A stretch of DNA of 64,000 nucleotides, taken from Liolophura sinensis. Taxonomy: Eukaryota; Mollusca; Polyplacophora; Chitonida; Chitonidae. A program made the translations under genes and the position numbers. Under the pieces are notes generated by a model. It had not been told where the DNA came from. It did no database searches and saw nothing but the letters and a program-made list of their open reading frames with translations. The stretch lies in the NCBI RefSeq assembly GCF_032854445.1, contig NC_088301.1:31649830-31713829 (forward strand), read 5' to 3'. Positions 1 through 64,000 of this stretch are shown here, piece after piece (position 1 is the first letter of the stretch; every line of letters starts with the position of its first letter).

Positions 1-2705
1 CATTGGTAAAGGGGTGATAAAAGAATGACATTCGAGACCGCTATTTCTGTGATAAATCTGATAGTATTTGGCTTGTAATCCACTTGACTTCAAACAACTT
101 TGACCTCGTCATGAAATGCTTCACAGAGCCCAAAGTCTGAACTGAAGACGATAGGGCTCAGTTATGAGAGGTTTATTTATTAAATATGAAACGAAATATA
201 CGAATTATCAAAAGAGAGAAACAAATATATGCAATTGCAAACCCTGGTCGTGATTCTAAACAGGGGAAAACGTCAAGCTATAGAAAATATCAACACACTT
301 ATTGTCCAGGAATTAAAAACGTTTATATCACGGGACTAGGAACATCAAACAACTCATAGAGCTCATAACATTATTAATACTCCAAATTAACTAACAACTC
401 TTCGGACACATTTAACCTTTAAAAAATGAGTTATGAACTTGATAACATTATAAAAACCTTCTGTGATGCCATAAACGAGAACCTCATACTGGTCCTTTGG
501 ACCTTTATCTAATATACCACACACCCAGTGGATGTGATTATGGGGTTTGTAGTTTCAACCTGAGGACAAATGTTAGAAATCAAACGATTTATATATTTAC
601 ATATTTTAACCTGGAGACCATCTTAGACCAAGAGGATTTGTTCTTTCATTGAAAGATTATGACAAATTTTGCTTCAACGCGTGAATACGACTTGATCCAG
701 AGCGATCTTGGTGTTCAGAATCTCAAAAACAACAAATATTATAGCAATTTTGCGTCTGTCTGTTTTCCTTTGTTTGTAAGTCGGGAAATTTTACACCCTG
801 CAGTTAAGATTTCCAGATCTGTCGCTCATATATTTGTACTTGACATGTCACCAACGTATTCATATGTAGGCCTACACAAGAAAAAATTGCACATTTCTCT
901 CGTCCGCTGTATTGGATAAATCCTCACTTTATCGTCCCTCATCCTTTATTTTCTAGTCAATGAAAGTGCCGAATTAAATCAAGGAATCGCCATGTCTGTG
1001 TGGATAGTCTCAATAAAATCAGGCAGGTTGTCCAGTAGAGAAATGATGAAGGTCGAAGATGATCCCTTCCACCTTCACAAAGATCCACACAGCTGCCAGT
1101 AGCTCTGATATTAATGCAGTCATATGTTGATATTGGCTGACTTGTTAACCCTAAACTCTTATATCCATCCACGATATTTGAAAAAATCATAACTCAGTAC
1201 GGAATAGGCCCGCAGTTTACGTGTCTGACCGCGTGATCACGAAGCTGTCTTAGCCATAACTTCAAAACAGTTTACTACGCTAACATTGTGACTTACCCTG
1301 AGATTTTTTACTTTAATAGCTAGAGTTGATTTATCAGGAAATTGAAATTTAGCGTGAAAGTTTAAATCTAAGTTCAGGAATAAGTAAAGTTTTAAGTAAT
1401 AAAAACCACAAGTTAAAACTAATATTGGGTTTAGTAAGACAGCGTTGTGATCCTGGTGCCACGAATTCAAATTACTAAAGCTATAAAGAGACGAGTGCTT
1501 AAGGTTTGAAGAGTGATTTTGTTTTATTTCTGTCTTTTTTTTGCTTAGTTTCAAACGCCGTATCGTTTTTCAAGAATATTTCTCAAAGGCCACCTTTTTT
1601 TTCGCGGAAAAAAAAGAAATAAACTTTTACTACATGCAAAACTACAAGTTAAGACCGAAGTTATGACTATCACAGTCAGCAGCAGTATCCCCGACCCAAT
1701 CGTTACTGCCCTCCAAGCTCTAAGTCCATTTTAGTCCTCAAGGCCCCATTATTCATTTGTCAGAAAAAAAACCCTCCTGCGATACATATCGCTAAAGGTA
1801 AAAAGACTCCTAGTGTACCATGTGACCTGTCAGAAATGTTAGTTAATTTTTTTTGATTACGTATGCTATAACATGAGCACCCGCGGACAGTGTGATAAAA
1901 TGCTTGACAAAAAAAAAACTTTTTCCACGTAAAGGCATTCGTGTTCAAGCCCTGTGGAGCATTTCTGGCGCTTCCACCTTTCTGAGACGTTTTTTTCGTA
2001 AGGTGATTACGTACTACTGGTGCGTATGTGCTGCGTCGTAATTAAAAAGAACTCTGTTGACTACAGCTGGTACCCAATTCTTTATGATGGACATAAATTG
2101 ACAGTTAGAATGAAAGTAGATCAGATGTTGTTCACATTTTTAATTGCCACTGCAGTATAGTTTTGCAGTGCTTATCCAGGTTACTGCTGATTTTATGGCC
2201 TGGGTAAGTTGGTTATAATTTCGAAATGGTTCCCGTGTTGTATTTTATTACAATTTCGGCGCTTTCTAATCCAAAGCATTCCTTTGTGCGTGTGTGTGAA
2301 AGATAACGAAGTGCTGGGTGTATGGAATAGGAATGTCCAGGAAATGAAGCTCTTCCACACCACACTGTGTTCCACGAATTATAACAACTAGCATGAAATA
2401 TACCCTCTGCCCTTTTGAGATTTGCTAAAGGTTGTAGATCTGATGATCACTGGACATGTAACAGTTCACACCACATGGCCTGGAGCCTCATCTCCGGCCG
2501 AGCCGTTACGAGCCGGCAGCAAGTATGTCAACCGAAATAATACCAATGCATTTAAATCAGTTGAATTATGCTCCTGAACCCTGATCGCAGCTCCACCCCT
2601 CCAACTTGCATGTACTCTTCCCACAACCCATAGCCTGCATGGCTTAGTCACTATGTTCAGCTTTAAATTCTAATATTCTTTGTTTTTGTTTGTTCTTCCT
2701 TGCAG
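1..2705. other. Non-coding stretch, probably intron 1 or upstream of the Cys-rich peptide gene
   Basis: I see no convincing exon, RNA gene or repeat here. The open frames (for example 659-919 on + and 1237-1554 on -) have no recognisable domain. A short + frame at 2110-2157 starts MKVDQMLFTFLIATAV and looks like a signal peptide. Its only possible GT donor (2155) is phase 0, which does not fit the phase-1 exon at 2706, so I do not join them. Confidence 0.5.
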
Positions 2706-2759
2706 ATAATAGTTTTCACAACGAGGACTCGAAATGTGAGAGCAGCCAGGCCTTATTTG
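2706..2759 (+). CDS. Internal exon of a cysteine-rich secreted-type peptide gene
   Basis: This 54-base exon lies between a strong acceptor (T-rich tract ending TTCCTTGCAG at 2705) and a consensus donor GTAAGT at 2760. Both ends are phase 1. In the frame that joins to the exon at 4195 it encodes NSFHNEDSKCESSQALF, a polar stretch with one cysteine, followed by a glycine codon split over the junction. The exon has no start codon, so an upstream exon, expected to carry a signal peptide, must exist. I could not find it in 1-2705, so it may lie left of the window. Phase-0 reading is also open across the junction but gives no cysteine pattern. Function is unknown. The layout suggests the linker between a leader and a mature disulfide-rich domain. 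Confidence 0.7.
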
Positions 2760-4194
2760 GTAAGTTGTCCAAGGTGACCGTGTGTGTAAAAACCGACAAA
2801 CGGAAGCATAACTTGCTAATTAGAAATAAAAATATGATAAAACGAGAGAAAGACTGGCTTCCAGTGTAAATGTAGCTCTGAAAAACACCTCCTCGCGGAG
2901 ACAGTCAGTCTCCACACAACAATAGACTAGAAATAGTGTGTAGTTTAGTGCCTCGCAGTTTGCAGTTTTTGACTGTGTGTAAAATAAAAGCCGGTTACTT
3001 AACAGTATACCTAACCCCGCATGTAGGAGACTGGAAGACAACGTACCGATTGCGATTCCGTTTCCTTTTGGCTACACTGTTGAATGTCCCGACGGTACGA
3101 GTGTTATGTCACTAGGTCTATTTGATCACTTTCTACAGAGATGCCGCTCCACTTTATGTTACACTGGGTTCACGCCGTGATTCCCAAGGTGCTGGCACTT
3201 ACATTCTGCTGCTATCTAACATCGCAAAGGGACCCTGATTAAACTTAGCACATTACCATTTCAGCAAATATGCCAAACTGTAATTGGTAACCCATTAAGA
3301 TTTATTTTACCAAAGTGGTGTTGCATGATTGTATTTTGAATCGTGTACATTGTTTCTCAAAAATGTTTTCGGCATCTCTCTTTTTTTTTATTTATAAATG
3401 TTTTTAAGGTTTGAAATTTACATTTTACACTAATATTGCGCGAGGTATATAAATCAATATTATTTTATCTGATTTAAAAATCCTGATTTTGTGTCTAAGA
3501 CTGCTTCCTAATGCTGAGCTCATTCCTTTTACAACACAGGGTATGCTTATTTTTTCTCTCCAAGGCGGAGTGATATCTTCTTAAAATCAAGGTCATATAT
3601 TGATAAATGGATGTGTCAGTTTAGCGCCATATGCCGACATATGGTTATATGTATACGTCATTGGCATTGGCATTGGTACTGGCATATGCGTGAACTTCTT
3701 CATATCAGGTTTTCACATATAGTCAAGCAATAACCATCAGTCAAATATGATGATGCCGGTAACACTTCCCTAATTCAGAGTGAGGATAGTTGGTGGAGGG
3801 TTGGGTAGCGGGGTGTTTTTGATACATTACTGAATCTATACGCCAAAACTGAAGAGTTTGATTTTGGAAACGAAAAAGGAAATTTTAATTATCGGCTTGG
3901 TTTGTCTTTTACTCTATTGGAAACACAGACGTTAGTGACATTAATAAGCTTAGATATTCTTCAGAAGAAACTCGGAAATTTTCGGGATAGCTTATTACCT
4001 CTTGAGACGAAATTTCAGGCGGCGACCGTCATCTCCACTAAATTACTTTCTAGTTCTCCAAACAGTGTTAGTAATAACTTACTAATAACTATTAATAACA
4101 GTATCAAGGACGTTCAAGTTTTTTTCAGATTGCAAACAGTATATTATAAAAACACATCAGTAAAACTGTGCTGTTCTTGATTCCACATTTGCAG
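2760..4194 (+). other. Phase-1 intron of the Cys-rich peptide gene
   Basis: The intron is 1,435 bases, starting GTAAGTTG and ending CCACATTTGCAG. It is AT-rich and holds no recognisable repeat family. The frame at 3902-4180 is spurious. Confidence 0.65.
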
Positions 4195-4343
4195 GTTGCT
4201 ATGTGGATGCCTGTGTACCCCAGTTTGTGGCCTGTGCTAGGCGATCTCTATCAAGTGTGGGTTTCGACAGCTGTAAGGTGAAACATCGGATCTGCGCCGT
4301 ACGTTGTATGACCGAGGCCTCTCTGGACGATATCGCCAGATAG
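4195..4343 (+). CDS. Terminal exon: mature domain of a cysteine-rich helical-hairpin-like peptide
   Basis: After the acceptor TTTGCAG the frame carried from the 54-base exon reads 48 codons to TAG at 4341. Cysteines fall at exon residues 1, 6, 13, 26, 33 and 37, giving CX4CX6CX12CX6CX3C. It opens CYVDACVPQFVAC and closes CKVKHRICAVRC, followed by a polar tail ending DDIAR. The near mirror symmetry (C..C......C then C......C...C) is the spacing expected of two short helices pinned by disulfides. Small secreted peptides with this type of layout are common in invertebrates, but I recognise no named family. With the cysteine in the previous exon there are seven, so an eighth may lie in the missing first exon. 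Possible roles such as defence peptide, venom-like or signalling peptide are speculation. Confidence 0.75.
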
Positions 4344-5165
4344 TTGGTTTTGCCGGCAAACGCCATGGACGTGGAAAACTTCTACTCCTGAGTGAACAAA
4401 GAAACTTTACTTTATCCAAGCGATATGAACCAATGTGTCCAACTGTTGATGGCTATATAAACCCTGTACTAAACAACCCTGTCTCAGCATTATAGTTTAT
4501 ATTGATTCTGTTGTTGTTGTCAATATTATCCGTGATTTTCTTCTCAAATGTGTGTAATATGCCTTAACCACCCAAATCCACCTACTTTGTTTTCCTTCAC
4601 CCGTCCTTATGTAGTTGAATATTAGTCTCGAAACCTCACATTCGCTGTTTTCCAATAGCATTTTAGGAACAGAGGCAGATTTTCGCCCACTGTCTTTCAG
4701 CTCCGTGGACACTGCTCCTTCCATGTTGTATCTAGCCATTGTTCTATATGTATCTGTTAGTAGACGCCCCCAACCCTCACCCTCCCACACAACCCACGAG
4801 CCAGCTATCCCTTCAATGGCCCCCACCCAGACAATGAGAATTGCTCCGGATCCCTTCTAAGCATGGCTCACCCACAGGGAAATCCATAGCTAACGGTTGC
4901 TCATTTTTCAGATTTACGCTTAGTGCTAAGTTAACTCTATGTGTGGCATGCTGTTTCGATCGTCTTTTTTGTGTTTATTATATTCTATGTAAGACAGGGT
5001 AACTGGACTCAGCTATCCAGCTGCATTCAAACAATCCGTGTGACAATCTGCTGCTATACTTCAACTCCACCGAATCGTACATGTCCGATCTCTCCAGAAT
5101 TCTCTCCGGATGGATCGTCATAACTTATCTCACTAAGGTTCAATAAACGTTTTTCAAAGTACAGT
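4344..5165 (+). other. 3' UTR of the Cys-rich peptide gene
   Basis: About 820 bases follow the stop before the first canonical poly(A) signal. Frames open on either strand here (4497-4826 -, 4615-4860 +) have no recognisable features. Confidence 0.5.
5142..5147 (+). terminator. Poly(A) signal AATAAA
   Basis: This is the first AATAAA downstream of the stop at 4343. It is followed within 10-25 bases by a T-rich stretch suitable for cleavage. Confidence 0.5.
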
Positions 5166-5249
5166 TTTCCCCGGTTTTTATTTTTTTTTCTTGTTTTCGA
5201 CCCCAAAATAAAACCCACAGTCTTGCAAGATTGTCATAAGTATTAAGCT

Positions 5250-5525
5250 ATTTATGTATTTATTTATTTGATTGTTGTTTAACCCAAAACACTTATGTGG
5301 TGGTGGTCATCTTTTGGGCTGAGGAAACAGAAGCGGTCGGGTAAATCACCGGCAATTGGCAAGGTACTGACGAACTGTCGCACATGTGACATTCAGAGCC
5401 CACCGTGTTTGTCACACGAACTGTAAGAGTAGGGGAATCTACAAATTTCCTGTCCAAGACCTACTTTGAAACCGCACCCTGTGTGCCCTAGCAATAGAAA
5501 GAAAAGCACCGTAACAGCTTGCCTT
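5250..5525 (-). repeat. SINE-B copy, reverse orientation
   Basis: It begins with the reversed A-rich tail (TATTTATTTATTTGATTG, then TTGTTTAAC) and ends near 5525 with a tRNA-like head whose reverse complement contains GGTTTCAAAGT, a box-B-like motif. The same order of blocks recurs at 49175 and 52630, which defines a family distinct from SINE-A. Confidence 0.6.
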
Positions 5526-7888
5526 AATTGAGTTATTCATTTATTTGAATTGGGTATTATACGCCCGTGGAATTCACCAACTTTGTTAAAGTCAGTCTTT
5601 AACAAAACATATATCCATTGTGAGCTATGGCCGAATTTTATGTCGAATTATGGCGATGTGAGTTAGTGAAATAGATCATGTGTGTATTCATAACGTTTTA
5701 CTTCTGACATGTATAAAACTCATCAGGTGACAAATAGACAAATTTGTCACGTGCCTGACATTTTATGACCTCACATATTCCGCCTGTGAAAGTCCCGTAG
5801 AGCCTGATGACTGATGACGATAACGTCATGATTGATGACGTCATAAAATTTTGATTTGTTTACAAGCCTCACCGTGCCATTCACATGCGAAACAACAAAG
5901 TCAGTCTTTTTTTTGTGTTTGTGGTTTTTATTAGTAAATGTATTTACGTCACATCACTGGGAGGTCTTTTCCAGAGCATTGGAGTTGCTATCAACAATGG
6001 TATGTGGGCTCATCGATTGTAATGACTTCTCTGAAGATTACAAGATCCTCATTATCTCGTTCACCTTAGCGTTGTCCTCACTGCAGCCCATCGACCAATC
6101 ATCAGTAAGGTTACAAAGAAGTCGACCTTACCTTTTCTATTTGTATTTCGAATGTTAAATGAACGCGAACGAGTAAGAGTATGTAACTTTATGGAATAAT
6201 GTTTAATTGGCATCCTTAGACGAGGGCGAGTATGTTACACCCTACAATGAAGTCGACTTTCTCTCAATATTATTTATGATGTATTAACTTATTTTTACAA
6301 GAAACTGGACTTTTTGTCGGTGTTATTTGTGCTGAATTAAACGGCGAGCGTGTTATTTTACCTTGATCACGTTCACCTTTTTGTTACGTCTTCTACCTTA
6401 CAGATTTAACAGTCCATATCGATTTTGCTCAAGATTATATAGATCTTATAAGAACATTTTTAAAACACCAAGTAAAGCTAGTCCCATAAACAATTTCCTC
6501 ATTACATTCTAGAGATCTCTATCAATTCTTCTTCTTGTCCCAAAATCGTGAAAGTTTCAGGCTGGCGAAAAAAAAAAAAACAGAATTCTAAAGCATTTAT
6601 GCATTGACCGCATTCCTTAATGGCTATGTAATTGTCCGGTGCCGCTGGTTTAAGATATCTGAAGTGGTTTCGGTACAACGTCGGTAAATTAAACAAGCGA
6701 TGCATAACTTATATAATAATCATACGTGAATCAATAAATTACTCAGACTGCGAAATGTTTAATGAAGTCACCCTTTCTTGCAGCATACGTGTTTATATAA
6801 CGTTTTCATATATTTCTAGGGAAAATAGGCTCCTGTTTTAGTGAAGTGCACACAGAAACCACTTAATAGCTATGCCTTTCATATCCGCCTACAAATACCT
6901 TCTCATCGTTTCCATACCCCCTTTTCTTCTCTTCATCCAGGAATGAAAAAACTAGCCAGAGACCTTATAAACGCCGGGATAAGATAAATAAACTGTAGAA
7001 ATTCTCTTTGTTTCCTAATTCTGTTGCCAAGCATTGCAGTTTCACATTAGTTTTATTTGACTTTTATGCCTGACCGCCAGAGACTTCTTCGCAGAACGGG
7101 CCAAAGTGAATTAAAAGTAGTCCATCTTTTCACTTCCACCATCTTTATCGCAGACTAAACTTCTGTAACAGACTTACCACCAGGCTTGACACATGAAGCA
7201 TTGTAGCCTAGGTACAGATATTGCAAGCTGCTGTCGCTGGATTCTCATGTACAACGAAACGCAACTTTCACAAAACCTTCATTCACAATGGTCTCTTGAT
7301 TTTTACCGCATAAAAATCTCTGATGTATAGAAACTTTTGGTAAGAGACTACAAGTTGAACTTGTAACTTCTGACTAAAGGGCTATATTCTAGCTTCTACC
7401 TCCAAGCTTGCCACAATTACATTGCAAGCTCAAATTCAGCTCCTGCCGGTTGGACTGCCTCTTTAAGTCGAGCGGTTTTTACCAGATTTTCGTCACTCAT
7501 ATACCTGACCAGTGTCGTACAATTAATTGAGATCACTTTTTTTCATCGCAAGAATACTTTTTGCTGTAAGTGATAAGTATTACTGATAGTTTGAATACAA
7601 CGATGTGCTGACCTCAAGTCGTTCACCTGAGTGTCGTGTTGTACTCAACCGGGTCTGATATTTGCGAGGTTTGTTAAGGACACTATTTAAAAATAAATCT
7701 CTTAAATTTAACAGAAAGTTTATTGTTTGAGTGATTCTGGGGTTTATTTACTTATTATGACAGCAGATTTATTTTGTCATTGAATCAGATTATTTTGTTA
7801 AATATAGCACGCATATTGTATTAATTCAACATACAGATTGCATTAGACATGACGCCATATTGCTTATGCAGTATGTTATAATAACAGA
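5526..7888. other. Intergenic stretch without a recognised gene
   Basis: It contains a cluster of CRE-like sites (see 5815-5843). At 6941 there is a terminal-exon-like segment: a strong acceptor, 18 open codons and an AATAAA at 6987. No other exon joins it. Nothing else is supportable. Confidence 0.4.
5815..5843. promoter_or_regulatory. CRE-like palindromes
   Basis: A perfect CRE (TGACGTCA) lies at 5836-5843. A gapped inverted pair of half sites, TGACG and CGTCA, spans 5815-5828. A further TTACGTCAC site lies near 5945. They match binding sites of CREB/ATF bZIP factors, but no downstream gene was recognised, so function is unproven. Confidence 0.3.
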
Positions 7889-7957
7889 GCCACCGTTGTG
7901 TAAGTGAAATATTCTTGAGTACGGCGTAAGAATCCAATGAAATAAATAAATAAATAC
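7889..7957 (+). repeat. SINE-A 3' end fragment
   Basis: It matches the 3' end of the family: AAGTGAAATATTCTTGAG, TACGGCGTAA, then the AATAAATAAATAAAT tail. The head and core are missing. Confidence 0.75.
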
Positions 7958-9714
7958 AACATAACATATTGTAGCAACAATCCGATAACCCTCAGAGCGT
8001 CTGTTAAAATCAACGAGTTGTTTTTATATCGAGTACAAATGTAGAAAGGTCAGGACGGTGAAAACATCATAACAAAAGTGTACAGCAATAAAATTCAGCT
8101 CTTACCATGCAGGATATTATGTTTGGGGATGGATTCGTGGCGTAGTCGAGAAGTGATTAGAAAATCTACATTGTACGGTGAACATTCTAAAGCAGAATTG
8201 ACCATGTACTTCCTTTGTCTAGATGGAGACGTTGATAATTATTACTCTAATGCCTTATTTTCTCTCATATGTACTTCCGGTGAAGAGTCACGTCATATTC
8301 TCGATAAGATCAAATTAGACTGCGTGGACTGGCGAGACTTGGGAATAAAGTCAACTCGTGTACTTGCCCTGCATTTTTCTGTCAATGTGGATTACCGTTC
8401 TCTTTGTGCGTACACCTACCCGTAAACCTGAACGCAGGTGTCTGAGCAGCTAATGTAATGTACGGTGTTACACCCCAGTGGAACAGATAAGCGTGTTTAA
8501 CAGGTGAAAACCACATTGAAAAGTTTAGACGTTAAAAAGCTATGTTAAAAGCAGCCCTCTCATTTAGAATGTGAGTGATTGTGTTCCAAGGATTCTCAGC
8601 CTTTCTCGATTGACTGATTAGACTTATAACTGATCGCCATTTCGGTAATATTGCCACCATATCGCGGCAAGACTATCCTGACCTTTGCTTTGCGCTTTAC
8701 AGCCTAACATGGAAACGACGTCGAACGATAGGCAGTGTGCAGGCTTTCCGATGTCTCATCAGCCATGCACACCTCTCTTAAAAATTTATCACAGCTGGCT
8801 AATGAACATCAAACGCCATCCTAAAACCCCTGGCACATCATCAGATGGAACAGTTACTGGTTAAAGCTACTTACTTAATGCTGAGAGACGGACTTTCGTA
8901 CCGGGTTATTTTCATTTCTTTGAACACAACCAAAAGTCGAACCTCTGGCGGTGTATTAATTTTGGCGCCACTGACATAATACTGAAACCAACCGTAGGAC
9001 TTTAGAGTCATTTCTGAAAAAGTGTGGAGCGATATTAATTATGGATGACACAGTGATGGACAAAAGACGACTGAATGTAGGCCATATGCTTGGGAAGGTC
9101 AGCTGATGGTCAGGCCTGGAAATCGAACAAAGACACCCTGCCAACAGCTTTTTAATTCTTTACAATATTCTCCTCAGCTAATGATTGATGTAGAACTTTC
9201 CCTCTCCGAAACATGAAACCCGCTTCTGGCTAACAAAAACCGGATATAAAGTTGATCCTTGAACTGGACTTACAAATAAGAAGAACTTAAAAACGCCGAG
9301 ACTTGGATGTTGCTGTAATTTACTAATGCTGCTCGTGGTAGGATAATGAACCCACGTGGGCACTAAGAATCTTCTGCTTCTGAGAAGTCATGTGGATATC
9401 TTGCTCTGCAGGCCGAAATATTGATTGACGATTCGCGTCATCATGTTTATTGGTAATCACAAACAGGACTTCTGTCATCACTGAACACATCAGCAACCGG
9501 GTTTAAATAAAGCGAAGAGTGCACAAACTTCAAAAACAATGTTCTTCATATTTCATACTTTCCTAATAAGCATTATTGAGATGAAGGATTAAGATTAAAA
9601 TGAGACAACAGTGTTCTTGAATTACAAAACGATTGTTTTATTATTTGAAATTTAGTCCGAAATTTAACGCTGGTCAGGTAAAGGTTAAAGTACACAGACA
9701 AAAACATTTGTGTG
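7958..9714. other. Intergenic stretch without a recognised gene
   Basis: The longest frame, 8078-8425 (+), reads about 98 residues from an ATG at 8132. A fair acceptor (CTCTTACCATGCAG) sits just upstream. It has no recognisable domain and no partner exon, so I do not call it a gene. Confidence 0.35.
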
Positions 9715-9960
9715 GTTTCATTTAACACAGAAGTGTGTTACCCCAACACAAACGTGTGTTACCCCAACACAAACGTGTGTTACCCTCAACACAAACGTGT
9801 GTTACCCCAACACAAACGTGTGTTAAATAAATGTGAAGTACACGTTTGTGTTACAAAATAATAAAACGCAAACACGACGTTGTGTTAATTGAACACAAGA
9901 CATATGGGTTCAAATGGAACACACGGCTTTATTGGTGTTCGTTTGTGTTCGTACAACACA
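9715..9960. repeat. Hairpin-forming minisatellite (AACACAAACGTGTGTT units)
   Basis: About five 21-base units occur in a row, each with the self-complementary core AACACA-AACG-TGTGTT followed by ACCCC. On the right are diverged inverted pieces (ACACGTTTGTGTTAC, GTGTTAATTGAACACAAG, TTCGTTTGTGTTCGT). Each unit could fold into a small hairpin, and the outer pieces make larger foldbacks possible. Confidence 0.75.
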
Positions 9961-11195
9961 TGTATTTTTTATTTGTAGAATAGAACAGAAGTACCTGGAG
10001 TAGAACAACGCCAAATTAAAGCCGTTTCAGGGGGAAGAGAATTAGTAAGATCCATCCTCCCCTCACTTGCGTCCGAGACATTGGTGACAATAATCGGTCG
10101 GTGTCGCTCTTGTGGCGGTTTGCGTTGCCTGACGCTCGTTGCTGACCACTGGCTCCTGGATCACGAAGCAATGTTCGAGTTAAGTCAAAATTTTAAATAA
10201 CTTTAAAACTCTGATTTCTTACTTAACAAGGTCAAAATAATGCTTGGCAATGTAAATTCTGTGTAAGTTATTGTAAAAAGATTTTCAGCTTAAAAAATGG
10301 AAAGAAAGATACCAATATTAAGGATTACAATTTTTGACTGAAGTCTGATTGCTTCGTTATCATTGCCACTTCCACATTTCTGTACGTCACATGCTGTGAA
10401 TATTCATGAGTAACTTAACGGCCAAAGGCGGGTGGTCTACCCCTTACATTCCGGTTTCGTTCACCCATTAAATGACCGCCATAGTATGAGTGAAAAATGC
10501 TTGAGTCAGCGAGAGCTATAGATTCGATACTGTAAATTGATCTCGACCGTATGATCGGTTGTAACGTTGTAACATTTTTTAACATTCGAAATAATGAATT
10601 TCAAACACTTTAGAAGGTGTTACCTTGATATTATAGTTTTTCCCTATACCAAACTGCTTGATTTATCATCAATTAAGTTACAAGTAGCATTATAGTTTGA
10701 AGACAGTATCCCATGACAGTTCGGCTTAAATTCGTTTACGCCCTTAGCGAGTAAAGTGCTGAGGCCAGGTGACTTTGCTCGATTTTGTGAAAAGCACATG
10801 AAGGACAAAGCGTATGCTTTACCACTGCTTCCCCTAAGGCTTCCTTAACACTTCCAAAGCGTTTAATCTCTGCAACGGCTGTCAGATTAACAAATGAGTA
10901 TACCAGGCAAAGCATCAGCAGGGATCAGAGTAAAATCCCGAATGCAGAGCATCGCAGAATCCCGAGTACAGAGCAAGAGCCTGACAAACTTCTCAACATT
11001 TGATTCTCTTAAAGCCAACCATACAAACTGCTAAAATAATACTGAAGGCAGCTGAACATCGTCACAGTCATGACATACTTCTCGACAGTCCCGATGTCGT
11101 GGCATTCCAGAGTACATGCAAACCGCACTAAACCTGGACAAACTTCTTGACAGCACAAGATTTTTGACATTTCATGGGTATGTTTTACAACCACG
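9961..11195. other. Intergenic stretch, nothing recognised
   Basis: No long frame, repeat copy or RNA gene is visible. A near duplicate of the phrase CAGAGCATCGCAGAATCCC/GAGTACAGAGC lies around 10935-10980. Confidence 0.4.
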
Positions 11196-11453
11196 CTACA
11201 CTGTGAGAAAGGTTTGGGTCAACTGACTCAAAAATCTGAGTTATACAACTGAGCTAATTCAACCTAGAAAACTGATATGACCAAAGATCAGCTCAGTCAT
11301 GAAAGATTTTCGCGAGTTTTCCGACTAGCCAAGTGATTCAACAATATACACAAATGAATTTCATGACACACCATATGATTCAAATTTCTGAGTTGAATTA
11401 GCTCAGTTGTGTCTCTCAGATTTTTGAGCCAGTTGACCCTTTTCTCAGTGTGG
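11196..11453. mobile_element. MITE-like element with ~65-bp terminal inverted repeats
   Basis: The left end (TACACTGTGAGAAAGG, GGGTCAACTGACTCAAAAAT, CTGAG, ACAACTGAGCTAATTCAAC) is matched in reverse complement by the right end (GTTGAATTAGCTCAGTTGTG, CTCAGATTTTTGAGCCAG, TTGACCCTTTTCTCAGTGTG). The whole is 258 bases with no transposase. That is the layout of a non-autonomous DNA transposon or foldback element. I could not identify a clean target-site duplication, so the superfamily is not assigned. Confidence 0.75.
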
Positions 11454-11799
11454 ACACGAATGACATGTGTTCCCCGAATAAGCCATGCACCAATCGATAC
11501 ATTAGGGACAAACTCACTTCCAGACCAAACAGCGACGATGTGTGAAAACACGAAGATGTATTGTCAATCTTATACATTCCATAAACACATCTCACATTCT
11601 CGCGAGCACAAAGGAAATTCATCATCATCGGCTATATTAAATCACAAGCGAGTGCAGCGGGAACACATCCAGGCACGCAATCAGACCATATGTAGTCATC
11701 AGAATTAAGTGTTCATCCACTTTTCTTTACGCTTAACATTGTTTGAGAGAACCTATAAAGACAGGTGTGTAATTGTGCTTGGGTTTTACGTCTTACTTA

Positions 11800-11960
11800 C
11801 TATTTATTTGTCCAACGACGAAGACTCAATAGCTGTTTCTACATATTCTGTGTCCTCTTGTGGTTGAGCGAGTGCTGCTGCAACAAACGTACAATGCCGA
11901 GGACACCAGACATTGCACCCCACTGAATCACACTACACTGACACCTTGCCAACCAGTCCT
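11800..11960 (-). repeat. SINE-C copy, reverse orientation
   Basis: It shares blocks with 38360-38580 in the same orientation: TACATATTCTGTGTCCTCTT, GTGGTTGAGCGAGTGCTGCT, ATGCCGAGGACACCAGACAT. Forward copies at 13625 and 23140 carry the complements (GGTGTCTTCG, AGAAGACACAGTATATG). Confidence 0.6.
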
Positions 11961-12064
11961 GTTTCCTTGCTCTAACTTTGCTTGCTCTAATGATCCGTCC
12001 CGGGTTTAATCTCACATTATGACCTACAACACAGGTACAGATAATATAGATTAACAATATGACC

Positions 12065-12120
12065 GGCTGTCAGCATAAAGCAAGTGGTTTCGGTGTCATG
12101 TTTGGTGTCTTTAGTAAGAT
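12065..12120 (+). repeat. SINE-C fragment
   Basis: It contains GGCTGTCAGCATAAAGC and GGTGTCATGTTTGGTGTCTT, the 5' part of the SINE-C unit, diverged and truncated. Confidence 0.4.
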
Positions 12121-13038
12121 ATTGGAGCCAGTACTGTAATATTGCAGAAATATTTCCACCGAATTATTAAATGGTGATCATGCTTAAAACAGACTTTCGT
12201 ATAACACGCAATAAGTGCAATGTATGCGGAGATATCTCAACGTGCTAAAACCCCTATTGAGCCTTATATCAGCGGAATTGTCAGGAATCTTACCCTGTGC
12301 GGTAGTGCCGTGGACCTGCCATATACGCACAAGCCTGACAACCTCAAGAACGACGATTGTCATTAATTATTTAAAAGTATTTTTTTGTCAATGTCGGTGC
12401 CGTTTCTGGCGTGATTGCTGACTTTCATTACTGAGAACGTTGACTTAGGTTTATTGCATGTGTGTTAGATGTGAGTCGATTGCTTGTTATCTCTTTAATG
12501 CATATTATTTTCCTTGCTTTGCGTGTCCCGTGGTTTGTTATCACCCTGTACGTGTTGCCATCTATTGTTTGCGTGGTTAATGGTTTCACTCTGCCATCAG
12601 GACAGTTTCCTCTTTGTTATGCAGCCCGTCATCAGTAGGAAAGAGGCTAAAGCAATAAACCCCAAATAATGGTGCCTTAGAAATGCATCCCTTATACAGA
12701 TGTGTTGTCAAAGTGATTCAGTCAGTACTTGATTGAAGGGACAAAACACCGCCGACTTCAGCACGCGATCAAGGAACTCTATCAAAGTACCTTAACGGGT
12801 TAGAAATACTGCCAGCGACGTCACTAAGCCTGGCGGTAAATTAGCGAGGAATACGCCAATCTGTTACAGCGGGACAATTGTCATCAGCGAAGAAAGCGCG
12901 ACACTGTTTGAAAACATCGATAATAGAAAGATTTATCGTCAAGTTAGATACATAAAATAAACATTCAGCTCGGGTCCACTGTGGCATTTACACTGAGTAA
13001 ACAATGGAAGACCACTGTGACAGGCTTCAAGCAATGTG
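12121..13038. other. Intergenic stretch, nothing recognised
   Basis: No supportable exon or repeat was found. Confidence 0.4.
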
Positions 13039-13045
13039 TATATAG
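13039..13045 (+). promoter_or_regulatory. TATA-like box upstream of a candidate short gene
   Basis: TATATAG lies about 57 bases before the ATG at 13102, with a pyrimidine-rich stretch (CCCCTCTCTGTC) about 40 bases downstream that could serve as an initiator. This is circumstantial only. Confidence 0.2.
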
Positions 13046-13101
13046 ACTCAGGGGTTACAAGGTAACGGCTAATTACCCCTCTCTGTCATGCATAGTTGAA
13101 C

Positions 13102-13308
13102 ATGGAGCCCAGCAGAAGGACATCACATGAACAAGAAAACTATCGCAATTACCAGACAACGCTGAACGCTTTGCTAGGTTGTGGCATCAGCTTGCCCGGA
13201 AGATTTGAATACAGTACAGAAACACGTTATGCTGTTATGTGTCCTTTATGGCGCATGTGCCGCTCTCTACGCTGGCTTTACACCACTGCCACCACTAGAC
13301 AAGCTTGA
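13102..13308 (+). CDS. Candidate 68-residue intronless ORF, unrecognised
   Basis: The ATG has good context (GAACATGG). The frame runs 68 codons to TGA and an AATAAA follows at 13387-13392. The product begins MEPSRRTSHEQENY, is basic and polar with three cysteines, and has no signal peptide or known domain. A second frame in the same place, from ATG 13229 to TAG 13343, would encode a hydrophobic 38-residue peptide beginning MLLCVLYGACAALYAGF. At most one frame can be the product and neither may be expressed. The call rests on the compact order of TATA, ATG, stop and poly(A) signal, not on homology. Confidence 0.2.
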   Translation: MEPSRRTSHEQENYRNYQTTLNALLGCGISLPGRFEYSTETRYAVMCPLWRMCRSLRWLYTTATTRQA

Positions 13309-13386
13309 CCTTTGGAGCCTGAGCGACGCACGTGGGCTTTTTTAGGCTAAGCCGCACCACAGAAACTATTTAAACAGTATTCAGCA

Positions 13387-13392
13387 ATAAAA
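13387..13392 (+). terminator. Possible poly(A) signal AATAAA
   Basis: It lies 79 bases after the TGA of the candidate ORF and 42 after the TAG of the alternative frame. Confidence 0.2.
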
Positions 13393-13624
13393 TTGTTCCT
13401 TGTGTTGGTTACTATAATGTTGTTCATGCTTTACATGACTAAGATGCAGGTGTGTAAAGTATTATTTAAAGCAAAGGTCGAGACAGTTTGTTTGTGTTTC
13501 ATCACCTTGACCCCAGTGACTGATACAGAACTGGTCATACCGAGAGGCTTTAAAACTGTACTTGTTGCTGACTCGTTTGGTCCTCAGCACTGAAAAGTAA
13601 GAGCAAGGAAACGGGACTGGTTGG

Positions 13625-13830
13625 CCCGGTGTCAGCATAATGCGGGTGGGGTGTCCTGTCTGGTGTCTTCGTCATGATACTTCAATGGCGACAGCACTTT
13701 GGCAGCATGGACTCACTGTGCCACAAGAAGACACAGTATATGTCGCACACCTAATGATCCCTCGTCCTCATGTGACTGAAAAATTAATAGATACGACATT
13801 AAACCCCAATCAATCATTCTGTCATTCAAG
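13625..13830 (+). repeat. SINE-C copy, forward
   Basis: Typical blocks are present: GGTGTCAGCATAATGCGGG, GTGTCCTGTCTGGTGTCTTC, GGCAGCATGGACTCACTGTG, CCACAAGAAGACACAGTATA, CACACCTAATGATCCCTCGT, and a 3' end with ACGACATTAAACCCCAATCA. The blocks are in the same order as at 23140. Confidence 0.65.
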
Positions 13831-15475
13831 GGAAAAGACACGCATTTTGTCTCGCGAGATTTTCATTTCCGTCGTGCTTTAGACGAAAAGTGGATACCGA
13901 GGTTGAGTCTATCATATTCTACCATTCAAATCTCCAATCATCGTACTTTAGTGGTTAGGTGCTCAGCAGATTGACATAGACAAAGTAGCGTGGACATGGG
14001 CGAGATGGAGCCGTCGCCAGCATGGCCTTCCAGTGAGCAGCACTATAATTATGCCAGTATTGGGATCAGGCCCCACAAGAAGACACCGTGATGATATGAT
14101 CGAAAGGAGCGTTCGACATAAATCCCCAAGGAAAACAAAACGTTCTCGGCTCGTTTGTAATTTTTTGCAATCAAATAAAACAAAGTATAAGGGAAGCATT
14201 TCATCTGGGTTAAGCGTTAGTCATTTGTTCTGTGACTAAAATTGTCAGTAATAACTCAGTATAGCTAAGACGTTAGTGGTTCCCTTTATATGATCTGCTT
14301 GGAAGCTTAACTAAGTGAGAAATTCCTTAGTTTGTTCAAATTTTTGCGGGTTGTTGTTATAATTGCATTATATATGTTGGAATCCACAACTCCCCCGCAA
14401 GTTTGGTTGATCAAGAAGTTTTGCACTAAAGCTTCCAAATTCTCTTAACTAATAAAAAAAAATGTAACCCTTCGGGACAATTTTTATATAATGAACTCCA
14501 AAATAAGATGTTTAATGCAGGCTAGAGGCTCTGTCTTAACCAGACCTCCCCCGTACGATTTGGCCTACGTCGTTAGCGGATGAGCCGGAATTAGTGACCA
14601 AATGCAAGTTTTCATACAGGAATCGAGCGCAGCTGGTTTAAATACCACGCCAATATCAAATTCTTCCTTCGAACTCAATTGATTTTTTTTCCTTAAAAAG
14701 GAAAAAGAACATGAAATCTGGCGATTCCATCTGACACTAGGACATTGAAGCCCCCTTTTATGGGGGGATTACGGATCACTCCAGAGCAAGCTCTCCTCTC
14801 TTCTAGCCTTCGCCACACGCCAGCCAGAGCGTCTGAAAGGCTCGACCCTTTCAAACAGTATCTCAAGACATTCGTTTTTGATTGTGGCAACACTTTGCGG
14901 ACATGCATTCCTTTTGAACGGGAATAAAGAGGGATATTAAACAAACACAGGCGATTAGGTTAATGGCTTAGCTTGCATTAATTTAGAGGAAATAGTTGAC
15001 GGATATATTTGTAGATGGATTTTTGCTCTACCTCTCTAATACCTCATGTATCAGAGGATCATACCTATAATGGGAATCGGGGAGCTGGGGTGGTCATAAA
15101 CCACTAATTTCCACCGACACATATTTGTTCTCGTGTGTGAAGTGTTTTTGGTTGATTACTGATCGCCTTCGGCTGTGTGTGAGCTGTAGCAAGTTAGGGG
15201 AAGCAGCTTTGGGCTACAGCAATGGACAAAACCGACAGCAGAAACAGATCACTGTCAACGATTAACACAAAAATAACGCAACCAATGTGCGCCCACACAT
15301 CAGTTTTGACATCAGCTCGAGGACAAAGATGTGCAAAGAAACGCAATGAAAACAATGATGCCGAAGACTTATGCACAAAAAAGACATACAGTATGTTCGG
15401 GATCAAGGCAAGCGAGGTGTGCCGGGATAATTACATGTAAATGGGCAAATGTTATCATGAACAAATACACGACAA
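13831..15475. other. Intergenic stretch without a recognised gene
   Basis: A 72-codon + frame from the ATG at 15222 (acceptable start context, hydrophilic product with four cysteines) runs into the flank of the next minisatellite. It has no recognisable domain and I do not call it. The segment 14730-14930 is open on both strands and also unrecognised. Confidence 0.35.
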
Positions 15476-15479
15476 CTAT

Positions 15480-15850
15480 TGGACAAGACCAGCACTGTGT
15501 TCTTGGACAAGAAAAGAAATGAGCTCTTGGCAGAGCAAGCAATGATTTCCTGGAAAAACAAGCAATGAGCTTTTGGACAAAACAAACAATAACTCCTAGG
15601 ACCAAACTGGAACAAAGCAAGAAATGAGCTATTGAAGGTGACAAACAATAACCCTTGGGACCAAACAAGCAACAACAACTGGGACCAGACAAGCAATAAC
15701 TCCTGGGACCAGACTGGGGTCCCACAATAACTCCTGGGACCAGACTGGGGTCCCACAATAACTCCTGGGGCCATTAAGGAGACATCTCTTCGGGCTAAAC
15801 AAACAAACAGTCCTTGACAAGCGATGAACTCACAGAAATAATGCAATTCG
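15480..15850. repeat. Degenerate minisatellite, unit about 30 bp
   Basis: Units are built on CAATAACTCCTGGGACCA with variants such as CAATGAGCTTTTGGACAAA. The best two tandem copies (CAGACTGGGGTCCCACAATA) are at 15700-15770. The array keeps long frames open on the - strand (15369-15942), which are repeat artefacts. Confidence 0.75.
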
Positions 15851-17345
15851 TAGACAAGACAAGCAGTTTGTATTAGCATATAAAGCTGACAGAAAATGAA
15901 AACCAAAATGAGTATAAAAAAAGTAATTTCCGAACTACTCAAGACAAACAGGACTTTAAAGGGTAGGCCGACACAAATTTAAAACCATTTAAAGTCCTCC
16001 CTTGATTTAAAAACGCTGCCCTAATTAAAACATCATTCATATAAATAATTTGATGATACATAATTTTAATCTGTGTTGGCCTAATATGTATCCTATTTAT
16101 TCATAGTTGCTTACTTATTCCTTTCATTGATTTAATGATTCATTGATTTATTGATTTATTTATTTATTCCAGTGGCCGGAGGAATTGAAGATGATGCCGA
16201 TGTCCCTTGACGTATAATTAAGGTGATTTATATATTCTGACGTCAATATATATTTTGTTTTTAAATTTAAATTTGGAAAAGCCGCACGCATGAATACTCC
16301 ATCTTTAGCATTGTTCTTTACACATTAGGGTAAGTACATTAGCCAATAGTTCAGAACTTTATTGGTAATTGTGGAGTCGTCATTTTGCCAGACGTATGAG
16401 ACATTTGCAATTTTCTAACAGAATGAACTAACAGAGGTCTGCGCGACCGTTGTGATTAGAAGATCCTTGTCGCAGTTTTAGACAACAAAGAAACCCATTC
16501 ACTTTTACACCAAACCTGATCACTTATTTGATTAACAAAGCCCCAATTTTCGATGACTAACCTCTGGCAAACACATTAACCCATTAGAGGAGTTCTCAGC
16601 CATGACTTTCCCTAACCCCTGCCATATTGCTCAAGTATATCTCCAATAAATCCCTTTAACAATCAAATCAGGGTTGACAAATAATTAACGCCCCACCCAG
16701 CATCCCTAAAAGAACAGCAGTTATCTTCTGTGGTTGTATAGGAGGATTGGGATAGGCATCGTGTCTCCACTGACCTCAAGGACATAGCGTCTGACCTCAA
16801 GGGTTAGTACAAGGTGCAATTCGACTGCCCCCACCCCCCACCCCCCACCCCCATGGTTTAATCGCACGGCCCACGACTGCGGAGTAATCTATTGAACTAA
16901 GCTCTAAGGGAAACACGTGTATTCCAGATGTATCGGTGATAACTGAATTACACTGACGGTTGGACGTTCTTATCTGTATGATGTCTTCGAGTAACACCAC
17001 CCACGCATTCATAGATAGCCGCTTTTGAGTAGAATACTTCTAAGAAATGGGTCGTTTTCTAAAGCAAACAGTGACAATACAGTGGTAATTCGTTGTCACT
17101 GTTTTATTGGTTCAAACACATGTTTTTAAAGCTTAATCCTCTAATGGTTTTATTTCATTTAGTCTTTCTACTACTTTTATAACTGCGTTTATCCTCATTG
17201 TTCCATATCTGCAATTACTCGGGTACGTTGGTTATGATTGATGGAATAGCTAAACATTTTCCAGACAGCGCTGTTTTAACGAAATGATTAGCACAGTTGT
17301 TTGCGTATACAAATGCATAAAATACGTTCAGCAGCACATTGGGGT
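15851..17345. other. Intergenic stretch, no gene recognised
   Basis: It holds an AT-rich patch with TTGATTTATTTATTTATT (16140-16170) and the C-tract at 16828. No exon is supportable. Confidence 0.4.
16828..16852 (-). other. G-quadruplex-forming tract (C-rich on + strand)
   Basis: Four runs of 5-6 cytosines are separated by single adenines. The - strand is therefore four G-runs with one-base loops, the sequence type that forms very stable quadruplexes, and the + strand could form an i-motif. Confidence 0.7.
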
Positions 17346-17960
17346 TTGCTTTCCGTCAGCGCCGTACAGGCATTCCTTCTGGCGGATTGCTTTCCGTCAG
17401 CGCCGTACAGGTATTCCTGCTGTCATATTGCTTCCCGTCAGCGCCGTACAGGCATCCCTGATGGTATATTGCTTCCCATCAGCGTCGTACAGGCATCCCT
17501 GATGGTATAGTGCTTCCTGTCAGCACCGTACAGACATCTCTGATGGTGTGTTGCTTCCCGTCAACACTGTGAAGACATTTCTGCGGTATATTGCCTCCCG
17601 TCAACACCGTACAGGCATTCCTGGTGGTATATTGCTTCCCGTCAGCGCCATACAGGCATTTCTGGTGGTATATTGCTTCCCGTCAGCGCCATACAGGCAT
17701 TCCTGGTGGTATATTGCTTCCCGTCGGCGCTGTACAGGCATTCCTTGTGCTGGACTGCTTCCTGTTAGCGCCTTGTAGGCTCTCCTTGTGGTAGATTGCT
17801 TTCTCATAGCGCCTTATACCTGTTCCTTTCGATAGATCGCTTCCGTTATCGCCGTACACAAATTCCTTGTGGTAGATTACTATAGCGCCTTATAGGCATT
17901 TCTTGTGTTGGACTGTTAGCAGCGTATCTAAGTTTCTTGTGGTAGATTGCTTTCCGATAA
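17346..17960. repeat. Minisatellite, 41-bp unit, about 15 copies
   Basis: The unit begins TTGCTTCCCGTCAGCGCCGT and continues ACAGGCATTCCTGGTGGTAT A. The first copies are nearly identical and later ones decay (TTGCTTTCTCATAGCGCC). Because 41 is not a multiple of 3, a read-through passes through all three frames every 123 bases, and several frames stay open by chance of the unit (17284-17807). Confidence 0.9.
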
Positions 17961-18696
17961 CACCGCATAGATAGGCACTGTAGGAGGTGAAAACAAAACA
18001 AGTAATATAATAACATAATATAAGCCTGTTCGTTCTATTCTTCCACAGAAGCTTAATAGAGCTTATCTGGACGACATTTTCCCTTGTTAACGAAGGTTAA
18101 AATCCGCTAAAACCAATTATTGATTTACAAAGAAACTCCTTTAAGATCGAATACAACGGCGACCCAATGACGTCACACATGAACAGTTTACTGTTATATT
18201 TAATAGCCTGCTTATTCTTTACCCTCGTACTCAACGAAAATAACTAAGACCAACTGAACACAGCCAGGTAACGGACCCCTCCCCCCTCCCAGCCCCCACT
18301 CAAAGTAAAGCCCTATAGCCGGATCAACAGAAGATGGATCTGAATAGGGGACATGATTGCTGGTCCCCAACCCGTTAAAAGCCCGTTATACGACTCAAAA
18401 AACAAACTTTCCACATTCATTTACCTTAATAGACAGAAGTACATTGATTTACTTATTTCGACAATTCTATGCACATAAATGGACATACAATATTTTAAAA
18501 TAGGGGATATTCTACATAAATAGCCACAGCTATTTATGTTTAATATCTATAGTCATATCAATAGTTTATCAATAACGCTGAGACATCTACTGAAGGGAAG
18601 AATATGCGGACAAGCCTTATTTATGATTTGTTCGGTGGAAAAGTATGAAAACTGACTAACAAGCTATATTCTATTAGATTCATTAAATACACGTGC
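17961..18696. other. Intergenic stretch, nothing recognised apart from a C-rich tract
   Basis: No exon or repeat copy was found apart from the C-rich tract at 18276. Confidence 0.4.
18276..18298 (-). other. Second G-quadruplex-capable C-tract
   Basis: On + it reads as four C-runs (4, 6, 3 and 5) with loops of 1, 1 and 2 bases, so the - strand meets the usual four-G-run rule. Confidence 0.55.
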
Positions 18697-18850
18697 ATGT
18701 CATGCTAAAGGCCTGACAGTTATTTGTGTGTTTTGACGATTATCATAACACGTTGCGAACAGCCTAATTGTCATGCAAAATGCCTGCAAGGTAATTGTGT
18801 GTTGTGAACAGCCTATTTGTCATGCAAAAAGCCTGCAAGGTATTTGTTTA
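18697..18850. repeat. Short tandem duplication, about 50-bp unit
   Basis: Two close copies contain GAACAGCCTAATTGTCATGC and CCTGCAAGGTAATTGTGTG. A more diverged third on the left has TGTCATGCTAAAGGCCTGAC. Confidence 0.65.
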
Positions 18851-19845
18851 TTTCCACATCGTAACTTACTGTTACATATTTATACAATCATATTTTCGAA
18901 AAATATCATCACGAACTGGATAATTTTTTATCGGCATGTTTAGATTTGCTCCTAGCGAAATACTTTTAACATCCTTGTTAAACGCTGTTAACATCCTTGG
19001 GTAACCATTATCCTAAAACTATTGGCAGGTTTATTTCAAATGCAGGAGTCATGAAAAAACAAATTCTTTACTTACGTCCCTCGATGAACGCTCTCGCCTT
19101 ATCTAACGTCAAGTGAATGCAGTCTAGTGATATAGACTTGTTGAATTGTAAAATCTTGATTTGACATAAAAAGGTGTTAATGCAGTTAATTCATTCGCGT
19201 GTCCATACTTGACTGCATGCATCCATGTTTGAACTTGATTTGTTGTGATACCATATCACATATAGCAATTAAGTCATTTTACTGCACAATACTGCACTGA
19301 CATAACTCTATATGCGTGCAGTAAATGAAAGTACATGTCACTACACATTTGGTATGAAGTCTCTGCATTGCATAGCACTGCTTCACAATCAAACACAGAT
19401 CATTTCTCGTCGTCAATCACACTGTCCTTTTGAACACATGCATTCAAAATTCCCTTCATTGTTAGAGCTGTAGAGATAACCAGTAGGCGTATTTCCGGTT
19501 TGTCAGTTGATTACGGCGAAACTTGATACACTCCGAAAGATAATATCCGGTCGATATAGCCCAGTTAAATGCCAGTTTAGTGCACCAAACGTTAGTACAT
19601 ACAATGCCCTTAATTATTTTGTCAATTAAACTGAGCTTGATTCCACTACACAGCCTAATAATGTTTAGTTCCGCGACATCGAGGCCATTGTCAGTGTAAC
19701 ACGAAGTACTCGCTTGATAGTTATGAAACGAAAAGTTAAATAAAAGCTAACTTCCATCAAAGGATAGTCCTAGTATAACTGGTTTGCAGAAATACCAAAG
19801 TGCCACCTGGGCAATTTGATCAATATAATCTATACAACAACCTCT
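18851..19845. other. Intergenic stretch, nothing recognised
   Basis: AT-rich, with no exon, RNA gene or repeat copy that I can support. Confidence 0.4.
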
Positions 19846-20108
19846 ATTATTTATTTATTTCATTGATGATTTATGCCGTACTCAAGATTGTTTCACTTGT
19901 AGGACGGTGACCAGAGTTATGGTGGATGGAAAGCGGGCAGAACCTAGGGGAAATCCACAACCATTCGCAGGTTACTGGTAGACTTTCCGCGTACGACCAT
20001 ACAGGAAACCAGCATGAGCAGGACTTGAACTCACACTGACAGCAATGGTGAGAGGCTTCCGAATCATCTTACTGTGATAACACGCCTACCACTCGGCCAC
20101 AGCCCTTC
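19846..20108 (-). repeat. SINE-A copy, near full length, reverse orientation
   Basis: It runs from the reversed tail (TTATTTATTTATTTCATTG) through ATGCCGTACTCAAGATTG, GGACGGTGACCAGAGTTATG and GGAAACCAGCATGAGCAGGA to a tRNA-like head whose reverse complement has box A (TGGCCGAGTGG) and box B (GAGTTCAAGTCC). It is more diverged than the copy at 25119. Confidence 0.8.
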
Positions 20109-20286
20109 CCCTCCCCCTTTCCCCGTTGGTTGTAAAGTGTCGAGGGCCAAAATCAGAATTCCCAGTCCAAATTCCCAGTCCAAATCCCCCATCACCTGCA
20201 GTATACTTGTATTTTTTTATTATCTATATTTATGGTTTTAGTTTTTTTTATTATTATTAATGTTGTGGTCAAGAAAAAGTAACTTA

Positions 20287-20412
20287 TGTGACAGCTGTCA
20301 AGTGTGGAGTGTCACTGTGCGTCATGTATGTGACTGCTGTCAAGTGTGGAGTGTCACTGTGCATCATGTATGTGACAGCTGTCAAGTGTGGAGTGTCACT
20401 GTGTGTCATGTG
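20287..20412. repeat. Minisatellite, 42-bp unit, 3 copies
   Basis: The units TGTGACAGCTGTCAAGTGTG plus GAGTGTCACTGTGCGTCATG TA are nearly identical. Since 42 is 14 codons, the repeat reads as a 14-residue peptide repeat (QVWSVTV core) in the + frame at 20260-20550. That is not evidence for a gene. Confidence 0.85.
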
Positions 20413-20925
20413 ATCAAACAATTTACAACAGCTATGAATCTAACACGTGTACAATTGACTTTTATCTCTTTGACTCGCTGTTATATCGTACTTCGGACAT
20501 CAAAATTAAAAGCCTGGAGTCATACAAAATTGTCACTCCTTTATTCATGACATTATTCCTCTGGGAAAAGGCTTGTATCTCATCACATACTGTATTAAAT
20601 CTAAATTTATAACCATCAAACAATTCGGACTGAAACCAATTTTAAATCTGTTTCCCTCGGGAATGCGCATATCATTGAAGTCACAAACATTTGTTCGAAA
20701 CGACCTTATTCTTAAGACTTGTTATATTTTGACTTTCCAGCTCCTTCCAGCAATTTTTTGATTTTCAAGCAGATCTGAAGACAATCGACTGTGTTTCAAA
20801 TAAATAACTGAGAAATATTTGTTTTCGCGCCGTTCCTTCCCTTTTCAGGCCATGTGGATTTTTAAAATAAAACCATTTATACATATTCTGAACAACAGAA
20901 CAAATTTAGCTGGAATTTAAATTAC
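20413..20925. other. Intergenic stretch, nothing recognised
   Basis: AT-rich, with no supported feature. Confidence 0.4.
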
Positions 20926-21078
20926 AGCATTATGGTGGGAGGAAACCGGAAAGAGGCCAGAGGAAACCCACGACCAGCCGCAGGTTGCTGACAGACCTTC
21001 CCACTTACGGCCGAAGAGGAAACCAGCATTAGCTGGACTTGAACTCACAGCGACCAACAATAAAAGAGACCTTAGAAT
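20926..21078 (-). repeat. SINE-A internal fragment, reverse
   Basis: It starts at GCATTATGGTGGGAGGAAAC and extends through CCCACGACCAGCCGCAGGTT and CATTAGCTGGACTTGAACTC. The 3' tail portion is missing. Confidence 0.75.
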
Positions 21079-21190
21079 CAGTGCGTGTATGAAAGGATTA
21101 GATGCTGCTACGTGTCTGTCGAAATACCTTAAACTGCTGGTTTGTGCATTCTTTAACAAACATGTTTACTAAAGTTCATACTGTAATCGT

Positions 21191-21360
21191 ACTGCTGGCT
21201 TCCTCTTCGGTCCCCTCTCTGAGAAGGTCTGCAGCAACCTGCGGATGGTGGTGGGTTTTCTCCGGACTCTGCCCGGTTTCCTCCCACCATAATGCTGGCC
21301 GCCGTCGTATAAGTGAAACATTCTTGAGAACCGCGTAAAACACCAATGAAATAAATAAAA
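21191..21360 (+). repeat. SINE-A, 5'-truncated insertion with 15-bp target-site duplication
   Basis: The insert starts in the core (ACTGCTGGCTTCCTCTTCGG) and ends in the AATAAATAAA tail. It is flanked by a perfect direct repeat, TCATACTGTAATCGT, at 21176-21190 and 21361-21375. The direct repeat shows insertion by target-primed reverse transcription. The missing tRNA head shows incomplete reverse transcription. Confidence 0.9.
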
Positions 21361-21375
21361 TCATACTGTAATCGT

Positions 21376-21840
21376 CATAGAAGAAAACCATGGGGAGTAG
21401 AAGCGATAGTAGATGAGAAACCTTGAAACTGCAAGCAAGTTCTACTTTAAATTTCAGTCACACGGTCCTCCATTTGACTGGTTAATATGGAATTAAAGTG
21501 TTATTTTTGTTTTCCTTCATCGCAGGTTGCGCTCGTTCTGCAGCATATAAAACAAGAGGTTTTTCATAAATTCGTAACAATGTGTCATTGGAACCCATCT
21601 GTATAGGTTTATGTTTAAATATGTGATTTTTTATCACCAAGAAAGATTGGAAAAATCGTATTAAGAGGAAATTAAGAACATTAGAAATTGCAAACCATCA
21701 AACCTGCATGTTGTAGTGGGCTGCTTATTATCGCCAAAGCCACATCGCCATTGAGAGCAGAAAAGGCACAAAATGCCCTATTTAACGCCGGGTTCAAATT
21801 ATTCAAAATGGAGACATTATTACCTATAATTTATAATGTA
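21376..21840. other. Intergenic stretch, nothing firm
   Basis: A strong acceptor-like site (TTTTCCTTCATCGCAG ending 21525) is followed by a 13-codon frame starting with cysteine and ending at TAA 21567. No partner exon is visible. Confidence 0.35.
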
Positions 21841-22375
21841 TATACCGGGCACCATCCCACCCTGACAAGCAGCACGCCTTGCTCACGGCATCATCTAACA
21901 TGCCCTGCTCAAACCCCACCTAGACAAGCAGCACGCTATGGCCAATATACCCAACACCATCCCACCCAGACAAACAACACGCCTTGGTCACGGCATGATA
22001 TTGTATACCCAGCACGATACCAACCGGATAAGCACCACGCCCTGGACACAGCATGATATAATATACCCAACACCATCCCACCCAGACAAACAACACGCCT
22101 TGGTCACGGCATGATCTAACACACTCAACACCATGCCAACCGGATAATTGGCACGCCATGGACACAGAATGATATAATATACCCAACACCATCCCACGCC
22201 GTCACGGCATGATCTAAAATACCAAGTACAGAAAGTCATGGTCACGGCATGGTCTAATATACCCGGTACCATTCCTCCCGGACAAGCAGCACGCCATAGA
22301 CACAGCATGATATAATATACCCAACACCATCCCACCCAGACAAACTACACGCCTTGCTCACAGCATGATCTTGAT
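21841..22375. repeat. Minisatellite, 58-bp monomers in alternating A/B order
   Basis: Type A monomers carry CCCACCCAGACAAACAACAC and CTTGGTCACGGCATGAT. Type B monomers carry ACCGGATAAGCACCACGCC and TGGACACAGCATGATATAAT. In the centre they alternate A-B-A-B, so the amplified unit is a 116-bp dimer. The outer copies are irregular. Frames open in the array (21688-22335) are artefacts. Confidence 0.85.
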
Positions 22376-23139
22376 GACTGCATGATCTGTACCGCTACAT
22401 TAAGCTACAAAAATCAGCCTCTAGCATTTACGGGTTGATGATTACCTAATGCTAGCTTCTCCAAGCCTTACAATAAACCAGCATAACAAGAGGTAAATGT
22501 ACAGTTAATACATCGTACTGTCATTGTGTTGCACACCCAGTTGCTCTGGCATAAAATACATTGTGCACTTCTCCGTCAATAATCTTGCTTAAGTAACGAG
22601 ATTTTCACAGTCTGGGACTGTTATGAAAAGTGTATCAAGAGCACCGTACTTTTATGCCAACAAGCCTTCCCCAGCCTCCCGGACAAACCAACCATCTCTG
22701 ACCAGAGAACATTTCCATTTTCATTAAAAGAGAGGCAAAAGCAATACGTCTGGCATCCAGATAAAGCCTTTCCCGTTGACACCTTTCGGAATTTAACGCT
22801 CAGTGTGTCAACAATGACTTTCAGATGGAATAGATTTTAAACCCACTGTCGTCAGGGAAAAGACAGCGTTAGATACGCTTTACGGCAGTGCGCGCGAGGT
22901 TCACTAGTTAATAGAAATAATTGTTTGCCTTTATGGTAAAATCCTTTTGGGTGTCATAAGAGTAATATTTTGGGATTCTATAAATTCCAATGAACCAGGC
23001 AAATCGTAGAACTTTATTAAAGACTTATAACGGTTCTTTGTGATATCCTGATGGATAGGGCCCAGCGGTGAAGATAAACTTTAACAATTTTACCTTTCAA
23101 CTGCTTGGTGGGCGGCTAACGTTCAGAGAAAGATACATG
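22376..23139. other. Intergenic stretch, nothing recognised
   Basis: No exon or repeat copy was found. Confidence 0.4.
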
Positions 23140-23360
23140 TGAATATAGTGTCGATATACTGTGAATGGAGTGTCATACCTGGTGTCGCAGAATTGGTTGG
23201 TCGGCATGATACTCCAGCGGCGGCAGCACTTTGGCGACATGGACCCACCTGTCAAGCTGTCGGAAGAAGACACGATATATGTACACACACCTAATAACTC
23301 CTCGCCGTAAATTGACTAAAAAAATTTAGCACGACGTAAAACACCAAGCATACATAAATA
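23140..23360 (+). repeat. SINE-C copy, forward
   Basis: Blocks in the order of the 13625 copy are present: ATACTGTGAATGGAGTGTC, ATACTCCAGCGGCGGCAGCA, GAAGAAGACACGATATATG, CACCTAATAACTCCTCG. It ends ACGACGTAAAACACCAAGCA with a CATACATA tail. The 3' end is the best view of the family terminus in this window. Confidence 0.65.
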
Positions 23361-24176
23361 CGTCCATGTGTTTTTTGATGACCACTTGTCTCCCTGCAAT
23401 ATAGCTTGCATATATATCCGGTTTAATCAAATCCATAAAAATTCTTCAACAAATTCTTCAAAATAACGTTAAGAAATGATCAAGTAAATAAATAAATAAA
23501 TTAACATGACTCGTCAGGAAAGCTATACTGTGAACTTTAGAACCCTGACTAATGTGATATGACAGAATTACTACCTAATGCCAAACTAAATTTGAAACAA
23601 AGAAAACAGCAAATGTAAGTTGAAACTGAAAATAGTGAACAATACACCGCACAACTGAACTACGACACATTATAAAAATGAGCAAAAAACCGAATTTTAC
23701 AGTCGTAAGACCAAGGTGTTGCATTTAACACTGAAGAAAAAAATGAAAAACAAAATGACGATACCATGCAAATGGTTGCATGCGTTGAAGAGTGAGATTT
23801 AGCTCGTTTGACATTTTTGGCCTATAAAAAGTAATCACGCAGTCGCATGGCTTTAACAGTGATTTATAGTAACTGTGCAAAGCTGTACTGCTTGTAATAA
23901 GAATATCAAACGTATTCCTCTTCTCTGGCATAGACCATGAACCAGCGATTGTGTCTAATTTCCAGGAAAGCATCTAAGCATCTGGTCATTTGGATTTCCA
24001 TCTCTAGTAAACGTGACGTAACACTGCTCTCTATAATCGAACTGAAGCTAAAGTTTTATTGAGTTGAAAGAAAATTCCCTCAAGTTAATGCTGGTTTAAA
24101 TTAATCCAAATGGAAAATAAACATTAACCAGGTGCTGTTTTACCCGTTAAGGAATTTGATAACTGACCGCACATAC
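23361..24176. other. Intergenic stretch, nothing recognised
   Basis: The - frame at 23725-23973 has no recognisable domain. Confidence 0.4.
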
Positions 24177-24560
24177 ATGTGGATCTGTGACCATCGGTTA
24201 TACACTTACAAGATGCTGAAATGTCTGTCAGTGACGATTGGTTATACACTTACATGGTGGTGAATTGTAAATCTGTGACCATTGGCTATACACTTACGTG
24301 ATGGTGAAATGTCAATTTATGACCATTGGCTATACACTTACATGGTGGTGAATTGTAAATCTGTGACCATTGGCTATACACTTACGTGATGGTGAGATGT
24401 AAATCTGTGACGATTGCAAAACATACCCATATGGTGGTGAACCGTCGATGTGTAGCGACTGCCTATATACCCTTGCGTTGGCGAAGCGTCGTTCTGTAAC
24501 GAATGCCTACATACCCACAACACTTACATGGTGGTGAAATGTCGATCTGTTACAACTGGT
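24177..24560. repeat. Minisatellite, 44-bp unit, about 8 copies
   Basis: The unit is TGACCATTGGCTATACACTT followed by ACATGGTGGTGAATTGTAAA TCTG. The central copies are regular. The right-hand copies vary in length and sequence (CTGCCTATATACCCTTGC). Confidence 0.85.
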
Positions 24561-24912
24561 CATATAGCCTACCCACTCACTAGAGAATTTGTACTCGACA
24601 CTCAGTAAAATAAGAAATTTATGATTAAGTTAGGCTTTAATTCAGACTTTTGCTGATTCGCTTGCAGCTAAAAGTTTGAACCGTTAGGAAGTATATACAT
24701 GGCGATGGGGGTTGGTTAATCCTGGTCACTCTTCGATATATATAAAAACTGTACAAACTTCAGGAGTGCTTCCTCGTGACTCATTTTGAGAAATGCATTT
24801 AGGGACTAGCTATTATACGCTGGTCTGCGTGCTTCACTGTAATGCCCTGGATTACTTGATTGAAAACTGACGACCGACACGTATAGCTAGTATTACTTAT
24901 TCTAGTATGTGT

Positions 24913-25003
24913 ATAGTTTGCTCCCACCATAAAGCTGGACACCGTCGTAGATGTGAAATATCTCTTAGCACCGCGTACAACGCCAGACAAATAAATAAGT
25001 AAA
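24913..25003 (+). repeat. SINE-A 3' fragment
   Basis: It carries CTCCCACCATAAAGCTGGAC, CCGTCGTAGATGTGAAATAT and the tail AAATAAATAAGTAAA. Confidence 0.7.
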
Positions 25004-25118
25004 GTATGTTTATACGTTTTGTTTGATGTATATATCTTTAGTTAATGCATTAACATAAAATAGTTTTGAGGAAACACGTTGAGAGTATCGGTTTGAAACG
25101 CACTTTTTGTTTTTGATT

Positions 25119-25348
25119 TATTTCTTTGATTGGTGTTTTACGCCGTACTCAAGAATATTTCACTTATACGACGGCGGCCAGCATTATGGTGTGTGGTAAA
25201 CGGGCATAGTCCGGGGAAAACCTTCCCACTTACGGCCGGAGAGGGAGCCAGCATGAGCTGGACTTGAACTCACAGCAACCGCATGGTGAGAGACTCCTGG
25301 GTCATTACGCTGCGCTAGCGCGCTAACCAACTGAGCCACGGAGGCCCC
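25119..25348 (-). repeat. SINE-A, full length, with 14-bp target-site duplication
   Basis: This is the best-preserved copy of the family here. On the - strand it starts GGGGCCTCCGTGGCTCAGTT (box A TGGCTCAGTTGG), has box B GAGTTCAAGTCCAGC, a core with CCGGCCGTAAGTGGGAAGG, the block ACCATAATGCTGGCCGCCGT and the end GAATATTCTTGAGTACGGCG-like sequence before TAAAACACCAATCAAAG. The direct repeat TTTTGTTTTTGATT at 25105-25118 and 25349-25362 brackets it exactly. The core deletion of CCTGCGGATGG seen in other copies is specific to this insertion. Confidence 0.92.
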
Positions 25349-25362
25349 TTTTGTTTTTGATT

Positions 25363-26399
25363 CTTATTTGTTATTATGTTAAGAGTCTGTGAGGCGAGAC
25401 ATTGTGTACGATGTATGATAGATAAACACCACCATAAATATGCCGGGACACTAACCATTACAACCACATATACTCCTGATACACTTATGTACAAATCAAT
25501 GCATGTTTAGCATATGAGTATTTGTCGCCAGTCTGGGTAGGACTGTCATGAGAAAAAGTGCCGGTACACGCATAAACCTAAGCTCATATCAGACACCCAC
25601 AATGTTTAATGTCGGCATATTGTGTACATGATTTCCTACTAACACAACAAGCTTATAAATTCAAGCAATGGAGTGTATATTTGATGTTACACCCCTAGTA
25701 TAATCCTCTGATGAAGAAACATGAAGCTGTCGGTGACGTTTTTCCTTGCTAATTCAGCTTGAAACGACCATTTTATGAGACACTGCACCTGATGATGTGA
25801 CCCTGGTTTAATTAGCAAACCGGAACACAGCCAGACAAATTTAAATTACTACTACAACCATTTATCAGGATAAAAAAATCTAACCAAATGGCTTTGTGTA
25901 TTGGATTTTTACGTGCGTTACATTTAAATAGCTAGTTCTCAACCGTTGCCATGCCCCCAAATCCTCTAAATGATTTAAACGCAGGCTTGAGTGAACTGCC
26001 TGTGCCTGTGCCTGCGCGTGCGTACAAAATTCGCACTTTACTTAGAACAGGTACCCCGAAACATGGATGTCTCAATAAAGGTTACTTCCAAAGGGTACCT
26101 GGTTTGGCGGTTATAGTGAATTTCGCTTAAATTTCCAAAGCACTCCTTCTCTATAATAAGTGAACCTATAAGGATCTTTACATATTTGAGAACCTATAGC
26201 AATGAAGCGAGTGGGAGTTTCTTATACATGTAACTGTCTCACGACCCCGATCTGGGTAGTAGCGTTGGAATGACGCTTTCATTATTCATTATTTACTATT
26301 ACGAGTAGTCTGTAGAGGGAAATGTAAGCATCGCGTGGCGTGGTGGCCATACTGGAATTTGCGTCAATCTTCAAAATTACTTCTCCTCATGAAGGATCG
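25363..26399. other. Intergenic stretch, nothing recognised
   Basis: No exon, RNA gene or repeat copy was found. Confidence 0.4.
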
Positions 26400-26670
26400 T
26401 GTTGCCTCCGTGGCCTAGTGGTTAGCGAGCTAGCGCAGCACATTGACGCAGGGGCCTCTCCTTTTGAGCCTTGGTCGTTGTGAATTCAAGTCCAGCTCAG
26501 GCTGGCTTTCTCTCCGGTCGTACGTGGGAAGTTCTGTCAGCAAAGGGCGGACGTTCGTGGGTTTCAACGGGGCTCTGTCATGTTTCTCCACACTATTTTG
26601 CTGGCTGCCGTCGTATAAATCAAATATCCTTAAGTATATACGGCTATATGACACCAGTGAAACAAATAAA
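26400..26670 (+). repeat. SINE-A, full length, forward
   Basis: The head TGCCTCCGTGGCCTAGTGGT, box B GAATTCAAGTCCAGCTCAGG, core and an AAACAAATAAA tail are all present but diverged. A short direct repeat AAGGATCG at 26392-26399 and 26671-26678 may be the target duplication. Confidence 0.85.
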
Positions 26671-26678
26671 AAGGATCG

Positions 26679-27250
26679 AACGGAGAATTTTAATATTCCT
26701 AAAGGGATTCAACACAGTTACAGACTAACCTTGACTTGACCAAATCATTACTGACCATCTGGCATTTTCCCTAAGTCAGTAAGCGTCCATAAATTCACCT
26801 GTGCGGAAAGTTAGGAAAATACTTAGTCTTATCCCTATGTCTAGACATGCAGTCTCATTTTCATGAAGTTTTACTGACGTGCATCTTCAAATGACAAATG
26901 TAGTATGACCTAAAACCAAACCACATGGACTCGGTATTGACAACTTTCTTTATGCTTATATTTGTTACTTAAATTCCGTTCAAGTGACTGTGCCATAGAA
27001 TGTGTTCAGTGACACTTTTAAGCATGTAGTTAAGTATTATAGTCTGTTTGTTTTAACTTGTCACCTATATTCACCAGTCTATAAAATACTCTCATACTCT
27101 CTACGAAAACTGCCTTTCGTTAGTGACCCCAAGTTCTAAACATCGATATGTTGGACGTCGAAATTATTGCAAAGAAAGTGAATACGTTTTCTAATTCATA
27201 ATGTTGAACTCTGTGAGCTTGTTTTCGACACCATATAGATAACTTTCTGG
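26679..27250. other. Intergenic stretch, nothing recognised
   Basis: No supported feature. Confidence 0.4.
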
Positions 27251-27476
27251 GGTGTCCGAGGCAGACGTGGTTAGCGTGCCAGCCCAGCGCAATGACCCCT
27301 AGCCAATTCTGTCGCTGTGAGTTCAAGCTCGAGCTGACTTCCTCTCCGGCCGTAAGCTGGAAGGTCTTCCACAAACTTGAGGATGATCCAGGGCTGTATC
27401 CGGTTTCCACCCACCATAATGTTAGCAGTCGTCTTACAAGTGTGTAAAACAGTAATCAAAACAAATAAATCAAATT
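27251..27476 (+). repeat. SINE-A, full length but diverged, forward
   Basis: It carries a tRNA-like head (GTTAGCGTGCCAGCCCAGCG), GTGAGTTCAAGCTCGAGCTG, CCACCCACCATAATGTTAGC and the AACAAATAAATCAAAT tail. The flanking direct repeat ACTTTCTGG is at 27242-27250 and 27477-27485. Confidence 0.8.
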
Positions 27477-27485
27477 ACTTTCTGG

Positions 27486-28354
27486 TAAGTTTTGTATTCC
27501 ATAGATGCTTGTTTCGGTCCCCGCGTTTAGGCGATTTTCGGATTTATCTGACGATATTCCTTTTCTCAGGACTCCACTGAGATGAAATGTCTGAAGTCGT
27601 TTTATTCCTTATTCGCGAGTAGTTCAGGCAAAAAGTGCACATAGCGACTTAAAGTTTTAAGAGTGCAATTTTTGTCGCTTTTTTTGCGAGAAGGAAATCG
27701 GACATGGATATGACCCAGAAATGACGGAAACTGATCCTAATTGGTCCTGACCTATCAAGTGATGAATGCATGCTCATGTTTTCGCCCTCAGGTAATTGCT
27801 ATGTGATCAGCTGATTTTTTCGAAGTATCGACTTAACGATAGAAGGCTCGTCTTCAAGACACACTTGTCTTTATCCCATTGCAGCTTTATCCATCATTTA
27901 CCAAAACCGAAAAGTCAAAAAAAAAATACAGTGAACATTTAATATCATTGTGCCCACGTGAGAACTTCGATACACTATACCGTTGTTGACCCTAAGGCGG
28001 CAGTTGCAATGAGCACTTCGGGGACACAGAAAACCCTACATGGCCAGGGAGTATCGATTTCACGTTTATGTTGTGAGCCCGCGAGACTACAGAAGAAAGC
28101 GTGAAATTCTAAACAAGAAACACACCACCAAACGCTGTCAAGATGCTCTGTCATACGACATGAGCACGTTATACATGGAAACTTTTCATTGAAAGCGGTG
28201 AAATACAAGTCGTGCGCCTCAAATTTCGTGGAAACTTTTACAGCATTTAGATGCTAAAACAATTTGCACGTAGTGCATGGAAACCTTCCAAACGTAGGCC
28301 GGGTCGAGTCATATCAAAGACATGAAAAATGGTATTTGACGCAGAGGACTGAGT
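27486..28354. other. Intergenic stretch, nothing recognised
   Basis: No supported feature. Confidence 0.4.
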
Positions 28355-28455
28355 GGTTGGAGCACGGAAACAGGAATGGTTTGGGCGGTGTCGGTATATA
28401 CTGTGACTGGGTGGGTGTCATGTCTTGTGTCTTCCGCATAATGCTTCAGTGCTTC
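28355..28455 (+). repeat. SINE-C 5' fragment
   Basis: It contains GGTGTCGGTATATACTGTGA, CTGGGTGGGTGTCATGTCTT and GTGTCTTCCGCATAATGCTTC. The 3' half is missing. Confidence 0.55.
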
Positions 28456-28599
28456 AGTGTTTCATAGAAGCCTCAATGCCTTTTTTTCAACTTCTTGGGT
28501 ATCTCCCAGTGCAATATGAATGGTGATTTGTGACAATAATTTAAGAACAATAATTTAAAATAGTATTCCTTTAGTTATAGGCTACCATTTGATTACAAC

Positions 28600-29215
28600 A
28601 TTCTATAATTCCAGCAATGGCCAACTCAAAAAAGTTCACAATCACGGCACGTGTTCATTTTCAACAACATGGAATTACCATCAGCCACCATTAGTACTGT
28701 TCAGTACTAGAGTTCAGCATTCACCGGTATCTAACACTGTAATTTCAGCAAAAGGACATTAAAATAATTGACAACAGGCGTGAAATGTGAGGAAAACACC
28801 ATTCCAACAAGCCAACCTTCGAGAAATATTCAGAATTCCAACAACGCAAGACTTGTTGGGGAAGTAGCATCATTCCAACAAGGAGCCACTGGAGAACAAT
28901 TTATTTATTTATTTGATTGGTGTTACGCCATAGTCAAGAAGATTACACTTATGCGACGGCGGTTAGCATTATGGTGTGAGAAAACCGGTCAGAGACCGCT
29001 AGAAACCCATGCGGTTGTTTGCTAGACCTTTCACAAACGGTCGGCAAGGAAACCAGTATGAACACACAGCGGCTGGGTTAATGAGAGACTGCTGGGTCAT
29101 TACGCTGCACTAGCACGCTAGAATTCCAACAATCCACTAGGTAAAGTATCATTCCAACCTCTAACAAACAATCCAGAATACCAACAATTCACCATTCAAA
29201 CACTCAAACATTTCT
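28600..29215. repeat. Degenerate ATTCCAACAA-type repeat, split by a SINE
   Basis: The decamer ATTCCAACAA or close variants recurs irregularly on both sides of the SINE-A copy at 28900-29121 (for example 28800, 28833, 28873, 29110, 29150, 29178). This suggests an old low-order repeat into which the SINE inserted. Confidence 0.55.
28900..29121 (-). repeat. SINE-A, near full length, reverse
   Basis: The reversed tail TTTATTTATTTATTTGATTG is followed by TATGCGACGGCGGTTAGCAT, the core, and a head ending GTCATTACGCTGCACTAGCA CGCTAG. Confidence 0.85.
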
Positions 29216-29222
29216 ATAACCC

Positions 29223-29356
29223 ACCCGGATGCTCATGAGTTTCCACCCAGGCTCTGTCCGGTTTCCTCCCACCGGAATGCTGGCCGCCGTCGTATAAGTG
29301 AAATATTTTTTACTACGGCGTAAAACACTCATCAAATAAATAAAATAAATAAATCC
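29223..29356 (+). repeat. SINE-A 3' half
   Basis: It has CCGGTTTCCTCCCACCGGAA, GCTGGCCGCCGTCGTATAAG and the tail AAATAAATAAAATAAATAAA. Confidence 0.85.
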
Positions 29357-30804
29357 AAAAACCAACCTTTCCAACAACCGACTATTTGTGCACTCCGTCA
29401 ATCCAGTATGTGAACAAAGATCACGTATAACAACCTACTGCCGCCATTGTTCAGCTGATTTTCCCGGTATTCCCTGGATGTTTGGTAACCAGATCATTTA
29501 TTAATTTGTAAATGAGTTCTTTTCAATTGAAATATCTGACTTGACGAATGCTGGTCAGCTGTTGTACATTACAAAGAGTTTCAGGACACAGTAGGTCTGT
29601 AAGCATGCCGGCATGTTTCTTTGTCAATGGTTCGCTGACCAAGGGTTCAGTTCTACAAGACACTGGATGTAATTATGTACTTAATTCCAGAATCTGATTG
29701 CTTTCTCTCGACATCTTACTTGAGTAAGCGTACTCATGACTTGTTGTAAAAGGCCATCGTATGCGATTTGATCTGTGCCTCGGCATCAAGGCGGTTAATG
29801 TATTCATTGAGTCGGTTTTCCCACAACACCCCTCCTTCACCAGACCCATATCTTCCTTCGCCGCGTTAAACCAATTTCCGTTAAATGGAAATCAATCGGA
29901 ATTATGCTTAAAATCGATCAGCATACTATCGGAAACATCCATGCACTTTTGTCTATTCCAACAAACCGACGTCACATTCCGGTTTCTCCTGCACGTTTTC
30001 CTGTTTCGTCATTTCGTCTGGGCCTTGCTAGCGGCTGACTGTATATTTTTATCCTATTTTTGGTGGTGGGGAAGATGGGGGAGCGCGATAGGGTCCGACT
30101 TTTTGTCCAGTTTTCATATTTAAATCAAATCATATTTCCTTTAATCATTTATTCATTGAAAACTGCAGCTATCAATTTGAAGGCTGAGAGTAACTATTCA
30201 GGTTTCATTACAAAAGTTCCCAACTGCTCACAGTACGTTAAAAGGAGATATCTCATAGTAGAAAGTTTCATTTTTTTCAATAACCATGGAGCCTATTCCT
30301 ATCACACCCCACTTCTAAGCTTCTACACGGACGACGTCTATCCAATTCGGGGAATACATTTCTTCTTCATTCATCAACCAGAACGAAGACGATTATTAAC
30401 GATCCTGTTTGCTGGTGGTGTTGAGGAAATCGTGTGATGGTGGTGTCAGTTGCACAGAAACCACCTTGCAACATCGCTTGCCTCTTTGAGCGTCGTGATA
30501 TAAAGGATGATTTAGCGTGAGAATGCACGTCATAGACCAAACTCTTAGCCATCATCCACTCAGGATTCATGGTTTTGCGTGATTGTGGTTGTATAAAGGT
30601 ACAGTTTGGGCGCAAACCATTAATCATTAAGTCATTGCATCATTTCACTATGATCTTTCGGGTATTATTCGGTTAGTGTTATGGCATTTGTTTTTTTTTT
30701 TTTTTCGAGCTTGCGTATCTTTTGCTGCTCAGTATATTTGCTGAGAAAACTCTCCGTGCGATGTTTCAAAAAATTACCTTTGGAGGTTTGCATTTTGTGT
30801 TAAT
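29357..30804. other. Intergenic stretch without a recognised gene
   Basis: Two overlapping + frames (29761-30123 and 30060-30437) are each about 120 codons but overlap in different frames. They show no domain, signal or splice partners. I treat them as chance. Confidence 0.35.
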
Positions 30805-31031
30805 TTATTCATTGATTTAATTGGTATACTCAATATGATTTATGTGCCATACTCCAGAATATTTCACTTATACGACGGTAGCCAGCATTATGGTGGGAGA
30901 AAAAGGAGGAGAGATCCCAGGCAGATTCCAGTTTGCTGGAAGACCTTCTCACGTACGGCCGGAGAGGAAGACAGCATGAGCTGGATTTGAACTCACAGCA
31001 ACACCATTGGTGAGAGGTTCCTGGGCATAGT
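30805..31031 (-). repeat. SINE-A, near full length, reverse
   Basis: It contains TGCCATACTCCAGAATATTT, CACTTATACGACGGTAGCCA, GTACGGCCGGAGAGGAAGAC and TGGATTTGAACTCACAGCAA. The outermost head is lost. Confidence 0.85.
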
Positions 31032-34000
31032 GTACGGCGTTTGTAAACATTAAGTGAAAAATTTTTGCTATAAAAGAATTACACAAGTGCAAAAAGAGAG
31101 CAACGGTTAGTTCTGAATTACAGTGGGATAGTGTATTCTACCAACCGTCAACTGGATAGTAAATATAAGTCCCATATAAACGCTACTAGTAATGCATCTG
31201 TTCATTTAAAGTGATAAAGCATTTTAAGGCACACACCAGAGAGTATATCAACAGAACTGTGTTTAATATTTTAAAAAGTCTTTAATGTGTGAAACAGGTT
31301 GGTGGATTCACCACAACTGACCAAACAATCAACTCAAGCCCAGGCTGGATGAGCGCGTATGCTAATCATGTGGAGGAAAACAACTAAGTACTGGCGGGGG
31401 TGGGGGCAGGAAGTAGTGGACAGAACAGACTGTGTGTAGTCGGTATCTGTTAAAACACGCCTTCTGTCACTGAGATAAACGAGCAAGGAAGCCATAGGCC
31501 AAGAGGTATTGACGCTACAAGGAACAATCTTTGATCTTTAGCATGACCGTTTCAATCTTAAACAAGGCTAACTCTTCCTGTGCGATAATTGGCAAGGAAT
31601 CCCTTCAGCGCGCGCTGGACAGCACTGCTTGCTTCACACAGGTTTATTCAGCATTCCACAGCCTCGAAGTGGGACACGGATTTCTTTACAATTATCTGAC
31701 CAGGTTAGTTAAGCTGTCGCAGACAATACATTCAGAAATGATATTGAATTTTGCGAGTGAACAGCTCTCAAGTACCCTGCGTAAACACCATTTATAACGG
31801 TATAAAATTTTAGAGCAGGCATCAGTATTACTGTGCTTTTATTTCTGGCATCATGCATGTATTTTGTTTTATGTGATTCTTTTTAAATTTTGTATCATAT
31901 CAAACCACCATGTACGAAGCCCATCCTAGAAAGGTTGTCCAAATTCTGTCCAAATATGCAAAAGAGGTTAAATATCTGGCAGCAAAACCTTCCAATAATT
32001 TGGAAAAGATTTTAAATTTTGGACATAAATGAGGGATATATTAGAGGTTCAATAAAGCTTTCTCTGTTTATGGAACAACTATTTTTAAAAAACGCAGGAT
32101 TATTAAAAACAAAGTGCCACATTGCTGCATATAATTTTCCACAATGATAATTCGAACCGAGTTATTGCACGACAAAGTCCTTCAACATACATATTTATAT
32201 TACACCGCAATGTACACGTGATCTTGACAACACCTTGTCAGAACAATATTACATCTGTGGAATAAAGAGCAGTTCTGAGAATTCCTCGCCAACATAGAGC
32301 TTTTGTGCTAATCGCATTGCCCTACATAGATTGTTTTTAACGACCTTGGTCAATATTGGAACAGTAGACGTTTGAGATTGTTACTAAAATAAGACAGGAT
32401 AACATGTAGAATATTCTCTCACATAAATGGCTGGTTGATGGTGGCTGTTTAGTGGCCATTAATTTATGAAGTGTATGAATAAGTCAGAGACACAGAAAGA
32501 GAGTCCGTGGTGAGAATGTCTTACCCAGGTACACCTGCCGCGCAGCCGCGGTTCACTATGCTAGCAAAGCGATCAACAACCACAAATACTGCAGTTCCTT
32601 GCAAATAAGTGTCATTGCCAGACTAATCTCGCACATATAACCGAGTCTCGCGTTACTTCATAAACTAGATCAAAAGGGCTTCAGGGCGTATTGATTTGCA
32701 TATCTACATTAACGGAGGCCGAGAGAAACAGGCGACATTAACTGGTAAATGCAAAATGAACAATTCTGGCAAGCAATTCGAAACAAACATGTACAGGCTA
32801 AATGAACTGTAACAGACGCGGGGTTAAATTCAATATCACATATGAGAATTCGCAAATGTTTGACTTCTGAAGGATTTGCTTTCATGGATTCGATGACAAA
32901 TTACCTACCGCACTTGACATATATAAACCCCATGAAGATTGCATTGGGATTTGACATATATGACTACTGACAGACAGACTTACACATGCCATGTCTTTCC
33001 ATCCCTTTCAATATCCCAAATGTATAGTTAAGCCTTGAATGCTAACTGATATGGTTACTCTGCGACTGCCATTTCTTGCAAAGAGGCGACTTACGATAAC
33101 ATGCTGTAGTCACCTAACTTGAATTTATTAGTTTCGACAAACCAGTTTAATAACGGGATATCAGACAGCGACAGAATGGTTATGTAGAACTAGGTTGTTG
33201 ACAGGAAAAGAAAAGCGAGGATTTATATTTCGTTTAAGATACTGATAGAAGCTCTACTCCGGAGCAAATCATAGCATTTCACAGTATCCTTCACAAACGA
33301 GATGACCTAGCTGACCAGCATAGATTCGAACCTGTGACCTGACTCCAGGGATCTGGAGCAAATTGAAAGAGCCACAGACATGTAATATACCAACGAAAGA
33401 ATTAAGGAAAGACATACTGAAAGATGATGCAAATATCATATAAATTGCTATAAAAGTTATTTTTTGTATAAATACGGTTTGCAACATATAGAAAAGGACG
33501 TTTGAAAGTAATGTTTTTAAAAGAACGATAGTTACATAAATACATTCTAAATGTTGCCACGAGGATGTCGCCACGATCAGTATTGCCGTAGTGGCGTTAA
33601 ACTTTAATGAAGTGTTCTAAAGATGTTTGTGTTTACGAATTAGTTTGTGCTCAAATTTGGTCTTTTCCCTAAATAAACGTGTTAAACCAGAATTTTAATT
33701 GTCATATTTAACACTTAAAGCATGTTCTTTAGATTTATACGTTAAAAAAAATCGTCTCGAAGACCATAGTTGTAAATAACTTTTCATGTCCTTTCATATA
33801 CAGTTTGCAGTAGTTTCCATGCCTTGTCCTCTTGTAAAGATCAGCTATGGTTTCCACGCGGCCCGTTAAGTTACTCTGTACTTTCACTCTGATTCTTCCA
33901 CTGGCAGGCTAGCAGAACTGACTTTATCATGAACTAGCCGTGTGAAGCTTGTGTCCTTGTCAAACGGCTACATCAGAATACAAGTTGTCAAGACCCTGTG

Positions 34001-34491
34001 ATGCCTGGACCGCCAGAAATGGAAAGGATGCTCCTTAGGTTTGTAACCAACATCGATGGACATTTTACAAATCCGTCGTAAACAGCTCTCCAACATTAAC
34101 TCCCTCTGCTCCTATGAGAATAGAAGCATAAGAAACAACTATGGCTTTTAAGGTTTCAAGACATTTAGTGTTTCATCCGCCCAGAGAACTAGTCCCTCGA
34201 ATCATTCTAACATCTGTGACCAGGCCAGAGTCTAATTCAGAGTCATCTATTAAAGCGGGATAAGATTTCCATAGCAGACCTTGTCCATCCTTTAACGGAA
34301 AGCTTCCTCTCTCTGCCACATTCGCGTCTACAATATAAGCTAACGTGTTATTTCCGTATTCTTTCAGTATTATTGTATTTTAATTGTGATAACAAAACAG
34401 CATATTAAGTAGGCTTAATTGTAGACCAGTATATGACATCTAATCAAATGCTATTAACCTCACCGCGTATTTTAACCTAATTCTTCTTTAG
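31032..34491. other. Intergenic stretch without a recognised gene
   Basis: The + frame from about 31543 to 31797 is AT-moderate and has no domain. On the - strand near 34130 a strong acceptor-like tract (TGTTTCTTATGCTTCTATTC TCATAG) precedes 47 open codons, again without homology. No repeat copy was found. Confidence 0.35.
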
Positions 34492-34560
34492 CCATGGTTC
34501 TACGGTGCGTGTAATTTGCTACTATTTCAGCATTTAAACGAACAATTATCGTCGATTCTT
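34492..34560 (+). repeat. Dispersed repeat D, partial copy
   Basis: It contains GCCATGGTTCTACGGTGCGT, GTAATTTGCTACTATTTCAG and CATTTAAACGAACAATTATC, matching the order at 35858 and 40247. Confidence 0.5.
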
Positions 34561-35279
34561 TTTCCAGAATCAACTGTTCTTACTGCAACGTGTTTGTAGT
34601 TATGTAAGAACTATCGATTCTTTTTCAAGAATCGTGCTGTGATTAAAAAAAAAAAAACATTACATCACAATTAGTGTCAATGAATGCTCTTTCGTGCCGG
34701 CTGTGCCGCATTTATTTGCATAGCTGAACATAATACGTGGCATAGCTGATCTTTCGTGACGGTGTTACATGAAGTTTTAGGGCAACAGCATTAGAGCGTT
34801 TAGCCAATGGGAGTCCAGCCGGCTGTACTCTATGTAGGTTAGTACATGAGTATACAACCAGTGTAAGATTATGTAATGAAGCAAATCCCCTCCTCGGTGC
34901 ATTGCTTAATAATATCAGTGGCCTCTAGCACGGAATAAAATACAACACTTCTGTTCTTCAGCGGAATTTTTTTAATTGGTTATAATTCTACAAAGGCCGT
35001 TTATAACATGACGTTAGAATACACGGTCCTAAATTGGTAGACAACAATTCCAGATGAAACAACTACAGTTGGCGAACTGTAGTGAGTAATGAGAAAATAG
35101 CTTGTATTTATTTCGTATAGTGTGACAGCCACGTATTCGTAACTGTTTGGCATCGGCTTATATCTAGATACCTTTGCCAATAACCGTCTATTCTTGAAAA
35201 TGAATCGGTCGGCGAAACAAAGAATTGACGTCTCAACAAACGTTTAAAGTCGCCTGAAAGGTGAAGGGAGTACGTTCTT

Positions 35280-35605
35280 CCGAGATAGCTCAGTGGGTTA
35301 TTGGAATGTATCTGAGCCTTGTCTTCGTGGGTTCGAATCCCGCTCTCCCGCTCTTCCTTACACCAAGCAAACTCCGGTGATACAGGTGCTAGAAGTTGTC
35401 TTCCTTCCCGAATCCAAAGTGCGGATTCTTGAAAGATAAAAAACCGCTTAGCCACAGCAAGCTTTTAAGGAATACGAATGTCTGTTTCGACGCTTGGATT
35501 TATACGGTCGGTACTCTGCTCCGGATGTATCTTCCGTCCGTAACCTTGATCATCGTCCTATAAGCGCAATATTCTTGAGCGTAAGAAAAAGCACCACCGA
35601 CATAA
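35280..35605 (+). repeat. SINE-like element with a tRNA-derived head
   Basis: The head (about 35280-35352) has a box-A-like GATAGCTCAGTGGGTTATTG and a canonical T arm: stem GTGGG/CCCGC around loop TTCGAAT. The acceptor and anticodon stems do not pair well, so it is not a functional tRNA gene. The 3' part (35555-35605) ends ATAAGCGCAATATTCTTGAG CGTAAG, like the SINE-A terminus. The middle is unlike SINE-A, so this may be a distinct subfamily or a composite sharing the 3' end. Confidence 0.6.
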
Positions 35606-35857
35606 ATTAATTATAATCCGGTTAAGTGAGATGGCTTTTCTTGTGTACTTGGGACCAGAGGAACATCAGAAATACTACAATCATGTACGCAGGTGTGCAT
35701 GTATTCAACAAAAATTGTAAGATATTAGTTTACTATTAGGCTGTGTAAATATGTACTTTTTTCAGAATTTAAGGTTTTTAGATGCTTATACTGTATGTCT
35801 GCATAAACCATTCTATAAGTGGACTACGAATCTCTGAGGTCTGGCCCCTTTGTCTTC

Positions 35858-36000
35858 ATGGTATGCTAGGCGGTGTGCAATTTCCTAGTTTTTTTAAGCA
35901 TTTACATGAACAGTTATAGAATAAAACGTTAGTTGAGGTAAGTTGAGGCTGTACTTTACCGGTTACTTCTGACCATTTACCCACTATCACACTGTCGTTT
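35858..36000 (+). repeat. Dispersed repeat D copy
   Basis: It has TGCTAGGCGGTGTGCAATTT, AAGCATTTACATGAACAGTT, ATAGAATAAAACGTTAG and CCGGTTACTTCTGACCATTT, colinear with 40247-40400. Confidence 0.5.
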
Positions 36001-36029
36001 TGGCGTGTGTTCTTTTTTCATTTTGTTAT

Positions 36030-36077
36030 TTTTTGCCGTTTTTTTTTTTTTTTTTTTCTTTTTTCTTTTTGACTAAT
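36030..36077. repeat. Poly-T / T-rich tract
   Basis: Long T homopolymers are interrupted by single C or G. Length is likely unstable. Confidence 0.8.
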
Positions 36078-36954
36078 TACCTTTTTTGGTTTCTTATTTG
36101 GTGGTGGTGTTCAGCTTTTTAGTAATTGTCATAATTTTAAAAGTTCCACATCTAAAATATTAACAACTGTAGCAAATATAGTAATTCCTGAAATGGACAT
36201 ATTTCAACAATGATCTTGTTGATGTACAGCGATGATCTTGTTGATGTGAAGTTAAACCGCTATCTGTCAACGCTATAACCAACATCTCACTGGCCCTTAC
36301 GTGTGATAAAAGATGGCTCTCCACCGGGAAATAACCTGAAGGAAAGAAGCCGTATTGGCCAGTTTTTCATATGATCTTGAAGTCCTAGTATCAGCTTTTA
36401 AAACCAAGATAAAAGCCTTAGCCGTGACTCCGTTCATACCCAACGGAAGTAAACCGCGGTGTTTTAAGCCAGGCTGTGTGTTGTCGGTTATAAAACTATA
36501 GTATAAGGGCTCGGCAAAGTGCAGTTTCAAAGATAAGGTTTAACCACCCTGCTGTACAATCAGGAAGAAAACACAATCCCCTGTGCGGAATACCACACAT
36601 GCTTTTTGATGCGCCCTACAGAGGAAGCAGAACACAATGTAGAAACATATTTGATGCAGAACTCTACTCAATATTTTAACAGTATATGTGCTGGTGTTTC
36701 AGTTCAAATGCTGGCTAGTATCATTTGCACAACGGATTGAGATTATAAACTGAAGTTCCTAATCATGTATTTCCTTTCTATTCTAATGGGATGCATTGTT
36801 TTGTTCACATTTTAATTTTTAGCAAACAGTTTGAATTTATTTGCTTCATTTAAACCATGGAAATAAACCAGGTTTTCAAACTTTATTCCCATCAAACTAT
36901 CTGCTAGGTATGTGTTATCTACTTAAATACGTGGGAAAATCTGTCATCAACATG
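36078..36954. other. Intergenic stretch, nothing recognised
   Basis: A small duplication (ATGATCTTGTTGATGT) lies near 36211-36245. Nothing else is supported. Confidence 0.4.
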
Positions 36955-37049
36955 CTGATGCTCGTGGGTTCCTCCCACCATAATGCTGGCTACCGTCGTA
37001 GTTATTCTTGGGTAGCGGTGCGTAAAGCACAAATTAAATAAATAAAACG
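36955..37049 (+). repeat. SINE-A 3' fragment
   Basis: It carries GCTCGTGGGTTCCTCCCACC, ATAATGCTGGCTACCGTCGT and the tail AAATTAAATAAATAAAA. An internal deletion removes part of the core and of the GTGAAATATTCTTG block. Confidence 0.8.
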
Positions 37050-38128
37050 TCTTTTCTATGAATAAGTAAACCTCAAATCAAAAATTAATAAAAATATTTT
37101 TTCTAATAATAAGTCGTTGTCCTCAAAAATACAACCAATAAATCACCGAAAGGTCATGCAAGCAAAAAAAACCCTTTTTTACCTTTCATTATAAAGGTCA
37201 ATCTTACTTAGCTGCTAAACGTATTGCTCTGTTACTAGGCGAAAAGAATTGTGGGATATAATAGACACTCGAGTTGTGGAATCGATTGTTGAAATACACA
37301 AACCACAATGACCCAGTGTTTTAAGCGGGGAGAGTATAAGGCGTCAGTAATTATGCTGATGTGCGATGATGCGGTGTTCGACATGAACCCATAAAGTGTG
37401 TTTCCGGATACCTTACAAGTCCACTTCAACAAGAACTGGCCACCACAAGCCGTCACGTGCAGAGCCTCTAGTGATTCAGTTTCATTCACCATACTTGTTT
37501 GTCTCAATGAATCCGTGCCGAGCAGACTGAACCTCTTCATTAAGTAGTGTTTTAACGGAAGCTAATAACGAAAAGGAGAACGTAGAATACAATGCACCCA
37601 TTAGTAGTGAATTATGTATTGTACTACATGAACATCCTTGATACATGGGGTAAACAGAGTTAACAGTACTGAACTTCCACGTTGCATTCAGTGCGGCTTT
37701 TTAATATCATAGAAACCTGTAGGCTGTTTGTATTCAAACACCGGCCTAGTTTCTGATTTGTATTCATTGAATGTTGTATATAATTATAATGCAGGTTTTC
37801 AAGTTGATGAACTTTGAATACAGGAATACCACTAGGCGAACAAACCCAAATGCTATCCAAATTTTAGCATTGAGGTTATTAACAAGCCAGTGACGACAGT
37901 GTGATAGTTGTCAAATAATCACAATAATTGCCGGTGAAATGAGGCCTCTGGTTTGGGTTTCATTCCAACTGTTCATGTATATGCAGAAAAAGAAGCATCA
38001 CACACGCCCCCCTCGCACTGTAGCTTAAGTAGGAATAGGTTAAAAAATATGCAGTGATGTTAGTTTCAATTAATTACACGTAGCTGGGCTAGAAGTACTC
38101 AAAAACGCTGTGTTGTCATCACATTTAG
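37050..38128. other. Intergenic stretch, nothing recognised
   Basis: The - frames at 37235-37540 and 37660-37860 have no domain. Confidence 0.4.
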
Positions 38129-38138
38129 TATACAAACA

Positions 38139-38300
38139 ACCTCTCCAGCCAAAAGTGGGAAGGTCTGACAGCAACATGCAGATAGTCGTGGGTTTCCCCC
38201 GAGCTCTGCGTGGTTTCCTCCCACCATAATGCTGGCTACCGTTGTATAAATGAAATATTCTTGAATACTGCGTAAAAAAACAATCAAATAAATAAATAAT
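38139..38300 (+). repeat. SINE-A, 5'-truncated, with 10-bp target-site duplication
   Basis: The core onward is present (AAGTGGGAAGGTCTGACAGC, GTGGGTTTCCCCCGAGCTCT, ACCATAATGCTGGCTACCGT, AAATAAATAAATAAT). The direct repeat TATACAAACA at 38129-38138 and 38301-38310 flanks it. Confidence 0.88.
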
Positions 38301-38359
38301 TATACAAACACATTAAAAAGGGACCACGCCTCGTGGATTCTTAATTTACCAGCAGAATC

Positions 38360-38580
38360 CTATGTATGTATGTATGCATGCTTGGGACTTAACGTTGTAC
38401 TTTGCAAGTTTTCGATCATATGAGGACGAGTCATTAGGTGTGTGTACATATACTGTGTCTTCTTGTGGTAGAGAGAATCCATGCCGCCAAAGTGCTGCCG
38501 CAACTGATGTATCATCCCGAAGACACCAGACATGACACACGACTCAGTGCTGTGGCAAAAACGAGTAAGCAGCAAGTACC
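38360..38580 (-). repeat. SINE-C copy, reverse
   Basis: It begins with a TATGTATGTATGCATGCTTG tail-like stretch and ACTTAACGTTGTACTTTG, then ATACTGTGTCTTCTTGTGG, CGCCAAAGTGCTGCCGCAAC and CCGAAGACACCAGACATGAC. This is the exact complement order of the forward copies. Confidence 0.65.
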
Positions 38581-40246
38581 ATTTTGGTCTTTGATCTCAT
38601 ATACATGTTGAGGTCGTCTTGCATAAAGTTCGTGGCCTTACACGGAGTTCTTTCGAGATCCCTTGCTTTTCAACAAATTATCAGCCATCACAGATTACAT
38701 ACTCATGCATGTGGTTAAAAAAAATAGCAGGTCAGTGTGTCCTGGATAGGATTAGAAGGAGCTAGGGGGTCAGAAAAGCGTGCAGCATTTACAGGGAATG
38801 AGAACAGAACTGGTAAAACAGATACTGGTGTGGCAAGCGAAACAGTTGACGTTTTGAATGTGTTCCAGCTCTGAAATCCGTGAATTAGAAGTGCTCAGCC
38901 TCCTTGTAAACAGTGCCTGGCCAGCGTCTGGCTTTGTTTAAAATGAAGGTATTGCTCTGATAAGGTCATTCCATGTTAAGGCTGACTTTTATCGGTTATA
39001 ACAAACCGAATACGTCTTTAGTATGTTGGAGCCAAAGGCAAGTGGACAAGTGATTGAAAATCTCACAATGTCTACTTCTGAAACGACCACTCAAATGGCG
39101 GATCTAGCGATTAGCATTCTCCAGAAAATCTGAACGAAGCAGACTTTGTCTGAAAGGGATACAGAATCGACACTGCTTGGTTAATATGTAAATAGCATTT
39201 CCTGAGTTAATCCTTCAATTTGAAATAAAAGTTAAAATAAAACGCTTAAATAAGTGAGATATACCTAGTACTCAGCTTGTACAATGTAAAAAGGAAGCAG
39301 ACAGCAGATTAAATTGATATTCATATCACCAACAGACGACATCTATGACGAATCTCACTACGTCACAAGGACTGAGAACAAGACAGTCTAAACTGACCTA
39401 GCCAGTTCTCCTAACGATACAATAGTAATGATGTCTCAATTTTACATGAACATTAAGACCTTCGCATAGGAAGCTAATGGTCTCTAAAACAGCATCGCAC
39501 AACAACATTTATACCACCAGAGCAACACTAGCCAGTAATTTCAGGACAGTATATCAATAATATATGCATACTTTGCTGTCAGCCTCTCTCACTCGGTCTG
39601 TCTTTAATAGACACCTATAGAGTAGCTCAGCCAGTTCTCTCAGTATTGTCATAAAGCGACGTCGTCAATCCGACAGAACCGAAAACACATTGTTTACCTA
39701 TATGGCCTAATTAATTTGCGTACTTACCTGTTCAATAGGATTTTTTCACCGAACTTTTTTGGGGATCTTTTATTTTTCGAACTGTCATGCCATAAAAACA
39801 TCATGAACAAAACAGAATATATGGAAATATGACAGGAATTATCACCCACTATGTGTTTTTCTCAAAACAAGTGTGATAAAAATACTCTGAGGATATTTCC
39901 AACAAGAACTGTTCAAAATGGTTACTTGATAAATTGTCGCTCTTTTGTCCCTGAATATGGAGGACAATTTTTATGTCCTGGACATATGTGAACGACTGAC
40001 CAAAGGGCGGAAACTCTTGTCAGGATTTGCAATACAAATCCTGCGCATGACTTCTTTCCTGCATGAACCAGGGTTATGTTGATGGACTCCGAGGCAGAGT
40101 CCCTTTCCATTGCTTTCATGTAATAGTTTTCAGGTGATTGTTTAAATGTGATGTGATCACAGCATTTGGAATACTTCCAGACCAATGACGTCTAATAACT
40201 GAATTCCAATTAACATCACTCTATATTTTTTACGCAATTCTGTTGA
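38581..40246. other. Intergenic stretch without a recognised gene
   Basis: The longest - frame, 39922-40185 (87 codons from an ATG), has no recognisable domain or splice context. Confidence 0.35.
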
Positions 40247-40400
40247 AGCCATGCATAGTGTTAGGGGTCGTATAAGTTGCTACTATTTAAATATTTACAT
40301 GGACAGTTAGAATAGCACCTTAGCTGAGAAAACATGAAAAGAGTAGGGATTTCACCGGTTACGCATGAAGGTTTGCCAGCTACCAACATCTATGACAACT
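40247..40400 (+). repeat. Dispersed repeat D copy
   Basis: It contains GCCATGCATAGTGTTAGGGG, AGTTGCTACTATTTAAATAT, TTACATGGACAGTTAGAATA and CACCGGTTACGCATGAAGG, shared with the copies at 34492 and 35858. Confidence 0.5.
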
Positions 40401-40627
40401 AGTGTGTCATTGATCACACCCACGAATGTAACATGAACATTTCCGTTTTGCAAAAGCCTTCGACTGACGTCTCAAACAACAACATTTGATCGTACTGAAT
40501 TATTTTTTGTCAATTAAATTGCGATCTGTGGGTTAGCACAATGAACATGCAGTTGCAATATTGCGAAATTCAGATACTTTTATTCTTTTGCTTGTGTATC
40601 ATTTGTGTATGATAAAAATATGTAGCT

Positions 40628-40829
40628 TTGCTGCGAGTTCAAGTCCAGCTCATGCTGGCTTCATATCCGGCCGTAAGTGGGAAGGTCTTTCAGCAACCTG
40701 CGGATGGTCGCGGGTTTTCCTCGGGCTCTGCCCGGTTTCCTCCCACCATAATGCTGGCCGCCGTCGTATAAGTGAAATATTCTTGAATACGGCGTAAAAC
40801 ACCAATTAAATAAATAAATAAATAAATAT
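40628..40829 (+). repeat. SINE-A, lacking only the 5' head, forward
   Basis: A very well preserved core: GCGAGTTCAAGTCCAGCTCA, CTGCGGATGGTCGCGGGTTT, GCTCTGCCCGGTTTCCTCCC, GCCGCCGTCGTATAAGTGAA and a tail of five AAAT units. Low divergence suggests a young insertion. Confidence 0.9.
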
Positions 40830-41617
40830 TTAAGCATTGTATTGTGGATTACTGGATTTGGAGCATCACATTACGCCTGTATGTTTGAATTGAAAACTGA
40901 TGACTTTCAGGTAACTACTATTTCTACTTCCAGGTAACTACATGTAGCTTCCGTTAAATTTATATAATTATGCATTTTTTGAGATTGTGAATTTGACTTT
41001 GGATATTATTTTACTGCTTGACGACATAAACTCTTATTTGAATAGTTTGCGTATTACCTCTTTGCTTCACAACGGTGTCTTGCACCGAAATTACGATCGT
41101 ATGTCCTTGAGGCGACCATCAATAAAACACCATGCGCCTTCTATCGAGCGTTCCTCTTGGGACTATACATAACCACATATAAATATCATCAGAAGTTCAT
41201 TACCTAGAAGTATCCAACTTCCCTATAGCTGGTCTCCACGGCACAGTACACATGTTACCTCATCTGTAGAAGCTCACGCCACCTGGTTCAGAAATATGCC
41301 AACCTATTGGGTGGAAATTGTGAACTGAAACATGGGAAATTTAATTTGTTAAAGGCTGCTACAAGAACTGATCACACCTTGAAACCGAAACTCCGTATTT
41401 GAAAACTATGATTTCGATAATTATTGTTGTTATGCAGTTATAAACCCAATGACTATTTTTATATTTCCAAGCAACTATAAAGTATCTACTATCAAAGACC
41501 ATCGAAAGAGACAGTAAAGAGAAAGAAGAATACATGGCTTCGCAGATACGTCACATAATGTGTTAGAGATCGAAGAAAAGTGTAAAGTGCCGTGGTGAAT
41601 ATCTGTAGGGAAGTTGC
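40830..41617. other. Intergenic stretch, nothing recognised
   Basis: No supported feature. Confidence 0.4.
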
Positions 41618-41631
41618 ATACTTCTAGGTAG

Positions 41632-41771
41632 GGCTACAGTAACCTGCGGATGGTCGTGGTTTTCCCCTGGGCTCTGTCCGCTTTCCTCAAGCCATAATGC
41701 TGTCCGCCGTCGTATAAGTGAAATATTCTTGAGTAAGGCGTAAAACATCAATCAAATAAAGAAATAAATAA
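41632..41771 (+). repeat. SINE-A, 5'-truncated, with 14-bp near-perfect target-site duplication
   Basis: From GGCTACAGTAACCTGCGGAT to the tail AAATAAAGAAATAAATA. The flanks ATACTTCTAGGTAG (41618-41631) and ATACTTCTACGTAG (41772-41785) differ at one base. Confidence 0.87.
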
Positions 41772-41785
41772 ATACTTCTACGTAG

Positions 41786-42656
41786 TGGACTTGTGGTACC
41801 ATAGTATAGGTCTATGACATGTAGGGTTAACAGTTCGCATCAGATCACACGAACCCACTACTTGTGACCGTACGGCAGTCTCATTCGGGGTTTCATTCCA
41901 GATACCCATGACAATTCTTAAACCTATTAACGAGCATGACCTCTTAAAATACGGTTACAAAATGAACCATATGTTTTTCTGAAATGTAGTATCTGACGTG
42001 ATACTCCATGAATGACAAGTGACGCAACTATAATTTATAAATAAACATAAACACTCGTGCAAATAGATTTATTCCCCTTTCCCCTCCAACCTACGTCTCC
42101 CTTTCACATCCACCCCCACCCGCCCCGCCACCTCCTTCCCACCCCACCCCCCATCTTAACCCTAGGAAAAAGTCACTTGCAAAATTCGTGTTCTTATCAG
42201 TTACACCTTATTACAACGATTGACACCTTGATCAATAGGCCTCGCCTAGTGTCACTCCACAGCAGAACAACCCATAACACCCACCCCAGCCACACCCACC
42301 CAGACCAGTTAACCCTTGCCTGGTGTCCCGCACATCATGTATTTCGATGCACAATAAATACAAGCCTGATTTAATGAGGTAAAAAATGCTGTTGAAAAAG
42401 AATAGATATTGAGGGATAATTAAAACTGGACTCTTGAAAATGTAGAGCTTATCAGTGAGGGAATTGGGATAATCGCCCACTCCCTCTCAGCTAGGAAAGC
42501 GGGGTGGTGGTCCGATTCATGCAACTCACTTTTTACTTCAAATAAGGCATGTCGGAATTGTTATTCAATACAATGGCAAGCGCAGCGACAGTATTCAGGC
42601 ACAAACGAAATACATGTCGCGTTACACGAAGTCCCTGTACTTGAAAAATCTCGTGA
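41786..42656. other. Upstream flank or last intron of the membrane-protein gene
   Basis: It contains a C-rich, G-poor stretch at about 42095-42153 with repeated CACCCC runs, which is quadruplex-capable on the - strand. No exon could be supported. Confidence 0.4.
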
Positions 42657-42812
42657 ATTCACAGCAGTTTGTGGCTTTCGACTCCTCTCTTTGGTACTGT
42701 ATACAACAGGTTTTGTGCCACAAACATAATTTTGGGCCTACATTACCGGCTACATATCCTCCGAAACACACTGTGGTTGTACGAGGCGTACTGGTCGAGA
42801 ATCGTTGGAATT

Positions 42813-44654
42813 ATGCCCCGTATAGCCAGGAGGCTTTTAGATTTGACAAATTTGCATTCTGGAGGACATTACCGTCATCGGCACTCCAGGATTTTTTCTA
42901 ACGATGACGTCATTGACCAGGAAGACAGCAGCTTCAGTGATGGACAGTTCCAGAAATTGCTTCAGCTACTTCACGAGCAAAATATTACCTTTGAGGAACT
43001 GGTCGCTCAGCGCAAGTTGACAACATCCACTGTGGGAACACCAACAACAACAATAACAACAACACGCGGTCCATCGATCCCAAACGACGGGGATTCCCAG
43101 GGACACGATGTCAGCTGGGGACTGATACTGCCAATTGTTTTTGTTGGCGTGTTTTTGATCTGTGTTGCGGCCTGTCTCTATTGGCACAATTGGAGGGACA
43201 AACGAAGATTACAAGGGGAGGCAGCTGTGCCTAATTTGTCCCTTTCCACCTTTTCCAGGACAAATCCAAACAGCGATGAGTGGAAAGCAGACTTACGATG
43301 TTCCACTCGATCCACGACTCCCTTGAGGATGGGGGGTCGGGACACTTCCAGTCTTCATCCAATGGCTTTTCATAACTCTCTGTCAGATTCTTTGTCTACT
43401 AGCAGGTCCAGTTACTCCACAAACGCTGGCACCAGTTTCTCCCGTGACGATCACGAACGTCATGTCCACAGTCGACGCCAGTTGTCCCCCATCGACGAGG
43501 TTGGGCCATACGTCTCCAAGCTTCTCGGCTCCAACGTCGCGTCTGTTTCTCAATACGAAGGTTGTATATCGGCTCAAGGAGTGTACCCTCCATACCATCT
43601 TACCTGGGTCAGTCCACAGGCGGTAACCCTCAACATCAGGCCTGAGGATATCAACAACAACAACAGAGCTATCGTTGAAACCAGTTTCTATAGAAGCGCC
43701 AAGAGCTCACCCTTCTTTCCAAACAACAACACGCCCACCACCGATTGTGATGGAGGCCAGAGTCGGAACTCGCCATCCAGCACAATAATTAATCGCCCGA
43801 GCAGCACTGCCCCGGGGTGTTATAGCAACATTGGCGCGGATAGATACCCCTCATCTGAACTGAGCACAGATAGCAGCTACACCGACGCCAGTGGTGGCAC
43901 CGCCATTGGTGCCGTGTCTTCTCTAGACTACCCAGGGTCAATCGGTAACCGGAAGTGTTCTTCAGACGCCGGTAGCAGAGATGGCAGCGACTCCAGCAGC
44001 CTACCGAGCAGCATCAATCCTTTTCGGATGAGGAATACTGCCCAACCCCCAGAGCACAGGCATACCGTGCCATCGCACACCGGCGCAATCGCGCAGATGA
44101 CTTTCTCCGAGCCTCTGGCAAGCAGCATTGATTCCTACACATCTTCGGACAACACGTCCCTGTACCCTAATGTTGGCAGCAGTGTGAACACAACGTCTCA
44201 CCCACTCAGCCTGCCATCGTACCCAATAACTCTGGCCCAAAGCGAAGCAACGACGCCCAGTCAGCACTCTCGCGGGGACGATGTCTTTGACACAGCTATC
44301 ACCATAGTAGACGGGGAGCCTAAGACTTGCTTACTAAATGGAGACTTCTCATCAACGGCTTCCATGGAATCCAGCAATATTGCCACTGCGCTCTTCCGAA
44401 GCTGGAGTGCAAATGCCGAGCTCAACTACACAGCACCATTTCCCAGTCATGCTGCCGCCTCTCCAATGTCCGCGCCACCTGGTGGTAATCCGTTCAGCCC
44501 GATGAATCCAAGGGAGGTAACTGATCGGCCGGAATCCCGAGTTGTTATAGGTGGTAATGGTCACAACAACTTAGACAAATCACAGTCAAACAGTAGACAC
44601 GTTGTTTTCCAGAACATTCCTCCGGTTTTAGACAGTAGGAAGCACTGGGTGTAA
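42813..44654 (+). CDS. Orphan single-pass membrane protein with long Ser-rich cytoplasmic tail (probably the last coding exon)
   Basis: The frame is open from a stop at 42654 to TAA at 44652. The first in-frame ATG is at 42813 (A at -3), giving 613 residues. Upstream exons are likely, because no signal peptide precedes the ectodomain. Counting from 42813: residues 45-69 form a polar/leucine segment (QKLLQLLHEQNITFEELVAQ) with one N-glycosylation site (N57); 70-84 are Thr-rich; about 103-124 are one transmembrane helix (GLILPIVFVGVFLICVAACL); then a basic stop-transfer (RDKRR). The remaining ~490 residues are Ser/Thr/Asn/Pro-rich and probably disordered, ending KHWV, a hydrophobic end that could dock to a PDZ domain although residue -2 is H rather than S/T. 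No known domain is recognised. Type I topology and a signalling or adhesion scaffold role are inferences. Acceptors at 42707, 42829 or 42887 could mark the true exon start. Confidence 0.75.
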   Translation: MPRIARRLLDLTNLHSGGHYRHRHSRIFSNDDVIDQEDSSFSDGQFQKLLQLLHEQNITFEELVAQRKLTTSTVGTPTTTITTTRGPSIPNDGDSQGHDVSWGLILPIVFVGVFLICVAACLYWHNWRDKRRLQGEAAVPNLSLSTFSRTNPNSDEWKADLRCSTRSTTPLRMGGRDTSSLHPMAFHNSLSDSLSTSRSSYSTNAGTSFSRDDHERHVHSRRQLSPIDEVGPYVSKLLGSNVASVSQYEGCISAQGVYPPYHLTWVSPQAVTLNIRPEDINNNNRAIVETSFYRSAKSSPFFPNNNTPTTDCDGGQSRNSPSSTIINRPSSTAPGCYSNIGADRYPSSELSTDSSYTDASGGTAIGAVSSLDYPGSIGNRKCSSDAGSRDGSDSSSLPSSINPFRMRNTAQPPEHRHTVPSHTGAIAQMTFSEPLASSIDSYTSSDNTSLYPNVGSSVNTTSHPLSLPSYPITLAQSEATTPSQHSRGDDVFDTAITIVDGEPKTCLLNGDFSSTASMESSNIATALFRSWSANAELNYTAPFPSHAAASPMSAPPGGNPFSPMNPREVTDRPESRVVIGGNGHNNLDKSQSNSRHVVFQNIPPVLDSRKHWV

Positions 44655-45390
44655 TAGTTCAACGGATTTGTGTGTAATTGTTTCCGCGGTTTGTTTGGGT
44701 ATTGTGTATGTCCACTTATACATTGTATTTTTATGTTTTTGTTTCACGGTTTGTTACATAATTGTTTACAAAAAAAGACATTGGATTTCTTCCATGTGTA
44801 AGAAGAAAAGAGTGTAAAGTTGCAAATTTGGCGCATATATTTTCGTATTGTACAGTTGAAATCTTAAAAAAATATATATTTATCGATCGTTTTAATGTTT
44901 AAATTTGTATATTTGGATTCAAAATAATATCAGGCCTTACAGACAAGCTGGACCTGTGTATATGTGTTACAAAATGATATAATCCTTTAAGTATTCATCA
45001 GTATCATAGTATACAGATAATTCACACGTAATTGTTTCCCTTTACTTCATGAATGGTGAAACAGTGTATGGAATATGCCTTACTATTACATATAGATCTA
45101 CTAAAAACAAATACATTCATGTAACCATCACTGTTTCGTGAAGTCGTATCGACCATAAAACAAAACAGATGTACTAGCTGTTTGTCTTGAAAATAATTCA
45201 TGCATGCAATCTTACTGAGCAATGGACACCATGCTTAATTCAGTCACCTGACAAAGATATTGTTGAATGAAGTCAAATTTCAGAATTCAACGTAATGTAG
45301 TTTACTACCTAATACGTTCAAAACACGAGGGATTTGTCCTGGCGGGGCCAGATAGCCTACTACAATGTAATGTATGTGTTAACTCCAAGT
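44655..45390 (+). other. Putative 3' UTR and flank of the membrane-protein gene
   Basis: AT-rich with T-rich stretches. No canonical AATAAA is present before the SINE at 45391. AATATA-type variants occur near 44873. Confidence 0.4.
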
Positions 45391-45612
45391 AAGGGGCTCG
45401 GTGGCCGAGTGGTGAAGTGCTTACACAGAGCAATCACTCAAGAGCCTCTTATCATTGCGGTTCAACTCGTGCTGACTTCCTCTCTGGTAGAAAAGTTTGC
45501 CAGCTTGGTCGGGGTGTTCTCCGGGGTCTGTCTTTTCTTCTCCCACCATAATTGCCGCTGCCCTCATATTAATGAGATATTCTTGAGAACAGCGTTAAAG
45601 GCCAATAAATAA
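45391..45612 (+). repeat. SINE-A, full length but diverged, forward
   Basis: The head AGGGGCTCGGTGGCCGAGTG has box A, GGTTCAACTCGTGCTGAC is box-B-like, and it ends TTCTTGAGAACAGCGTTAAA before a short AATAAATAA tail. Confidence 0.8.
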
Positions 45613-45653
45613 TCCTAAGGATTCAAAAGTAAGTGTTCATGTTGAGTTTTAAA

Positions 45654-45722
45654 GGCCTTATCTTATGAGAGAAACATTCTTGAGTACGGCGTGAAACACC
45701 GATCAAATCAATAAATAGATAA
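45654..45722 (+). repeat. SINE-A 3' fragment
   Basis: It carries AACATTCTTGAGTACGGCGT, GAAACACCGATCAAAT and an A-rich tail. Confidence 0.75.
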
Positions 45723-45756
45723 AACTTCAGATTCTGACTTACCATTACGCCAAAAC

Positions 45757-45812
45757 TTGCTGTGTGGACGCGCCCCAGAACACTTTGCTGTGTGGACGCG
45801 CCCCAGAACACA
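45757..45812. repeat. Tandem duplication, 28-bp unit, 2 copies
   Basis: TTGCTGTGTGGACGCGCCCC plus AGAACACT occurs twice in succession. It is GC-rich against AT-rich surroundings. Confidence 0.85.
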
Positions 45813-45967
45813 TTACTGTGTTAAATTTGTGATTAAGCATTGATTTGTTCAGTTTAACACGAAGGGTAGATGTGTATTGTCATGTGAAAGATGAAAGTGC
45901 TTTGATCAAGAACACCTTAGCGACACTAAGTACCAATGTAAATTTAGGTGCCGTTGTATGGATTGTT

Positions 45968-46045
45968 TTACTTTGTTTCTTTGATGTTTTACGCCATACA
46001 CTCGAAGAATATTTCATTTACAAGACGACAGAAAGGCACATTGGT
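45968..46045 (-). repeat. SINE-A 3' fragment, reverse
   Basis: TTTCTTTGATGTTTTACGCC, ATACACTCGAAGAATATTTC and ACAAGACGACAGAAAGGC match the reversed family end. Confidence 0.65.
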
Positions 46046-47761
46046 TGCGAAAGCTGGGTTGCTTTGCCTTGAACTAGTATTTTAGAACTCTCTTGACCCA
46101 CAAACGTGCTGAAACCAGCGGGATAATGTTGCTTTGGTGAGGAAGAACTGCAAAATTTGGCAAAATGACAAGGAATGCTTATACGTATGCTAGTCCGAAA
46201 ACTACGGTCTGAAGGAGAACTATATTCATTAACATGCGGAGGCCGCTTGCCATGCTTACACCTTTTGTAACGTAAGGCAATTTGACACCCGATTTTTGGC
46301 TTGTCAGTGTGCCTTCACAGGTGGAAATAACTCTTGTATATACATAGTTTGCTTGACAGTATCAGGAGTTACTACCCTTGTTAGGCACACGCCCTGAATT
46401 CTAGAACTTCCGTGACAGAATTTACCCGTCCTTAATAAAATCATCATGATAAGATATCTTGATATCTTGAAGAGTTTCCCTCAGCTCTTGAAATGAGTAA
46501 GATAGGTACCCTCCTAGGGAAGGAGAAGAAAGGAAAACAATGAATGAGGTTGTAGGCCCCCTGTGGTCGAATCCATCTCGCAATCATTCAGTTGCGACAT
46601 TAAGTCAGCGGTTTTCACTACCCACAACCTTTACTACCTTCATTATAAGTAACAAACTCTTGGGGGCGTTCAATATACGAAGTCAATAAAAAAAATACAT
46701 TATTTTTTACTGAGGGCATCTAATAATTCTACATTAATAATTCCAATACTTACATGCGCTTCCATGCAGTTCTCCCACATATTTCATACAAAGGAATGGT
46801 TTGTGCTTTGACCATGAGGAAATATATTAAGGTACAACAAACAGATATACTGAAACCACATCTGCATTCCGTGGACCTGAGGAACTTGTCTATACATAAA
46901 TCCAAAATTACTGTCAGGGATTATATGTAATGTCAGTTGTTCTTAGCAATCATGTAGAGCAGTCGGCACCGAGATAGTAAACCTTTTAAGTGTTAAGTGT
47001 TCCGCAAGCCTTGATGGGCCTATACCTCCTTCACGCGACGGTTACCCTGATTCTTCTGTTTTGGGGACACGTGGTCTGCTGTTTTTGGCCAATATACATG
47101 TAATTGTAGCAGGAATATTTCCTTTTTCCTTTTTTCCACTTGGTTAGTCCATCTAATGAACAACATATTCATATCTTTACTTTTAAAGAAATCGGAGAAA
47201 GAAATATAATTCTTTTCTTTCAACACAACTAATATCTGCTCAAAAATTAAGAAAATTGTGGTTTTGTTGAATTTTAACATATTTTATTAAGCAACTTAAT
47301 ATGAATAGCGTCTAATAGACTAGTAGTTAGTGCATGATTATAGTACCAAGTATAATTTTTGAATGATATTTTGTTACACCCAGAATTGATGAAAAGAACA
47401 TCATCTTCATGCCAAAAAGGTGAAATCTTCGTATATGTTTACACATTCAAAATTCAAGTATTGAATTGTTAGCGTTTCCTATGTTTTTATTAATAAAATA
47501 TTAATCAAACTGAGAGTGTTTCATAAACAGCAATGACATTAGCATATGTTGATCTATTCATAAAGATCTGGCGAAATTCGGTGGGTACCCAAAGCACCCC
47601 TATCTCTTCCACCCATAAACCCGACGCCTGTCATCTAAGTGAAAAATTCACAAAATTCACAATTCACAAATAAATCATTCAATCAACATTTCTAATCAAA
47701 CGGAAGAGAAGTACCCGTAACCAGGCAGAACAGAGTGGAACATTCAAGACGTGTATGCTTA
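46046..47761. other. Intergenic stretch without a recognised gene
   Basis: A decayed SINE-A-like 3' piece may lie at 47605-47690 (ACCCATAAACCCGACGCCTG, AAGTGAAAAATTC, AATAAATCATTC). Frames at 47020-47280 (-) are unrecognised. Confidence 0.35.
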
Positions 47762-47905
47762 CAAAGGTCTTACAAAAGGTCATGGGTTTCCCCGGGCTCT
47801 TCCCTATTTCCCCTCACCATAATGGTGGACGCCGTCCATCGTATAAGTGAAATATTCCTGAATACGGCGCAAAACAGCAATCAAACGAATAAATAATAAA
47901 TAATT
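47762..47905 (+). repeat. SINE-A 3' half
   Basis: GTCATGGGTTTCCCCGGGCT, CTCACCATAATGGTGGACGC, CGTATAAGTGAAATATTCCT and a tail AATAAATAATAAATAA. A short internal duplication (CCGTCCATCGT) is specific to this copy. Confidence 0.82.
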
Positions 47906-48560
47906 GTGTCTTGAGACAATCTGGTCCGTTGATCAAATCTATGCAACTCTAGTTGGATATCTACATTGCAATACAACATCCCAGGAATCATCTGGTACCT
48001 GGCGAAGTTTCATACAGAAGGCCTTGACTTTTGACAGCGTTATAGGCGATATGATTGTAAGTATATACTATACATATAGAATTACCCGAAAATAGGTACG
48101 GTGTGAAACCATCAAGCTGGAATAGGGACAGGGAAAATAACATGAGCTCGCCTTTGGCGACTCGTTGCAAATTCATAAAAGCACTTTTCCTTTTCAACCA
48201 ATAAGGACGTTCCAGGTCAATAATCGTAAGGCCAATTACCAAAACGACGTTTAACACAAACCGACAAATAATATAAAGTATAATATATATATAGAAAATA
48301 CATAAAGTAGGAAAATAGGACGGAATCATGCAAAGAGAAGCAGTTTTCAATGATGTTGGAAAGACGCAAGGTATTTCTAGGAGACTGAGTCAAATCAATA
48401 TTCAAATCGTGTACCATGCTAGATTATCAGTTGTTGATAACAAAATATGTATCTCAGCTGCGCTTTGCAGCTGTTCATATATCCAAACTGGCGATTCTAA
48501 TCTAATTCAACAGGATGAACATATAGCCCCTAGCCCCGGGTTAAGCGGAATTAGACAAAA
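47906..48560. other. Stretch without a recognised feature
   Basis: An AT-dinucleotide-rich patch lies at 48275-48300. No gene was found. Confidence 0.4.
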
Positions 48561-49074
48561 TCATGAAGTACAGCGCCAGAGATTCTGGACGCTTTGTCCA
48601 TATTTACTTACAAGAGAATTATACTCATTGTAAAACTTAAGAAACTTGGAGTGAAGGCGTCTGATGGAATAATCCATGACACACTTACTTTTGAAGTAAT
48701 AACTTATGACGTTGACTGAAATCGTCACACAACACGCAGGATCTAACAAATGCTACAAGGCGAGATATGTGCACGTCATATGATGGACGCTTTGGCATAT
48801 TGCTGTCCAAGTAAGGATAATTTACAGTATTAATAATATCTGTGGTTTCCTTTAAATCCAGTGGGTAAATATCTTTCACGGTCTTTTTTTGATATAAATT
48901 GTTTAAAGCTAGCAGATCATCAATATACCTTTTAGTGAATGAGAAAGATCGGACCCGTATCTTCAAAAAGCTTTTTGAATATGCATACCGTTCTGCGAAG
49001 ATCTCCCATAACATGCATTGATTTTCTCTCAGTTTCAAGAATATTTTTCTTGAGACAAAGGAACTTTTTCGCAT
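48561..49074 (-). pseudogene. Broken reverse-transcriptase remnant of a retroelement
   Basis: The - strand reads RYIDDLLALNN, an RT catalytic Y-x-D-D box, followed by KDIYPLDLKETTD and, after an apparent deletion, SNMPKRPSYDVHISRLVAF. In my memory of invertebrate genomes, blocks like these (YIDDLL, IYP.EL, SNIP..P.YGVYISQL) recur in a family of RT-bearing hypothetical proteins. A frame change near 48689-48700 then leads to RRLHSKFLKFYNEYNSLVSK, which resembles the conserved tail of the same proteins. Stops, the internal deletion and the frameshift show it is dead. I cannot decide whether the parent was Penelope-like or another non-LTR type. Confidence 0.7.
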
Positions 49075-49174
49075 GATCTGAATCAGTTAAGCTCAAAGGT
49101 GATTCACTCTGAATCAAATGATGTGAAGAACCATTCTATTGTTCTGCTTAATTTGCTGATCCAAACAAGGTTTC

Positions 49175-49330
49175 ATTTAATTATCTGATTGTTGTTTAAC
49201 GTCATACTCAGCAATTTTACGCATACGCTGGTGGTCAGTTTTTATGGATGAAGGAAACCTTAATTCCCGGGACAAAACAACCCACCTTTAGCAAGTCTTT
49301 CCCACCTGTGACGTACACATGTGGGAACAC
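49175..49330 (-). repeat. SINE-B partial copy, reverse
   Basis: It has ATCTGATTGTTGTTTAACGT, CATACTCAGCAATTTTACGC, GGTGGTCAGTTTTTATGGAT and TCTTTCCCACCTGTGACGTA. The head is missing. Confidence 0.6.
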
Positions 49331-49784
49331 CGTACTGTACACGCGCTGTTCAAGGAACGTTGTACTGCGCAAACGGCCATATTAGCGTCGTCAACCATGG
49401 CATCACCATGGCAACAACTTATTATCACATAGAAAACTAAGCGTGAACGCATGCTAGAAGTGAAGATAGACATACTCGTTTGCACGATATTTGGTTAAAA
49501 ACGGTGCCATTCACAAGTAATGTATCTCTGTTAGCAGTTAATACACCTGTAATTCTTCCATCTTGCTCCACGCTATTTATTTTTACATGGCTGTAAATAT
49601 GTGCTTAATTTCTACTCAGGAAATTGTATTCAGCTGAAAATGCCGTTGAATGTGCGACATGTTCTTGAGTAATCAATCAAACGGTCTGTTCATCTGCTTT
49701 GTAACCGTATTTGTAAGTTGCAACTATAAATATTATGGACACTGATGCATTTATTTGACAATTGTCTCCAAGTTAACGCACATT
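49331..49784. other. Stretch without a recognised feature
   Basis: No exon or repeat copy was found. Confidence 0.4.
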
Positions 49785-50735
49785 CTCACATGCCTCATGA
49801 TAGGCTGTGATACCATAACACATGCACATATGCATCATGATAAGCTGTGATATGCAGACATGCCTAATGATAGGCGGTGATACCATAACACATCCACATA
49901 TGCCTCATGATTAGCTGTGATACCATTACACATGCACGTATGCCTCATTATAGGGTGTGATACCATAACATATGCACACATGCCTCATGACAGACTGTGA
50001 TACATAACACATGCACACGTCTCATGATAGGCTGTGATACCATAATACATGCACACATGCCTCAAGATAGGCTATGATACCATAACATATGCACACATGC
50101 CCCATGACAGGTTGTGATATGGACATATGCCTAATGAAAGGCTGTGATATCATAACACATCCACATATGCCTCATGATGGGCTGTGATACCATAATACAT
50201 CCACATTTGCCTCATGATAGGCTGATACCACGACACATGCACATATACCTCATGATATCATAACACATCCACATATGCCTCGCGATTAGCTGTGATACCA
50301 TAACACATCCACATATGCCTCACGATGGGCTGTGATACCATAATACATGCACATTTGCCCCATGATAGACTGTGATATTATAACATATGCACACATCCCT
50401 GAGAATATGCTGTGATACCACAACACATAAACACATGCCTCATAATAGGCTGTGATACTGTAATACATGCACACGTGCCTCATGAAAGGCTCTGATACCA
50501 TAACACATGCACACATGCCTCATGATAGGCTGTGATACCATAATATATGCACACACGCCTCATGATAGGCTGTGATGCTATAATACATGCACATATCTCT
50601 CACGATAGGCTGTGGTTCCATAACACATGCACATGCCTCATGATAGGCTGTGATAGGCCTACTTTAACACATGCACACATGCCTCATGATAGACTGTGAT
50701 ACCATATCACATGCAAACGTCTCATGGTAGACTGG
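49785..50735. repeat. Minisatellite, 40-bp unit, about 24 copies
   Basis: The unit is CACATGCACATATGCCTCAT followed by GATAGGCTGTGATACCATAA. Copies vary by point changes and small deletions. Every unit carries one or two CANNTG motifs (CACATG, CATATG), which is incidental unless shown otherwise. The - frame at 50286-50516 is an array artefact. Confidence 0.92.
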
Positions 50736-50860
50736 GGACTTTGTGGCCAAGTTGTTACAGGGTACTAGCGCAAGACAATGACTCAGGAGGTTCCCATCCC
50801 CAATGCAGTGGCCGTTTGATGTAGTAAAGGCAGTGACCTGAGTTTTACCTATTTTAGGGT
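50736..50860 (+). repeat. SINE-A-like head abutting the 40-bp array
   Basis: GGGACTTTGTGGCCAAGTTG, AGGGTACTAGCGCAAGACAA and TGACTCAGGAGGTTCCCATC resemble the tRNA-like head of SINE-A. The 3' part is not recognisable. Confidence 0.5.
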
Positions 50861-52609
50861 GCACCTATACCTCTAGCACATACAGCCTATGTATAGCTGT
50901 AGTGTTAATATACATGTAAATTGTATGAAAAAAATTAGTCAGTTTTGTTTTCGGTCAAAAAAGCTTTAGATAAAAGACTATTTATAATCTCTATTCTTCA
51001 CTTGTGTGTATATACTTTACAGACAGGGCTCAAATTACTTCCGTGTTGGACAAAAACTCTTTGTAATTCGTGTGCTCAAAGACCTCTGAGTCAGACAACA
51101 TTTCAGTCTAGTTTAAATAATTCACCATATATACGGTGAACAAATCTTCTCTTCAGAAATTGCAGCTAACAAGTCGTTTTTGAGGTTAAACGAGAATACA
51201 CACAGAGACTGACAGGTTCGTGGATTAATTTGGGCTGCCTCTATAATTATGTACGATACATAGAAAGCGCCAAATGTAATTGTAAGCTACCCCTGTATGC
51301 TCTCGCGTAAAAGACAACAAATAATAAAACCTATTCAATTCCTAGTTATTTGGGAAGGCGTACTTGGTAATTATAAATCACCATCAAATACGGAATTCTT
51401 ACTAGTCGATGGGATGTGCCATGTTAAAGCAAACGAGAACACGGTGTCACGTCACTCTTAGCCCACATACGAAAAGTTGAAAGACAAAACAAACGGGTCC
51501 TTGTGTTATGGAAATAACTCGCGCCTGATTGGATAAAACTGATAACATTTTATTTACTTGCTTATTGCAAAACTGCGATATCTCTGACAAAAATAAAAAT
51601 GTAGGCATTCTAAGCCTCCCGTGAGACGCTTGTCAAACTTTCTCTGGGATACTTTATTCATGAACAGGCCTGTTCGGGCCTACATTTTGGCTTAGAGATC
51701 TGTTTTCTTTTGAATTCCAACCTTCCTAAAAACGAGTGTTCAGAGGTATATTACCTGATGACATGTCTGTGTTGAACCCGTTCTTTCTGAAAATGTTGCC
51801 AGTTCTGTCCCAAAATGTGACTTCCACTGAGCTCTTGTAATGTCCATGCAATAGTAAGTTCGTCGTACATGAAATTTGCTTTATGCTCCAGACCCTTGAT
51901 GCCGAAAAATGTTTACTCATTAGTAATCACCTTAAAGGTAGGGCTGAACCAAAAAAATTCTCTACCCGAATTACTTTATATATGATCGGAATTGAAGGGT
52001 TTTCCAGTTATTGGTATAGAAAACAGGGATACGCATAAATAGATTTCCGCAAATGTCTTGCGCATCAAACTTCATGAAGACACGTGACATTCCAACCCCT
52101 TCCACCCACCCCATCTAAATTTCACTTTCACCGGGTATATACTACCTAATTTGAAAGCAATTTATACATGTCCACTCTGTTCACCATACGATTTTCTATG
52201 AGTCTTCTGACGAGTATTTAACTATCCACGAAAGCTGCTAATAATACCCACAAATGGGTCGGTGAAATGGGTCAAAGTATGCAGAACACAAACACACGTG
52301 TGAATAGTTGATGAATTCAGGTATAATATACTTCTTATACGTACGCCCCTAAAACTGTATGTTTTGGTGATTTGCTTCCAAAACAAATGGCGTTGGTTTC
52401 ATGTATTTGTGCTAAACAAAAAGCGCTCGTTGTACTGAATCTGACATAATACAGCTTAATATTAGATATCGGTAACAGTTTAGGTACACATGTATATTTT
52501 ATTTAGTTATTTGACGTCATATAAGTAAGTTATCAATACAAATCAGGAGTCTGACTTATCTGTTTAAATCAAAACTAAAATCTGAACTCCTGCAACATAT
52601 ACTCAACAA
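50861..52609. other. Intergenic stretch without a recognised gene
   Basis: No supported exon or repeat. Confidence 0.4.
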
Positions 52610-52870
52610 TTTTTTTTTTTTTTTGCTTTATGGGATGCACGGGGTTCAGTTTTATGGATGGAAGTAAATGGAGAGACCTTCCCCCTTGTGACATACAAAC
52701 ATGCATATCATATCGGTGGAAGACAATCGGTTTTCAGTGAACTTTACACAACGCCAAAAACCAAATGACAGTCGTCGACCCTCTTATTCCCTGACCAAGG
52801 CCAGGTTTGAACCCGCACCTTATGTGTCCTATGTAGCAATTGAAAGGCAAGCTCCTGTACTCGTCCACTA
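52610..52870 (-). repeat. SINE-B copy, reverse
   Basis: After a T tract it has GGTTCAGTTTTATGGATGGA, GAGACCTTCCCCCTTGTGAC, ACCAAGGCCAGGTTTGAACC (box B in reverse: GGTTCAAACC) and CGCACCTTATGTGTCCTATG, colinear with 5250-5525. Confidence 0.65.
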
Positions 52871-53960
52871 ATCCTAATAATTTACATTCCCTGGCAACAT
52901 CTTCACAAAATATTTACGTCACAAATATACTGTTAACCGGTTCTCTCCAAAATGACACATATAAGTATAAATCCTGTAGTGTAAACGACATTTAAAATAT
53001 GTTTTTCATGATGTATTTTGCACCGCCTTCTTTGTAGTACCACAATGTTCCACCTATATACACGTGCCTCTTAAACATACTATACCTTGTGGAATATATA
53101 CAATGTATGCTTTATCCTTGGGACAGGTTGAATTATGCAAAAGATATCTCGCCAGTAGGCTACACATGAGCTACCCTGCCTCTATATATCCCACATCCTG
53201 GTGACATATTTAGTACAGTACTGTATCCCTAAAAATAGGCCTTGTAAAGACTGCGCAAGAAAACACATCCCAGAATACTGATCCCTGCTATTTAAATAAG
53301 GAGTCGCGACATATATAGGGTTATCAAGATAACGTTTTCTGATGCCTCATTTATATACACTTATCACTCTAATTCATTTTTCATTTGCCATATACATAGG
53401 TCAGCCAGTGAATATGCCTACATCCGCTGTAAGCTGATTGGAGTATATAGGTCTAATCCGTGTAGAGCTAAAAATATCATTTTACTCATGATGGTGAAAT
53501 TCGCCATTTTGTGAAGTGACTCGTCGAAAAAAATAATACCGAACAGGGGATCCATTGATGCATCCCACGTACGTGGGTCCTCTATGAATTGGCCTTGTAA
53601 CAAATATGTATGGGCGTGGCCCAGGCACGAAAAAGGTGTTGTGACGTTATCAGGATTATCGCTGATTTGGGCTGTCGAAATCAACGATTCTATCCAACAG
53701 CCCTGTTCATTGGTTGAACTGTAATGACATTATATACGAACACAGACTAAGTGTTTTTCATACTCTAATGCATGTCATTTTTGTTATAACTTTCACGTCA
53801 TACCTCTGGCAAGTACCATTAGGCCTGTAGGTGATAATTGCTACATGTGTCAATTACTATAGCAACGAGCTAATGCTGGCAGATGTCTGCAGACGGTCAA
53901 TGCCGTTCCTTGAGCCTGTCGCATGGAAGCCTGTCTGCTACCTGTAGACGGCAATGGCGG
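52871..53960. other. Upstream flank of GIPC, nothing recognised
   Basis: No exon or repeat copy was found. Confidence 0.4.
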
Positions 53961-53965
53961 GCTGA

Positions 53966-53970
53966 CCAAT
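53966..53970 (+). promoter_or_regulatory. CCAAT box in the GIPC promoter/5' region
   Basis: GACCAATCAG lies about 440 bases before the GIPC ATG. It is the extended consensus for NF-Y. A good donor-like CCAGGTGAGAG follows at 53990, so the 5' UTR may itself be spliced. Confidence 0.4.
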
Positions 53971-54410
53971 CAGAATCCTCGTTACAAACTGCCAGGTGAG
54001 AGAATCTGGACAGGTGTGCAGGGTGTTGAATCAGGGCTTACTGACGACGGCTTCTCTTAGCCATAGCCAACCAGCCAACCATAACTACAGTAGACAGCCA
54101 TCAGCCGGGACATTTCTGTGAAAATCGTGATCGTATGTGGGGAATATAAGTTTACAGGAGAGGCTGATCGAGTGAGGGTCGGTATACGTAATAGGCTAGA
54201 GGGTGAGATTAGTGAATCTGTGAGCGGTGACACGCTAAAGGTGTACAGAAAACGTCGACCCGGGGAGAGTTTGCACTTCCGGTATTCGGCTGCCATTTTT
54301 CGTTGGCGGATCAGCTCTGCGGTGACAGGTACAGTTCTGTGCCCAGGTCACTTTTATTTCCTCTACTCTGGAGACACGAAACCCCTAGAAAGTAGATCGC
54401 TCGCCTCAAC

Positions 54411-54740
54411 ATGCCGCTAGGAATATTCGGAAAGAAGAAATCAAACATTTCAAAGGACGTTCATGGGAGCTTAGTGGAGAGCCAACAGACAAATAACGAT
54501 GAGCCGCCCCGCCCAAGCACGGAGGCCCCGCCACCCAGTAAGACGGCAGAGGTGTCGGGCAATGGCTCGGCAGCCCGACCTGCCGTACCCCGACAGAACG
54601 ATCCCCAGCCCCCACGACCCAAACTCGTGTTCCATTGCCAACAGGCACACGGCAGTCCCACCGGTATCATTTCGGGCTTTACTAACGTCAAGGAGCTATA
54701 TCAGAAAATCGCCGATTGTTACGATCTAAAAGTCCAAGAT
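54411..54740 (+). CDS. gipc: GIPC-family PDZ adaptor, first coding exon (residues 1-110)
   Basis: The ATG has a good start context (CAACATGC). The exon begins MPLGIFGKKK, as GIPC proteins do, then has a Pro/Ser-rich linker (residues ~28-70), then the start of the GH1 domain: PKLVFHCQQAHGSPTG and ISGFTNVKELYQKIADCY. It ends after KVQD at a consensus donor (GATGTAAGTATT), phase 0. GIPC proteins (GH1-PDZ-GH2) are cytoplasmic adaptors that bind C-termini of membrane receptors through PDZ and link endocytic vesicles to myosin VI; that is family knowledge. The PDZ and GH2 parts are not in this window. The frame at 54118-54420 that overlaps the start is 5' UTR. Which of the vertebrate GIPC1-3 it corresponds to cannot be told, as invertebrates usually have one gene. 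Confidence 0.93.
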
Positions 54741-55389
54741 GTAAGTATTTAATCACAAAGTGTACTATGTAGCCTGTTATTGTGACAGGTTAAACCCAGA
54801 CATATACAGGTAAATCTGTGCTTATGTGTTTGTTTGAAATGAAGGGTGGGAACATCATCTGGTTGAGCTGGGTTTAATTTGGAGACGGTGTGGTGATGGA
54901 TGGGGAGTGGGGGATGGTAGGAAAGTATTATTCACAATTAACTAATCTATGGGGCTCATTCTACGAAGCAGTCAACAACCTGCACCTAGCATAATCTTCA
55001 CGACATCATACAATGATGTGATATGTCATTTTGACAGCTTTTAAGAACTGAACCCTGCATATTATATGCATGTAGTATTAATGTACTGTACAGTGTAAAA
55101 CTTCAATCAAATAAATAAACAAATTTTAATTGACCTTTAAATTATGTTCTTATGTGTACTGTAATTGGAGATGTTCCTTTTTCTTAATATGCAGCAGATA
55201 ATGAATCTAGTTTAATAATGTTCAGTCAGCAATCCAGTATAGCCCACCTGAGTATTGATTACCCAGGGGTAGTATGACTTAGATCAATATTGAGTAATAA
55301 GGCATCAAAGTTCTCACTCTAGTACAAAGTTGAGCTTTAAGCACAACACAAAGCTAAGGTATATCCCAAAGATTGAAGGGTAATATCCA

Positions 55390-56720
55390 GTGAAACTGGG
55401 ACGATAGTTAACGGTTTTGAGATAAGAACTGTAGGCTAATCATGTATCATGCAAATAGAAAGACAGTTGAACTGTTCAGAGATAAGAACATCAGTAAATA
55501 TGTCTTAATTGGATGGCACTCACAGTTGAACTGTTCTGAGATGAGAACTTTAGGCTAGCCATACATCATCAAATGTGAATGGGATGGGTGTTCAACTGTT
55601 CTGAGATAAGGACAGTAGGATAACCATATATCATTGGATGAAAACGGGATGACAGTTGAACTGCTCTTGAACTGCTCTGAGATAAGAACTGTATATACTG
55701 CACACAAAGCCACTTTTTTATACTCTTGAAATTCTGCCCTGATCAGAATTGAACATTTTTTCGTTACTATAATCACCTGTATATATTATTTATTTATTTC
55801 CTTTTTTTCACAGGAACTGATAATCCCGATATTTATAATCACCATAGTTCACGTGCCTGTATTATATACAAATTTTATGTTAATGGTATAGAGCAAGCTC
55901 CAGGGAGCTTTATTCCCACCAGTATGTTTCTGTATGTTTATATAAATCTTGTGTTTTGTATTTTATATTGGTGAATAAACAAACAAACAAACAAACTACA
56001 TGTATGTAGACTAACCATACATCACTTAATTAATGTGGCTGGGAAGCTGGTTGATCTGCTGTGAGGTAAAAACTTTTGGCTATAAACATACATCAGTTGA
56101 TGTCACTGGGTTGACACTGATAGTTTAACTCTCAAGGACTGTTAGTTAACTGTAGATCACTTTATAAATGAGACTAGGATGCTGGTTGAAATGTTTGGAG
56201 ATAAGAACTGTAGGCTAACCATGCATCAACAAATGTGACTGGGATGACTGTTCCACTGTTTTGAGATAAGAACCGTAGTAAAACCATATATCATTTGATG
56301 AAAATTCAGATGACAGGTTAACTGTTCTGACAGTTGAACTGTGCACAGATAAGAACTGTACATACTACATAGGCTAACCATACCTCAGTGATTGTTCTGG
56401 GTTTGCAGGTGAACTGTTATGAGATAAGAACTGTAAACAAACCATTCAGCATCAGATGTGACTTTGATGACAGTTGAACTGTTTCAGTATTATAGAATTT
56501 GGCCAGTCGCAGCAATGTGCTTTAGCGCTGAACATCTTTGCAGTAAAGAATTTTATTGGCCAGATATTAATGAGATAAGGACCGTAGATCAACCATATTT
56601 CATTTAATTTGACTATAGGATGGCAGCTGAACTGTTCTGAGATCAAGTTAAAACCTGTAGGCTAGTCAAACTGCTGAACTGTCCTGAGGTAAAGAACGTA
56701 GGCCAACCGGAACAGTAATT
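55390..56720. repeat. Degenerate minisatellite, ~65-bp unit, in GIPC intron
   Basis: The units combine GACAGTTGAACTGTTCTGAG, ATAAGAACTGTAGGCTAACC and ATACATCATC plus a variable spacer. About 14 diverged copies occur, interrupted at about 55700-56000 by unrelated sequence with a retroposon-like end. Confidence 0.8.
55796..55997 (+). mobile_element. Possible retroposon 3' end with (CAAA)n tail
   Basis: The segment interrupts the 65-bp array and ends GGTGAATAAACAAACAAAC followed by more CAAA units, typical of a retroposon tail. Its body (TAGAGCAAGCTCCAGGGAGC) is not recognised. Confidence 0.4.
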
Positions 56721-57329
56721 AATGACTATATATTGTACTAATTGTTCAATTTTGTGGTGACTGTAATATATGGATCTTGCAATGATCTCACCCAGCTCAG
56801 TACAAGCTATACAGAGCCTCTAGTAGTGGTGTAACTGGGTGGGTCTGGTTTAAGAAGATACCATAATAAATCAAAGCAAGTCATTGTCTAACAATACATG
56901 CAGATACATGTACCAGTATGGGATAGTTAAGAGCTGTCTGACATTCCTGCCAGTCTCCGATTTTTAATGAAGGAATCATTGTTTTTAGGAATTCCTATAA
57001 ATCAGTGTTCATAATCCATTCCTATTTAAATATCCCAGGAAAGCAAAATAAGCAGAATATATAAAGCACAGATAACCTGTTAGATTATATTTAGCTGAAC
57101 ATTGGCTATATTTACTTTGACAATATTGGGCTATGTTTGTAGGTTGTAGATTTTGAACTGTTTGTGTCTAATTTGCCTGTCAGTTGACTCCTGATACCAT
57201 CTAGCATTCAGAAAATAGATAAGTCTTTCTTATAGTCAGAAATACATGTTAAAGAGTCTTGCAGATGTGATTGATTGATTATAATCTTAAACAAGAACAG
57301 AAGGTACATACCCTGTTCATACATGACAG

Positions 57330-57660
57330 ACATATAAAGGTGTGAACAAGCATGATATGACATATAGAGATATGGCTGACTGTAAGCATACATCAGAGAG
57401 GCTGTAAACACATACATATAAAGGTGTGAACAAGCATGATATGACAGAGATATGGCTGGCTGTAAGCATACATCAGAGAAGCTGTAAACACAGACATATA
57501 AAGGTGTGAACAAGCATGATATGACATATAGAGATATGGCTGATTGTAAGCATACATCAGAGAGGCTGTAAATACACAGACATATAAAGATGTGAACTAG
57601 CAAGATATGACATACAGAGATATGGCTGCCTGTAAGCATACATCAGATGGTGTGAACAGA
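57330..57660. repeat. Tandem repeat, ~84-bp unit, about 4 copies
   Basis: The unit ACATATAAAGGTGTGAACAA, GCATGATATGACATATAGAG, ATATGGCTGACTGTAAGCAT, ACATCAGAGAGGCTGTAAAC is repeated with small deletions. The 143-codon - frame (57208-57639) is produced by the array. Confidence 0.88.
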
Positions 57661-57958
57661 CATAGCATATGGTGTGAACAGACATAACAGCCACTCACTC
57701 AGACTTGACCGGCACTCACTCAGGCATGGTAGGCACTGTATCACTGGAACATCCAAGCTTTCAATGTACACATTATTGATATTTCCACCTAGCACACAGC
57801 TTAATTATTATTCATGTAAGTCTGTAGGTAATATAGCGTTGATGTGTTGGTGTATGATGTAGTTAAATCTGTGCTATATCTAATGGGCAAAATCACTGGA
57901 AAATGGTGTGCATGAAATAAATGTTTCAAGTTTTTTTATTCATGTATATATGCAGTAC

Positions 57959-58090
57959 CAGGCTCCAGTTTCATGAAGTGTACTTCAGTGTTACGTTGCC
58001 CTTAGCTATGTGCACTTTAAATCTCTACAACATACACTGCTATGGAAGTTAAGGGCTTACTTAGCTAAGTGAGCTTCATGAAACCAGTCT
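57959..58090. mobile_element. Small palindromic MITE-like element
   Basis: The ends GGCTCCAGTTTCATGAAGTG and GAGCTTCATGAAACCAGTCT are inverted repeats. Inner parts (TTAGCTATGTGCAC, TTAGCTAAGTGAG) also pair weakly. The direct repeat CAGTAC flanks it at 57953-57958 and 58091-58096. At 132 bases it has no coding capacity. Confidence 0.65.
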
Positions 58091-59874
58091 CAGTACAATA
58101 TTAATAGAAATGTGCTAAGTTGAAAAATGGTACAGAGGCCCATTAGCCCATTTTGTAGAAGTAATTCACAGTCACCAGGAATTTTACCTCAAATATTAAA
58201 TAGTCCACAATTAGTCCATATTAAATAATTCGTTCTTTGTCTGGATACAGACTTCTAAAACACATAAGACACAGCATGTTAAATAAGTGCCGCCTAATGT
58301 AGTTTCATAGTTACTGTTGAAAGGAAGATGTTATACAGAACTTGAGAAGGCCTATAGCTACCTCGATTTTTTTTCAATAAAACTTTCAATTTATAGCGCC
58401 TGTGCTTTAGTAAAACGAAGAGAACCCAATCTGCTAGACAAGCTGGAAGGGCTAGAAAAAAAGTAAGAAAATAAATTTGTTTTTTGAGTTATGAGGTATA
58501 TGAACACTCAGTTTTTAACACAGACATGGCACAAATCCTGACAGCTCAACAAAAACAGTTACATGTATATAATATAATTTGTAAATTACGAATTATAGGT
58601 ATGGAATGATGTGTATCAACAATGTATGCTAACCATAGACATAATTGAGGTACTGCTACCTGTGAGAAATTTTTGCAGGCTGCTTTCAGTTTCACAAGTT
58701 ATGTAGGTGCATCTTGTATATCTCTTATTTTGCTGTTTTTACTTTTTGAGATGGTGGGAGCTAGGGGAGAGAGGGCAGTGAATGGCTCAGTAAAGTGTAA
58801 CTGTCCTGGACATGAATATATGTCATCAGACAGTTAACAGTCCTGTTTTAAAACCACATTGTAAATGCATTTCCTGGCCACAGTGGTGATGAAGGAAGTT
58901 ACTTCCGGTCATGTCTGTGCTAATTAGCTGATAAACGAACATTTGTGGCCTGATGATTCTCTAAAGTTCTGTGCAAACAATTTGTACGGGTGATTTTTGC
59001 GCAGAGAGATCCATGTAGTTCATATGTGGTCTTCTATATAGATAGGAATGTGTATGTTGTACGTGGGGTTATACATTTTAAATGTAGGCCTATATATATT
59101 TAAAGAATACAGATTAGAAGTTTCATATTGTCCCAGCAAATTGCCTGCTGACCTAAATTGATGTGCATACATATGTATATGGCCCCAGGGATAAGGTCAT
59201 CTCAGTCCTTTATTATCCTGCTTCACGGTGCAAAGCAAGGGAGTGCCCTGCTGTTTTTAGGACTGTGATATTGAAGCTTCTGCTCATCTGGGATTCAATT
59301 ATGACTGAAGATTTGCTGATCTCTGAATGTTAGCTCTGATTATACATGACAGCACCGGTAAACTAGGCTTGAGATTAACTGCAAAATGTCATGCAGGGAG
59401 ACTCACTGCATTGTCCCCCTTGATATTACATGCAACCAGCTCTTATATTAAATTAAAGTTGGAGAAAACAAAGATTACAGAAAATTTTTTGAAAAGTTAG
59501 TTAAAAATTTGGCCCTCGATAGTTTTCCCCCTTAATTTTTCTTTAAAAGAGAAAAACACACTTGAAAATAATTTTTGTATTGGGGACAAATTCTTTTGGT
59601 ATATATTGTCTTTGTGTAATGAGGATGTAACACATGTATAACAAAATATCCACCATACAAACTTATTTTCAAACACCATTTTTTTCCTGTAGAAAATATG
59701 AATAAAAATATGAAAGACGATATAACTTTCATCTGATTTTGGCATAAGTTTTATGTTTTCTTCTCCTTTAAGGAAAGCAGTTATTATCATATCATTGTAT
59801 AGCATCTAGTAGAAGACATTACCACACATGAGACAAATAAGCACAGATCGATGTGAGCAGGTAGTACTATGGGT

Positions 59875-60618
59875 GTGACATTTACAATATTGAGTGTTTG
59901 ACCATACAGTATTGTGAATCTGACCATGATTGCAGCATTGTGAATGTGACATTATGATATTGAGTGTATGACCATACAGTATTGTGAATCTGAGCATGAT
60001 TACAGCATTGTGAATGTGACATTATGATATTGAGTGTATGACCATACAGTATTGTGAATCTGAGCATGATTACAGCATTGTGAATGTGACATTATGATAT
60101 TGAGTGTATGACCCATACAGTATTGTGAGTCTGACCATGATTACAGCATTGTAAATGTGACTTTATGATATTGAGTGTATGACCAATACAGTATTGTGAA
60201 TCTGAGCATGATTACAGCATTGTGAATGTGACATTATGATATTGAGTGTATGACCATACAGTATTGTGAATCTGAGCATGATTACAGCATTGTGAATGTG
60301 ACTTTATGATATTGAGTGTATGACCATACAGTATTGTGAATCTGACCATGATTGCAGCATTGTGAATGTGACATTATGATATTGAGTGTATGACCCATAC
60401 AGTATTGTGAATCTGACCATGATTACAGCATTGTGAATGTGACATTATGATATTGAGTGTATGACCAATACAGTATTGTGAATCTGACCATGATTACAGC
60501 ATTGTGAATGTGACATTATGATATTGGGTGTATGACCCATACAGTATTGTGAATCTGACCATGATTACAGCATTGTGAATGTGACATTATGATATTGGGT
60601 GTATGACCATACAGTATT
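59875..60618. repeat. Higher-order tandem repeat, 70-bp unit, about 10.5 copies
   Basis: The unit CAGTATTGTGAATCTGACCA, TGATTACAGCATTGTGAATG, TGACATTATGATATTGAGTG, TATGACCATA is nearly homogeneous. Each unit contains three ~23-base subrepeats of the form ATTGTGAATSTGACCAT, showing it arose from a shorter motif. Confidence 0.93.
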
Positions 60619-62290
60619 TAGGATGCAACATGACAATGTTGTGGATGTGACATTACAATGTTATGGATGTGGCATTCCAGTGTTGTGGATGCAACATTCC
60701 TATGTTGTGGATTTGACATTACAGTGTTATGGATGCAACATTCCTATGTTGTGGATGTGACATTCCAATGTTGTGGATGTGACATTACATTGTTATGGAT
60801 GCAACATTCCAAAGTTGTGGATGTGACGTTCCAGTGTTGTGGATGCGGCATTACATTGTTGTGGATGCGATATTACAATGCTGTGGATGCGACATTACAA
60901 TGTTATGGATGTTTCATTCCAATGCTGTGGATGCAACAGTCCAATGTTGCATATGCCGCATTCCAGTGTTGTGGATGTGACATTCCAATGCTGTGGATAT
61001 GGCATTCCAATATTGTGGATGCAGCATTACAATGTTGTGGATGCAGTATTACAATGTTGTGGATGTGACATTCCGATGTTGTGGATGAGGCATTACAGTG
61101 TTGTGGATGCGACATTCCGATGTTGTGAATGTGATATTACAATATTGTGGATGCGACATTCCAGTGCTGTGGATATGGCATTCCAATGTTGTGGATGCAG
61201 CATTACAATGTTGTGGATGCGACATTACAATGTTGTGGATGCAGCATTCCAGTGTTGTGGATGCCGCATTCCAATGTTGTGGATGCGACATTCCAATGCT
61301 GTGGATATGGCATTCCAATGTTGTGGATGCAGTATTACAATGTTGTGGATGCGATATTACAATGTTGTGGATGTGACATTCCGATGTTGTGGATGAGGCA
61401 TTACAGTGTTGTGGGTACGACAGCACAATATTGTGGATGTGACATTCCAGTACTATGGAGGCAGCATTCCAATGATGCGGATGTGACATTACAACATTGT
61501 GGATGCGACGCTCCAGTGTTGTGGATATGATGTTCCAGGGTTGTGGATGCGGTGCTCCAGTGTTGTGGGTGCGACATCACAATATTGTGGATGTGACATT
61601 GTGTTGTTTTTTTTTTTGCAGTATAACAATGTTGTGGATGTGCCATTACAATGTCGCAGATGTGACATCTATGTTGTGGATATGACATGATAATGTTGTA
61701 AATGTCACATTACAGTGTTGTGGGTACATCATGGTGATGTTGTGGATGTGACATTACAATGCTGTGGATATGACATGGTGATGTTGTGGATGTGACATTA
61801 CAGTGTTGTGGATGTGACATGATAATGTTGTACATGTGACATTATTGTGTGGTGGATGTGACATCACAATGTTGTGGATGTGACATTTCAGTGTTGGGTA
61901 TATTGTGTTAATACCATACGGTATTGTAGCCTGACCATGACTATGCAGTGTTGTGAATGTGACATTACAACATTGAGCGTGTGACCATACAATATTGTGT
62001 GTGTTGCCATGTGATGTGTGGATGTGACATTACCATGTTGTGGGTACAACATTACAGTGTTGTGGATGTGACATTACAGTGTTAGGTGTGTGACCATACG
62101 GTATTGTGGATAGATTATACAGTCTTGTCTTCTGACCATGCATACAGTACTGTGAATGCAACATTACAATACTAGATGTGTGACCATGCATTATTGTGTC
62201 ACCATACAATAATGCAGCATTACAATATTGGGTTTGTGCACGACCAGTATTGTGGGTACATGTGGCCGTACAATATTGTCAGTGTGGAGA
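60618..62290. repeat. Minisatellite, 21-bp unit, about 60 copies, grading into mixed units
   Basis: The unit TTGTGGATGCGACATTACAA TG is regular from about 60640 to 61600. After a T tract at 61600-61617 it becomes irregular, and from 61900 is mixed with pieces of the 70-bp type (GTGTGACCATACAATATTGT). Because 21 is seven codons and the unit lacks stops, several long frames stay open on both strands (for example 60839-61396 + and 61049-61489 -) with Cys-Cys-Gly-Cys periodicity. Confidence 0.93.
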
Positions 62291-64000
62291 AACAATGTTA
62301 CCAACATTACTTGGCTTACAATCTTGAATTTATTCAGGATGATCTCCTGTCTGACATTGTGTACAAAGCAATGTTATCTCCTGAAAGCCATAATAGATGA
62401 ATATGTTATTTTGTACTGCCTAAACCTAATAAGTGAAATTACTTTATTTCACCTAAAGTTTAGTAATAAGTGGCCTATTTCTGATTAACTCATCCACCTT
62501 AAGAGTTTTTTGTGAAACTTGATTAATTTCTTAACCAAAAAACTTAAGTATTGGCATCCAAAGTATCATTTTAAAGCCTTTGTGTTCTCAAAGTGCATTT
62601 TTACGGCCAAAATGTTTGGTGAAATACAGCAATTTGTAAGAGTTGGCAGAAGTCTATTGGGGTTGTGTACAGACTGTATGTATCCTATATCAGTGTGTCT
62701 TAGAATCTTACAGGTAATTTACACCTGCATTTAGCTGCCTGGTTGGGTACACAGTGTAAGTACAGCACATATCTGAGGCCCAGTCCACACACCTGTACGA
62801 ATGCTGTGCACGTGCTAGTGTTCAGGCATTCTTTGTGTCTCTCTGTATACCTCTGCATATCTATTACGGGTGGCCTGTATACAGGTATCTATATATTCAG
62901 TCTTTACAAGCTCACACATGACTGATCACTTAAAAGATCCAAAACGGAGATGCATAGACTGATGACATGTAGATAAGCTTTCTAATCAAACTTATCTTTA
63001 AAGCATTTTTTTTCCTTTTCTCTCTCTGTGATCTGCCATATTTAGTTGTGTACCCATAGTAGTAAGATGTATTCCCAAGCTTGCAGTGAATAATTATCTC
63101 TGGTTCACATACAGCCTAAGCCGTAATCGCAAAGCTGTAGGTGTGACTGTATCTGAGATATGAGCGTTCTCAAGGTCTATACATGTGCATTATGGCATGT
63201 AGGGGGCTGGCTGGGAATGACTGTGGAGATTTGCCTAGTCAAGCATTTGGCCAGGTGATTGAGTGCGGCTGTGTGTGACAGTAAGCTATTAACCTGTGAG
63301 AGAACACGTCCTTTATTAAACAAGCTAGGCCTGTCCCGCTCACTGAGCTGAATACAAACTATAGACTGCTTTATGTATATGTGTACACCAGTTACTGTGA
63401 ATTTCTTGACTTGAATTTTAATACGCCAAAAAAAGGAAATGGATAGAACTTTTTTTTTTTCGTTCATTTTGTGAAATCTCAGACTTGTTGTGGTGGAACT
63501 GTTTTACGTTTCACTTCCTGAAACTAAATACTTTTAGACAAGTTTTTTTTCTGTACAGAGTTATAATTGCTTCATGTACAACTTAGATGATATTCTTCTT
63601 GGAGCATGTACGTAACTGAAGTACGGTATTTACAGTCATGGAGATGTAGGACTATTATATATATGTATATATGTATATCTATTTTCAAGAGTGTGGCCCT
63701 GTTGAATGCCAGATAACTGGAAACTATTATTGTGTATGCAGACTGCCGGTAATTATTGACTCTAAGGTTTCACCACTGCTTAGCAGACATTTTAGGCATT
63801 ACTACATTATGTTGTAAGAAGCACCAAAGCGCTGTTTTTGTGGAATTGTGAGGAATGGACTGTCACCTTTATTACATGGAGGATCAGTGCTGGTTTTCTT
63901 TTCATTTCACTAGACCTTTAGCAATCCATGGCTTACATTTATATACCCAGAATTGCAAAAATATTGTCTCATACATGTAGCTACATAAGAAAAGAAGATC

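What the first reader, a model, noticed from the sequence alone, without database searches (positions are those of the whole stretch)
2706..4343. Split gene for an unrecognised cysteine-rich peptide with CX4CX6CX12CX6CX3C
Two short exons with strong splice sites join in one frame across a phase-1 intron and give seven cysteines. The last exon shows a mirror-like spacing expected for a disulfide-pinned helical hairpin. No single open frame in the window covers it, so ORF-based annotation would miss it. The splice signals, the shared phase, the in-frame stop and the downstream AATAAA agree with each other. The peptide class and any defence, toxin-like or signalling role are inference.
Basis: partly seen in the sequence, partly recalled or inferred. 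Interest (0 to 1): 0.75.

Follow-up and report, generated by a model that had tools for sequence, protein, structure and literature searches.

The report
Chiton secreted seven-cysteine peptide gene
A real five-exon gene of a chiton makes a small, probably secreted, cysteine-rich peptide that probably folds as a pinned helical hairpin; a database already lists it, as an uncharacterized protein.

Summary
Exons 2706-2759 and 4195-4343 join in phase 1 and encode exactly CX4CX6CX12CX6CX3C plus one earlier cysteine. They are the last two of five coding exons. I predicted the missing signal exon and one further exon, 17.5 and 2.5 kb upstream of the window, from sequence alone. A search with that conceptual peptide returned one protein: 'uncharacterized protein LOC135471629 [Liolophura sinensis]', 129 aa, on a contig of the same length as ours. 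The five exons, all four introns phase 1, concatenate to it exactly. The window is therefore from this chiton, whose assembly is ~609 Mb (PMC11068029). The precursor reads as signal peptide, acidic propeptide ending in KR, and an 84-residue seven-cysteine product. AlphaFold2 on the last exon alone gives a helical hairpin (pLDDT 88.5; one chance frame gave 67.9), and its cysteine positions fit an antiparallel register. No Pfam, NCBIfam or PDB-sequence relative and no paralogue were found at the sensitivity. My best reading is an orphan secreted signalling peptide. The gene model is near certain; the fold is a single-sequence prediction; the function is inference.

The parts
2706..2759 (+). Fourth coding exon (54 nt, phase 1 in and out); encodes the end of the linker and the first of the seven cysteines (DNSFHNEDSKCESSQALF)
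   Evidence: Strong acceptor and donor, open frame; contained exactly in P0016
2760..4194 (+). Intron 4, 1435 nt, phase 1, GT-AG
   Evidence: junction agrees with NCBI protein LOC135471629
4195..4343 (+). Last coding exon with stop codon; encodes the six-cysteine helical hairpin CX4CX6CX12CX6CX3C
   Evidence: 48 of 48 residues identical to the end of P0016; AlphaFold2 hairpin, pLDDT 88.5
4344..5147 (+). Probable 3' untranslated region up to the first AATAAA (5142-5147)
   Evidence: Motif found; extent is inference, no transcript data

Best explanation
The two exons are the 3' end of a five-coding-exon gene of the chiton Liolophura sinensis (LOC135471629). Shown: the exon chain, the four phase-1 introns and the identity with the annotated 129-aa protein. 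Inferred: the product enters the secretory pathway by its hydrophobic N-terminus, is cut after the dibasic KR at residues 44-45, and is released as an 84-residue, 9.3-kDa, near-neutral peptide. Its last 48 residues fold as two antiparallel helices pinned by three disulfides in the order I-VI, II-V, III-IV of the six hairpin cysteines. The remaining cysteine, in exon A, is left over and may join two chains or stay free. I think it most likely acts outside the cell as a stable signalling peptide (hormone- or pheromone-like) rather than as a venom or antimicrobial peptide.
For: Gene model: predicted exons and P0016 agree, and the test of exact concatenation returned True. The contig length 60359117 equals that of G000:C7. 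The genome is 609,464,459 bases against ~609 Mb in the abstract of PMC11068029; the species was renamed L. sinensis (PMC12441733, read whole). Mollusc: eight haemocyanin beta-sandwich units in a row. Secretion: hydropathy peak 2.55 at residues 10-20 and an ATG in an ACCATGG context. Hairpin: helices at residues 3-16 and 20-47 of the last exon with mean pLDDT 88.5. The cysteine positions 1, 6, 13 / 26, 33, 37 sum to 38, 39 and 39, a near-constant antiparallel register; 767 of 52360 placements of the four inner cysteines meet the looser version of that test. Signalling rather than toxin or antimicrobial: a KR site, pI 6.1, and no second copy found in the genome (a search of limited reach).
Against: Function rests on architecture only. 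No relative in any other species was found, so conservation of the cysteines is untested. The fold is a single-sequence prediction with one control, and no disulfide distances were read. P0016 is a database protein from this same assembly; I did not see whether transcripts support it. Codon usage does not separate the exons from background. Under loose filters the signal exon was no better than the chance rate (0.88 per 20 kb). Some toxins also have propeptides and phase-1 introns.
Confidence: 0.5

Rival explanations
1. Same gene, but the peptide is a toxin-like or deterrent effector, comparable in build with the helical macro-conotoxins (con-ikot-ikot, Mu8.1).
For: Small helical cysteine-rich peptide with a signal; [quoted passage not shown] an odd cysteine would allow a covalent dimer as in con-ikot-ikot (passage of PMC4278219).
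Against: No second copy found, whereas toxin families usually expand (recalled). Seven cysteines with no CC pair, against ten conserved in the Mu8.1 class, 13 in con-ikot-ikot, and CC-C-C-C-CC-C-C-C in its relative p21a. Chitons are not known to be venomous (recalled). Phase-1 introns are common in secreted proteins (recalled).
Confidence: 0.15
2. Same gene, but the peptide is a haemolymph defence (antimicrobial) peptide.
For: Small disulfide-rich peptide of a marine invertebrate with a signal; the hairpin alone is slightly basic, pI 8.3.
Against: The 84-residue product is near neutral, pI 6.1; no Pfam family at all matches.
Confidence: 0.15
3. Same gene, but the product is an ordinary extracellular protein without a signalling or defence role (for example egg-coat, mucus or matrix).
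For: No homologue or tissue information to exclude it; orphan secreted helical proteins of unknown role exist in molluscs, for example CRASP of Achatina (passages of PMC4596865).
Against: The KR-ended propeptide and a compact pinned fold are more typical of processed peptides (general knowledge).
Confidence: 0.18
4. A chance arrangement of splice-like signals and cysteine codons.
For: Cysteine-rich terminal frames alone are common by chance; codon usage is neutral.
Against: The annotated 129-aa protein equals the five-exon chain letter for letter, and two of the three upstream exons were predicted before that protein was seen.
Confidence: 0.02

Closest known systems
LOC135471629, uncharacterized protein of Liolophura sinensis (sources ncbi and uniref)
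   Same: The same gene: all 129 residues equal the five-exon translation
   Different: Nothing; the name shown gives no family or function
Attractin, water-borne pheromone of Aplysia
   Same: Small mollusc secreted peptide, one copy in its precursor; attractin has 58 residues and three disulfides (passages of PMC3484142). Helical hairpin build and I-VI, II-V, III-IV pairing of attractin are recalled
   Different: No Pfam match at E 10; seven cysteines here; spacing differs from what I recall of attractin; a search of this genome for the attractin family did not complete
Macro-conotoxins (con-ikot-ikot, saposin-like conotoxin Mu8.1)
   Same: Helical, disulfide-rich, secreted, phase-1 introns (passages)
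   Different: Ten conserved cysteines (Mu8.1 class) or 13 (con-ikot-ikot) and a saposin-like fold there; seven cysteines and a predicted two-helix hairpin here
CRASP, cysteine-rich atrial secretory protein of Achatina
   Same: Orphan, secreted, helical, disulfide-rich mollusc protein (abstract and passages of PMC4596865)
   Different: 158 residues, ten cysteines, eight helical segments

Membership tests
Secreted prohormone-like cysteine-rich peptide precursor (general kind) | N-terminal hydrophobic signal after a start codon | tested here: met
   Hydropathy 2.55 over residues 10-20, MVRCTGLLTLAPALIFTVLLHT; no dedicated signal-peptide program was available
Secreted prohormone-like cysteine-rich peptide precursor (general kind) | Dibasic site before the cysteine-rich part | tested here: met
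   KR at residues 44-45 of P0016, with an acidic propeptide before it; cleavage itself not tested
Disulfide-pinned helical hairpin | Two antiparallel helices with cysteines facing in register | tested here: inconclusive
   AlphaFold2 single-sequence model mean pLDDT 88.5, helices 3-16 and 20-47; one control frame 67.9 with strands; bond distances not available
Attractin family | Sequence match to the family profile | tested here: inconclusive
   No Pfam family at E 10 for P0016; that Pfam holds an attractin model is recalled, and short divergent peptides can be missed
Macro-conotoxin superfamily | Ten conserved cysteines with identical loop sizes (Mu8.1 class) or 13 cysteines (con-ikot-ikot) | tested here: not met
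   Seven cysteines in the 84-residue product, no CC pair against the counts
Macro-conotoxin superfamily | All introns in phase 1 | tested here: met
   Four phase-1 introns; shared with many unrelated secreted proteins (recalled), so weak
Repulsive guidance molecule N-terminal domain | Fold and sequence of the helical domain | tested here: inconclusive

The most novel reading that the evidence does not exclude
The gene is the first seen member of a chiton-restricted (or fast-evolving mollusc) family of peptide hormones or pheromones with a seven-cysteine frame (CX8CX4CX6CX12CX6CX3C), made of a disulfide-pinned helical hairpin whose spare cysteine joins two chains.
Probability: 0.25. Interest if true: 0.5.

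Novelty: new member of a known kind. Interest (0 to 1): 0.32.

Why it matters
A reader of raw sequence picked out the last two exons of a 22-kb peptide gene that no single frame shows, and the junction proved exact. The peptide has no recognised family in the searches made, so it is a concrete candidate for peptide signalling in chitons. The introduction of a 2019 paper on mollusc neuropeptides says that thorough surveys were lacking for five classes, Polyplacophora among them, before that paper's own survey (passage of PMC6425005). It is otherwise one of many annotated but uncharacterized secreted proteins.

Tried and rejected
The 66-aa two-exon query found nothing in 5.8 billion proteins. 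This is explained by length: candidates may have at most 1.75 times the query's length (115 residues), and the true protein has 129. The 105-aa four-exon query found it (2 candidates, 1 hit).

Paralogues: one place for the last exon at E 10, itself. For P0016 six places at E 10, five of them its own exons and one (L017, E 9.8) without the cysteine frame. The tool scores only its best candidates, so distant paralogues are not excluded. The match around the second exon runs on upstream of that exon with two stops, and I give it no meaning.

First-exon candidates: under loose filters the true signal exon was at the chance rate (0.88 per 20 kb). In 600 simulated 100-kb stretches a signal exon by the filters occurs 0.34 times per 20 kb, with an upstream acceptor 0.035, and with a good start context 0.0043. 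In the 59 kb upstream three passed the first filter and one, the true one, all three; the three control stretches had none past the second. My first scan used too strict a donor filter and missed it. I first built the chain without the second exon, and P0016 corrected this. That exon was not in my list, probably because its donor (ATT|gtaagt) is below the cut used there; I did not recompute it.

Codon usage did not help. No Rfam family at gathering score in the window. Literature: 10 searches, several with capped lists; no listed title is about this gene. The locus name itself was not searched. (pieces of the spacing) had 83 papers, of which I saw 25 rows, mostly plant LBD proteins; a bullet-ant venom paper and an aphid peptide paper in that list hold such pieces and were not opened. 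Seven papers were fetched: passages of four, passages and one section of PMC6425005, the outline and abstract of PMC11068029, and the whole of PMC12441733.

Full report
What was claimed. Two short exons at 2706-2759 and 4195-4343 were said to join across a phase-1 intron into an unrecognised peptide with CX4CX6CX12CX6CX3C, with its 5' part missing.

Check of the sequence. The exons, the GT-AG borders, the phase and the stop are as described. Of three frames of the joined exons only one is open to the final stop; it gives 66 residues and 7 cysteines. The exact spacing, and a loosened one, occur once in the six-frame translation of the window and not in the 59 kb upstream. AATAAA is at 5142 and 5207.

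Chance. Cysteine-rich terminal frames are cheap: 2347 in 1200 simulated windows, and 4 real ones in this window including ours. The mirror arrangement is rarer (70 in 1200), with same-face spacing 6, and with helix propensity too 3. Exon A is the only internal exon on either strand with splice sites at least that strong and an open frame to phase 1; 0.20 are expected per strand-window and 0.005 in 1.5 kb (400 simulations). Codon usage gives no support. Thresholds were set at the observed values, so I treat these figures as support, not proof.

The missing 5' part. The window is bases 31649830-31713829 of contig C7 of a 609,464,459-base genome, so I read upstream. A signal-like exon was found at window coordinates -17617 to -17543 (base 0 is the one before the window). 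It has an acceptor, ACCATGG, MVRCTGLLTLAPALIFTVLLHT and a phase-1 donor CAG|gtaacg. A further phase 1-1 exon lies at -2553 to -2506. Under loose filters such signal exons are common (0.88 per 20 kb of control sequence). In 600 simulated stretches of 100 kb, one with an acceptor and a good start context occurs 0.0043 times per 20 kb.

Blind confirmation. Searching the 105-residue peptide of those exons returned one protein, P0016: 'uncharacterized protein LOC135471629 [Liolophura sinensis]', 129 aa, 81% identity over 100% of the query, E 1.3e-60, on a contig of 60,359,117 bases. C7 has the same length. P0016 holds one exon that I had missed; it lies at -9317 to -9246 with an acceptor ttttcag and donor gtaagt. 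The five coding exons (-17609..-17543, -9317..-9246, -2553..-2506, 2706..2759, 4195..4343) concatenate to P0016 exactly, with introns of 8225, 6692, 5211 and 1435 nt, all phase 1. The published assembly is about 609 Mb (abstract of PMC11068029), first called L. japonica and corrected to L. sinensis (PMC12441733). L. sinensis is a chiton, Polyplacophora. Eight molluscan haemocyanin units in a row on C8 agree. I did not see whether the NCBI protein has transcript support.

What the protein is. The chain reads as a hydrophobic signal, an acidic stretch ending VLAKR, then an 84-residue product (9303 Da, 7 cysteines, pI 6.1). AlphaFold2 on the 48-residue last exon alone gives helices 3-16 and 20-47 with mean pLDDT 88.5, five models 79.2 to 88.5. 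A chance six-cysteine frame of the same window gives 67.9, five models 48.2 to 67.9, with strands; this is one control only. Cysteines 1, 6, 13 and 26, 33, 37 pair with sums 38, 39, 39, as antiparallel helices joined by I-VI, II-V, III-IV bonds would need; this is inference. The exon-A cysteine is spare, so a dimer is possible.

Relatives. None outside the species was found. One search had two candidates and one hit, the gene's own product. Pfam, NCBIfam and PDB sequence searches are empty apart from one chance row. In the own genome only its own exons match better than E 9.8 (the last exon alone). The protein collection does hold mollusc proteins: another exon of the window found a protein 89% identical and four named bivalve proteins among 15 hits (only the 7990 best candidates were scored). 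The search needs shared five-residue words, so a fast-evolving peptide can have unseen relatives.

Function. I favour a secreted signalling peptide: processed from a KR-cut precursor, near neutral, with no second copy found. Attractin is the mollusc peptide it most resembles in build as I recall it, but membership is not shown. Macro-conotoxins share phase-1 introns and helices but differ in cysteine number, so membership is not met. Toxin-like, antimicrobial and structural roles stay open.

Verdict. The gene is annotated already but uncharacterized, so the finding is sound and modest: a new member of the known kind of small secreted cysteine-rich peptides.

Noticed in passing
window 42987-44651 (+): Last part of a probable transmembrane protein (LPIVFVGVFLICVAACLYWHNWRDKRR followed by a long serine-rich tail); 555 residues, no Pfam family at E 0.1, 15 homologues of which one is 89% identical and four are named bivalve uncharacterized or hypothetical proteins.
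   Followed up: partly
window 54399-54749 (+): An exon of a GIPC gene, probably its first coding one (Pfam GIPC1_GH1, E 1.4e-16).
   Followed up: no
window 60621-61896: Satellite-like array of a 22-base unit, 58 copies, giving long spurious open frames on both strands; a 71-base array lies beside it at 59874-60618.
   Followed up: no
G000:C8:37880506-37891931: Molluscan haemocyanin gene with eight beta-sandwich units in a row, each in an open frame of 429-529 residues.
   Followed up: no
L005, about 6163-7527, minus strand (window coordinates -22837 to -21473): 455-residue open frame made of a tandem repeat (GDIKHNMLKYSILFIHRPTQ), probably a satellite rather than a gene.
   Followed up: no
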